A program made the translations under genes and the position numbers. From contig OY720345.1 of the NCBI GenBank assembly GCA_963082975.1, positions 1,625,001-1,689,000 of the forward strand: a stretch of 64,000 nt of DNA, given 5' to 3'. This document shows positions 1 to 64,000 of the stretch, piece by piece. Every line of letters begins with the position of its first letter. Within the stretch, counting starts at the first letter, position 1. The notes under the pieces are model-generated. The model saw only the letters and a program-made list of their open reading frames with translations, made no database searches and was not told the DNA's origin. This DNA is from Labia minor (lineage: Eukaryota > Arthropoda > Insecta > Dermaptera > Spongiphoridae).

Positions 1-591
1 ATAATTAAAGTACATATATCTTATTCAAAATTAAATATTTGAAATTTTTTCATTTATTTTTTTAATTATTGGTTAATATTTATTTTATTATTTAGTTAAT
101 ATACACACTTTTTAATTATTTTTTTCTCTCTAAAATATTTGAAATTTTTTTAATCTGTTTTGTCGTTTATTTTTATAACGTTTTTCTTATTATTATAACA
201 TTTTTCTCAACTTCTCTCTGTATGTCTGTTCGCTCTTTTGACAAATTGAAATCGATTTTTAATCATCTAAATATTGAGATAAACTTTTATTGCATGATAA
301 AAAAATTTGTCAGTTTATGTGTTTAATAAAATTTTTATTATTATAAAAATTTGACATGATTTTTCATATAAATAAATAAATAAAACCAAATGCGCCCAAC
401 GTTTTTCGTTGAACATCAAGCAATTCATCCATCAACTTTGTCAGATTTATAGAAAAATTATTTTATTCTTTTTAGTCCTTTGGAAAATCGTTATTTTATA
501 AATTTTTTTTTATATTTATATTATTTGTTAATTCTTATAAATTTTTATAGTTAATTTTATTATTTATTATTATTATGTATGTGTGTGTACA
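1..591. other. AT-rich stretch, no feature seen
   Basis: Very AT-rich DNA with T runs and short TATT repeats. I see no open reading frame, repeat family member or RNA gene here. Confidence 0.6.
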
Positions 592-727
592 TATTATTGA
601 GGACCCCAAGTTCCATTCATTTTATTCAGATTGATGCAATGATGTAACATTTAATAATTTTAATAAATAATTAAAGAATTGTAAATCAATATTTTTTAAA
701 GGGTCGAGCGATCCAGGTACTATAATA
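592..727 (+). repeat. Family G repeat fragment (G1)
   Basis: This stretch matches the right half of the repeat at 4573-5341 and the repeat at 59551-59730. All three share a block that begins TATTGAGGACCCC in the fullest copies, continues through a long AT-rich middle, and ends in AGGTACTATA or a close variant. It lacks the GC-rich 3' hairpin present in the other two copies. It is a truncated dispersed repeat with no coding content. Confidence 0.6.
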
Positions 728-2270
728 TATAAACCTAATATCTAATTTATTCATTTTTATTAACCATCTTCTTTGTTGATATTATTTGAATGTTCATTAG
801 TTTCTTAATTTCTATTTAAATAAAAATCCCTTTAATAATTATAACACAAACCACATAAGTTTTAATAAATATATCAGTGATCTGAGTTATACTCAGATAT
901 TTTATGCCCTGATTATTAAACTTAAAAGAACGAATAACCCAATTATTATCTTTCATTAATTAAGATCTTAAGTTTATCTTATATGATTTTAAATACATTA
1001 TATTATTCAATTTTTTATAAAAATTGGACTAGAATTTTGTTTAAATAATTGTCGTAGTAAAATAAAATCCTTTTGGGCGTTCTTAACTATATTCTATAGT
1101 AATTCATCGACAGATAACTATGTAGGTAATAAATTTACATTTCAAATATAATACAAATTCAACACCGAGTTACAATTAAAATTTAAACTCTTTAAAAAAC
1201 CAGATGAATATATAGGTATGTGATTTAAAGATATTTGTATCCATTGGCTGTGCTCTTTTCAATTATACACCTATATATTACTAATATTTAATAGAAATTA
1301 ATTATATTTGTTATTATTTATTATATTTATGATTCATTCATAATTTATAAATCAACTATATAAAATAAAGATAATTTATAATAATTTATTTATTAACTAC
1401 TTATCATTATTATTATCGTTCAGCAATTGCAATTGTGTGCAAGTGAATCGACCACTTAGCTGCATTGTTCAATAGTAGAGATTGCAAAGAAACTTTATAA
1501 ACATAGATGAGATTTATTTATTTATTTATTTATTTGTTTATATAAATGTGTATAATTCACAATTGTGAATATTCTTCATTCAAGTTTAATAAATGTTAAT
1601 TTTATAATAATTTAAACTTTTTTAGCATTCTGAACGAGTTCAACCTTTATTTGTGCTTAATTAACCGTCACTAGATTCTCTTTATTATTTTCTACTTAAA
1701 ATAATATACCAGAGTGCTATTCATTCAAATTAAATCTCAATTTTTATAATTTTAATCCACTTTTTATACACATCAAATCGAATCAAATTCATACTTGGCT
1801 TCCAAAACACAACCATAAATATAGTAAATATAAATTAGTAAATAATAATTATAATTAGATTATCTTTCAAATGAATAAAAGTTATTTTCTCTGTATGGCA
1901 TGTATTGAATTTTGAGGGAATGAAAACTTAAATTTAATCTTAACCAGCTTTAGGGCAATTTTCTAAATAACCAAAGAACTCCTTCTACTCGAACGTTCTG
2001 TATTATATGAATTTTGTGTGTACATTGGCTTTCAATATTGGTATTTTGGGGCTGGTATTTGATCATTTGCGGAAGCATAGATATCGGATTTTATCAATAT
2101 ACACGCTTTGAGGTATTCCAAGAAAAATATTTAATTTAAACTCATTTCATAGTTTTCATATATGAAAATACCAACTTTGTATTTGTAAATAATTAAATTT
2201 CTGAGTATGTATACAATATGTATGTGTACAATCAAATTGACCAACCAACTACATATTATGCATATTGAAA
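728..2270. other. AT-rich stretch, no gene seen
   Basis: AT-rich sequence with a TATT-type tetranucleotide run near 1511-1535. No reading frame resembles a known family and no repeat shared with the rest of the window was seen. Confidence 0.5.
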
Positions 2271-2712
2271 TCTAGATAGTATTGCGATCATGGAGATATT
2301 CATGTTTTATATACGTTGTGAAGGTCCCTGAGTCATTTTCATTAAGGTTGAGAAAAATATGTGTGTATGTAGACAAGATTGAGCTAGAATCATGAAATAT
2401 GGTTTTACGGGCATTATACAAAATTCGTAGTTTTCTATCAACTTTTGAGAAATGTAGCTGAACAGGAAGAGGTTCATTACCTACAACGTTTCGATTTTTT
2501 TCCTCTAAAGGGACCGTAAAAATAAAGATATATATTTGATAGTTTTTCACATGATTATTGAAAATTGTATAAAACTGCTATTGGTATAGAATTTCAGCTT
2601 AATTGAATCGCTGAAAGTACGAGAATTAATTTTTTAACACTGCAAATTACGCGCCAGCACGTGACGTGATGCCATCAACAAAGAGCCAAACACGCACGCG
2701 CTGTTTTAATAA
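2271..2712 (-). repeat. Family F repeat, copy 1 (minus)
   Basis: About 440 bp that aligns over its whole length, in reverse, with 34752-35250. The shared 5' end (right side here) is GC-rich (CACGTGACGTGATGCC region near 2658-2675) and the 3' end reads ATGATCGCAATACTATCT. The 3' terminal hairpin complete in the other copy is half missing here (ACTATCTAGA). A 92-codon frame on minus (2272-2550) runs through the repeat. The other copy has in-frame stops in the same frame, so I treat it as non-coding. Likely a non-autonomous transposon of unknown superfamily. Confidence 0.6.
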
Positions 2713-3600
2713 ATATTATTTATTAATTTTAATTTATAATTCATTAAATTTAATTTAAATATAATATATTATATTAATTAATCCAATTCAAATTTGCGAG
2801 TTAGTCGAGTGGAGACACTCCATCTTATTTTGTTTTAATATTATCTATAGTTCGGTGATTTTATTATATGATTTCAAGATACAAATTACTCGAAATAAGA
2901 AAAAATATTAAAAAATAAATATATCAAATAACATGAAAAAAATGATTTTATTATCAATTTTATTAAATTAATTTAATATGTTATTTTTTTATTACTAGAA
3001 ATCTCTCTCTAGATTACCTACATGTTTCCTTATTCTTTCCTTTTCCTCTAGTTATGTTATTGTTATATTTATATTATTTTTAATTCTCTTTTCATTTAGT
3101 ACGTATTTTACTCAAAAGTAAAAGTTAATTAATATTTGATAATTTAATTATATTTGAATACTTTACGAGATTGTTCTCTTGTGTTTGTTATAAGTACTAA
3201 TTATTATTATTATTATTATTTACTACATATAATGTTTCCCAATCATAATTTTCATCGTGCCACCCCCCCCCCTCCTCCGCTTACAATAAAATAAATACAA
3301 TAAGAATACATATTGAGTATTTTTTGGATAATAATATTAAATTATTTTTAACTGATAACTAAAACAAGAGTTTTTCTATATGTATATGAACTTTCCTTTC
3401 AATATGTTTTAAATAATATTTTCTCTTGGATATTCTCCCTCCCTCTCTTGTTCTCACGCCCTCCTAATTCAGAATTAAAAGAAAAAATCATTTTACAAAC
3501 ATTAATTTAATTTTTTGGAAGATATTTCTAAAAAAAAAAAAAAAAAAAGTGAAACCTTGAATATTTTATCAAAGTTTAAGTAAATGGCAACCATCACCAA

Positions 3601-3623
3601 GAGAGAGAGAGAGAGAGAGAGAG
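3601..3623. repeat. (GA)n microsatellite
   Basis: Perfect dinucleotide run of about 11 units. Confidence 0.95.
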
Positions 3624-3739
3624 TGAGCAAGTTAATTTACACAAGCTTCCGCTGCCAATCCAGTAGTGTTTCCAACTTTAAGCAGCCGTTACTGTGGTTC
3701 GGCTTGTGCTGATGTGAAATGGATTCTACATCCACTTGC

Positions 3740-3741
<2 letters not shown>

Positions 3742-3787
<46 letters not shown>
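3742..3787. repeat. (TC)n(TA)n compound microsatellite
   Basis: A TC run of about 11 units passes directly into a TA run of about 11 units. Confidence 0.95.
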
Positions 3788-4572
3788 ATACACACACTTG
3801 TGTAAATCGACATCTAGGATATAGATATATATATACTATATAAACTCATTCGATGCCATCTCTAATTATTTAAATGCACATCAACAAACATGATACACTC
3901 TCGCATTAATTCATATAATGCGTCCCCACTCTGTGCTGGCCGACTCCACACTCTGACATTGCCACTCGGAATTAAAATAAAACTATATGGCATCTAAAAT
4001 GTGCCTCTAATGTGCGTTAAACTTGAACATAGACGTCAACATTCATAATTTAAACAGGTTTTATGTATTTTTTAACTCACCTTTTACCAAAAGCATCTCC
4101 GCTGTGTAAAAATACAGGATTACACGAATAAAATTAATTGAAAAAAAAAAAGGATAGAAAAAGTTCGATATACTATGCGACCATAAATTTATCCACTAGC
4201 TACCCCTTTTCATTTGCAAACGACTGGTTATATAATGGCGAATTATTTATTATATAAGAGTGTATTTATCTCAAATGGAAATTCAATTACATTTAAATGG
4301 CCATTTGTTGAAATCAAAGAGCAATTTAATGAAATATCAATGCGGAAGAAGGCAAAGCATATTGAATAGAGAGAAGATGTGTGCTTATTTACATCGGTTA
4401 ATTGGTCTCTGACTTTGCTGATTTTGTGGGTGCACCTGCTGGACCATCTAACTGCTTGTAGCAATTATTAAAGCCTATTGGAATAGATTCAATGTTGTTA
4501 ATTAAAATTGAACATTGAAAAATTCTACAATATCTAATAAAACATTGCAATATTGAATTTTAAAAAAATATT

Positions 4573-5341
4573 ATTAACTTATCTTATCTTATTATGCTAG
4601 CTAAAATTGTATATATCTATATTTCTATATATATAGCCATTGGTTCTCAAAAACCGCTCTAACGATTTTTTTCAAATTCACACTAGATATAGTATTTATA
4701 AAGAAAAATTAAGTTTTATTGATCATATCTCTTGAAACATACAGCTTCATTATTTATTTCTTAATTTAAAATTATATATGGGTGACGTCACATGACATCC
4801 ATTTTTATTTTTTAACTGAAATTGTATTAATATTTTTTTTTATTTAAAATATTTAAAATTTATTATTTAATTTCGAAATAAAATTAAAAATATTTATTTT
4901 TAATAAAATATATATATATTTATTAATCTCTCTCAAAAAAAAACAAAACAAATAAATGTCTTCGAAAGATGGTAAAAATATCTTATTTTTATTATCAAAA
5001 TACTTAGACCAGTGGTTAGAACAATTGTTTTTACTCCCCGAGTTCGAAGGATCGAAACTCGTCGCGTGCATTTTTTTATCTATTTTCGTGATTTATTTAT
5101 TCATTGTTCTTTTATTAATTAAGTTTTAGATAGTTTTATAATTTTTAATATTTTTTAAATAAAATATTATTTAATACATTTAATAATTGTAATAAATAAT
5201 TAAAGAATTGTATATCAATATTTTTTAAAGGGTAGAGCGAGAGCTCAGTGTCTCAGGTATTAATATTACCAGCCAAATCCAATAATAATGAATCATTTTT
5301 TTTAACTTAAGTACCGAGCCGAGGCTCGGGGTCCCGGTACT
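4573..5341 (+). repeat. Family G repeat, longest copy (G2)
   Basis: The 5' side (4573-4800) matches, in reverse, 60100-60310: TTCTCAAAAACCGCTCTAACG, an AT-rich block, and GATCATATCTC. The 3' side (5170-5341) matches 592-727 and 59580-59730. Near the 3' end there is a perfect hairpin, CCGAGCC-GA-GGCTCGG at 5314-5329, and outer inverted hexamers GTACCG/CGGTAC at 5311-5316 and 5335-5340. A CRE-like palindrome TGACGTCA lies at 4783-4790. A 3' hairpin close to the terminus with no long TIRs suggests a Helitron/Helentron-type non-autonomous element, but the 5' end is not defined well enough to prove it. Confidence 0.55.
5010..5072 (+). other. tRNA-like (possible SINE-derived) segment inside G2
   Basis: TAGACCAGTGGTTAGAAC is A-box-like and GAGTTCGAAGGATCGAAAC is B-box-like, at tRNA-like spacing. 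A second copy of the B-box motif sits on minus at 20206-20250. No full cloverleaf could be drawn, so this is a tRNA-derived repeat fragment at best, not a tRNA gene. Confidence 0.3.
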
Positions 5342-5681
5342 ATATTATAATAATAATTGGTTTTAAATATAATATAATTTCTATAAATGGCTTCAAATAA
5401 TTCAAATATAATTAGCTTATTTAACTTGTGGTAATTTATTTATGTAAAATTTAATAATAACTGACATTTTTGATATTATTATTAAGGGGGTGTGTTTTTT
5501 CAAATTTTCTTTGAATAAGAACGAAATTATATATTTTATATTATATAAGTGGAAATATATCTACATCTATTTTTAACATCTTATTTAAAACAACAAATTT
5601 TATACAATGTTTGTTTGAATTCTACATAGATATATTTTAACCTTAAACAACGGCTTTAATTTATAAATCCTGCTGCTATGC

Positions 5682-5683
<2 letters not shown>

Positions 5684-5715
<32 letters not shown>
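5684..5715. repeat. (AG)n microsatellite
   Basis: Perfect dinucleotide run of about 16 units. Confidence 0.95.
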
Positions 5716-5718
<3 letters not shown>

Positions 5719-8554
5719 AATACTATCTCATTAATCAGTGTAAATATATATTTTATTTATTATCATATAATATTTATTTATTTTATTTTTTTTAAATGAA
5801 ATAACTTTTTAATAATATTTGTTAATATCGTTCAGCCCTCTTTCCAGTTCCAGAGTTCCAGTTTTATCATATAATACTTCCCCCCAGGGATCCTACCCTA
5901 CAGAATCAGGATCACTCATTTAAATTAATATATTTCAATAATATAAAAAGAAAAATAAATAAATAAATAAAAATATTTTTATTTAAACACAAATTTGAAA
6001 TGAATTTAAACAGTGAATAAATAAGTATAATATGTATTTTTTGTGTTAGGATATACGATAAATAAAAAAAAAATTAAATTTATAAGGTTTGTAACATTTT
6101 GTTTATTGATTAAGTTAACTCGCATTGTTTATTCTAACAAATTCAATGATAACAGTTATTAATTGTTTTTAATCGATATTTTTTAATTAAAATTAAAATT
6201 TTAATTTAATATTTTAACATTTTTAGCGTTACGATTATAAATATTTTTGATAATTAATCAGATATTTGAAATATTTTTATGAGAATAACTTAAAAATAAA
6301 AATATTTTTAATAATATTATTTCCAAATAAAACTTGCTAATAATATTTATTTAGATTGCTAAATAATTTGTTTTGGTTTTATAATTAAGCATTCATATAA
6401 CTTAGCTAACATATCCTCTATTCGCTTCTTATATAATTTATATTTAAAATAAAATCATATTATAAATTCAAAAATATGCATATTGATTCATTATTTTTTT
6501 TTTATTATTATATGTTATATATCATGGTTGTATTTTTATGAGGAAAAAGTGGATTTTGATTTTGACATTAGATTTAAAATGATAAAAATATTGATTTTAT
6601 TGATAATAAAATTATACTCATTTTAATTCATTTATGAAATATTGCTGCTATTCGTGGGAGAACTAAATATTAAAAAGTAATTAGAGATTAAAAACTTATT
6701 AAAATTTTAATGGCCAATAAATATTCATTATATGAAATAATTCAATCATCTAGTAATGTTATATATATATATATATATATTATGATATGCCATGGAATTT
6801 GTGAATTTCTAAATCGATTAAATTAAATTGTGATATTTCCTATTGAAAACTTAACAATTTTCAAAATATTGTTATTAACAAGGTAAGAGTAGGGGATGGA
6901 ATAAAATTATTGTATTAAATGTAATCATTTAATTAAAAATAATAATATTTTATTATTATTATTATATGAATACATTAAATTAAATTTCACCTTACTATTG
7001 GTATAACATTATATACGATCGTATATTATTTTAGATTTTTTTTTTTAAATTAACATAATTTCTTTTAAGAAATTTATTTTAAAAGAAAATCCAAAGTAAA
7101 TTTTATACTATAATTTGTTCCACTATGATATTTTATGTAGTGTTGTGTATTGTACTCTTTTGTTTATTATTATTTTTTTTTTATTTATAATACCAATTCA
7201 TTTTCCCCTTGATATTTTCTTTTCTTATTCAGATGATTAAACTATATTAACAATAATATTTTGAAAAGTATTTTGAGATTAAGAGAAATAAAAATGAGAT
7301 ATATTTGAGATATTGTAATTCAATTTTATTTTATTCTTTGAATAAATAATACAATTAAAATTATATTTACTAGTATGAATTATTAAAAAGTGATACATTT
7401 ACATATGTTTATTGGCTTAACATCAATAAAATTATTTATTTATTGAAAAATTAATTGTTAAGTTGAAGTTTTATCGAATTTTATTTGGATATATTTATTT
7501 TTATTATGTGTCTACATGTAAATGTAGAGACTAGAATGGCATTTAAATCAATAAAAGATAAAATATCACACATAAAAAAAAAAAAAAAAAAAAAAATTAA
7601 TTAAGGTTGATGGTTTTAAGTTTTCTTCTTCTCTTATCATAAATATAATTTTTAATGACTAATATTTATTTGATAAAAAAATATGTTATTAAAAATATAG
7701 CATTAATTTTGATTAATTTTATTGTGAGTTATATAGTAGATGATTATTAAAATATTCACAATTAGAAATATCACCTTTCCTAATAAAAATCCATTGAAAA
7801 TTACAAAATATTTAATGAAAAATATAAATATTTTATTCGACCTCTACCAAGTATTATTAATAATCTGAGATGCCGATACATTAACATTCAATATAAAACA
7901 TTTCATGAGCCACATGAATGGATACATTCATGATAATTTAAAAACAATTTTACTGTTAAAATGAAATTCGTTAGAAAAGAATGAATTTTTCACTTAAATG
8001 TCGATTGAATAAAGAAAGATTTGAATGATGTACGTAAATACTTGTGTTGTGTTTCAATGAAACTATCAATCGTTCTTTTTTAATCTCAAAATTAAGTAAA
8101 CAAAGTATTCTGATAAATAATAATCTTAATGAAATGGCTATATTTAATATTTATTATAATTTGAATGATTATACATTTGATTTGATTTTAATTTCTAAAT
8201 TTAATATTATTTAATTGATAATATCTTTTGGCATTTTGTTTTTTACCAATATCAAGATTGTAGTTGGATGTCTCTCTCTATTTTATTTTCCCGGATAGTG
8301 GGAGGAGAATCAAAAATAGTCTCAGAGAGCCAAGCGAAAGCAAGTTTAATTAGAGTGAGTATTAATTAAAATTCAAAATACATATTCAGCCATTGTATGA
8401 ACGGATAAATCCAAAATATTTTTTGTCTGTCTAGAAGTGAAGTAGCGATTAGGGAAAGGATAGGGTGAGAAAAAAGATTTGTATTCTAAACACTAAATTA
8501 GGAGAACATTTTCTCTCAATGCATATTCAATTCAATCTACAATAAACGAATACA

Positions 8555-8578
8555 TACACACACACACACACACACACC
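8555..8578. repeat. (AC)n microsatellite
   Basis: Perfect dinucleotide run of about 12 units just upstream of the Helitron helicase relic. Confidence 0.95.
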
Positions 8579-8694
8579 AATCTCTTATGTATTTTTTATT
8601 CTAATGGAAAATCAAGCTCTACTTAATCCAACGTTCTAGTCTAAACTCAGTTCTAGATAACATTCAATTGTACCATTAAAATAATATCTTAAAA

Positions 8695-9618
8695 ATATTG
8701 CTCCTGAGGCTCATAAAAGACAATAAACTATTGATGCAGTTATGGCGTATGTACAAAACCTTAATGGTGAACTTATTTTTCTTCATGCACCAGGAGGCAC
8801 TTGAAAAAATATGCCTACTCAATTGAATACTCTCAGCAATTAGAATTAAGAATGAGAGTTTGCTTTGGAGTCTGTCACAATGGGTAACCTAAATGGTATA
8901 GCTAAAGGAATTCGAACATCAAAAGGATTGAGACTAGATCAACTTTATTTAAAATATACATCGAAGCGACGTTAAAAGAATGCCAACTGTGGAGAGGAAG
9001 AATTAACAACGCACTTACTATGGCCATAAAGAATATTGAGGAGGAAGAATGTTTGAACCGCAATCAGTGGCGTTTGGTTGTCGGGAGACGAGGAACGTTC
9101 TAAACCCGACATTATATATATTAAAAACAAATATGCTTATGCAATTTAATTTTTGCACAAACATTTTCAAGCAACTTTTGAATATGGGCGACTGCAAAAT
9201 TCTCGTTCACCCGTTAACACAGATGATATTTTTTCCAATTATTATTTTTTTTTTTTCAAATATTAATAGAAATTTCCGGAATCACTACTGCCTATGCAAT
9301 TTTTTAATTAATTTTAAGATTCAAATGAAAATTTCTGGCCAAATATCAATCCACGGTTGAAACGGTTACATAAGAGGATTAAGATGATGTAAATTATCCA
9401 TTAGAATTTCTCAATCCATTTGATCTTGCTGGAATGCCAACACACATGCAAAAGTGTGTTGAAAGTTGGTTCACCAAATATCCTCCTTCAAAGTTATTAT
9501 GTAACGGAACCAGGCTATGTGGTAATGCGTTCCAGCAGCAATCATTAATGGGAAATTCAAAGGAGAAGATGTGTCCTGATTCATTGCTTTCCAATGAAAA
9601 GTCCTGATTTGCCATTTA
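8695..9618 (+). pseudogene. Helitron helicase (Pif1-like) relic
   Basis: Broken remains of the helicase half of a Helitron Rep/helicase. Three blocks lie in the order expected for the family. (1) 8725-8825 encodes AVMAYVQNLNGELIFLHAPG followed by GT and a stop where GKT is expected, a degenerate Walker A loop. (2) 9049-9360 contains LKTNMLMQF and KQLLNMGDCKILVHPLTQM, matching the conserved segment in which these helicases carry KTNMRVQL-like and GDGK-like motifs. (3) 9400-9610 encodes EFLNPFDLAGMPTHM and LLCNGTRLC, then remnants of the GKFKGED-type segment, the hallmark C-terminal part. Stops, frame changes and a deletion between the Walker A and NM blocks show it is dead. The usual full protein exceeds 1000 residues and no Rep HUH domain was found. 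Around 8990-9100 a stretch reading RNQWRLVVGRR does not fit the helicase and may be an insertion. Confidence 0.75.
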
Positions 9619-10615
9619 CATTTGCATATTAACTCTTTTCAGTTTGTTATTTTTTTTCTATAGAATGATAAAATTTATAAATATTTTATGTATTTTTTTT
9701 TATTTATTATGATTTTATTTAATGTTTATATTTTATCTTTTGCTTATAACAATATAAATTATTAATTTAATCTTTTCACTCATTTTTGTACGCTTTTATT
9801 TTAATATATATTAATTATTGATTATAAGTTGCTTTAACATCATCCATATTTATAATCAAACATTTATAAATGTGGATTTACTTATAATAATATAATATCC
9901 CATATTCGATATTCATTTATAAAACAAAAAAGATGTAGCGAGAAGCTCTCCTGGCTAGAAATGTTTGAGGACCGCCGAATCCAGCTCGTAATCATATAAA
10001 ATAATAATGATAATATTTCATTTTATCTTAAAATATATAATATTGAGATTAATATAATTAATTATCAGTCAATATATACACACACATATATATATATATA
10101 TATAATTTTAATCAATTTTATATATTATGCTTAGTTAATATTATTTTTTATTAAGTTTCTTAATTATATTTTTCAATTTTTAAATAATCTAACTTAAAAA
10201 AAAATAACAAAAAAAAAGAAATAAGTTTTAATATTTCTTGATGATTAAATATTCTCATTTATTAGTCATTCTGCAACCTCGTTCTTGTTTAACAATTTAA
10301 TAATAAATGATTAAAAAGTTTCTTTATATAAATCATAATACATACACATTTTCATAGATAGCATAGCAAGAAATTAATTGTAACAACGAACTCATTTAAA
10401 ATTTAGAAATATTTTATGACCTGCAAAAAACTTAAAGAGGCGTGAATAAAATTGCAAATTAAAGGTTGAGGGGGAGGAGGAGTGTAACTGTCACATTGTT
10501 GTAAAGATTTAAAAAATTTGCAATTTCTTGATGATATTCTCATAGATTTTGGGCAAAAGTTGCATATGCAGAGTGCAAATAATTAACCATCATGATAAGG
10601 TCTACGTGTTTCTAA
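9619..10615. other. AT-rich stretch, no gene seen
   Basis: AT-rich DNA after the helicase relic, with a CA/TA run near 10078-10104. Nothing recognisable. Confidence 0.5.
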
Positions 10616-10745
10616 TTGCAGTATAAATCCTGCCAAGGGAATTTCCCGTAACTGGGAGGATTTCGGGGGCGGAATATTAAAAGCAATCGGTGGGGGATCC
10701 GGCCCTCGCTTCTCTGCCAAGACCTTACTTTCCTACTTCCTTTGG
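10616..10745. other. GC-richer island, unassigned
   Basis: About 130 bp with clearly higher GC than its surroundings, including inverted-repeat-like GGGAATTTCCC near 10637 and GGGGGATCCGGCCCTCGC near 10692. A short frame follows from 10742 but resembles nothing I know. It could be a conserved non-coding element, an exon fragment or an old transposon end. Confidence 0.3.
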
Positions 10746-11305
10746 ATAACGCAACTCTTTATACTTGCTTGAATAATACACCTAATTTGACCACAGAATA
10801 TTCAAAACGGTATTTCCGAATAGAGGCGGTTCGGGGGGAAATCACGTTTTGCGTTTATTATATTTTATTTATATTTCCGTCTTTTTTAAAGACTGCAATA
10901 AATTTTATTTCAACTTTGTCTACCTAACATTAAATTAATCATCTTTAATCAATATATTGAATATATGTATTTACTTCATGTTTTCTATATGTTCAGAGGT
11001 TTGGTAAAAGGCTTAAAAAATACTAAATATTTAGAAAAAAAAAAAAGAAAAATCAAATCTGTTTTCTTTTCAAAATTCATACTCATTTTTTGTAAATAAA
11101 AAAATTAAAAGATGATTAATATTTATCATTGGATAAGTACATATGTATCCATTTGCAACAAAAGTAATATATTAATAAAACTAATATTAAAAGAAAATCG
11201 AGTGTTTTTTTATGTAATATGGTTATTTTCCCTTTAGTATTAATAATATTATTACTTATTGTTTGTCGAACTTGAAATGACAAATCATAGCCTGTTCAAT
11301 AATTC

Positions 11306-11310
<5 letters not shown>

Positions 11311-11339
<29 letters not shown>
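11311..11339. repeat. Poly-A run
   Basis: Uninterrupted run of 29 A. Simple repeat only; no retroposon body was recognised next to it. Confidence 0.9.
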
Positions 11340-11344
<5 letters not shown>

Positions 11345-12964
11345 ATCGGTCATTGAAAGTTGACTTTAAAAAAAGGATTTATAGAGAACAATGTGAATTT
11401 AATTTTTAACTTTATTTTGAAATTTAAAAAAGATATATGATTTATAATAAAAAAAATATTAGAATAAAGCAAATTTTTTCAATATATTAATTAATTTAAT
11501 GTTGATTAAAGAGTACATAGAAGGGATTCAACTGGTAAACCACCCCCTCCTCCTAAGTCAGAGATAATGAATGATAATTCTTGTATGTAGGTACTGTTAG
11601 CTCAAGCAACCAAGCTTTCTCTCTCTCTCTCTCTTTGTATAGCTTCTCTACGCCTAACAGTCAGTTGTATAAACATAAATCTGCTTTGGATGTTTAATAA
11701 AACAGATAACTAATGTAAATTAGTTTTATTTAATTTTTAACTAAAAAGATTTCAATGTCTAAACATTATTTTATTTTATTTTATTTTATTATTTTTTTTT
11801 TATTCTTTTAATACATGTAAGTAATGTGTCAAATAATTAATTTTAATTTTATTGATTTTTTCATTCGTTTAGTATTTTTAAGTGTGCATAAGAAACTAAA
11901 ATAAAATGAAACTAATTATTATTATACATTTCATATAATTATATTATATAGAATATTATATTAAAAAGAATGAATGAATGAATGATGAGAGTATTAAAAT
12001 GAATAAATACAATTTATTTATTAAAACTATTTAGATTGTCACATGAATGAGAGAGAATGAATGAATAACACAAAAAAGTTGTTTGGAAAATAATTATTTA
12101 TTTATCATTACGTAATTAAAACTTTAGAACGTTTGATATATAACGCTTGCTGAAATTGTATGTTTGCCGAATTGATGAGGTAAACATTAAATAATGGTCA
12201 TCATCGTTCTCTGGTGCAGTTCATTATCCATAATCACTCTTCGGAATACAAATATTATATTTCTATGTTCTAATGAAAAATTGACTCGATTTGAGCCGGT
12301 AATGTGTCGACTGATTTATCAGCTCCTGTTCTGCATACACTCTCCCCTGACAAGCCTGGCCACCCACCATATTTATCTGCCGGTCACAGACCACCACCAC
12401 CACCACCACCTACATAAACAAATGGTCTGTCTCCTGCAGAATTACACAGTCAACAAATTCGACCGAGAATCTTATATTAGTCTTAAGTCTGGGTGGGTGG
12501 GAAAAAAAATTTATTTATAATTCTCAATAGAAATAAAAATAAATTGTTTTATTTTCTATTGACTCATTAATAAAAAATAAATAAATAAATAAAAATATAT
12601 AAACAAATATATGCCAACCAATAAATAAAATACTTATAAATAATAAGCATGTAAAATAGATTTATTTATTTATTTTTGACAAATAAAGAATAATTTTGTT
12701 TTTGACTTTAAAAGTCATTTATTTATACTATTATTAAATAATATTAAATATTAAATATTAAAGAACATTGAAATTTATATACCTACTATAAAAATTAAAA
12801 TATTTTCATTTCTTATGTGCTATTTAAATTTTGTTTAAATTTAAAAACAAATAAAATGAAAAATTCACGAATTCTACATAAAAATAAAATTAAAATGAAA
12901 TCCTTTACTTTTTCATAGAAATTGCAATTTCATAAAAAGTCATAAAAAAAATGTTTATTGTGCT

Positions 12965-12966
<2 letters not shown>

Positions 12967-12996
<30 letters not shown>
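12967..12996. repeat. Poly-T run
   Basis: Uninterrupted run of about 30 T. No retroposon body recognised next to it. Confidence 0.9.
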
Positions 12997-12999
<3 letters not shown>

Positions 13000-15556
13000 C
13001 ATATAAATCCGGACAACTTTTATATTAAAGTATTATTATTTGAGATAGGAGAGAGAGAGAATATTCCTGCTTTGTATGCACACGGAATTAAATGATTTTA
13101 GAAATTTTCATTTTATTCCTTATCATAAAAATGTTATTTCATTAGGTAGAATAGAAACGAGGAGAAAGATTTCATTCTAATTTAATTTATATTTTTAAAT
13201 TAAAAAAAAAAACAAAATAACAATTAAATTAACAAACACTACTTGCTTTGACAGGATCGGCCCAAGTTTCGGGAGTTGGATGCATATTTAATACACTTGA
13301 ATATTAAAGCCCACAGAGGCCGATTCTGTTTTCTAATTGACAACATTCAGAGAATATGGTGTGTTGAAGGAAGTATGAATGAATGAATGAATGAGAGAAT
13401 GATCTGGCCAAAGTAACAATCATGAGTAGAGCGAAGTTTTTTTTTTTTTTTAAATAAAATCAGAATTTAAGATGATTATTTGTTTGTTTGTTTGTTTGTT
13501 TTTTTTTAGAAAATATTTGTTTATTTTGGTTTATGTTTCGCTCCACTCAATGATGATTGCTTGAAAGAACACACATGAAAGCAAAGCTTGCTCTGCCCTC
13601 GGCGGTATTTCCAACGCATTCCGCTATTAAGCCGGAGAGCTGCTGTTAACATCAATGTGTAAATGTGTAAATGTGTAAAAAAAAATGTGTAAATACAGAT
13701 AACAACATTTCTATAGAACATTTCGAGCAATCCATGATGATTGGTGACCGCAAGAAGCGAGCGGTTGGCTCGGAGTCTCGACCATAAATAGACATAAAAC
13801 ACAGAAACAAATACTAATAGAACATCCAGGCCTTCTAAAGGTGTAAAGAGCATTATGCATGGTGTGAAGGACCGTACAGAGCTAACAAACAGATGTCAAA
13901 CTAGTGTCACGTCACGGGAGACATCTTCATAACAAAATAATAACAGAAAAATGAAGCAAACCAAGAGAACACATTGAGAACAGAAAGAGAGAATAAGAAA
14001 ACAAAAAACAAAAAAACAAAAAAAAAAACATTTAAAATCAGAAGAAGTATCACGTAATTAGAAACGAGATACCTAATCTCACATCTCACACTGCTGGTAA
14101 CTGTGACGTGCAAAAGGTTGCCACAATTTCAACTATTATAGAACGATTAGACACTAATAAAGTATCAGACCTACCACGCAATACCATTGTGGTATGAATT
14201 CTTTCATAAGATAAGATTGATAAGAGTGGTGAATGATCACACTGTAAGGGGTGTGTAAAGTGTGCAGACAGGCTGACTTTGCCGGACCGTCACACCACAC
14301 CACCCTGCAACATAAAAATAGAGAAAAAGAGATGCTGGTCACCCTGTATATCGATCATCTTACACCCTACTAATTGTGAACAAGGATCAAAGGACTGGTT
14401 ACAAGTGAAAAACCAAAATTCAATAAAAAATAAATTAATTAAATACAATAAAAAAAAAAAGAAAAATAGGAAGGAATAATAAATATGTACATATATTCAA
14501 AAGAAAAAGAATTTTTTTTTTATCTAAGAAGAATAACATCTAAAGATTTTCTTAATATTCAATAATAAATTCGAAATTAGATAGTTTTGTTTTTTAAACA
14601 ACTTTCCACCAGTAAATATATAAATGGATATATATAAATAAATTAAACACCTGAACAAATCTCAAAATTAGAAGCTATTTCATGCTGAATTATAGGAATT
14701 GCAATTAATATTATATTAATAAATATTGCAACAACCGCAATTTATTTATTTTATTTAAATTGTTAATATTAAATATGGATAATCTGTTCTTGTAAAGTGA
14801 TGCCCTGATTGGGTAACCGAAAGCCATTGATCTATTTCCAAAATGCCATAGGCAGGCTTCCACTCTGCCAGCAAAAGAGGAGAGTCGAGTTCTAAACCCT
14901 TTAGTGGCAACTTGTGCCCTGTGAGGATCACAAACCTCCAAATTCATATTATAATTAAATAATAAAATATATTTTCAAATTTATGAAATATTACTAAAAT
15001 TTATTAATTCTAATTTCTTATATCTTATATATATATATATAGATAGATAGATAACAATTATCATCTTATTACAATAGAATAAGCTCAATAAAATTGTCTT
15101 TGGTTTATCAATATGATAAAAGTTGATCTTATTTATTTGCCAATCGAGAAGGCTTTATTATAAAGGGACATATTTTCCATTTATTCAAAACTTAAAAAAC
15201 CAATAATAAATGATTTCTATTCATATAACATGACACAAACAAATTATATTATATAATAAAATTTTGTGTGATAACCTTATAAATATTTATAATCTTAATT
15301 TTATAAGTTTTTTCAATAAGGAAAACAAAATGAGTTAGAAAGATTAATAATATTAATATAATTAAATTGGAAAGAAATCGATTTAAATTATGATAATTAT
15401 TTATTTATTTTTTATTTAAATTTCTAATATTGTAAAATCTATATTTGAACATACAACTTTCAAGTTTAAAATGACCTTAAACCTAATGTATATAAATTAT
15501 TATAATTTATAAAAATATTAAAAATATTTAATAACATTTTTATAATTTATAAATTA

Positions 15557-16630
15557 CTAGCTGCTCAGAGCTTCTTCGTCGCTCTTCACATCTAGACGGG
15601 GGCTCCGCCCCCTGTACCCCCGAGTGGTACATAGTATTTGGTTGAAAGTAGTAAAAGGTTTTCATCCATTTTGTTTCAAACAATGTATAACATAAAACAT
15701 TCATTTCTTATTGTGTGATTATTTAAAATATATTTTAATTTAATTATATATATTATTATTAAATATGTTATATCTATCTACTCGAAAGTTCTTGGCAGCT
15801 ACAACCACATTTGTCCAAGTGTCCTTATCCTGAGCCTCTGTTCCATCTCTCGTACGTCATTCCCTGATGTACTCATCTTTCTTTGGCCCATAAATGCTGG
15901 GAAGAATCCTATTCTCAAATACTCTGAATCCACTCTCATCTCCTAAGATCATAGACCATGTCTCACACTCATATAATACAACAGACAAAATAATTGTTTT
16001 ATATATTCACATTTTCATTCCCTTTTATAATAATTTTGATGTGAGATAAGCCTCTTTACTGCATGATAACAGGCGTTTCCCGATTGCAACTTCGATTTAA
16101 ATTCTTCTCAAATATTATTATCCTTCGTGATTACATTCAATTTTTCTACATATTCAAATTCTACATTTTGTATGTTAATATTGCTCCTGTTTGTTTCTAA
16201 ATATATTTATTTATCATTATTAATTTCAAACCTCATCTCTTTTCCTACCTCGATTAATTTTTCCTCGCTATCTGTAATTGCAATTGCCGAATCTCCTATT
16301 ATATTTAAGTCGTCTGGGTAACCTAATATTTTACAATTGATTTCCGCATCTTACTCTTTATTTACTACCTTCAAGATAAATTTTAAGATCAAAATTTGAA
16401 AAAGTTTATCCGGATCTATTGAGTCATGCGTAGGTTTTACTAAAGTCTACAAATAATTAGTGAACAGAGATATTGAATTCGCGGTTTTTTTTAATATCTG
16501 TCATAATGAAAATATCTTAATTAATGTTGATCGATTTGGCATGAACCCTCAATGATATCGTCTAATATTTCCTCCGCCTTTAGTTTATAAGTATTGTATA
16601 TGTTAAATAGAGTATAATATTTCTTGATCA
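15557..16630 (-). mobile_element. Non-LTR retrotransposon (LINE), 5'-truncated, dead (D1)
   Basis: Reading minus, the element starts inside the reverse transcriptase. Remnants include AEEILDDIIEG and NLRMTQ-IRINFF (the region before the first catalytic motif). The second catalytic box follows as LGYPDDLNIIGDSAIAI near 16265-16325, so the YxDD motif is present as YPDD. Next come EMRFEINNDK, KLQSGNACYHAVKRLI and a thumb/C-terminal part near 15840-16000 (GDESGFRVFENRILPSIYGP after frame correction). The tail ends with two GC-rich hairpins and the terminal CTAG: GGGGGC-TCC-GCCCCC at 15598-15612 and a decayed one near 15570-15585. Stops and frameshifts are frequent. An internal deletion joins SIYGPKKDE to the VREMEQ segment. 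Full LINEs are several kb, so this is a short 3' copy. The family recurs at 21612, 29860, 38683, 54705, 59100, 61284 and 62996. The clade is not assigned. Confidence 0.85.
15598..15612 (-). other. LINE 3'-terminal hairpin (GC-rich)
   Basis: GGGGGC-TCC-GCCCCC, a perfect 6-bp stem with a 3-nt loop, about 40 bp from the 3' terminus of the LINE. In other LINE groups the 3' end structure is recognised by the reverse transcriptase, so this could be a template-recognition structure (inference). Confidence 0.5.
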
Positions 16631-17358
16631 TTTCATTTCGATATTTTAATTTCATTTCTCGATTTTTATTGATTATTTTTAATTATAATAAAATTTGAGA
16701 AAATGCAAAGTTAGAGACTTGAGACAATTTATAAAAATTAATTTATAAAAATTAACGGTATAAAAGTATTGATAAAACTAAAGATATATTAACAATATAT
16801 ACATTCATTAATAGTATTAATTTAAATTAATGGATTTATTTGATTTTTTATTATTAAGTTCATTTATTAATTTTTTTAGATCATAGTTAATTCCCTCCCT
16901 TAAAATAAAAGAAGTACCTATTCAAATATGGAAAGAATAAATACAAAATAATTTAAGTTAAATATGATTTAAATATTTTATTATATTAATTAAAATGAGA
17001 ACTTTTAGAATAAATTATTTAATTGAAATGATATTTGAATATTAGAATTAAAAATAAAAAGTTAAATATTATAATAATTCTTTGATTGGGAATCCCTAGA
17101 GTTATATACATTGTGTAAAATGAGTCCGCCAGTCAGTGGGCCACGCCTGGCTCTTGAATGAACAACACGGAGAACTATATATAAACTTTAAATCTATCTC
17201 TCTCCCGCTCACACACACTCCCACCTCTCTCCTCATCCCCTCCTCCTCTCATTTCTTAGTTATTTCAATTTCCACAAATTGTCTTATTTTTAAAATATTC
17301 ACTAATTTACTTTCTATTTTTATTCTTTAATCCTTAAATAATATATTTTCTATTTTAT
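16631..17358. other. AT-rich stretch, no gene seen
   Basis: AT-rich spacer between the LINE and the first family A repeat. A less AT-rich part with C/T-rich sequence at 17090-17280 has no recognisable product. Confidence 0.5.
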
Positions 17359-18014
17359 TACCGACCGACGATAGTAAGGGAGGTATTGTTTTCACACCAA
17401 ATTTCACATGTGGAGATTTTTACATATCTCCACGAATCATGCATTTTCTAAACAGAAAAAAGTATTTTTAGCATGATGTCTGTCCGTCCGTCTGTCCGTC
17501 CGTCTGTCCGTCTGTCCGTCTGTCCGTCCGTATAGATGTGTACAGCCTGAACGGCTCAACCGATTTTGATGAAATTTGGTATATTTACTTAATGCATCAG
17601 TGGGATGAATTGATCAACTTTTGGTGCAATTCCGGAAACCGGAAGTGGTAGTATTAGCGATTGACGATAGGAAGGAAAGGGTTATTTTCACACCAAAGGA
17701 GATTTTTTTATATATCACCACGAATCATACACTTTGTATTGGTTTTATCCTCGAGAAAAATCATATTTATTAGTTTTTTCTTGATTTAAAATTATATGAC
17801 GTCATCCAGCCATTCATGACGTCATAAGCCTGGTCTTGCATATATATTCTAAATAAAATAAAATTAAAAATGTTTATATTTATTATTTATGTATCCATAT
17901 CTGTTTTTTATTACATTAATAGATATATTAAAATTATTTGAAATTGTTTCTGTAGCTGGAAATTAATTTATTTCAAACCGTCGGTCGGTTCGGACCTGGC
18001 CACAGGTCAACTTA
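17359..18014 (+). mobile_element. Family A Helentron-associated (DINE-1-like) element, copy A1
   Basis: A 656-bp non-coding element. It begins TACCGACCGACGATAG. Its 11-bp ACCGACCGACG returns inverted but subterminally at 17979-17989. It is followed by a perfect hairpin GACCTG-GCCA-CAGGTC at 17993-18008 and the end AACTTA at 18009-18014. T precedes the element and T follows it. A variable GTCY (GTCC/GTCT) microsatellite lies at about 17479-17530. Asymmetric inverted repeats, a GTCY run, a 3' hairpin and T/T flanks are the described traits of Helentron-associated interspersed elements. A second, diverged version of the 5' module starts near 17660. Two TGACGTCA palindromes lie at 17797-17804 and 17817-17824. 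No coding capacity, so it must have moved using another element's Rep/helicase. Confidence 0.8.
17479..17530 (+). repeat. GTCY microsatellite of copy A1
   Basis: About 13 tetranucleotide units alternating GTCC and GTCT. Its length differs between family A copies. Confidence 0.9.
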
Positions 18015-18047
18015 TGTTAAAATGTAAATAACTTACATTTTAACATA
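18013..18047. other. Perfect 15-bp inverted repeat abutting A1
   Basis: TATGTTAAAATGTAA and TTACATTTTAACATA are separated by 5 nt (ATAAC). The structure starts in the last bases of the A1 3' end. It could be a cruciform-forming target or part of a neighbouring element that ends near 18120 with CATA repeats and a TA run. Confidence 0.7.
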
Positions 18048-18250
18048 TTACACTATGACAGCAAAAAAGTAAACGAATTACATACATACATACATACAAA
18101 CAGTCTCCTTTATATATATAGATTATTTAACACTTATTCAAATTTAATATTTAGAATTTATCTCTTTATTATGATAATAATTTAGAATAAATAAATAATT
18201 TTATTTTGAATTTTATTTATTTATTTTTTAGAAATATATTTATTTATTTT

Positions 18251-18874
18251 TACCGACCGACGATAGTAAGGGAGGTATTGTTTTCACACCAAATTTCACA
18301 TGTGGAGATTTTTACATATCTCCACGAATCATGCATTTTCTTAACAGAAAAAAGTATTTTTAGCATGATGTCTGTCCGTCCGTCTGTCCGTCTGTCCGTC
18401 CGTATAGATGTGTACAGCCTGAACGGCTCAACCGATTTTGATGAAATTTGGTATATTTACTTAATGCATCAGTGGGATGAATTGATCAACTTTTGGTGAA
18501 AATCCGGAAACCGGAAGTGGTAGTATTAGCGATCGACAATAGGAAGGAAAGGGTTATTTTCACACCAAATTTCACATGAGGAGATTTTTTACATATTATC
18601 ACGAATCATTCACTTTGTATTGATTTTATCTTCGAGAAAAATCATCTTTATTAGTTTTTTTCTTAATTTAAAATTATATGACGTCATCCAGCCATTCACG
18701 ACGTCACAGCCTGGTATTATAAATAAAAAAAAATTAAAAATATTTATGTTATATGCCTATCTGTTTTTTATTACATTAATAGATATATTAAAATTATTTG
18801 AAATTATTTCTGTAGCTGGAAATTAATTTATTTCAAACTGTCGGTCGGTTCAGACCTGGCCACAGGTCAACTTA
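18251..18874 (+). mobile_element. Family A Helentron-associated element, copy A2
   Basis: About 624 bp, same strand as A1 and starting about 240 bp after it. It has the same 5' end TACCGACCGACGATAG, a shorter GTCY run (about 18370-18404), the core ACCGATTTTGATGAAATT, the diverged internal 5' module (from about 18535), the subterminal inverted repeat, and the GACCTG-GCCA-CAGGTC hairpin ending AACTTA at 18874. One of the two TGACGTCA sites is changed to CGACGTCA (18699-18706). Confidence 0.8.
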
Positions 18875-19503
18875 TGTCTTTATCTTTAAAATACAATTTT
18901 ATTTTTTATTAAAGATAATATTTTATAGAATTTCAAATTAACGTTTTGATCCGGTTTTAGAAGGACGGATGTTAAAAATCTCTTTCTCTCTCTCCCCCCC
19001 CCTCCTTCTCCTCCTCCTCCTCTCCTGCTACTTATTCCGAATTGAAACCTTTAAGATTAGAGTCATCTATTCTAGGCAAGTAGATGCCGGGTTGGCTTCG
19101 CGATTCAGCCTACATTTATAAATGATTCCTATTTGAATTCGCACAATGGCATATCCAGGCGCACCAATAATCCTTACGGAGGGAGCCTTCTCCTTTGCCA
19201 AAGTTTAACTCAAATCGAAAGGAAATGGGGGAAAAAAATCAAGAAAGCATTCTTTTTTTCCACCTTTTGCCCATCAACTAACGTGTGTTTAATTTTTTAA
19301 TGTAATCTTTAGTTTATTAAGTGTGGTATTATCTAAAAGACTCATTCCATCAGCTGTCATAATATTATAATTCATTTGCACACACACAAACTCTATTACT
19401 ATAATATATATATATTTATTGTATATTTTAAATAGATTACTATATTATTATATATTATTAATAATGAAAAAAAAATAAATAAATATGTAATCTTAACGAT
19501 TTT
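18875..19503. other. Spacer with C/T-rich and GC-richer part
   Basis: A C/T-rich tract at 18985-19025 and a GC-richer, unrecognised part at 19060-19210. The remainder is AT-rich. No gene seen. Confidence 0.45.
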
Positions 19504-19980
19504 TACCGACCGACAATAGTAAGTTGGTGAGTATTGTTTTCTCACCAAATTTCACATGTGCAGATTTTTACATATCTCCACGAATCATGCATTTTCTTAA
19601 CTGTAAAAAAGTATTTTTAGCATGATATCTGTCCGTCCGTACGTCTGTGTGTCCGTATAGATGTGTACAGCTTGAACGGCTCAACGGATTTTGACACAAT
19701 TTGGTATAAGTATTTACTTAATGCATCAGTACCATGAATTCATTAACTTTTGGTTTATATCCGGAAACCGGAACTGGTACTTTACAAAGTATTAATTTTT
19801 ATATTCATTGTCCCAAAATATTTCACTTAAAATATAGTAATAATTAATAATTGAGTAATTAAACTAAAAATAAAAATTAAGATAAAATAATTTAGTCAAT
19901 TTAATTCACGTTTTAAAAATATTTTTTTTTATACTTTATATATATATTTAATGTTGTTTGGAAATTAATTTATTTCAAAT
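19504..19980 (+). mobile_element. Family A element, decayed copy A3
   Basis: It starts TACCGACCGACAATAGTAAG, carries a short GTCY run (about 19628-19655), and matches other copies to GGAAACCGGAACTGGTAC near 19780. After a diverged AT-rich section, GGAAATTAATTTATTTCAAA near 19960-19978 matches the segment just before the 3' subterminal inverted repeat in other copies. The 3' hairpin itself is missing. A 3'-truncated, old copy. Confidence 0.7.
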
Positions 19981-20424
19981 CTTAACAAAACTACGATTCG
20001 GCTGAAATTTCGACAATAACTTTCTAAATGAATCTACTACACGATAGTAAATTCGCGAGCCATCGGGTGAGGCTACGTACTTATTACTTTTTTATATTTA
20101 TTTTTTGTTTAAAAAAACTTAAAATTTGTTTTTTGGAATATATCTCCATTTTAGCCAGCTTTTTAAGAATTTATTATTATTTTTATTTTTAAATATTGAT
20201 GCTCTCGGCAAGGTTCGATCCCTCGAACTCGAGTCGGCGGACCAGGACTTTACTTTACCCTCCTTTTTTTTAAAAAAAAAATAAAGTTAACAAAAAATAA
20301 ACAAATCATATAAATTACTATTGTTGATTATAATAATAATAATTATAATAATATTCTCAATTTTAAATTTTTGTATTGATTAAATGATTTCATAGATCAA
20401 TATATCTTATATATAAAATTGTTT
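19981..20424. other. AT-rich stretch with a tRNA-like fragment
   Basis: Mostly AT-rich. At 20206-20250, minus, the sequence CTCGAGTTCGAGGGATCGAA matches the B-box-like motif at 5037-5060. It probably derives from a tRNA-related SINE; no complete tRNA can be folded. Confidence 0.35.
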
Positions 20425-20429
20425 TATTA

Positions 20430-20583
20430 ATTTTTATTTTATTAAATTTTATTTTAAAAAATTTTATTTTATTAAATTTTATTTTATTAAATTTTATTTT
20501 ATTAAATTTTATTTTATTAAATTTTATTTTATTAAATTTTATTTTATTAAATTTTATTTTATTAAATTTTATTTTATTAAATT
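20430..20583. repeat. 15-bp minisatellite (ATTTTATTTTATTAA)n
   Basis: About ten near-perfect head-to-tail copies of a 15-bp AT-only unit, with one variant unit containing an A run near 20455-20461. An ATTC run follows at about 20657-20675. Confidence 0.9.
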
Positions 20584-20903
20584 AATAATTATGTCAATTA
20601 ATTTTTTGTGCATAAATAAACATATATTAAAAACGATATATAAAATTTGAATTTTCATTCATTCATTCATTCATTTAAAATATATTAAAAGATTCATTTA
20701 AAATGATAATTAAAGAATGTCTTATTCAAAATAAATTGTTGAATAAATCTGATCTAAAATTTTTTTTGATTTGTTCCTTTAAAATATAATAAATAATTAA
20801 ATTAATCCCTACTAGGGCCTCGGAGGGGAGGTAACAGCTTTCTCTCTCTTCTTGGGAAAACACATATTGCCATCCCCAGCGTCGACTATCTATATATATA
20901 TAT

Positions 20904-21329
20904 AAGGTTTTTGTCTGCACATTGCTCAGAATTTAAAATTTTTTTACATATCTTCGCGTTTCATCACCTCTAGAATCCAAAAGTGACTTTATAATTTTTC
21001 ATGTCTATCTGTCTGTCTGTCTGTCCGGAAATTGTCACGTTATAGACTCGAAATTGGCTAAACCAATTTCGATGAAATTACATCACAATATTCTTGCATA
21101 TCTCTATTTGTTCATAGGCTATACATTTTATTAATATCTAATCAATAACTGCAGAAATTATTTTTTTAAAATTTGATATGTAGACGTTCTTTGTATCGTA
21201 TTCTAAATTTATAGTCTATGAACAGAAATGAAAAATTCTAAAGTTACTTTTGGATTCTAGAGGACATGAAACGCGAATATACGAAAAAAAATTTAATTTC
21301 TGAGCAATGTGCAGATAAAAATCTTTTTA
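20904..21329. mobile_element. Family C foldback MITE, complete copy (C1)
   Basis: Terminal inverted repeats of about 97 bp (20904-21002 and about 21230-21329), each reading TTGTCTGCACATTGCTCAGA from its outer side, then AATCCAAAAGTGACTTT-like sequence. Between them lie a short GTCT/GTCC run (about 21008-21026) and the core ACCAATTTCGATGAAATTA. Both ends run into TA dinucleotide repeats. There is no coding sequence. Related copies are at 27601 and 63540. The superfamily is unknown; the TA-rich flanks fit a TA target site but do not prove it. Confidence 0.8.
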
Positions 21330-21611
21330 TATATATATTGATATTTACAATATCTCAATTGATATTTTTGGCCTTTTAAACTTTGAAAACATTCACATTA
21401 CGGCTATAATTTAATACTATTAATTTTTAAGATTATGTGAGTAAATCATTTTAATTAAGAAAATTTGATCTCATAATTGGGTTTTCACGTAAGATTTTAA
21501 TATATATTTTTTAATATTATTTTTATAGTAGTTTAGTGTTATGCTAATTTCTTTATATTTTATTTTTATTTTGTTTACTTTGTTTTTTTTAAATAAATTA
21601 ATAACATTTAA

Positions 21612-22241
21612 AGTAGCATAAAAAAATTAATCGAGGCAAGAAAAATGATGGGGTTTGAAATAAATAGTGATAAGACAAAATAATTAGTATCAGAGAGAAT
21701 AATATTTGCAAAGAATTTAAATCGAGGTTGCAATCGGGAAATTATTATCAAAGGGGATCAAAATTAAAATATATAAAACAATTATTTTTTTCTGTTGTAT
21801 TATAAGGGTGGGAGGCATGGTCTATAACCCTGGGAGATGAGAGTAGATTTAGAGAATTTGAGAATAGGATTCTTCCCAGCATTTATGGGCCAAAGAAAGA
21901 TGAAGACACCGGGGAATAGCGGAGACTGCATAACAAGGAATTGCATGACCTCTATGCATCTCTAGATATAGGTCATAAAATAGAGAAGGCTGGGATCGGC
22001 AGGGCACATGGCTGGAATGGGAGAGGAAAAATATATTGGTGAGGAGTTCGATTGGAAAACGTCCGTTTGGAAGACCAATTGTGAACAGGGTGGACAATGT
22101 AGGAAGGAACGTGAGAGAGATGGGACAGGGTAGGAGTTAGATGGCTATAGCTCAGAATAGGGACACTCGGGGGGGGGGGGGTACAGGGGGCGGAGCCCTC
22201 GTCTAGGTGTGGAGAGCGCCGAAGGCGCTCGGAGCAGCTAG
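21612..22241 (+). mobile_element. LINE 3' half (D2), dead
   Basis: It begins after the reverse transcriptase active site (MMGFEINSDKTK-like). Then comes a C-terminal domain with several frameshifts: GGRHGL/EAWSITLGDESRFREFE near 21805-21865, RILPSIYGPKKDE near 21868-21905, LHDLYASLDIGHKIEKAGI near 21945-22000, then remnants of the terminal segment with VDNVGRNVREMGQGRS and AQNRDT near 22090-22165. The 3' UTR has a G13 tract at 22169-22181 and a GGGGGCGGAGCCC hairpin-like block. It ends with a perfect hairpin GAGCGCC-GAA-GGCGCTC at 22214-22230 and terminal CAGCTAG. No poly-A tail. Confidence 0.85.
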
Positions 22242-23396
22242 TAGGAAATATATATCTCTTACATATTATTAATAGTGAAAAATGAGAAAAATAATAATAA
22301 TATAAAACGATGGAATATGTTTAAAATGCGTTTATTTATTGTTAAAATGAAAGAGAGAACGCCTTGGGAAACCGAAATGACCCACCCAATAATATATTTT
22401 AGCCCTATATTGGACCTTGAGGCATTCTCCCCCAAAGAGAAAGTTGCTTTATTTGCTACTATACTAGAACCCACAGTGTCATCCTGAATAATGGAAGAAC
22501 AAAGGATATTATTATGGGGGCTAAGGTGGAAATATATGGTGTTGAAGAAATTGTACTTTAAATGGAATAAACTACGTAAATCCATTGAAACCACATAAGA
22601 CAAATTTCCTCGAAAATGTGTTGCTTACAGTGGCCAATTAACTAAGCAATACAGTAAATGTAAAAAGCAAACCATAAATTTCTCTATAAACTGATAGATA
22701 AATCGAATTATAAATTTTAAAAATAAATAAATAATTCGTTAAATTTTAAAATTAATACTAGTTGAAAATATATTAATTTTTTTGATCTAAATTTAATAGT
22801 TACATAAATACATATTACATTCATTAAAAAGTGGTTATTGATAAGAATAAGAAGAAAAAAAAAATTATGAGTAAATTATATAATTTGTATAAATATAAAT
22901 TTTATATATTGAGCATTTATTTAATATTTTTTTCATTAGCAAATGTTTTCTTTTTATCATATTTATTTTAAAATGAAACAAAAAAAAAAACAAACTAAAG
23001 TCTATTCTATATCGTAATATGATCAAATAATATAAACGGTTATTAAATTTACTTCTCAAGATATAAAAGAAACTGTTACAGTTTATATTATCTGTATAGT
23101 TAATAAAAAATCATGAGCCATTTAGTGATATTCGAAGAAATATAATAACTAACTACAAGCTTAATTGAAAAATAAAAACATGATTTTATGTTCTTAAAAA
23201 AAATAAATAGGAATCTATCAGTTTGTTGTTTGTTTGTTTTTCTTAAGAGTATTTAAAATTTTTCAATTATTTTTACTTTCATAAAGAAAGAATACTATAC
23301 TATATGATATGATATTAATAATTTTATAAATTTGAGATGTGAGCATATTTAATCAATTTCAAAGAAAAATACTTCACTAGAAGTTTATGAATACTA
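22242..23396. other. AT-rich stretch, no gene seen
   Basis: A more complex segment at 22340-22620 carries overlapping short frames on both strands without any known domain. The rest is AT-rich. Confidence 0.45.
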
Positions 23397-23408
23397 TAAA
23401 TAAAGATA

Positions 23409-23542
23409 GAGTGACCAAACGTCCAGGTTTTCCGAGATTGTCCCGTTTTTAGGTGCTCTGTCCCGGCGTCCCGAAAAATGTCTACGGGACATTTCCGACT
23501 TTTTTTCTACATTTTTTTGGTGTTTTCGAAATGTGGTCACCC
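23409..23542. mobile_element. 134-bp MITE with 12-bp direct repeats
   Basis: The outermost 9 bases are inverted with one mismatch (GAGTGACCA and TGGTCACCC). The body is GC-richer (TGTCCCG, GTCCCGGCGTCCCG, ACGGGACATTTCC). Directly outside both ends is a perfect 12-bp direct repeat TAAATAAAGATA (23397-23408 and 23543-23554). A GTGACCA-ended, CCCGG-rich MITE is familiar from many animal genomes. The 12-bp duplication is longer than the 8 bp of hAT or the 2-4 bp of Tc1, PIF or piggyBac elements. Confidence 0.75.
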
Positions 23543-23554
23543 TAAATAAAGATA

Positions 23555-26500
23555 ATAGTTTGTTTTGTTTTTTTTTAATTATTTTGGAATTATTTTGTTT
23601 ATTTATTAAATCTGAAATTTATATACATTTAGAGTTTATTTTACTCATATGATATGATATAATTAAATTAAAAATATATAAAATATTAATATTGTTGCTT
23701 CAATTGTATTTTATACAAAAAAAAAAAAAAAAAAAAAAATGATAAGATTTTAAATTAATAAAATTTAATTTATCTTGGGGTTATATATTTTTAGAATTCA
23801 TCGGAATATTTCCAAATCCAGGAACTATGTATCTTTCAGAGCCAACCAATTTCAATTCTCTCTACATCCATTATTAGTTCATCTTGACTTCAATTCTTAT
23901 AACATCAGCCTTTACTCTGTATAAAGGCTGCTACCCTGAATATAAATAGACTAGAAGAAAAAAAATTAGTATTCATCAGAAATGTCACTTTCATAGGTGA
24001 AAAAATTGCATTTTTGAAAGTAAAATAATTAAAACCATTAATCCCAGAATTTAATTACAAAAAAAAAAAACATTTAATTAACTTTGACTATAAAATAAAT
24101 CCTGATGACATTAAAGGTAATAATAATTCAAAAAAATCAATAAATATAATAAAATAAAAAGTTTTTTTTTTATGTATATAATATCATAATAGGTATATTT
24201 ACAGATATGTAAAAGAGAAAATTAATTTTTCTCTTACCTTCTAAATTTTGTGTTATTTTGTAAAACAATTTTCCCCAACACATTTCTATTGTGCATATCT
24301 AGCAGTGTGTAAGTTGATGGTAAAGAGAATGGCATGTCGTTGTTTCTGAAACCGTGTGTCTAATAAGAGAACAACATTTCACCTGTTGTGGTCGAGATGT
24401 TTATCCTGAAATTGAATGGAACACCAGTGAATTGTGAATTGTGGTGGAGTTTTAATAGCGGGCGACTGGTCAGCCAGGCAACTCAAGATAAATGACTTAA
24501 TTTTCACTTTATTGCCAACATCGAGCTCGAAATATCAGAATAGTCCTTCCTATTCATCAAGTGGGTGTGTAGAAATATATATATATATGTGTGTGTGTGT
24601 GTATATATTTAAAAGGGGTTTGTACCATAGAAGGTTTTAAGGGCCTGATTGTGAGTCATAGCCCTAAAAGTCCGCAAGTGATCCATCACTATGTACGAGT
24701 ACCTACTACTACTATACCTCGCCATGTTGCTGTACTGGTTAGATAACATTAACACAATATAATACTAAATATAACAACCCACCCTAAAGGAAATAATCAT
24801 ATTTTGATTTCAAATTAATATTCGTGCATTGTGAAACATATTTTAGTACTAAAGCATTGTGGGTAATATTAAACTCATTTACACAAATTAAATTACCTTT
24901 ATCAAGTCCAAAGCTTGTGTTATAACTGTTTTCATTCGCATTCAATTGATATTTAAATTAGTTTACTGCATCATTTGAAAAATGAAAGCAATTATTCCCT
25001 TTGAAATTATTTATTTTTATTTAAGAGCAAGTTAATAAATCAATAATAACAAAAAAAAATATATATATATATATATAAGTATATGAACTAGAGCATTTTT
25101 TTAATGTTGCTTTTATAATTCTCTCAAAAGGATAATTTATAGCAAAATATTAATAATTGAGCTAGCAAACTTTACAAATTAAGAGAGAAAAGTGGATCGC
25201 CTTTAATACGATATGTAACCAAGTTTTTAAATTATTGGCATAAAAGACAAAATAGAATTGTATAATTTGCACAATAGAATCGTTCTGTGTTAAATTGGTC
25301 TTAATTTGGAAAATATGTGTTCAAATAGATACCATAACGTTACTTAGGCGAGAGGAGTGGAATATATATATCCAATATTATACCTTCCCCCTTTCAACAC
25401 CGTTTGCCTTCCGTAGTAATGTAATGTACAGACAGCTTAATTTCATTTCATATAAACAATAGAAACAGTTAACCAGAATAGAGGCTCATTTTGATTCTAG
25501 GATTAGAACTAATAGAATTAATTTAAGATAAAAACAAAAAAACAAAACAAAAAAAAAAAAAACAAAAATTAAAGAATCAATGAAAATCATCTAATAAAAT
25601 CAATAAAGTATATTTTACAAAAAATAAAACAACTATTTTTCATATCATTGAATAAATAATATAAATATATTTATAAATATTATTAAAAAATTCTATAGAA
25701 AAAACGAAAAGAAGAAATGATCGAAATTTTTTATTATTCAATTTCATAATATTAAATGAAAATTGCCTGTTCCACATTAAGTGTAGAGTTTATTGGACTT
25801 TACACACATGAGGGAGAGACGTAATATATCCTACTTGTCCAGTATACTTATATATATATATATTAAACAAAATAAACAATCAAAACTTAGACAATTTATG
25901 ATTAGTTGTTTATATGTCATGAGTTTGTTGGTAGAGAATGTAAACAAAATAATGTGATGATTACAAGAATTTACTGAAATTCCTCATTAATTTGAAATCC
26001 TCCACATAGGAGGAATGTAATTGAAACAACCAGATATATGTAATATTTGAGTGTATCCTAAATAATTTAGAGATTTTAAAGTGAACCCCACTGATTAAAT
26101 GATCTAGAAAAAATATATTTTGTTTCTAGCTATTAACACGGAAGGACAATTAACTTGCATGGATTATGAATTGGTTATTGGTAAAGTGATAAAAAGTGAT
26201 AAAAATAAAATTCAAATCGGTTTCTTTATTTTTTTTATTAGGACAGACTAGAACTTTTCAAATCGAAAATTCAAATAATGCGTTTCTAAACAGCGGAAAA
26301 TTTTCCAGTTTAATAAAAGTTTTTTAATAAAGATTAAAGATCCAAGTTTTGTGCAAGATTTTTTTCCCCCTTTTTACTTGTATATGATTTTGAAAACGAA
26401 CGTCTTTGATGCAGTGTAAATTGGGTTTAAGCTAAATTCATGTTTTATCTATGAGTTTTTACTAGAGTATCAAGATATAAGTATTAAATTTATTTATTTA

Positions 26501-26800
26501 TAAGTAATTTCATCATAAAAATGTTCAATTAAACTTATTTATTTTTAGCATTTAGAGGTTGTAAACAATCCATTGGAAGTGTTTTGTCCAAAAGATTTCT
26601 AGTCTTAATATAAAGACAAGTTTGGAGAAATTGGATGTTGCATCGTGACAGTTTGGATGTCCAGTTAATGGTTGTGACAGTCAGGCAACCACTCAGCCTT
26701 AAAACCACAAGTCTTAGAGCTTCTTGAATCGACGTGACAGAATTCGGATTACAAACCTTTAATTTCAAACTTAAATTACTTTTTCAAGCGTTGAAGGGCT
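23555..26800. other. AT-rich stretch, no gene seen
   Basis: More than 3 kb without a recognisable gene. Noted: a poly-A run at about 23719-23739, an ATATGTGTGT run near 24577-24605, an A-rich tract near 25530-25565, and a less AT-rich segment at 24240-24740. Short frames at 24434-24640 (plus) and 26535-26768 (minus) have no recognisable domain. Confidence 0.45.
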
Positions 26801-27105
26801 TCTGACGGGTGTGTGATACCATCATCTTTGCTCCCTATTTTCTCGAGCAAGTCTTCTATTCGTCCTCTATGTTATTAGATGACTGGAGGAATTTCATTTG
26901 GTTATATGACGCGTGGTTGGGAGTGAAGCTGCCTTATCGGCGAGTGGGAATTTGCAAGAGACACTATCATGCAAAACTTGAAAGGGATAGAGGCCCTTGG
27001 GGACAAAATTCACCTCCCTTCCACCAACTACCCTCCTTCCAGCACAGTCAAAGAGGACGTCATTTGCTGCAGTTTCTCGCTAGCACGTTTATTTTTTACT
27101 AAAAG
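26801..27105. other. GC-richer island with a 97-codon frame, unassigned
   Basis: One of the few places where base composition departs from the AT-rich background over 300 bp. A plus-strand frame 26809-27102 is open, but I recognise no domain and see no splice context that makes it convincing. It could be an exon of an unknown gene, a conserved non-coding region or a worn transposon. Confidence 0.25.
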
Positions 27106-27600
27106 AAATATAGATCTATAAAAATTTAACAAACCTAAGAAAATTTCAAAATCATTTTCTGAGAACTTATTTTGGAATTAATTTAAAATGTATGATTAAA
27201 TTTAAAAAAAAAAACAACGTTTTTTCCAATGTTATCAATTATGTATATTTTCATTTAAATTTGGAAATTCTTATAAATATTTGATTAAATAGAATTTTGG
27301 AAAAGCTTTCTTTACCATGTTTGTTAATCGAAATGCATAAATAAATAAATTATTTAGGTAAAAAATTTATTATATAAATTAAAAAAATAATTAAATAATT
27401 ATCAATCTATAAATTAAATATATTATAGTTTCCCATATATAATTACTTTTATTAAAAATGAAAAAAAAAAAAAAAATAGAAGAAAATGATTAATAAACTG
27501 ACATAGTCGATTATTAAAATATAACATATAAATTGCTTAAATTTTAATATAAAAACTAGTTATAATCTTAATCTCTCTCTTTCTCTCTCTCTCTCTCTAT
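27106..27600. other. AT-rich stretch, no gene seen
   Basis: AT-rich DNA ending in a (TC)n run at about 27572-27598 that leads directly into family C copy C2. Confidence 0.5.
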
Positions 27601-27870
27601 ATATAAGGTTCTTGTCTCCACATTGCTCAGAATTTAAAATTTTTTGAATATCTTTGCGTTTCATGACTTTAGAATCCAAAAGTGATTTTAGAATTTTTCA
27701 TGTCTGTCTGTCCGGAAAATAAGGATATTATAGAGTCAAAATTGGCTGAACCGATTTCTATGAAATTACGTCACTATATTCTTATATACCTCTATTGTAA
27801 CATAGGCTATAAATTTTATTAATATCTAATCAATAAACGAAGAAATTAATTTTTTAAAGTTAATATATAA
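27601..27870 (+). mobile_element. Family C MITE, copy C2, right end lost
   Basis: It aligns with 20904-21180: a terminal repeat beginning AAGGTTCTTGTC-CCACATTGC, AATCCAAAAGTGATTTTAGAA, a short GTCT/GTCC run near 27701-27715, GGCTGAACCGATTTCTATGAAATTACG, and the TATTAATATCTAATCAATAA segment. The right terminal inverted repeat is missing. Its left end abuts a (TC)n(TA)n microsatellite. Confidence 0.75.
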
Positions 27871-28153
27871 TGCTCCGTGTTGTTCATTGAAGAGCCTCGC
27901 GTGGTTCACTGAACCTGTGAATTTGTTTTTTACACAATGAATATAAATTAATGATTCTACAAATTCCCAAACAAAGAATTAATATAATATTTTATTTTTT
28001 ATTTTAAATTCTAATATTCAAATATCATTTCAATTAAATAATTTATTCTAAAAGTTTTCATTTTAATGAATTTAATAAAATATTTAGACCATATTTAGCT
28101 TAAATTATTTTTTATTTATATTTATTTTATTTGAATGAATATTTCTTCTTTTT

Positions 28154-29150
28154 ACTTTCCCGCATATACTTCGTATAAGGGAAGTATTGGAATCGTCAAA
28201 AATTTCGACTTCGAGATTTCGATAGATCTTGACGTTTTAGACCTCCCTGAGTCGGAAAATACCATTTTTCGAATTATGTCTGTGTGTGTGTATGTATGTA
28301 TGTATGTATGTAAGCAAATTTACTCAAAAACTAATCAAGCTAGGACTTCGAAATTTGGTACACCGATATTATTCACAGTTTGTAGATTTCTATCAAAATT
28401 TGGTCAAAATCGGTTAACCGGAAGTGGTACTTTACCTACACTGGTTGCGCTTACCTTTCAAGTAAAGTACCAGTTTGCTTCGAGATATTTGCTTCATATT
28501 TTGTATATAGATTTAAAAATATGAAAAAAATTCAGATACCAAATATCATCATGATCTGACTACCAGAAGTGACATTTTACCTATACAAGTAGCTTTTCCT
28601 TTTTACCGACCGACGATAGTAAGGGAGGTATTCTTTTCACGCCAAATTTCACCTGTGGATATTTTTAGGTACATATCTCCACGAATCATGCATTTTCTTA
28701 ACAGAAAAAAGTATTTTTAGCATGATGTCTGTTCGTCCGTCCGTCCGTATAGATGTGTACAGCCTGAACGGCTCAACGGATTTTGATGAAATTTGGTATA
28801 TTTACTTAATACATCAGTAGGATGAATTGTTCAACTTTTGGTGCAAATCCGGAAACCGGAAGTGCTAGTATTGCCGATCGAAGAGAGGAAGTGAAGGGTT
28901 ATTTTCATATCAAATTTCACGTGAAGGCATATCTCCACGTGTTATGCACTTTGTATTGGTTTTATCCTCGAGAAAAATCATCTTCATTAGTTTTTTCTTA
29001 ATTTAAAATTATATGACGTCACCCAGCACTTCATGACGTCACAGCCAGCCCTTATATATTATAAATAAAATAAAATTAAAAATATTTATATTATATCCAT
29101 ATCTGTTTTTTTTTACATTTAAAATATCAGTTAACCGGAAGTAGCACTTT

Positions 29151-29187
<37 letters not shown>

Positions 29188-29308
29188 GTTACCAAATATC
29201 AAATTTGACACCAATAAACTAATACGAACTGGCTCTTTATCAATACCAAGTTTACACATTCTAAATATTCATTCACAACTCTTTATACCTATTTATATGC
29301 GGGAAAGT
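28154..29308. mobile_element. Family B element with 15-bp TIRs, interrupted by A4
   Basis: Perfect terminal inverted repeats ACTTTCCCGCATATA (28154-28168) and its reverse complement (29294-29308). The left arm has GTATTGGAATCGTC, a TGTG/TATG microsatellite near 28279-28312, and a core with AAGCTAGGACTTCGAAATTTGG and GGTTAACCGGAAGTGGTAC. The right arm resumes near 29122 with ATCAGTTAACCGGAAGTAGCAC and a long TA run (29155-29184). A family A copy lies between the arms. A 129-codon plus-strand frame (28135-28524) crosses the left arm and has no recognisable domain. No clear target duplication was found. Confidence 0.65.
28604..29120 (+). mobile_element. Family A element, copy A4, nested in family B and 3'-truncated
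   Basis: It starts TACCGACCGACGATAG after a T run, with a short GTCY run (about 28727-28749), core, internal module repeat (from about 28878) and both TGACGTCA sites (29014-29021 and 29034-29041). It stops in the ATCTGTTTTTT region, short of the subterminal inverted repeat and the 3' hairpin. Family B sequence resumes straight after, so A4 inserted into B, or replaced part of it, after B was in place. Confidence 0.7.
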
Positions 29309-29859
29309 CTAGGGGAGGACACTCCCGCTTATTTATTAATACGTTTCTTTTATTATTTTTAATTTTTAATAGATTCTCTTTTTTTTATGAATTTAATAAA
29401 AAATAATATTAAATATAAATTTAAAAATTAGAATATTTGAATTTGTTTAAATTTTAACACATGTAATCAATCATATGCAAATAAAGTAGAAAATTATGAA
29501 AATCAATTTGGTATTAAATTCAGAAATAGGAGTGTAATTATAATACTTAAAAAGTTATATATTTAATTATAATACTAAAATAGGGATATTATCTGAGAAT
29601 ATTTAAAATCAATGTATGTTTATCTTGATAACTTTTTAAAAAATACTTAGTATTAATAATACATGGACTATTCGAATATAATAAGAATCTCTCTCTCCCC
29701 CTCCCTCTATTATACCTTTTAAAAAACGGAAAGTGTTTTAGCAAAATTAAGAAATTTCGATTCCTTATGCAACATGAATGGGTAAATGAATTGAGATGGA
29801 AGAAGATGTAATTTATGATTTTCTTCTAATTCAGAATAAGGTCAAATCGAACAACATTA
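29309..29859. other. AT-rich stretch, no feature seen
   Basis: AT-rich DNA between family B and the LINE. The 5' boundary of the LINE is uncertain and may lie inside the last 80 bp. Confidence 0.4.
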
Positions 29860-30684
29860 GATCAAATCTGATCTCGCTAAAAACATTCAATATTTCGATA
29901 AAGCGATCAACATTAGATCCTATATATTCAATAAGGCAGATATTAGAAAAAAAAAAACCGAAATCAATATTTCTGTCCACCAATTATTTGTAGACTTTAG
30001 TAATTAAAAAGTATACGTATGACTCAATAGATCCGGATAAACTTTTTCAGATTTTTCTTGAAGGTACCTAGTAAAGAAAGAGTAGATGAGGAAATCAATT
30101 GTCAGAAACTTTCGAAATTCTGAATCAACAATTTTACTGAATTTAGTACTTGAGTATGTGATTAAACAAATTGAGCAAAAATCAAACGAAATGCAATTAA
30201 ACAAAAAAAAATTCAAGAATTAGGCTACGCAGACAACTTAAATATACATAATAGGAGATTCGGCAATTGCAATTTAAGAGAGCATAAAAAAATTATTTAA
30301 ATCAGGAAAAGAGATGGGGCTTGAAATTAATACTGATAAGACAAAATATTTAGTAAGAGTGAAAAACATTATTAACACACAAAGTCTTAACATACAAAAG
30401 GTAGAAAAATTTGAATATTTAGGTTTTGTAATCACGAAGGATAATAATATTAGATAAGAATTTAAATCGAGGTTGCAATCGGGTAACGCTTGTTATCATA
30501 CAGTAAAGAGGCTTATCCCATCAAAACTTTTACCAAAGTGGATGAAAATTGAAATATATAAAACAATTATTTTTCCTATTGATCGATGAACAAAATGGAT
30601 GAAAAAACCTTTGACATACAAACTTTCAACCAAATACTATGTATTACTTCGATGGTATAAGGGGCAGGGCAAGAGAGCAGCTAG
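29860..30684 (+). mobile_element. LINE (D3), reverse transcriptase core plus 3' tail, dead
   Basis: Frame-shifted translation on plus gives IRQILEKK-TEINISVHQLFVDF near 29930-29995, then YDSIDPDKLFQIFLEG-like remnants, matching the first catalytic region of a non-LTR reverse transcriptase. LGYADNLNI follows at about 30220-30248: the YADD box with the second Asp changed to Asn. Then GKEMGLEINTDKTKYLV, KFEYLGFVITKDNNI, FKSRLQSGNACYHTVKRLI and MKIEIYKTIIFPI to about 30579. The sequence then jumps straight to the 3' UTR (GGATGAAAA-CCTTT, ACTTTCAACCAAATACTATG) and ends CAGCTAG at 30684. The C-terminal domain is deleted. The D-to-N change, several stops and the deletion mark it as inactive. Confidence 0.85.
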
Positions 30685-31575
30685 TTTTATATAAAGTTAA
30701 TGTATATTTATTTATAATAAATTACCTATATCCCATAGCTACATATTCACAAAACTCCTCCTCTATATATATATATATATATATATATTATCTAAACTCT
30801 AAACAATACATTAATTAAATTTATTGATTTAACTTAACAATTTATTATATTAGTATTTATATTTATTTATTATTTTTTTAATCTGTTTTTATATATTAAT
30901 AATTCATAATATTTACAAAAAACAAATGAACATTAAAATATGGCGGCGATAATATAATTTATTAACATTATGTTCAACATTTATTTTAATTGATTACTTG
31001 TTAAAAAAATTATATCTAAGTATGTTAAAAAATCATTTTTGTCTATTATTCAAGAGCAATAAAAAAAAAAACGGGCTAAATGATTTATTCTGGAATTATA
31101 ACAAATTATTGACAAATTACTTTTAACCAAAAAATCTATAAAAATGTTTGATAACATTTGAATCTTTTATAATATATATATATTATATAAATTCTTGCTT
31201 ATACTCATTTTAATAAAATCATTGGAGAGTGGGATTTACAATCCCGACAACTTAGCATCAGTAACAGAGTAATTAATGATGAATTAAAACTTCGCTTAAT
31301 CCCTTTAATGGAGATTTAAGCCTAGAACCTATGCCAAGTTTCACCCTTCTATCTTGAACTAGTACAAAAATATGGTCAATTAAATATTCATGAAATGGAC
31401 AAAAAGTAAAAGTTGCAATTCCGAATTCGTTTCTTTCATCTACGACCAGCGGAATTTGCAAATGGAAACGAATTTAATTCCTCGTTCTTTTCCAACAAGT
31501 CATTAACTCTTAAACCATTCGAAGGAAAGCGACCCTATCCACTCGGCACTTTATATTTGCTATAATCGATTAAAC

Positions 31576-31606
<31 letters not shown>

Positions 31607-32077
31607 ATGTTTTCTTGAAACTGCCCTCGCCTAATTAATTTTTATGATTACTATTATGATTATTAGAATTTCTTTTTTAATAGTGACATTTTAACTTTAT
31701 CGAATTGAACCCATATTTTTACCTTTATAATAATAATCTACATTAAATGCAATTACAGATAAATTAATTTGAAACCTTTGTTCAAAATTATAATGTAACT
31801 ATGTCTTTAGAATATATCTACGATAAGTATAGATAAATAGATAAATAGATAAATAGAGATAGAAATATATTAATATCAACTTTTATATCATTATTTTAAT
31901 CTTATTTCTTATTAAATTGAAAATAATTAATTACTTGTTTTTATTAAATACATTTTACCTATTAAAAGTTATTATTGTTATTTTCTCTATTTTAACTATA
32001 AAAATTGATTTAAAATCGTTATCTCTCATTTTTAAAACAAAACATATTTCATTTGTAATATTGCGAGAATTTGATTC
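30685..32077. other. AT-rich stretch, no gene seen
   Basis: Simple repeats at about 30762-30788 (AT)n and 31576-31602 (A run). A less AT-rich part at 31230-31560 has no recognisable product. Confidence 0.5.
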
Positions 32078-32085
32078 AAGTAGAC

Positions 32086-32356
32086 CGGTGCTTCTCAAAC
32101 TTTTTGAAGTCACGGCCCCCTTGGAAAGCAAATCAATATGTCACGTCCCCAACCCTTTTTTTTTGTTTTTTTTTTTTTGTTTATATTGCTTAAATTTATA
32201 ATTTTAAATTTCCATATGTAAAGTACTACTAGTCAATACATGCATTTACTAATGGTATCAATGACCTTATTTAATTCATATTTTTCGAAATTCCACGCCC
32301 CTCCCCCACCCCACGGACAGGTCAGGACCCTCTAGGGGTGAAGGGGAGAAGCCCTG
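32086..32356. mobile_element. hAT-type MITE, 271 bp
   Basis: Ends CGGTGCTTCTCAAACTTTTT and GAGAAGCCCTG form an 11-bp imperfect TIR (CGGTGCTTCTC against CAGGGCTTCTC). The flanking octamers AAGTAGAC (32078-32085) and ATGTAGAC (32357-32364) match at 7 of 8 positions, as expected for the 8-bp duplication of hAT elements. The CAGNGCTTCTCAAAC start is a familiar hAT terminus. Interior non-coding, with a T-rich tract and CCACGCCCCTCCCCCACCCC near 32292-32312. Confidence 0.8.
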
Positions 32357-32364
32357 ATGTAGAC

Positions 32365-34458
32365 AATCAAGTTAGATTAGATCTTATATTTTATTATAAT
32401 TTTTATTATAAACATCAAATATACGTCTATAATTAATAAAATCAATTTCCTTTTCGTGTTTCATCAAGGTTATGTTGGCACTCATTGGAAACATCTCGTT
32501 TCAAAAGAGAGAGAGAGAAAAAAGATACGAATTGAAAAATTCAATTTATTCTTGTATGTAATTTTCCATTATTGAATCGATAGATTTCATGGGCACTTAA
32601 AAGGGGTTAAGTGCAGATCCCTTTGCAAATATGCTGGATAGATTCAAGAGGAAAAGAAGAGTGCCAGTTGAAGTGGCATCCGTTAGTCTCTGACAGGATT
32701 GAATGAGGCATGATGTTACATCCCTTGTCCCCCCCCCCCCCCCCCAATTTAGTCATTGTCAATCAACGTCGTTACCTTCTTTCCGTGGCCCCCGTCCAAC
32801 CCATAATGCCTCTTCCTACTCTTCATTGGCTGCCTACCGCTATCATCAGACCAATGACGGACGAATCAGCTTATAACATTGGACTCTCCATTGGATTTAT
32901 ACAAAACTCTATGACAGGAATAATAAAAAAAAAAAAATAAAAAAAAAATAATTTAAAATTCAAAATAAAGTGAAAATTAATTCAATTAAAATCTCGCAAT
33001 TTATTTTAAAGTATATAATTTTTTAATTATTTGGGATTACAGGCAACTACTATAACTGCCACGTTAAGTATTTTTGAGAACAACAAAATATGCAAAATAT
33101 GCAAAATTTGAATTCATTCTATCCACAATCTAGTAAATCTATTGCTAGTAGAAAATTATAAATATTAAATATTTTATATTATTACTATATTAGAGCAACT
33201 AAGATAACAATAATTTTAGAACTCGCATTCAATCATCACAATGCAAATTATTATAAATTTAACCTGGATTATCATCTTTAAATCTACCGTTTAATAAAAT
33301 ATGATCATTTTTGGTATTCCATCATTAATATTATTAGTCTTAAGAATATAATATTTGAAATATAATATATATTATACATCACATAAAATATAATCAATAT
33401 TAACTTAACTTCGAAATTCTACTTTATAATTCAAAAAACAACAAAAAAAACAACAAAAAAAAAACAAAAAAAACAGGCAAATAAATATAGAACTTATGAA
33501 CAAATGATCAAGTGCAATTAGTTTGAAGTTTTTCATTGCATCAATTCACTTTTTCAAATCTAAAATAAATATGTAGATAGGATATGCGATGCGATGACGT
33601 TGAATATACAAAAAACCAATTGAGATTATGTCAAAATACGATTGAATGAGATGATGGACCATCTCTTTTTATATCTTGTGATGATAGCTTATCATGAATG
33701 GGAATAATTGCAATAGCATTTAAACAAACTCTTTCTAAATAATCTTATTTCATCCAATATAATTTTTCTTTTATATTATTTACCTACTCTATTTTTGTTT
33801 TTAAAGGGTGGGGGGGGGGGGTTGAGGGGATAATAATAGTAAAATAATAAAATTAATAATATTAACCAATTTTTATTTTTTCAAACATTAATAATAACAT
33901 GCATTATCTAATAAATAAAATAGATTATTTTTGTCAAACATGCTCACATTAATTCAAAAATTAAAAATTAATTATATTATTTCTGTGTCTATTTTAGAAA
34001 TATTAAATTGTTTTGATTTACCAACAAATGAGAATGCATTTATGTTAGGATAGTTTGATGATCTACCAAATTGAATATATACGTAAATGTATATAATAAA
34101 AGCCGCAAACCATTTGCCGAGAAAGATACGAGTGTGAAAAATATAGTTTAGCCAAAGTACCAATCAGAGAAAGAGAGAGAGAGAGAGAGAGGGAGATAGG
34201 AGAGGAGACAAGTGAAGAATCGATTGTGGCACATTTCATCCACTCGATTCCAAATAGAATACGAAAGTGACAAAGTGAGAATTCAACCAACAAGCAAAAA
34301 CAACCAATATGCTTTGCGGCCGACTCTCATCTCAATGAGATGAAGATGAAAATGTCTTTATATGGATCCGGGGAGTTATTTGGTGTTTATATGCATTGTA
34401 TATTGGAGGAAAAAGAGATTGAAGATTCTAAAGGTATGATCGTATATACCAATATATA

Positions 34459-34498
<40 letters not shown>

Positions 34499-34751
34499 GG
34501 AATATGATGATAGGGGAACGAATTGCTTAGATTAGACCTTCTCTCCCTTGCAATGGGGAAAACTTTACAAGCCATGATGATGGGATGGACAAAGAGATAA
34601 AATATGATAGAACAAAAAAAAACATATAAAAAGAAATAGATAAAAAAAAAGAAAAATGAAGAAAAGATGGAGCATAACTTCCCAGTTGAAACTAAAAATG
34701 AAAATTAAATATCATTATGCATTATAAATTAAAATTAATAAATGATATTTA
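32365..34751. other. Spacer with C17 and G12 tracts, no gene recognised
   Basis: Contains C17 at 32729-32745, G12 at 33810-33821, an A-rich tract at 33430-33475, (GA)n at about 34168-34190 and (AT)n at about 34462-34491. The GC-richer part at 32600-32890 carries a short frame (32710-32940) without a known domain; its start includes the C tract, so it is unreliable. Confidence 0.45.
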
Positions 34752-35250
34752 TTAAAACACCGCGTGTTTGGTTGTTTGTTGATGGCACCACGTCACATGC
34801 TGGGGCGTGATTTGCAGTGTTAAAAAATTAATTCCAGTAATTTCAGCGATTCAATCAAGCTGAAATTCTATACTAATAGCAGTTTTATACAATTTTTAAT
34901 CATGTGAAAAACTATCAAATATATATCTTTATTTTTACTATCAGTTTAGAGGAAGAAAAATGAAAACGTTGTAGATAATGACCCTCTTCCGGATGAGCTA
35001 CATTTCTCAAAAGTGGATAGAAAACTACGAATTTTGAATAATGCCCGTATAACAAATTTCATGATTCTAGCTCAAACCGTTTTTGCGTAATTTTATCTAC
35101 ATACACACACACACACACTCACACACACAGACATTTCCCTCAACCTTAGTGAAAGAAAATGATTCAGAAACCTTCAATACGTATAAAAACATCAAATCTC
35201 GACATCGAAAATTTTCATGATCGCAATACTACTATCTCTGGCGAGATAGT
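34752..35250 (+). mobile_element. Family F element, copy 2, complete 3' hairpin
   Basis: It matches 2271-2712 in reverse. The 5' side starts TATTAAAACACCGCGTG with GGCACCACGTCACATGC. The middle encodes, in one frame in both copies, PLP..LHFSKVDRKLRI, most likely only because the DNA is conserved. A CA microsatellite lies at about 35101-35128. The 3' end is a perfect hairpin ACTATCTC-TGGC-GAGATAGT at 35231-35250. No TIRs. One-sided hairpins without TIRs are typical of Helitron-like elements, but the end motif is not canonical. Confidence 0.6.
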
Positions 35251-35356
35251 AAAAATGAATTAACTATTTAATTCGAAACCAAATTTTCAATTAAACATGA
35301 CTTAAAAAAATTGTGTTTCAATATTAACGAAATAAATAAATTAATTCAATTGTTCT

Positions 35357-36002
35357 TACCGACCGACGATAGTAAGGGAGAAATTGTTTTCACACCAAAT
35401 TTCACATGAGGAGATTTTTACATATCTCCACGAATCATGCATTTTCTTAACAGAAAAAAGTATTTTTAGCATGATGTCTGTCCGTCCGTCCGTCCGTCCG
35501 TCCGTATAGATGTATACAGCCTGAACGGCTGAACGGATTTTGATGAAATTTGGTATATTTACTTAATGCATCAGTGGGATGAATGGATCAACTTTTGGTG
35601 CAAATCCGGAAACCGGAAGTGGTAGTATTAGCGATCGACGATAGGAAGGGAAGGGTTATTTTCACACCAAATTTCACATGAGAAGATTTTTTTATATATC
35701 ACCACGAATCATACACTTTGTATTGGTTTTATCCTCAGGAAAATCATATTTATTAGTTTTTTCTTGATTTAAAATTATATGACGTCATCTAGCTATTCAT
35801 GACGTCACAGCCTGGTCTTGCATATATATTATAAATAAAATAAAATTAAAAATGTTTATATTTATTATTTATGTTCTATGCCTATCTGTTTTTTATTACA
35901 TTAATAGATCGTATATTAAAATTATTTGAAATTGTTTCTGTAGCTGGAAATTAATTTACTTCAAACCGTCGGTCGGTTCGGACCTGGCCACAGGTCAACT
36001 TA
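35357..36002 (+). mobile_element. Family A Helentron-associated element, copy A5
   Basis: A 646-bp complete copy. 5' TACCGACCGACGATAG, GTCY run of mostly GTCC units at about 35476-35508, core CGGATTTTGATGAAATTTGG, diverged second 5' module from about 35632 (CGATCGACGATAGGAAGG), TGACGTCA at 35780-35787 and 35800-35807, subterminal inverted ACCGTCGGTCGGT, 3' hairpin GACCTG-GCCA-CAGGTC and end AACTTA with T following. Confidence 0.85.
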
Positions 36003-38190
36003 TTTTTACATATTATATTTTTTCATATCTGCGAAAAATAAATTATCAATAAAATTGTCAATTGTGTTTAAGAGAAAAACCTCCTAATGTGGAATTGTAA
36101 TTAAATATATAAAATCCACATTTTATAATATCTTTAGAAATAATTTAAACATTTTAACTATGTAGCTGTAGAATTAAAACCTTAATAAATATTTATTCGA
36201 GGATCCAACAAGAAAGATAATATACAGCAATATTTAATCTTACTTTGTCAAAATATTAATATTTTAATTATAAATTGTAAATATTAATTTATTATACATA
36301 AATAAAAACTGTTTCCATAATAATAAGGTTATTTAATAAAATCATAGGTCATTATATACTATTTTCAATTTGGAATATAAAATTATAAATCATATACCAG
36401 AATATATAATGCAAGGAAAAACATATATTGTTCATTCAATAAGTCGTTGTAATGAATAAAAATAAAAGGAATTTCCCTAGCTGGGGTCTATGGTACAACA
36501 TCGGTGAAAAGCTACTGGATAGCGCCTCCGATCAAGAAAATCAAGGTAAAGGTGGAGAGGACCCGTTCTACTGATTATAGGACACCTCATTGATAGAACC
36601 GACTTGATAGGCGTTTTCCTTACGTAGGACGCGTACAAAGTCAGAGGTTTTTTTTTGTAATGATATATTTTAAATTATTTAATGAAATAAGGAGTTTTAA
36701 ATAAAAATAATTGTACAGAATAAGAAAAAAAAAATATTTGTTTTTTATTATATTATTTTTGAATAGGAATAGATTTTGCTACAGAAGATATTTTTTAAAA
36801 TTTTTTAATACGACTATGTTAATACTTTGATGATTTATTGATGAAATTTTCAAAATAAAAAAATATATAATTATTTTAATTATACTAATTATATACTCGT
36901 AACTGGTAATTTTACATTAATTAATGTTGTTCGTATTTGATTACATAATTATATTTTTCATAACCGATTGTACAATTTCAAAATATCATCATTGAATTTA
37001 AAAAGAAATTAATAATACTAGAGAGAAAACTAAATTTTAAATATTTTTGTTCTCAAAAGTATTGTTATATTTATTATTTTAAGTATTTAATTGGAATTTT
37101 TCGTTTTGAAGTTTTTGAGTACAAATTGAATGTCAAAAAATTAAGTTAGATTCTTGTGAAAACATTTGTGACCTTAATTAAAATTGAAGTGGAATAGTGG
37201 ATTAAAAATTTCTTTGGTTTATCATATTGTTAGTAACAAGAACTTTCAAGTTCCCCTATTATTCCGATAATCGGGAATCACAATTGTATTATATATTGAC
37301 TTAAATATAAAACTTTACTACATATAATTAAAAATGAAATTGAGTTCTATAGATTTGAGTGAGTTAAAGTCTGTTGATAAATTCGAAATTTATAAAAAAA
37401 AAAGAAAAAAAGAAAAACATGGAATTTATTTTTTATTTTTTAATGTGAATTCAATTCAAATAGATAGAGAACAAAGGATAGTAATAAAAAATTGAATATA
37501 TACGCGAGTAAGTTATTCTTTTTAAATTGGACATTCTACTGTTCAGATTAATTTAATTAATATTTTGGAGAATTCATTTATGTGATTAGAATAATTTTTT
37601 ATTTACCTTTTAATTAACTTTACTTTTTTTGATAATTGAATAAATAAATTCTATCTTGATTTTTATTATGAAAACTAAATATAATATATTATATATATAT
37701 AGGATAATCAAAGAAATGTAGTTTCCAATATTTGATTGGATTGGACCGTTCCTTTTGTATGAGATCAAGAAGAAGATTTTCTAGTCGGAAAACAATCTGG
37801 TTGGACTCAGAAACCTCGCACAACTTGGGCATCGAGGAATGCATTTAAAAAGCGTGTTTTATTTGGTAAGTGATGAAGGGAGTGGGATGGGAAATTGAGA
37901 GAAAACTCGAAAAATCTTATAGGATAGAATTTTAGGTTGGTTAGAGAAGAAGAGTAAAAAGAGAGAAGAACTTCTCGAGATGCGGGTGCGTGTCAATAGA
38001 GGCAAAACAACCCCTAAGTCTCTCTCCCTCCTCACACTCTCTAGAGAGTGTGAGCTTCTACTAGAATTCAGTTCAAAGTTTCTAATAAGAAAAAAAAAAA
38101 AAGATCAAAAGATGTTATTAATTCAAAGAAAAAAATTCCAAAGTAACATATACATATATAAATAGTATATATATATATATATGTAATATA

Positions 38191-38221
<31 letters not shown>

Positions 38222-38682
38222 ATTCTAAAATAAATATAGAAAAAGAGAGGAAATTCGGTTTATAAGGTTAACATTTTTTGAAGATTCATTGGAATTTAAA
38301 ATGCAGGAGATAAAATAAATACAAATTATTTACAAATATGTATAATCAAGAAGATAATTTAATAAATTATTTAAATATAATTACGTGTTCAAATCGAGAA
38401 GCAAAAGAAACGCTTACCTGAAAAGAAAACAAGAAAATAATTGAATTAGTAAAAATATTTATATATATCTACATATAGGTAATATGTATTAATATTTATT
38501 TATGACCTAATGGGAAAAAGTTTAATAAATATTAATATATAGTAATTAAATTCATTACATACTCCAAAAAACAAATAATTATAATTTTTTTTTTTTTTTT
38601 TTTTTAATCTGAATCTTAAATTTGTTATAAATTTTATAAGATAGTCTAATAAAAAACAAAGTAAAAAAAATAAAATTTCATC
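36003..38682. other. AT-rich stretch, no gene recognised
   Basis: Mostly AT-rich. An unusual island lies at 36440-36655 (listed separately). A less AT-rich part at 37700-38090 contains several short frames but no known domain. (AAAT)n occurs at 38189-38223 and a T run near 38586-38605. Confidence 0.45.
36452..36574 (+). other. 40-codon open frame in a GC-richer island, unassigned
   Basis: An ATG at 36452 opens a 40-codon frame containing FPSWGLWYNIGEKLLDSASD and ending TGA at 36572-36574. The island (36470-36655) has higher GC and a balanced composition unlike its surroundings. I do not recognise the peptide. It may be a fragment of a decayed mobile element, an exon piece or chance. No promoter or splice support can be seen. 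Confidence 0.2.
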
Positions 38683-39085
38683 AATCTTTCTATCTATCTG
38701 TGTGGCTAAGTTCTTGGCCGCAGCAAGTCCACTTCTCCAAGTGTCCCTATTCTGAGCCACAACCCTCCAATCCCTACCCTCTCCCATCTCTCTTAAGTCC
38801 CTTCCTACATTATCCACCAATCGCGTCCTTGTTCTTCCAAGCGGGCGTTTCCCACTCAGTCTACCCCCCCCCCCTCCAATATATTTTTCGCCATTCTATC
38901 TTCTCCCATTCTAGCCACGCGTTCTGCTCATCGAAGCCTTTTCGATTTTATAATTCTAACTAACTATATCTGGAGATGCATAGAGGTCATGCAATTCCTC
39001 GTTATGCAATCTTCGCCATTCGCTCATCTTTCTTTGGCCCATAAATGCTTCGCAGAATCCTATTCTCAAATACTCTAAAAAACTT
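38683..39085 (-). mobile_element. LINE C-terminal fragment (D4)
   Basis: Minus-strand remains of the same LINE C-terminal domain. Reading minus: VFENRILRSIYGPKKDER (39070-39020), a frameshifted middle with IYWRGGGRLSGKRPLGRTRT, then VDNVGRDLREMGEGRDWRVV and AQNRDTWRSGLAAAKNLAT at 38820-38705, the best preserved version in the window. A TCTA microsatellite at 38688-38700 marks the end of the coding part, as in the other copies. The 3' UTR with the hairpins is absent. Confidence 0.85.
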
Positions 39086-40009
39086 CATCAATATATAATA
39101 TAATATAATAAAGTTTATTGACAAATTATTATAACAACTCTTAATTAAATATTTTTAATTTAAAATAAACTTGTACATTTTCATTTTTTAATTAAGTTAT
39201 TTTATTAACTTTTTAAAATGATAGTTAATAATTATATAGATATATACACGTGTATATGAAATAAGAAATAAGTAAATTGAAAAACTACCTGTTGAATTAT
39301 TGAATTTGAAAAATTAAAAAGAAATCTAAGAAACCAATATATATATATAATGCATCAATAATAATAAAGATTGAATTGTAAATAATTAAATAATAAATAA
39401 TTTAAATAATAATTTATATTAAAAAATTGAATATTTTATAAAAGAAAAAGAAAACATGAAATAAAAATATTATCTTCCATATAAAGTTCTTACTATTGAT
39501 TTAATTTCGTCTATATAGGTAGTCACGAATTCAAGTATGGAAATGTTTGTAGACGGATCCACAATTTGTATTCATAACTGACACATGGAGAATGTCTCGG
39601 ATCGAAAATACATTTTTACACTAGTTATTGAAAATAAAAATAAAAAGAAAAAAAATTGAACTTTTATTCGTTATGAATAAAAATGATAGAATTAATATAA
39701 ATAATATTGAAAGTATATTTTTTTTAAAAGTATTCTATTGGTATATATTAATTTAATTTTAATAATTTTGCAATTCTATTTGCCAAAGTATTTTTTTTTT
39801 TGATGCTTTATTTATATGTATCTAAATAAATATTTTTAATTTAGGTGCCTCACTAAAACTGACGCTTATGACACGTGCCATGACTGCCATTACCCAAAGG
39901 TTTAATATCAAATTTCGGGACCATTTTCAACTTGGCGAAAAAGAGATCAATATTCTCATTTATTGCTAGTTTTCATTTATCTACTATACTATGTCCCTTT
40001 TCAGAGATG
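39086..40009. other. AT-rich stretch, no gene seen
   Basis: AT-rich DNA with an E-box-like palindrome (TATATACACGTGTATAT) near 39240-39256. Nothing else recognised. Confidence 0.5.
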
Positions 40010-41602
40010 CAGGGCCCGCTCTAGCTTCTTTGCCGCCCTGGACATAAAGACAAATTGCCCCCCCCCCCCTTAAACAAGTACATTCTATGTACATTAATAC
40101 ATAATCAAATAAGCACATATTATATCATATGATTAAAAGAGAACAAAAGTAACATATTTAAAGTTGTTATTAATTTCATTACTTCGTTTATGCTTTCTTT
40201 TTTCCCCAAAAGCGCAGAAACTGCAGAAATTCTATCCCATTTATATCAACAAAATTGCCATCAGTTAAAATTATTTGCAAATCCTTCGTTAGACATGTCT
40301 TTTATGTCGTATATATTATACAAGAATTAAAAATAATTACTATGTTTATTAAGTTGTTGAATTCAGTGCTTGAATAATTGTAAAATAAAATAAAAAAAAG
40401 TCTATTTTATAGTTTTCATTAGGATCTTTGATCGGTTCATCTCGCGCTTCGTATGAAAAGTTGGTTTTTCTCTCTTCTTACTCGGCGTCGTGGTATTGTT
40501 AATTTAAAATTAAAATTTAAACGTCAATTTCATCAGTATTCATCTTTTGCATCAACAATAGTCGATTTCGATCTTAGATCCCTAAAGAATTTTTTGTAGT
40601 TTTGTAAAATTTCAAGTGCAGATGTTAAATCGTAATCTTTTGTTTGCAACAGCTTGCTTATTGGATTAATACAGTTTACTATTTTATACCCACTATAACT
40701 ACTGAACACCAAATCTTAAACTGTTTTATACAATTTAGTAAAGAGTAGAGGCTTCGTTTTTTATCAAGTTATCAATTTTTTTGTTTTCATAAATTCTTAA
40801 CAAAAAGGCATCATAAATATCTCCTAAAGCTTTCATAGCTTAAAGACTTTAAGGCCCCTACAAAGTTAATCTTTTACCATGCTTTAAAAGTATTGCCCAT
40901 CGAAAAGTAGAAATCGAAAAAAATAGATATATTTTTTGGATCGTATGAAAAAAATTAGCGGCTTCCAAATGATGCTTTTGTCATATCATTAATTATTAGA
41001 TTGAGAGAGTGGAACGTAGAAGGCTCGCGTATTTAAATTTATAATTCTAGATTGCACTCCTGCTTTGTGGCTTTTCTTTCCCCTTTCCCCTTTCCCCTTT
41101 CTAATATCCCTGCCCTCTAATATCCTGCAAATTTAAACCCAAATTATTAAGTTCTCCAATCAAAATTTCAGACATTTGTTTTCCTGTGGACCTTTCAACT
41201 GGAAGGAAGCCCAGAAAACTTTCATTAATATTTATTTCAGATTCACTGGAATTAAATTTATTGATTGAAACATATCTAATTATAAGTGTCATTTGCCTTG
41301 AAAAGCTAAACAACTTTTACCAAGCGTTTTTGTGATTGCAACGATTCTTAAAAGCATCTCGTACCTCGTACCAATCATTAGAAATGACCACCACATAATT
41401 CTTAAGGAAAGTTTGTTTGCAATCAAAAAGGAATCTGCTGGTAAAGTTTTATCCAAATTCATCATACGTACATACGTTAAACTGAACAATTACCACAAAA
41501 TCATCAAATATATATTTTAATATATTAACTCATTATCAATATTTTATGTCAATAACGACCAAAATGCCGCCCTTAAAATTTGGCGCCCCGGAGCGGGTCC
41601 TA
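40010..41602 (-). mobile_element. hAT transposon, internally decayed
   Basis: The 12-bp ends are inverted with two mismatches: CAGGGCCCGCTC (40010-40021) and GAGCGGGTCCTA (41591-41602). Further inside, TTGCCGCCC and GCCGCCCTTAAAATTTGGCGCC continue the terminal similarity. Outside, AGAGATG and AGAGCTG match at 6 of 7 positions, consistent with a decayed 8-bp hAT duplication. The interior encodes the relic transposase on minus. The 1.6-kb length is shorter than typical autonomous hAT elements (about 2.5-4 kb), so material has been lost. Confidence 0.8.
40390..41500 (-). pseudogene. hAT transposase relic (ZMYM1-like, DUF4371 type)
   Basis: Reading minus: MLLRIVAITKTLGKSCLAF near 41375-41300, SFSRQMTLIIRYVSI (frame change), then ESFLGFLPVERSTGKQMSEI and NNLGLNLQDIRGQGY to 41101. 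RGQGY and FLGFLPVE are hallmark segments of the DUF4371 domain in hAT-derived ZMYM1-like proteins, with the first catalytic region close by. Further on, after frameshifts: HSLNLIINDMTKASF near 41015-40970, remnants of WSS/L-rich helices, YDLTSALEILQNYKKFFRDL near 40640-40580 and REKNQLFIREARDEPIKDP near 40480-40410. The dimerisation region at the far C-terminus is missing. Many stops mean no functional protein. Confidence 0.8.
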
Positions 41603-42880
41603 AGAGCTGTTTTGTAAATTTAAAAACTATTAACTATTTACAAATGCATGTTTTGGTGTATTGTATATGAGTATATATAAAATATTCTAACATTTGACTG
41701 TTTAAATGTTATTTGCAGTTTAAGGTTTTTGTTTTTGTATCAGGTAACTTTAGAAAACAGCTTTGTAAATTCAATTATATTTTTTTTTATTCAACTAAAT
41801 TTTTATAACTGAATTACAATGAATTTTCTCCATAAATTTCATATTTTAGATCATATAGAATTAAAAAAAAAAAAAATTAAATTCTTATTCTGATGCAATA
41901 ATTGGTTTAAAATCTATACAATAGTAAGGAGAATTAATATTATCAATAATATAATTATAGCAATCAAATTTTATTTTTTTCGATGATATTCAAAATAATT
42001 TAATTTAATTTTCTTTACTTTGTACTTTGATTATATAATATAATTATAAAAAAAAAACAAAAACAAATAAAATTGGGTTTTTTTCCATTGATCGTTTATC
42101 GTTTACTTTATTATTATTTATTTATGTGAATAAAAGGTAATTATGTAATATATTATTAGTTTCAAGAAGTGTGTATTAAGATGAAACATTCTCATCACCA
42201 AAATTTAAACTTATTTTATAATTAATAATGAAGAAATGTAATGATAAGATGATAAGAACTTGATTATTGATTAACCTGTTAACTAAAAGTCTTATCAGCA
42301 CGTGTTAAGGAAAATTGATTTGCATATTACATAGAACCCAGACACTCTTCAGTATAATGCAACCTGTTGAGAAATTATATGCCATAAAAGTGGAACAGAC
42401 AAATCATTAACATAATATAATAAAAAGGAATTCATTTAAGAAAAAAAAAGAATTTAATATACATATGTTGGCGTGTAGCAACAATTTTTATTCATTAATT
42501 ATTCAATTTGAACCAAATATGTGTTAATTATATCATTTCTTTTTTAACATAAAAAAAATATCAAATTTTTTTTTAAATTTAAATTAAAATTCTTGAATAA
42601 AAATAAATGTTTTTGACACACATTTTAATACTACATATTCATTTCGTGATTTTTATTTTTTAATTTACATATATAATTTTTACTTTTATTTACTTTTAGA
42701 CAAATTATTATTTTCCTATAAATTTAATTGTTTTTGTTTTTTTAGTCTATATAATATATACATATATTATTTTAAGTTTTTATATTGATTAATAAAACAT
42801 AAAAAAAAATAATTTTATTTATAAATCAATATAAAATATTATATTTTTCGAATGAAAGTAAAGATTTTGAAATCATTATA

Positions 42881-42919
<39 letters not shown>

Positions 42920-44109
42920 GAACCTAACAAAAAAAAAGAAAAATAAACTAACTCAAAGTTATAATCTAAATAAATTGAATTTAATTTGAATAGAAACTTT
43001 TGTAATTTTAACAAATATTTGTTTATTTTCAATCTATCTACAAGTTTTTATACCTGTGTTATATATTCTTAAAATTACTTGATCACTACATCATATCCTT
43101 CCAATATCGATATTATTATACTCCTTCTAATATCATTTCAAGATTTTGTTGATAGTATGCAATTTGTCGCTTGATCAACAGTGAACAAGACAGCTTCTTC
43201 ACAAGTAGAAATTTAGTTATATTATACTTATTCCTTTTATTTTGTTCTCCTGCAAGTGCAAAGTTATTTCAACTGAGAGAATGAAATAAATTGTTTAATT
43301 TTAATTAAGCTGTGTTATTTGCACAAGAAACTATCAATAAAATCATTCAATGTTAAATCTAATAGAATATGTTTTTTTATTAATTCAAATATTTTTATAT
43401 TATAAATTAATGAAATATATTTATGTATATTATTATATATTTAATCATATAAATCATGTCAAAAAGTCTTTGTTTCATTGAAAAATATGAATAACATTTT
43501 TCATATTACTTTCACAATATCTCTTCTTTCTCCTTATTGAATAATTATTTTAATGTTTTATTAATGAGTATTTTATTTTTGTTTTTTTTTAAACGATTAA
43601 AAAAAATAAATGAAATCTCTAAAATAATAGTTTAATAATTTTCTTAATAAAATACAATTGAATGAATAGTTTTTGTGAAAGATGATATAATTGAGTGAAA
43701 TAAAAAAACTGCTAAGGCGCCTGTTGCTTAGCTACTTTCAGTTCCGTTTATGATTGACCACTTGTTACAAACACTTTGGATAAAATGGTTGTTACTTCTC
43801 GAGTTGGTTTGGTTTTTCAATGTAATTGATTCTTAAAATTAAGTGTAGGAGTATGAAAAGTAAAGTTTGGAGTCACGCACATCGGACAAAATCTTAATTG
43901 CAAATGAACTTTCAGAGAAAGAATTCGGCAAAAGCAAAATATGTTTATAATTATTAGCGTTTCTATCTTAAATATCTTAAATATATCAATCCTGGACAAA
44001 TGTGACTTTGAAAGATGCATGCAGCAGCACTTCATTAAGTTTAATTCGGCTTCCATTCAATAAAAATTGAATTAAATTCCAATTATTTATCTTATCCTAT
44101 CAGTATTTT
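41603..44109. other. AT-rich stretch, no gene seen
   Basis: AT-rich with a long A run at 42887-42917. A less AT-rich part at 43700-44060 contains a short inverted repeat GCTAAG...CTTAGC near 43710-43731 and a 79-codon minus frame without a known domain. Confidence 0.5.
42887..42917. repeat. Poly-A run
   Basis: Uninterrupted run of about 31 A. Confidence 0.9.
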
Positions 44110-44284
44110 TACCGACAGACGATAGTATGGGAGGGAATGTTTTCACACCAAATTACACATGTGGAGATTTTTACGAATTTTTGATCTCCACAAATCATGC
44201 ACTTTGTATTGGCTTTATCCTCGGGAAAAATCATTTTCATTATTTTTTTCTTAATTTAAAATTATATGACGTCACAGCCAGCGC
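44110..44284 (+). mobile_element. Family A short 'monomeric' copy A7
   Basis: It begins TACCGACAGACGATAG and continues through the first 5' module (ACACCAAATTACACATGTGG). It then joins the sequence that in other copies follows the second module (CACTTTGTATTGGCTTTATC, TTAAAATTATATGACGTCA, CAGCC). The GTCY run, the core and one module are absent. The 3' end is missing. It looks like a product of recombination between the two internal modules, or a pre-duplication form. Confidence 0.65.
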
Positions 44285-44589
44285 CTCCTCATTTAATTTA
44301 TTTTTTTTATTTAATATCCTTAAATTTAAAGACATAACAACATGAATGTATCTCATATTTTATGTTTAGATATTTTATTACATTACTATATTCGTTATTA
44401 AAAAAATATGAAATAATTATTTTGTGAATCTTCATATACTACTTAAAATTGGTGTGGAGGGAAAAAGAACCATATTAATTTAAATTTGAATTTATTTTGA
44501 TATCTTGCTCTGCATAATTAATTTAAGAAAAATCGAAATTATATTTATATTATAAATATGGTCTCTGTGTGTGATGACAGAACTTCACA

Positions 44590-44960
44590 TTCGAGCTGCA
44601 ACAGTGGCCGAGCTTTGTAATGCAAGTAGATGACTCTGTGTCTGTTACACGTTATGGCTGAACTTTTTTGCAACATTACGTTGCTCAAAATTTGTTCAAT
44701 GGTAGACATCTGCAGTTACAATTTCATTCATCCCATTGTCTTGGATGTTGTTTGAGAGTTCTCATCCATAAGTCTTGCAATTTATTGTTTTCGAACTTTT
44801 TTGGTCCTCCATTTTTAAATCGTTGAAACCGAAATCGACAATTGGGATATGACGAAGCATCATCATCATACGTTTTTAAAAGCGTTTGATGGGCTCCTCA
44901 AATCAAACAACAAAAATTAATGTATGTTGAAAATACAATTTTGTGCGTTCCATGATTAGC
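44590..44960 (-). pseudogene. Mariner transposase N-terminal relic
   Basis: Reading minus from about 44900: GAHQTLLKTYDDDASSYPNC then RFRFQRFKNGGPKKFENNKL and, after a frame change, LMDENSQTTSKTM near 44770. The pattern W/F-FQRFKNG, then PKKFEN-LQ-L, then a DENS-QT segment is the second helix-turn-helix region of mariner transposases. The usual DFDxEDxxRSG between FKNG and PKKFE is deleted. The catalytic DDD part is absent. It lies outside the TIRs of the next element, so it is a separate insertion. Confidence 0.55.
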
Positions 44961-45081
44961 GTCTATATACACTGAATAACTCAATAATACTGTTATTTTA
45001 TGAAGAGAAATTTCAAATGCATCGAATTTGCTTGCATTGATACTTGACATCTTAACTATAAAATGTCGCTGATCAAAATAC

Positions 45082-45605
45082 ATTGTGACAAAAAAGTTTC
45101 CGGAATTTCTAAAAAAAAAAAAAACGCAAAATAGTTAATCTTCTTCAATATTCATTTTGTCCCCTTCTGAAGCAGTACACATATGCCAACGCTTCTTCTA
45201 ATCTTCGAAACATTTTTTATAGGCGTTGACCAGGATGGCGTTCAGCTCCCTCGTCACATTCTGTTTTATGGTCGATATGGAGTCAAAACGGATTCTCCGG
45301 AGTGGAAATTTTAGTTTTGGAAAGAGGAAAAAGTCACACGGGGCCAGATCTGGACTATATGGTGCCTGGTCGATGGTATTTATCGAGTGTTTTGCCTTAA
45401 ATGCGTCCATAATCGTGGCTCGATGGCGCGTTATAGTCGTGCAAAATCCACGAATTGTCTATCCACAATTCCGCCCGAACATGACAGACCCGTTCACGCA
45501 AAGACCTCAAAAAAGTCACATAATACTCCTTATTGGAACGTATTCATGATTCACCACACGACGAATATCGACAAAAACATATTCCGTAAACTTTTTTGTC
45601 ACAAT
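45082..45605 (-). mobile_element. Internally deleted mariner, 524 bp, with TIRs
   Basis: Both ends share an inverted 24-25 bp: ATTGTGACAAAAAAGTTTCC at 45082 and the same with one mismatch (inverted) at 45581-45605. Between them only the last part of a transposase survives on minus. Remnants of VVNHEYVP near 45560-45540 precede frame-shifted NSWILHDYNAPS-like sequence near 45440. Then comes an open 70-codon stretch (45410-45198) with HSINTIDQAPYSPDLAPCDF and FLFPKLK, followed by YKKCFED and KKRWHMC. YSPDLAPCDFFLFPKLK carries the third Asp of the mariner D,D34D triad. Full mariners are about 1.3 kb, so more than half is deleted. Confidence 0.9.
45198..45410 (-). pseudogene. Mariner transposase C-terminal relic
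   Basis: A seventy-codon open stretch within the deleted mariner. It includes SPDLAPCDFFLFPKLK with the final catalytic Asp, IRFDSISTIKQNVTREL, and the terminal YKKCFED motif. The N-terminal DNA-binding part and the first catalytic Asp are gone, so it cannot be active. Confidence 0.85.
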
Positions 45606-47404
45606 ATCCATGCAAGCATTTATTAATTAACTTTTTGTCTATTATTTTATTTGATATTAATTATATATAAAATTTGTAAAATTCGATTAAAACCTCAATG
45701 AGTATTTGGTAGTTTTGTATTTTTATCATTATATATGAGTTATAAAGAAATTAATAATAATAAAAAATATTTATTATATATAAGTAAATAAATAAATAAA
45801 GAATAATTAAAACTTTTAAAATATTATTTGTGTTTTATTAGTATATTTCATTTTAAATTTGTATAATTGTTTTAGCCTAGAACATTTGATATGTGGAGCA
45901 CTAATTTAGATAGTCTAGCTAGAGGTAGATACTACTACTATTGTCAAAAAGCATGGTGAATGAGAACCACTAACAAATTTATTAAAAATTACTAAGATAT
46001 CTGTAAATAAATATGTATTTCTTGTTGAGATGAGATGATAAATTGATAGTATAGCGCACCCTTTTCATCTCCTTAACTTAAAAATCATGTCTTTCTTTTA
46101 ATTTCATTTCTCTCTTTCATATTCTTTTCAATTTATATATTCCATTTTTTTATTAGCTGCTGAAAGAAAAAAATAATTAAGTCTAAAATATTTTAAAATA
46201 AATAGAAATGATAATTTTTTTTTTTTTTTTTTTTTTAATATCTATGTACTCCTCCTATAAGTTAGGGTATATTCTCTTCACTGATGCATAATTAATGATC
46301 TGATTAAATATTTTACAGTCCTAGTGAACTTTGGATTTAGCTCTGCTGAGAGTGTGGGGTTAAATGAATAAATGAGTCCGGGCAGCGGGACGACTAATGC
46401 GTTCTACCGTGCAATTTATTACAATAAAATTACACCAATAGATTATAGTCAATAAATTAACAGAGGACATAAATCTAATTAAAACATTGCTGACCATATA
46501 AGCATTAATTTAATTATCACCTGTTTATTATCTAATCAAAAAAAATCAAAAAAATATTGTTATTATTTTTAGATTTTCATGCTCTTTGATTTAATAAAAT
46601 TACAAAAAAAAAAAAAAATATTTCTAAATATATTTATAATACACACCATATTTTTATACAATCATTTGAAAGAGATATCAAATATACCTACTTAATATAG
46701 TACATAGATTGAACAAATCTTTTATAATTCATTTTCATTAATATTGATAACAATTTCTTTTTTCTTGTTTTTTCTTGTTTTTTTTTTTTATATTGATAAA
46801 CTTGTGCATATATGAAAAATTGTTTAATTATTTGGTTACTAATAATGAACTTAATATCCATAGATTGACAAAGATACACAGATAACGATTAAGATAATAT
46901 ATATTTTCAGAAAATTATTGTATTATTTAATATATAGAAAGGTGAATGGTACTTTTGGAAACCTTAAAATTGTATAAGTTAATTAGTTACATCTCATCTT
47001 GGGAGGTGCTTTGTGTGGCATTCAAAATCCTAAAGAGTAAAACGCTTAGTATTTAATTACGTTGAGACGATTTGCCGAGAAATTTACGATAATTTTCCAA
47101 GCTTAAAACACAGAGTAGACAGGAATAATAATAGTAAGATGACAATTTATAAATGATTACATAAAGTTGAAAATAACATTTCAAAAATTATTTCAAATAT
47201 TTAGCAATATAGGTGTAAGTATTTTTTTGTTTTTTTGTTTTATATTCAAATATATAATTTGAATAATATCTACATTTAATGTAAATATAATAAATATTTT
47301 GTTTTTTTAATATTTTAATATCATAAAATAGAAGAATAACTGATCAAGTATTTCAATTAAAAGTCATTCATTGATTGTATTAAATTGAATAATACTCGTA
47401 TATA
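45606..47404. other. AT-rich stretch, no gene seen
   Basis: AT-rich with T runs near 46217-46236 and an A run near 46604-46618. A small GC-richer part at 46320-46420 is unassigned. Confidence 0.5.
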
Positions 47405-47759
47405 CAGGGTGTCCAGTAAGAATGCCGCGGATTTAATAATTCACATATATAAACTACTCGTATATTTCAAAGAAATGACATAGTATATACATTTTTATAT
47501 GAAAACAAATTCTGCGAGTGTTGACTGATTGTTTAGTGTGAACTTTGCACAGGTGGGGTGATAGGGTCTTACTTTATTGAAGATGGAGCCACAACAATTA
47601 ATGGAGAACGTTGTTACATTGTAAGATTGTATGGCATTTTTTTCTTTCTTTTGGGGTTTCTCAAAAAATATACTATGAATATGTCATTTCTTTCAAATAT
47701 ACTTTATTTTATGCATTATTAGATCCGATGTTGTTACTTACAATCAGTGGGAAACCCTG
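47405..47759 (+). mobile_element. Deleted Tc1/mariner-superfamily element, TA target
   Basis: Ends CAGGGTGTCC (from 47405) and GGAAACCCTG (to 47759) form a 10-bp TIR with one mismatch, flanked on both sides by TA (47403-47404 and 47760-47761). Inside, on plus near 47540-47620, the frame reads CELCTGGVIGSYFIEDGATT then INGERCY. This resembles the GGVIGPYFFE..G..V.GE.Y segment of DDE_3-type transposases related to Tc1/mariner. Everything else of the transposase is missing, so it is a 355-bp non-autonomous derivative. Confidence 0.75.
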
Positions 47760-48625
47760 TAGATAAAATTAATTCATCTTAACTTAAATTAAAAAACAAA
47801 TTTCATCAAAGTTCATAAAAGAGAATTAAATAAACATATTCAATATATTTTCTCTGAAATCGGTCTTTCAAAATATTAAAAAACAATGAGACTACTGACC
47901 TAAGAAAATTTTCAATCAATCGTTCTCTTCTCTTACTCTAATCTAAAATTATATTCATAAAATGTGTAAATGAAACTCAAATCAACGATGAATGGACACT
48001 GGGACATTGAAATATTTATTACCTATGATTAGATTTTTCTGATTAAGGCCTCCCTCGCGTGAATAGACTGAATTCATCATATTTTAGATAAAAGTTGAAA
48101 CTTGTTAAACTAATGGTTAGCTCTTTACAAAAAAAACAATTAAATATTCCGAGATTAATTAATTTTGTTTTTTAATAAATTAAAGAATAACAATAAAAAC
48201 CAACGGAGATTTTTTAATTTTTAATTTTTTATCTTTATATTATAACTTTAAATTTTATATTTAAAAAAAAACAATTATGGTTACACAAAATTTGTTTAAA
48301 AAAAAATAAGAAAAAACACTCATGAATATATTTAAAACTAAGCTTATGTAGGTAATTTATTTAAATTATGAATAAGTATAATTTTGTTAATTATTTTCTA
48401 ATATTTCAATGTTTAAAAATTGTAATGAATTATAATTTTATAAATTTTATTGAATGTAATATTTTTAAATTAAGAAAGAGTATTTTCCAAAAATGCCAAA
48501 CTAATACACAAATATTGAATATTATTATTTAAATTTATCTAAAAATTATGTTATATATATACTTATGATATACGTATACGAAATGCAATGTTTGCAGATT
48601 CAAAAAAAGATTGATTAGAAAATAT
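47760..48625. other. AT-rich stretch, no gene seen
   Basis: AT-rich spacer between the deleted Tc1/mariner element and the satellite array. Confidence 0.5.
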
Positions 48626-50158
48626 CCATCGTTTAGGGGTATCAACTTTGATCAGAGCTCAGTCTCGAATTTAATATCATTTTCATCCATTTCTGATCCC
48701 TAAACACGAATCAATTCATATTTCATCTTTATTATCTTCATTTCATTTATTATTTTCATTGATATCGTAGAAAAAACGTTGATTCATTGATATTTTAATT
48801 ATTTTCATTGAATTCATAGAGAAATCGTGATTTTTAGTAAATTTTATAGCGAAAATACTACTTTTTTTAAATACGAGGAATTTATTGTTATATTATATAT
48901 CATTTTCTACATTTTTTGATCCTAAACACGAATCACTTGATATTTCATTGATATCTTAATTATTTTCATTGAATTCATATAGAAATTGTGATTTTTAGCA
49001 AATTTTATAGCGAAAATGCTTTTTTTTAATACGAGCGATATATTTATCTATTATATATCATTTTCTTCATTTTTTGATCCTTAACACAAATCAAGTCTTA
49101 GTTTTTTAATTTTAAAGGGGAATTGCTACTTTTTTTTAATACTAGAGATATATTTATCTATTATATATCATTTTCTTCATTTTTTGATCATAAACACAAA
49201 TCAGTACATATTTCATTGATATCTTTATTATTTTCAATGAATTCATATAGAAATCGTGATTTTTAGCAACTTTTATAGCGACATTGCATCTTTTTTAAAT
49301 ACTAGGGATATATTTATCTATTATTTATCATTTTCTTCGTTTTATGATTCTTAACACGACTCAGTTCATATTTTATTGATATCTTAATTTTATTCATTAA
49401 ATTCATAGAGTTATCGTGATTTTTAGCAAATTTTATAGCGAAAATGCTTTTTGTTTAAATACGAGCGATATAGTTATCTATTATATATAATTTTCTTCAT
49501 TTTTTGATCCTTAACACAAATCAAGTCATAGTTTTTTAATCTCTTAATTATTTTCATAAAATTCATAGAGAAATTGTGATTTTTATCAAATTTTATAACG
49601 AAAATGCTACTTTTTTAAATACTAGGGATCTATTTATCTATTATATATCATTTTCTTCATTTTTTGATCCTAAACACAAATCAAGTCATATTTTTTAATA
49701 TCTTAATTATTTTCATTGAATTCATTGAGAAATTGTAATTTTTAGCAAATTTTATAAAATTTGTTATAAAAATAGAGATTTCTCTATGAATTCAATGAAA
49801 ATAATTAAGATATTAATGAAAAATCAATTGATTCGTGTTAAGGATCAAAAAATAAAGAAAATGATATATAATAGATAAATATATCCCTACTATTTAAAAA
49901 AATAACAATTTCCCTATAAAATTTGTTAAAAATGAAGATTTCTCTATGAATTCATTGAAAATAATTAAGATATTAAAAAAATATGACTTGGTTTGTGTTT
50001 GGGATCAAAAAATGAAGAAAATGATAAATAATAAATAAATGTATCCCTTCTATTTAAAAAAGTTGTATTATGATATATAATAATATTTTAGTTTTACCGT
50101 TAAAATTATGAAAAGTTGGCGGGCGATGACCCATCGGTTGGGGGTATCAACTTTTATC
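48626..50158. repeat. Palindromic ~160-bp satellite array with 28-bp direct flanks
   Basis: Head-to-tail units of about 160 bp run from about 48680 to 49754. The TTTTTGATC landmark recurs at 48912, 49071, 49181, 49341, 49501 and 49661, and one unit is shortened to 110 bp. At a perfect 18-bp palindrome (49746-49763, CAAATTTTATAAAATTTG) the array reverses, and about two units follow in the opposite orientation to about 50065. The array is bounded by a 28-bp direct repeat with 25 matches (48626-48653 and 50131-50158), both containing GGGGTATCAACTTT. The right flank also has AAAAGTTG (50111-50118) inverted against CAACTTTT (50148-50155). No coding sequence. It may be a transposon with internal satellite repeats or a locally rearranged array. 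Confidence 0.8.
49746..49763. repeat. Perfect 18-bp palindrome at the array turning point
   Basis: CAAATTTTATAAAATTTG equals its own reverse complement and lies exactly where the satellite orientation switches. It is the centre of a larger inverted repeat with arms of about 300 bp. Confidence 0.9.
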
Positions 50159-50389
50159 TTGGAGATAATTAAATAAATTGATATAAATACTATTATACTG
50201 TCTCCAAATAGTATAGTAATAAAAAATGTTTCTCCTTGAAAATAAATTTCTATTTAAATATTTTTAATAAAATATTTTTATGTTTTTATGCTTTTTTGTT
50301 TTTTGTTTTTTTTTTATAATTCCCCCTAGCAAAATAATCCTAACTTGAGTTGGCTTTTAAATATCGTAGAACTAGAGTTGACTTCCGAG

Positions 50390-50580
50390 TAATGCACTAG
50401 CCGTATTCACAATGCTATTTACTGGCGTCCCGGGGGCAGAAGCTGCCCCCACAGCCCTCCATTCGTGTTCGTGTGTGTTTATTGCCCCTGCTTTTTATGA
50501 CTTGCCCTGCTGCGACCTATAATTACGTGGCCTGCAAAGCATATTAAAGAATAGCCCCCGCCAAATATGTTTTAATTTCA
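50390..50580. other. GC-rich island with perfect hairpin
   Basis: About 190 bp of clearly GC-richer DNA in an AT-rich region. It contains a perfect 8-bp stem, GGGGGCAG-AAG-CTGCCCCC (50432-50450), and GCCCCTGC repeats further on. No reading frame with a known domain. It could be a conserved non-coding element, a structured RNA segment or an exon remnant. Confidence 0.35.
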
Positions 50581-52504
50581 AATTACTCGGAACTCCTATG
50601 CAGTGTATAAGTAAGTAAGTACTATAAATTTTAAAAATTAACGAATTAACAAAATTAGAATATAACTCCGTCTTTTCGAATACTTAATATCATTTTTTAG
50701 AATTTTTTTTTTCCTATGTTTTTTTCATATTTTATTTTTTTTTCTTCTGAAGCGTTATAAAAAAAATTAATTAAAATAGTTTCAATTATAAAATTTTAAA
50801 TTTAAAAGAAATAAAAATGTAAATGAACAGAAGAATAATCTTATAAATTTTAGATCTTGTTAATACTTTTCTGAATTTTTTCAATTTACTTTTATCTATA
50901 AAATGGGAAGTAAAAAAAGTAATAATAAAAGAAAAAGCAAGCTTAAAAAAAATTTATTCTTTTTTTTTTTTTTTTTTTTTTTTGTTAATACAAAGAACTG
51001 AAAGCATTAATTTCTATAAAATAATTGAAAGGGTTTTCAAGAATATTAACCAAAAATTATTTAACAGAGTGTGAAATAGAAATATTCAAATGGTTCTATT
51101 TGTATGAGAATGGGTTTTTATGATTCTACAATTAAAATGTAATATAATGGTTATAACAAACGATGTAATTCACAAAAAAACAAAAAAACTTTTTCTATTA
51201 AATCCCAACCAATTTACCACACACACAAATAATCAAATGAAACATTTTCCAATTGTTTTTATTTGTTTTTTTTTTTTTGTTTAAATCTCAATATTCTAAC
51301 AAATGATTATTATTAATGAATCATCTTTTTAGCAATTATTATTATTATTTTATTTTAAAATACGATATTTGAAAATTTTGAATTTTTATTAGAAGCAAGC
51401 GAATTTAAAATAATTGTATTTAAATTATATTGGTGAGAGAAAGAGAGAGAGAGAGGATTTAAGACAAATTTTAATTATTCAAAAACTAAATTTTATATTT
51501 CGAATTTAAACAAACAATTAAGTAAATGTATTTGAAAATTTTAAAATTAAAAAATACAGATAATTCACTAACCAACCACTCCCTAATTATTTTATTTGAA
51601 GTTTTAAAATAAAAAAAAAAATAAATAAATCCAATGGAATGGAAATCTTTCAAGAGGAGATTAAGGTCTATGTTTCCTCCTCCTCTCACTTCTCGCCCCT
51701 TTCATGATTAATTATTTTTATTTATTAGTTTTAGTAAGTTTTACTTGATATATCCTATTGTATTGTAGTATAATGATGGAACATTCTTCTAACATGATTA
51801 TAATGTTTTTTTATTAACTCGTTGAGAATATCTTATAATAAAATTAAAATTATTTTATTATTAAAAAAAAAAAAACAGTTATAATTAATATTAGAAAATT
51901 TATAATTAGAATTATTGAAGGTTGAAATTTTTATTAATGGATGTAATAAGTTTTAGGATGTACACTTTTATATCCATTAATTGTAGTAAATATCCATAAT
52001 AATGAAGAGGAAATTGTAGAGCGCTGAATTCTGGAATAATCGGTAGATTTACTTCCAAATACAGTCTTTATCATGAGTCATGTGGTTCATTTTCACGCAA
52101 ATATTAAATATTAGTTAGTACTTATAAATTTACCTTATAATTATTAATAATTAAATTCTTAACAAAAAATACAGTTTTATTAATTTTTTATTTTTTATTT
52201 TTTTTTTTTTAATTTTCATAAATAAATTAAATTTTAGTATAAGTAATATAGCTAAGTTATGTAATACGAATAATTAACATTTATATCTTCACAAATACAA
52301 CAACTATATATTGTAACGATATATTGTAAATAAAGATAAAAATAATTATCATGTAAATTAATAAATCTTATTTACATTTTATTACACTATTTTATTTTAT
52401 TTTTATTATTTTAGAAAATAGTAAGTACTTTTTAAAAAAAAAAAAAAAAAAAAAAACAAGCATTAATTTTCAATAAAGTTTCTTTTCCTTGGTTTAGTGC
52501 ATGT

Positions 52505-52521
52505 TACTATCTATCTATCTA

Positions 52522-52562
<41 letters not shown>
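52505..52562. repeat. (CTAT)n(CT)n(TA)n compound microsatellite
   Basis: CTAT units followed by CT and TA runs. Confidence 0.9.
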
Positions 52563-53035
52563 CTCATTAGAAAGTCATACTTAACAAAAGTAATATTTAT
52601 TATTAAATGGTATTATATTGCTGTTGGATTTTCATTGGGTTATAAAAATAATTAATCATTTTTCTTTAATCTAATATTCAGAATTACAATTTTAATTTTT
52701 CATTTTTTGTTTTTTAAATTCGTAAATCCTAAAAGTCAGAATAAAAACTAAAATTATTTTATTGAAATGTTGAAGGAAAAAATATGTAAAGAAAAATCGT
52801 AATTGTTCCGAAATCGGACGGTAAAGACCACGATTCAATAATCACAATGTTTTTTTTTTTAAATATCGCTGAAGATGTTATTGTTGCAAAAATGTTAATC
52901 CGTTTGTTATAGATCGGTGTCTTTATGACCAAAAGAGTATAAAAATTCGAGACGTTCTCCAATGGTCTTCCATATTCAAAAGAGAAAACATGCAATTGTT
53001 TCATGGCAGAGAATGGCGTGGCTATAAAAGGAAAA

Positions 53036-53686
53036 TAAGTTGACCTGTGGCCAGGTCCGAACCGACCGACGGTTTGAAATAAATTAATTTCCAGCTACAG
53101 AAACAATTTCAAATAATTTTCATATATCTATTAATGTAATAAAAAACAGATATGGATACATAAATAATAAATATAAACATTTTTAATTTTATTTTATTTA
53201 TAATATCTATGCAAGACCAGGCTGTGACGTCATGAATGGCTGGATGACGTCATATAATTTTAAATCAAGAAAAAACTAATAAATATGATTTTTTTCGAGG
53301 ATAAAACCAATACAAAATGCATGATTCGTGGTGATATATAAAAAAATCTCCTTTGGTGTGAAAATAACCCTTTCCTTCCTATCGTCGATCGCTAATACTA
53401 CCACTTCCGGTTTCCGGAATTGCACTAAAAGTTGATCAATTCATCCCACTGATGCATTAAGTAAATATACCAAATTTCATCAAAATCGGTTGAGCCGTTC
53501 AGGCTGTACACATCTATACGGACGGACAGACGGACGGACGGACGGACAGACGGACAGACGGACAGACATCATGCTAAAAATACTTTTTTCTGTTTAGAAA
53601 ATGCATGATTCGTGGAGATATGTAAAAATCTCCACATGTGAAATTTGGTGTGAAAACAATACCTCCCTTACTATCGTCGGTCGGTA
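53036..53686 (-). mobile_element. Family A Helentron-associated element, copy A6
   Basis: A 651-bp complete minus-strand copy. The 3' end is at the left: TAAGTTGACCTGTGGCCAGG, the hairpin read from the other strand. The 5' end at the right is TACCGACCGACGATAG when read on minus, preceded by a T run. GTCY run at about 53520-53569. Both TGACGTCA sites are intact (53225-53232 and 53245-53252). The second 5' module lies at about 53340-53390. Flanks on both sides are T-rich on the element strand. Confidence 0.85.
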
Positions 53687-54704
53687 AAAAAAAAACTTTG
53701 AAGGAGAATAAACAAAAATAAATTAAAATATTAAATAAAAAGACAAAGCGCTGATTTTTAATTGTATTAATTAAAATATATTTGAATTCAATTAAATTCA
53801 TAAAAAAAAAAAAAATTTCAAGCTCACAATTTCTGATTAATGACATTACCAGATGGTTTGACTATTTACACGATTCGATTAAAAAAAAAAAATGTGTTTT
53901 CGAAAGTACATATTTTGTAAAAAGGTAATTTCGCTTGTTCTATTGTGCGATGTGCTGCCAATCATATCAATTTCGATGGGTGAGAATCGAAAATTGCCAC
54001 AATAACTATAAACATGTTGTTATCACGCGGTAGCAGTTTCCTGCGAAATAAGAAAAGAGCAATTATTTTTTATGTAACGGATCCCGGGGAAATTGAAAAT
54101 CGTCTAGTTGAGCCATTAACAGCCATCTACTATCCCTACCACTTTTTTTTTTTTAACAGCCAAGTCGATTTCCCATTTATGGAGGTATAAAATGGGAGTA
54201 TACACACTCATACTGATAGTAATTTAACGGGGGGTAGTTATTTCTCCTCAAGTGTGAGTTATTAGTTATTAGACACACATATTCATCTCAAATCACATTC
54301 ATTTCAATTCTTTAATAAAGTTTTCGATTAAATAGGAAAATTAGATTTGATCACACATGTAATTTCATAAGAATTTATATAAGAAATTATTATGTAAATA
54401 GCTTCTTTTTTTTCTTCTTCTTCACCATTTTAAATTTAATCAAATTTAAAAATTTCAATTTCGATATCATTTCACATAATATATTAATATTGTTGTTAAT
54501 AGAAATATACTTTATAAATTAAATCTCAAGTCAAATATTTGAATTTTTTTTTTTTTTTTATTAATTTATTATCCGACTACTATTTTATTTAACGTTTCCA
54601 TTTTCCTATTATATGAATTAAAAATATAATTAAAATGTTTGGATCAAATCTAAAAACAGAGTTATGAATGAAAATTAGGCGAAGAATCCTTCATTTTTCA
54701 AATT
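53687..54704. other. Spacer, no gene recognised
   Basis: A less AT-rich part at 53830-54260 contains TAACGGATCCCGGGGAAATT near 54076 but no known domain or RNA gene. The remainder is AT-rich. Confidence 0.4.
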
Positions 54705-55921
54705 TTTTTAAATCTATACTCGTCTCCCATAGGCATAGTACACGCCTCACATTCGTCAAAATAATCAGTTAATAATATTCTATTTTTTGATTCTGATTTT
54801 ATTTCTTTTTATTATGGTTTCCTTGAATAATAATTTTGAAGAAATAATCCCATTTATTTACAAACGCTACCCGATAACAATCCTAATTTAAATTTCTCTC
54901 AACTAGTATTATTCTTCATGTTTATAGTACCTAAATATTTAAATTTTTCTAAATTTTCAAATTTTTATATTTCGTGCAATAGTTCTCTTCTTCTCTAATA
55001 ATATTTTCTTTTTTTTTTTTTTTTTTTTTGTTTTTTTTGTTTTAAATCGCTTCTTTCATTGAATTTGTCTAATCTCATTTAAATCGTCCGTGTAACCTAA
55101 TACTCTAATTTTTTTGTCTAATTAGATTTTGATTGATTTCTCCTCAATTTGTTTATTTACGTATTCTTAAATAAAATTAGTGATACTGTGCGACTCCTTG
55201 TTTTAACCCATTTCAAATTCAAAAGTTTCTGATAAATAATTGATAATTTCTCTTTATTTACTACATTGGAAACAAGTTCGAATTATTCAGACTATTTTTT
55301 TGGATTTCCCATTAAAATTTGAATAACGTTTATTCCGATCTATTGAGTTATATGATTTGATACAGTCTACGAGTAGTTGATGAACCCAAATAGTAAATTT
55401 GCCTTTTGTTGTCTAGTATCAGGTTTAATGCAAATAGGATCTGATCTAATACTGAATCTGAATTAATCTGTCCTAATATTTCTTCTGCATTTGGTCGTAA
55501 TTTTAATAAAATAATATTCGAGAGAATCTTATATATACGATGTCATCCAAAGAGAAATTTCCTTGTAGTTAGTGCAGTCCTTTTGAAAAGTGGGATATTG
55601 CCTTATGCCATTTTAATGAGATCTTTTCCTTATGCCAAATTGCAAGAACTAATTTGTGCATAAACTCTACTACATAAAGATAATAATGTGAATTAATTCT
55701 GCAGCCATTCCATCTATTCCAGGTGATTTATTAATTATTTTTGAATTTCGCCATTACTTTTATTATTTCTCAAATCTCATCTAACATTGATTCTTCTAAA
55801 TTAATTTCTGCTCAGTTATCAGTTATGTTTCTTATCTATTATTTATTCATTTGAATTTAATAATTTTTTTCACAAATAGTCCCAATATCTATTTTTAATT
55901 TCACCCACATCTGTTTTTAAA

Positions 55922-55952
<31 letters not shown>

Positions 55953-56200
55953 TATTATCATGTTTAATTATCTCTAACTAACTGTCTGATAACCCTTTTA
56001 GACATTTTGAATTCCCTAAAATATAAATCACTGCTATTCTTCCTACTTCCTACTATCTCTAACATTTTATTTTTTAATATTTCCTTATTCTTCATCTTCT
56101 TAAATGAATTTCCTTACTATTTTGTTTTAATATTAATATTAATATACATATCTTATATTCTAAGGTATTTATTTCGAGTTTACTATTATATTATAACCCA
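54705..56200 (-). mobile_element. LINE (D5), longest reverse transcriptase relic
   Basis: Reading minus from the right. An upstream linker has LEIVGSRKNSSDLYFREFK (about 56080-56020). IINKSPGIDGMAA, after frame correction near 55735-55700, is the fingers motif of non-LTR reverse transcriptases. VDCIKSYNSIDRNK lies near 55385-55335 (first catalytic Asp region). A VSLILF-like remnant near 55185 is followed by LGYTDDLNEI near 55115-55080 (YxDD box as YTDD). FRKFKYLGTI lies near 54955-54925, and CEACTMPMGDEYR near 54755-54715. Order and spacing fit one decayed reverse transcriptase domain. The extreme C-terminal domain and 3' UTR are missing. It differs from D1-D4 in detail and may be a related subfamily. 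Not functional: many stops. Confidence 0.8.
55924..55949. repeat. (ATT)n microsatellite
   Basis: About 9 trinucleotide units inside the LINE relic. Confidence 0.9.
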
Positions 56201-58709
56201 TTGTAAGTAATTTAGATTCTCGTATACATATATTGATAATGAAATATAATTCGTTAATGGGAAGCTGAGTTGTTAACGCATGTCTCCAAATTTAAAAGAC
56301 ATTATTAATCTTTATTAATTAAAATGAAATTCAATGAAACTTCAGTAAAATTTTCACTTACACTTTAATTTATAATTTGAAAATATTATTCAAGGTACAT
56401 ATAAAAAATAATTATGTTTAGCTGGTATTTTAAAATAGAAATAATATTAATATTAATATTAATATTTTAAAATAAAAGTAATGTTACATAATATTAAGAA
56501 AATAACAATTAAAATTATTGTACCCAACCCAATCATGTAAAAATTTTAATTGAAAAATTAAACAAATAAGAGAAATGTGAACTTTTTATTTATTTTCTTT
56601 GTAACTTTGCATTTAAACATTTGCACACATTTTTTGAAGAGTGCAAAATTCTTGTTAGAGATTTGTCATGTAACATTGTTTTGAGTTGAAATTACTGTTG
56701 TTTATCTGAGTTTATTTTCATTGAAACGCCCCACTTTACTTAAGTAACATATGATTCTGACTATTTGGAGAAACTTAACAAGAAGAAGACACATTCGTGT
56801 AGCAAGATGGCATTGTGCAAGCCAGGTAAAAGTGTGGGCGTGGTTGTCGTAGATGTAAACGTTGGACTGTAATCCAACTTGAGCAATTGTGTGAAAAGTA
56901 ACTGAATCCATGACGTGCTATTAGACAAATTGGCAACAGAGCGCTTTACCACGCGACCCAATTGTCGAGAAGGTCGGAGCCACCCTTAAGAAAAGAGAGA
57001 GAGAGAGAGTCACCCCTTGCGTGAGCCTAAAGCACATGCTTTAAAGCATCTAAGAGGTAAAGCTAAAGGCCGGGTTGCCGACCGACATTATAACTCCTCT
57101 GTTCGCTTTGTCCGAATGACATTTACGCCCCTCCTTTGATTTTGTCTCATTCATGCTTCTTTCCTTCCCTTCAATGAGGAAAACGTTTTTGTGAAAAAGA
57201 AAAGAAAAAAAAAAAAAGTAATTAAAAGTCACCTGAGCAGAAATAACGACATTTCTCCTCTTCCATTCTTGATAATAATTTGCCAGTAGAAAAAAATTGC
57301 CGACTTTTATTTAAAAATCATAACCAACTCATTTATTATTAGCCAAGCGGTGGAAGCTTTATTATTTATTTAAACCTTATATATTCAGAGAAAGATATAA
57401 TAACTAAAAGTAATATATATATATATATATTATATAGATTTTTTTTTTTTTTTGTATTATACAAATTTCTTCATTTGAAAATTTAAAATTAAGTGAGTGA
57501 AAAACTTAACAAAAAGTGTTTTAATTATACTAAAGCAAATACAGTTCAAATATGTAAATTAATTTTAATTCAAGAGATTTGGATTTCGACATGTTTAACG
57601 GAGAAGAGAGAGAGAAAAAACAAAGAGAAATATTATATATATTAAAAAGCCAAATGATATTATATAACACCAAGAATGATTATGGTTGTGATTGAGGTGT
57701 GATATATATGATAGAAGATACTTTATTTTTGTTTGGATTCGTTTCTCGGTAGGTAGTAATAATGAAGAAACGAAGAATATTTAATGAGCAGTTTTTATTC
57801 GATTTTTTTTTTTTTACAATTAAATTATATATTTTTCAAAACCAACAGAATGGAGGAAGAAAAAAATAATAACCATTAGACAAAGTTAATTAGAATGTAT
57901 TTTAGGAATTGAAACATAAATCAATTTTTTTCACCATTTAGAATAAATGTGGAGGATATTTATAGAAAAAACAAAAAAAAGGAAGCTTTTACAAATAATA
58001 TTAATAATAATAATAATATACTCACAAGAAAGAAAAAAAAATTATGAAAATAACCCATTCATTCTTTTAGGGTAGATAATAACTATAAATAAAAAAAAAA
58101 ACTCGTGGCTTTCATAAGGGCGGAGTGTAACTTCTTGCTTTTCAAGCATTCTCACCGTTGATTTATTTAATAAATATTTCAATGAAATATCAATTCAAAA
58201 TAATACAATTGTTTTATTGTTAGTGTTAATAAAGACAATACTTATTTAATTTTTGAAAAATTTCCTTATCCACAAGTTATAATAAATATTTTTTTTGTAA
58301 TTAGCAAATTTTAAGATTATGAAAATTTATATAAATGAATTAAAATAAATACATTTATTTAATTATTTATCATTTATTTAATTATTTATTAAATTTTATA
58401 AATATGATCAATGTGAAATAATAAACAGAATTATTTTTTTTTTAGGAATTCTTATGAACTTATGAGAGCGCCTTTGAAATTTAAGTTATGCAACTAAAAA
58501 TACTTCTCAGTTATAAATATACAAACATTAAGGAGATCAAAGTTTATTTTTCTTCTTCAGTGATGAAGGAATTCTCGTCATAATTAATTAATTAATTAAA
58601 CAGTAGTAGTATAAAATTTTACAATAAAATAAAATATTAATTTATTATTTTTAAAAAAATAAAGTTGGGGATAGATAGATACATTTAGGTAGTATTTTAA
58701 TCAGATTAA
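56201..58709. other. Spacer with one tRNA-like segment, no gene recognised
   Basis: AT-rich apart from 56690-57180. Overlapping minus frames at 56702-56961 have no known domain. Simple repeats occur near 57000 (GA)n, 57414-57430 (TA)n, and several A and T runs. Confidence 0.4.
56770..56985 (-). repeat. Possible tRNA-derived SINE
   Basis: On minus, GTCGCGTGGTAAAGCGCTCT resembles a tRNA 5' half with an A-box. About 35 bp later GGATTCAGTTAC weakly resembles a B-box. A GC-richer body follows (GTTGGATTACAGTCCAAC, itself an inverted repeat). The B-box fit is poor and no second copy is present in the window. Confidence 0.25.
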
Positions 58710-58992
58710 AGTTTTGGTGGCTGTTTTTATTTATAAGGTAATTTTGTAAATAAAACCACATATTTATATTTGTTATTGTAAATTTATTCAAAAAATACAA
58801 AAAAATATACAACGTTTCGATTGCAAAAGTAGCTCGTCACTGGACGCTCGGACAGTGCAGTCGCTTGATAACGATCGAAACTTTGTGTATTTTTTTTTGT
58901 ATTTTTTTGAATGAATTTACAATAAGTAACAAATATCAATATGTGGTTTTATTTACAAAATTACCTTGTAAATAAAAACAGCCACCAAAGCT
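58710..58992. mobile_element. Foldback MITE flanked by TTAA
   Basis: Two arms of about 120-125 bp are nearly perfect inverted copies. Each starts AG(T/C)TTTGGTGGCTGTTTTT and ends near AACGTTTCGA/TCGAAACTTT. The loop (about 58835-58870) is GC-richer. TTAA stands directly outside both ends (58706-58709 and 58993-58996), matching the 4-bp TTAA duplication of piggyBac and Kolobok elements. No coding sequence. Confidence 0.8.
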
Positions 58993-59099
58993 TTAATAAA
59001 AAAAAATTTAATCAGATATTTTTTTAATTAATTAAAATATTTTTTACTTAAAATGTTTTTCATATAATGAAATATCTATATATATATACTATATACCAG

Positions 59100-59460
59100 C
59101 TAGTCAGAGCGCCTTCGGCGCTCTTCACACCTGGACGGGTGGTACATAGTATTTGGTTAAAAGTAGTAAAAGGTTTTCATCCATTTTCTTTCAATCAGTA
59201 TATTACATAAAACATTCATTTCTTTTTGTGTTCTTATTTAAAATATATTTTAATTTAATCAGTAAATTAATTATATATATTATTATTGTATATGTTATAT
59301 CTATCTATCTCTGTGACTCTAAGGAACTCGAAAGTTCTTGGCCGCAGCAACCACATTTCTCCAAGTGTCCCTATCTTGAGCCCTTGTCCCATATCTCTTA
59401 CGTCCCTTCCTATGCGTCCATGGTCTTGATTCCCTTTGATAATAATTTTGATCTCTACTG
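59100..59460 (-). mobile_element. LINE 3' tail fragment (D6)
   Basis: Terminal CTAG, then the perfect hairpin GAGCGCC-TTC-GGCGCTC (59107-59123). Next, read on plus, come the 3' UTR shared with the other copies (TGGTACATAGTATTTGGTTA, AAACATTCATTTCTTTTTG), a TATC microsatellite near 59299-59312, and the end of the coding part (minus: EMGQG-like and RIGTLGE-WLL-KNFRV-type remnants near 59420-59330). Confidence 0.8.
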
Positions 59461-59514
59461 ACTGTTCATTTCATAACTGAAAATAGTGTCGAATAGAAAT
59501 AGACGATATTACTT

Positions 59515-59735
59515 GGATTAATCTTATTATGCTAGCTAAAATTGTTTGTTTGTATTATTGAGGACCCCAGATCCATTCATTTTAATCAGATTGATGCAAT
59601 GATGCAACATTTAATAATTGTAATAAATAATTAAAGAATTGTATATCAATATTTTTTAATTCAAACTCAATAATAATGAATTATTTTTTTTTAACTTATG
59701 TACCGAGCCGAGCCTCGGGGTCCCGGTACTAAAAT
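59515..59735 (+). repeat. Family G repeat, copy G3
   Basis: It starts ATCTTATTATGCTAGCTAAA like 4580, skips most of the left half, and continues with TATTGAGGACCCCAGATCC as in 592-727. It ends GTACCGAGCCGAGCCTCGGG then GTCCCGGTACTA as in 5311-5341. The hairpin stem is shortened by base changes. Confidence 0.65.
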
Positions 59736-60094
59736 ATTATTATGGGTGGAATTACTATATATGAAGGGACACATAGAGATAGATAGATATAACATTTACA
59801 ATATAAATATATATTAAAAACAAATAAATGTTTTATCTAATATATACTAATTGAATATTTAGTATATAATATTTTATAATATATATTTACGGATTCGTTG
59901 TATAATAAATTGATAACGTCATTTAATTCTCCTAATATATATCGAATCGAATATAAAGATAAATCTTCAAAACGTTGTGTGAAACAATTTCAAATAATTT
60001 AAATGTAAATCTTCTTAATGAAATAAAAAAAATAAAATATATGAATATAATATAAATATTTTTAATTTTATTTTAAGAATAGATATATATATAT

Positions 60095-60310
60095 CTCTCA
60101 GGCGGTCACATATATACATTTAAATTTAGAAAGAAAAAAAACTAATAAAGATGTACTTTTCCTGAGATATGATCAATAAAACTCAATTTTTCTTTATAAA
60201 TACTATCTCTGTTGTGAATTTCAAAAAAATCGTTAGAGCGGTTTTTGAGAACCCATTTACAAACAAACAAACAATTTTTACTCGTATAAGAAGATAAGAT
60301 ATATAAGAAG
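60095..60310 (-). repeat. Family G repeat, left half in inverted orientation (G4)
   Basis: In reverse complement it matches 4573-4790: ATCTTATCTTCTTATACGAG, TTCTCAAAAACCGCTCTAACG, TTTATAAAGAAAAATTGAG, TGATCATATCTC. It faces copy G3, so 59515-60310 has family G 5' ends pointing outward at both sides. Confidence 0.65.
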
Positions 60311-60853
60311 ATAAGATATATATATAAATAATTCTTTACAATTAATGTAAACTTAAATTTTATTAAAATCTATATTATTATTTTTTAAATTTCTCTTTTT
60401 AATAGAATAGATTGAAATTAATCATTTCTATTCTTGATTAGATAATATTACCTATTTTTTACTAAAAATTGAAAAATTTCAAAAGTATTTAGTTTTTGAA
60501 AATAATATACTTTTAAACCTATATGATGGTAGTTATTTTTTTAATGTCAAACGTGATAAATAAAAATCCAATTGATTTATTTCAGCCAAAGACAGTGACT
60601 AAAATCTTGACTAGTAGAAAATAGAGAGTGAAATCTAGAGATGATTTATGAAACGCCCACGCGAAGCGGAGATTTAGATTTGTGTTTTATTTTCTTTTTT
60701 ACTTTTATATATCTAAAGAGGGGGGCGTCCAGGTGTGGAAGTCATGTTGAAGATTCTGGACCCGGTTTCAGGTTTTAGAGTGGTGAATTATGCACCACCC
60801 CTATAGAAACACCCATTTCCTGTTTTAGCCTCTCACACCATCTCTTCTTTCTT

Positions 60854-60893
<40 letters not shown>

Positions 60894-61283
60894 TACAAAA
60901 AAAAAATCTACTCTCGTACTTTATAATATATGACTCCATTGGAAATAAACTTTTGTCATGGCGTAACAATTTCGAGGAGCCCACCCCCATGGCATACACC
61001 CAACGCTGATGGATCTCATCATTCTGTTGCATCCCGCATTGAATTTCTCTAAGATAAATAAAATAAAAGCTGCAATATTCGTAACATACATTCTAATTAG
61101 AAAGTGGAGAATGCGGGTCAAAGGAAGTTTACTCGATGACAATGTTTCTGTTTGAATTCTGAAATTTCATATGTGTTACACGTGTCTATTTTTTTTTTTT
61201 TTCTTTTTAGATAATTACCTTTTGATGTTTCACATTAACAATAACAATCAAAAAAGATATTACTGCATCGTACTGTTGATATT
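60311..61283. other. Spacer, no gene recognised
   Basis: AT-rich, with an (AC)n run at 60857-60891. GC-richer parts at 60640-60840 and 60930-61140 carry no known domain. Confidence 0.45.
60857..60891. repeat. (AC)n microsatellite
   Basis: Perfect run of about 17 units. Confidence 0.95.
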
Positions 61284-61405
61284 ATTAGAAAGGGATGGGA
61301 GAGAGATGAAAGAAGGTAGGAGTTGGATGGATGGTTTGTGGCTGAGAATAGGGACACTTGAAGAATTGTGCTCGCTGCTGCCAACAACTTTCGAGTTGCA
61401 CAGAG
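61284..61405 (+). mobile_element. LINE C-terminal fragment (D8)
   Basis: Plus-strand LLERDGREMKEGRSWMDGL then RIGTLEELCSLL and TTFEL match the last part of the LINE product at 38705-38820 (GRDLREMGEGRDW.V...RDTWR). About 40 codons, no 3' UTR. An old fragment; the surrounding frame 61171-61524 is open only partly because of it. Confidence 0.65.
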
Positions 61406-62411
61406 ATAGACTAGAGAGATTTATCTTTTCCACGGGTAAGCAAACCTTTTTTTATCAAATGACCAAACGTAAGTTCGACGGATTTGACGGGCCAGAGACA
61501 AAAAAAAAAATTATGTTAGAATAAAAATGTATTCTTATTATTAGTTAAGGGGTAAAAAATACAAACAAAATTCTTTATTGATGTTTAACGTGTATACAAA
61601 ATTGCAATTAAATTTAGATAAACAGCATCTCTCTGAGTTATTACCTGGAAGTGAAGAAGAAAATTAAGAAAAAAGTTCATTTTATTATCTAATATGCAAG
61701 AATGTTAATATAAAACTGCGTTAAATTTTCTTAAAAAAAGAACTGGCTTGTAATATTATATTAAATTACTAATAAAATTATAATAATAAAATTATTTTAT
61801 TATTGTGGGGATGAACAATACCAATTGTGATGAGGCTGGTATCTGAAGAATAAACGGATGTCTTAAACGCACGAGTGAAAATGCCAGTAAACATTGAGTT
61901 ATGATGGTTAGAATGTTATCAAAAAAAAAACAAAAAAAATGCAAAGAAAGATTTCTTTTTAGAGCCAAATAATCTTATGAAAGTGTGTGTATACGATATA
62001 TTAAGAAGAAAAAATTCATTAGCATTTTAATTAAAGTCTCACAACGTGTTAAATCTAAGAATAGAGAAAAGAGCATCTCTGAGATTATTAAATCTGAATG
62101 AAATTTAAGAAAAACTTGACGATGATAAAAGATACGAATAATTAAGTTATTTTTTTTTTCTTATTTATAAACGAGAAAAAAAATTACTAGGCTAAGATAA
62201 TATTTCATTGTTTTTTTTTTGTATAATATTTTGTATTTGTTTTAACAAACCGAAATTGTTGATGATAATTTTTGTTCAAGTGGAATTTCCGAGTCAGTGA
62301 TTGTATTGAAGATATCGAGTAGGAAAATATCAATGGCTTATGCACTGCGACTTGCAGATTCAGGGATTCAATGTAAATCACCCCCAATGCCCAACCATCC
62401 AGACCTACGAA

Positions 62412-62446
<35 letters not shown>

Positions 62447-62994
62447 TTTCTTCTATTTTCGTGATAGGTCGCATCTGGCTGGAGGACGACGCTTGGACGC
62501 AGGTGTGCGTCCTAACCAGATATACCATTACCAGCTACTTTTAAAAAAGGTCTAGGGCGGGGGGGGGGGATGGGGGGTTTGGAGTAGTCAGGGCAGCCGA
62601 TTCGCCAGCAACTTGACAAGCGACTCCCCTCCACCTCCTCTACTCATCCCCCACGAAAGGCGACTAAACGATCCGAATTAAATTTGTAGAATGTCCCGAG
62701 GGTGAAAATAGAAAAGAATGGTGCAAAAAAAAAAAAAAAAAAATAGACCGTTTCGTATAATGTTTTTAAAACGAGAGGAATCGTTTAATTTAATTTTTCA
62801 AGAATATCTAATCTAGTCACCAAGCAAGTAGTTTTGCATTTGCAAATTCTTCCCTTTCCTCACATTCCCAATTTCTAATAAAATATTCTTTGAACTTTAA
62901 AATTGAATTCAAATAAATATATAACATCAGTTTGGTAAGTTGTCGAAGAAATTTATGATTTTTACTTTTATTATTTTTGTAAAATATATTTTCA
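61406..62994. other. Spacer with one GC-richer part, no gene recognised
   Basis: Mostly AT-rich. The part 62340-62720 is GC-richer, interrupted by a T run (62419-62445) and a G run near 62558-62569. It contains an inverted repeat GGACGCA-GGTG-TGCGTCC at 62495-62512. No protein domain or RNA family recognised. Confidence 0.4.
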
Positions 62995-62995
62995 A

Positions 62996-63358
62996 CTAGC
63001 TGCTCAGATCCCCTTCGGCGTTCTTCACACCTAGACGGTGGCTCTGTATATATATGTTTATATTTAAAAGGTTTTCATACATTTTGTTTGAATTAGTATA
63101 TTACATAAAACATTCATTTGTTTTGGTGTTCTTCTTTAAAATATATATTAATTTAATCAATAAATTAATTATATATTAATATTGTATATGTTATATCTAT
63201 CTATCTATCTATCTATCTATCTCTGTGGCTCCTCGGTACTCGAAAGTTCTTGACTGCAACGACCACATTTCTCTAAGTGTCACTATCCGGAGCTGTAACT
63301 GTCTAACTCCTACCCTGTCCCATCTCTTTCACGTCTCTTCCTTCATAGTCCACCCATA
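62996..63358 (-). mobile_element. LINE 3' tail fragment (D7)
   Basis: CTAGCTGCTCAGATCCCCTT at the terminus (hairpin decayed), the shared 3' UTR (ACATAAAACATTCATTTG), an (ATCT)n run at 63194-63223 in the position seen in the other copies, and the coding end on minus (EERREMGQG-VRQLQL and SLRNVVVAVKN-type remnants) up to about 63358. Confidence 0.8.
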
Positions 63359-63539
63359 TTAAAAACTTAAGTGAAAATCCAATTATGAGATCAAGATTAA
63401 AATTATTTATTCATATAATCTAAAAAATTAAAAGAGGTAATATAGTCTCAATGTGAATGTTTTAAGTGTGTTAATATGATCAATTGAAAAATTGTAAATA
63501 TTAGAAAAATAAAAATAAAAATATAAATATTATAAACAA

Positions 63540-63750
63540 TCTTTGTATTGTATTCTTTGCGCTGCTGAAAAATTAATTTCTGCAGTTATTGATTAGATAT
63601 TAATAAAATTTATAATCTATACTCAAATAGAGATATGCAAGAATATTGTGATGTAATTTCATCGAAATCGGTTCAACCAATTTTGGGTCTATAACGTCAA
63701 AATTTTCGGACAGACAAAATTTTAAATTCTGAGCAATGTGCAGACAAAAA

Positions 63751-63758
<8 letters not shown>
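63540..63758 (-). mobile_element. Family C MITE, copy C3 (minus, internally deleted)
   Basis: In reverse it matches family C: terminal TTTTTTGTCTGCACATTGCT, CAGAATTTAAAATTTT. It then jumps directly to the GTCC remnant (GTCTGTCCG) and the core GGTTGAACCGATTTCGATGA, and on to CTAATCAATAACTGCAG. The stretch with AATCCAAAAGTGACTTT is deleted. The outer end runs into a long TA repeat (63757-63783). Its far end is truncated near 63540. Confidence 0.75.
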
Positions 63759-63783
<25 letters not shown>

Positions 63784-63785
<2 letters not shown>

Positions 63786-64000
63786 CCAAAGTAGAATTTT
63801 ATTTCATAAATAAATAATTTGATTTGAATTTATTACTATAGAGTGAATAATATATAATATTATCGTTTTTTCTTTTAGAAAGATAGGATCATTTATTAGA
63901 ATTACATGCTGATCTTGTTTTGGTTTGATTAATGTTTAAAAGACGTTTCAGCTTAACAAGCATATCTTTTGAAGACTCTCATGCCATTTAGTTATTTTTC
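63784..64000. other. AT-rich end of window, no feature seen
   Basis: No gene or repeat family recognised. Confidence 0.5.

Follow-up and report, generated by a model that had tools for sequence, protein, structure and literature searches.

Among the described systems with which the locus reported here can be compared, the satellite mosaics of bivalves fit best. As described for the satellites phBglII400, BIV160 and DTHS3, they consist of short arrays with abrupt edges, at positions that are random for one satellite and non-random for another (PMC5139131). In clone P18 other DNA divides a satellite monomer, and a BIV160 array of nine units lies 22 bp away (PMC5139131), and segments of other satellites serve as flanks of the bivalve arrays (PMC5139131). 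Our locus resembles the mosaics portrayed there in its short, abrupt-edged array, its split monomer and its flanks drawn from another satellite. It differs in that a second satellite, in an array containing an inversion, does the interrupting, and in belonging to a different genome; the likeness drawn is one of structure.

The foldback element Tetris of Drosophila virilis carries tandem repeats of about 220 bp in its inverted arms, and these repeats also form satellite arrays (PMC4079207). The Cg_HINE Helentrons of the Pacific oyster give dispersed, short satellite-like arrays (PMC7492417). In Tribolium castaneum, the TCAST satellite is found in short dispersed arrays, and one type of element has two inverted monomer segments (PMC3411249). 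Short dispersed arrays and inverted monomer segments are likewise seen with our satellite; the transposon-like TCAST element, in contrast, is described with terminal inverted repeats of about 269 bp, some copies also having a target duplication, ACT (PMC3411249).

The window, that is, the whole stretch of 64,000 nucleotides that was analysed, corresponds to C2:1625001-1689000 within an AT-rich genome of 604 Mb in 71 contigs; its G+C content is 17-32% in steps of 2 kb. The locus is built from two repeats: a satellite unit of about 160 bp, and a box of about 90 bp, richer in G+C, which is found in tandem and includes the 28-bp motif lying on either side of the array. A profile search for the unit over the 64 kb gave eight matches on the plus strand at 48674-49747 (the outermost two partial, another of about 107 bp), two on the minus strand at 49766-50068, and none elsewhere. 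The sequence-only reading had described about seven units running one way and about two running back, a perfect 18-bp palindrome at 49746-49763, and a 28-bp direct repeat with 25 of 28 positions matching that brackets the array. All three descriptions hold, with six to seven units on the plus strand and about two on the minus strand by the unit profile, a palindrome that is exact, and a direct repeat that exceeds those of shuffled flanks. The window gave no match in an Rfam scan at gathering thresholds and no tRNA by ARAGORN, and 48600-50200 had no match to a phage collection by blastn. The features are as follows.

48626-48672, plus strand: copy A of the 118-bp tandem repeat, a partial one that covers the box's right-hand part (profile positions 39-84, matched at 48624-48669) and is cut on the left by unique DNA
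48626-48653, plus strand: left copy of the 28-bp direct repeat (25/28 against 50131-50158)
48674-49756, plus strand: left arm, six to seven diverged satellite units of about 160 bp, head to tail (profile matches and genome-wide relatives)
48749-48846, plus strand: internal duplication of 49 bp, lying outermost in the left arm (Tandem Repeats Finder)
49001-49107, plus strand: shortened unit of about 107 bp, 95% identical to the unit at 49429-49588 (unit alignment)
49746-49763, no strand: palindrome of 18 bp, exact, where the array turns; the two arms join there in the same unit phase (exact check)
49757-50073, minus strand: right arm, about two satellite units reversed (two profile matches, 49766-49922 and 49925-50068)
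50083-50158, plus strand: partial copy B of the 118-bp tandem repeat, the left part of the box (profile positions 2-63), cut on the right by the following DNA (85-94% over 69-74 bp to three L066 copies)
50131-50158, plus strand: right copy of the 28-bp direct repeat (25/28 against 48626-48653)

The unit is a satellite of this genome, present as long arrays and as many short dispersed ones. A genome search with 49108-49756 found at least 97 matching places (38 scored of 1504 candidates), and a query spanning the turn, with 40 of 167 candidates scored, yielded 552 matches. Among the matches listed, long arrays of the unit lie at C4:84.08-84.10 Mb on the minus strand and at 84.23-84.26 Mb on the plus strand. 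The arrays in 20 loci retrieved with the unit range from a few units to the whole stretch fetched, further long ones being those of L010, L020-L022 and L028. The same unit thus forms long arrays elsewhere, as expected of a dispersed satellite fragment. In young arrays, units are up to 97-100% alike across loci (L010 and L011; L027, L039 and L049). The units of the window are 85-91% identical to those of other loci, which is about as close as they are among themselves (best nine shown per unit), and reach at most about 91% to any other of 221 sampled units. Set against the 97-100% of the young arrays, this ceiling indicates that the array in the window is old.

Two observations on the placement of the satellite may be added. 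The two long runs on C4, at 84083591-84101418 and 84230773-84262527, stand on opposite strands about 130 kb apart. In a tally of the large contigs C1, C2, C4, C5, C6, C9 and C10, which was drawn from rows hand-selected among the best-scored candidates, excluded small contigs and had no control repeat, the outer 15% of the contigs holds 21 of the 22 unit clusters and 32 of the 40 box clusters listed.

The frame around the array makes the locus look like a mobile element. In 12 shuffles of the flanks the best direct repeat reached 19-22 of 28 positions; the observed 25 of 28 is therefore beyond chance. The frame is in fact longer than 28 bp, since a larger repeat is matched over 47 bp by its left piece and over 69-74 bp by its right. 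The left piece, 48626-48672, is 81% identical over the 47 bp to two copies in L066 and 74% to a third, and a query with 50066-50170 gave 44 matches, with close relatives in L066 (inside L063), L064 and L065. L066 is a tandem repeat of 118 bp at C9:11.51 Mb. When the two frame pieces are joined without the array, they match two neighbouring pairs of L066 copies at 102/122 and 100/121 positions, and L064 at 98/121, falling short of these repeats only by about 23 bp of AT-rich spacer. The pieces, in other words, run into each other as neighbouring 118-bp units do. The simplest reading is that the frame would be a 146-bp stretch, or 1.24 copies, of the 118-bp repeat, with the satellite array interrupting its AT-rich spacer. 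The 28 bp would then be 146 minus 118, the portion of the 118-bp unit that the two remaining copies have in common, and a frame of this kind would be neither a target duplication nor an element's terminal repeat. From the last unit to copy B there are about 10-20 bp assigned to neither repeat. A genome search for other copies of the window's left flank found none, just four short weak matches.

The box recurs in tandem with a period of about 210-220 bp in L018, about 160 bp in L059 and about 118 bp in L066. Being common, whole or in part, to all three, it looks as if the box was kept while the AT-rich spacer changed. The profile also hinted, at five loci, that the box might be a defined element starting at position 36-39; this idea was dropped, as the left contexts printed differ and one is an internal deletion.

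The pairing of box and unit extends well beyond this locus. The sequence-only reading would have taken it as a refutation had the 28-bp sequence turned up nowhere else near such arrays. The genome search did not give that outcome, with flank and unit both recurring near each other and the flank motif lying beside arrays: among 28 loci retrieved with the box, and so chosen regardless of the unit, 16 hold the unit. In the other direction, four of the 20 loci retrieved with the unit hold the box (L009, L016, L018 and L023). As a rough control, the window has no unit outside the cluster; treating it as seventeen 3.5-kb tiles, all of which come from one region, Fisher's test gives p = 6e-5 for the unit at box loci. 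Box-unit mosaics are common among the sampled loci. Where box and unit adjoin within 150 bp, their orientations are opposite in 18 of 25 adjacencies, several of them from one locus, and by this usual arrangement it is the left arm of the window that looks inverted.

The turning point consists of the palindrome CAAATTTTATAAAATTTG. Palindromes of at least 18 bp occurred at a mean of 2.35 per 64 kb in 20 first-order Markov sequences, so that an 18-bp palindrome alone is not rare here; this one stands at the turn because two units meet at the same phase. Reversals of this sort are not peculiar to the window. The 47 sampled loci contain 11 orientation switches, nine tail to tail and two head to head (two-sided binomial about 0.065, worked by hand). 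Of the nine, one has box repeats within an intervening kilobase, and in three others the units are 76-240 bp apart. The excess of tail-to-tail switches is not predicted by a simple internal inversion. The junction sequences at nine other switch loci differ from each other and from that of the window, whose junction, taken at full length with both halves, matched only itself and its own complement among the matches listed.

An inverted structure of this kind is typical of chimeric or hairpin reads, and an assembly artefact has to be considered. The arms of such an artefact would be nearly identical. By unit alignment, the units of the right arm are 78-87% like those of the left, a range that omits the outermost left unit (about 62%, cut out of phase). 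This divergence indicates that the inverted structure is old, and a difference at 13-22% of sites excludes a recent fold-back of a read or of the assembly. With similar switches also present at other loci, an artefact is exceedingly improbable.

The sequence-only reading had offered fold-back replication, in which the right arm would have been copied from the left by a strand turning at the palindrome. The exact palindrome at the junction and the arms meeting in phase are what such an event would leave. Each unit should then be most like its mirror partner, and the mirror pairs R1-L1 and R2-L2, at a mean of 82.4%, rank 6 of 20 pairings, no more alike than others, with R2 closest to L1 (87%) and not to L2 (80%). 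Copying among near-identical units would hide a mirror pattern. As for the phase symmetry, with 11 switches the probability of one or more being symmetric within 3 bp is about 0.39, which also counts against a fold-back. Fold-back replication is thus unsupported by the units themselves, and we hold it to be unlikely.

Two further structures may be noted. At L046:660-820, an insert between units of opposite sign looks like a hairpin with inverted arms (judged by eye; two edge flanks are complementary). In the window, 38031-38054 is an exact 24-bp palindrome of mixed composition, CTCACACTCTCTAGAGAGTGTGAG.

Whether the array moves as an element with ends of its own is a matter of its edges. Over 53 clean edges from 28 loci, a set that does not include the window's own edges, which adjoin box pieces, the phase of the unit at the edge is uniform (R = 0.16, p = 0.25). 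A preferred phase had been hinted at by a hand list of nine arrays and was gone with the 53 edges. When the 120 bp outside each edge were compared, only the trio L037, L044 and L046 proved alike from the edge on (90-94%). The remaining matches between edge flanks are short or set in at a distance from the edge; next to some of the edges lie dispersed repeats. Nine shared flank segments between loci were examined, and all fall in two dispersed repeat families; other shared segments exist, some of them beside arrays (L055, L056). Abrupt edges with neither a preferred phase nor a general common flank are again as expected of a dispersed satellite. The trio, at L037:2170, L044:2777 and L046:2219, comprises three arrays on two contigs, with one flank in common and the same junction phase, 47-48. 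From the shared flank and phase it follows that a junction can be copied along with its array, while a general end is absent.

One insertion is resolved. In L014 a short array has inserted cleanly into a dispersed repeat; copies of that repeat without an interruption, at least seven of them, are found in the fetched loci and the window (one of the seven matched over just part of the left side). The phase at which the array begins is nearly that at which it ends; a few bases are missing from the target, and this insertion carries no target-site duplication. Two copies of this dispersed repeat, which is about 600 bp long, lie in the window at 2293-2831 and 34696-35260.

These observations bear on two kinds of known element. 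In a foldback-type DNA transposon like Tetris, the arms would be long terminal inverted repeats made of tandem units and moved by a transposase. The arms here are indeed inverted, nine of the 11 switches are tail to tail, and satellite-bearing foldbacks are known (PMC4079207). The array ends, however, are not fixed, and the printed junctions differ. Tetris is described with a flanking domain and target duplications of 8-10 bp (PMC4079207); neither was found here, with duplication checked at L014 only. No general outer flanking domain and no common outer inverted ends of the Tetris type appear over the 53 edge flanks, the one trio being alike, and the frame repeats of the window are direct, not inverted. 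A foldback transposon is therefore very unlikely.

A non-autonomous Helentron, or HINE, of the oyster type, whose central repeats the satellite would supply, would account for short arrays of the ~160-bp unit at many places, and the box carries, by eye, short self-complementary stretches at its right. The window also has a 13-bp inverted repeat, 48086-48098 and 50147-50159, that could pass for subterminal; 7 of 60 shuffles reach 13 bp, which is chance level. The arrays of Cg_HINE are reported to share flanks of 50-100 bp with subterminal repeats and a palindrome (PMC7492417), whereas here no conserved pair of left and right flanks surrounds the arrays over the 53 edges and 28 loci, and just one flank is common to the trio L037, L044 and L046. 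The box, moreover, lies beside just four of the 20 arrays fetched with the unit, and is itself tandem. The chance that the locus is a HINE seems to us very small.

Taken together, the results on edges, flanks and L014 argue against a transposon with defined ends and for a probable insertion of satellite pieces by end joining. What the sequence-only reading had made of the locus survives in its components: the unit, the flank motif and the reversals all recur, and L014 gives a clean insertion. The framed, satellite-bearing mobile element of a new kind does not, given a frame that reads as 1.24 copies of the 118-bp repeat and no preferred edge phase, general ends, target duplication (at L014) or, among the matches listed, shared turn, and neither does fold-back replication.

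We therefore consider it probable that the locus is an old, decayed, dispersed fragment of the 160-bp satellite, seated in the AT-rich spacer of a piece of the 118-bp repeat about 1.24 copies long and altered by ordinary inversion. Ordinary genome debris is, most likely, a better description than a new kind of element. The array may go back to a satellite fragment or circle that inserted non-homologously. The turn could mean that the left ~1.1 kb underwent an ordinary inversion, or that two oppositely oriented pieces were joined; either way the pieces would by chance have come together in one unit phase, at TATA, producing the palindrome. Several facts, however, sit less easily with a decayed fragment: about 23 bp of spacer are missing, the 10-20 bp before copy B are unaccounted for, the nine tail-to-tail switches outnumber the two head-to-head ones, and the flank-unit junction that L037, L044 and L046 have at one phase means that composite pieces can be copied whole. 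Given how common box-unit mosaics are, the array could have come in jointly with the 118-bp pair. It is worth pointing out that two nested ordinary repeats can mimic a framed mobile element with a turning point.

A different route would have the satellite spread as circles of box and unit that re-enter the genome at slightly over one turn, leaving short terminal overlaps, with tail-to-tail turns made on re-entry. Terminal overlaps of 28 bp in the window, 16-19 bp in L014 and 13-14 bp in L015 suggest it; on the unit model, L014 starts and ends at phases 92/108 or 91/110, and L015 at 61/74 or 60/74. A terminal overlap is, nonetheless, not a rule. The arrays of L012, L013, L024 and L025 start and end about 70-77 positions apart, and because these four show no overlap we rate such circles as quite unlikely. 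If they did exist, the lengths of the overlaps at array ends would be a direct footprint of satellite dispersal.

Apart from the old satellite fragment, the window holds a dispersed repeat of about 650 bp, at 17355-18015, 18242-18875, 28596-29119, 35350-36005 and 53033-53694, with partial copies at 19500-19779 and 44103-44277; several copies have an internal GTCC/GTCT microsatellite. The left flank of HINE elements in oysters is likewise described with microsatellites of the GTCC type (PMC7492417). By this analogy, the ~650-bp repeat may be a relative of the Helentrons, which we note as a lead.
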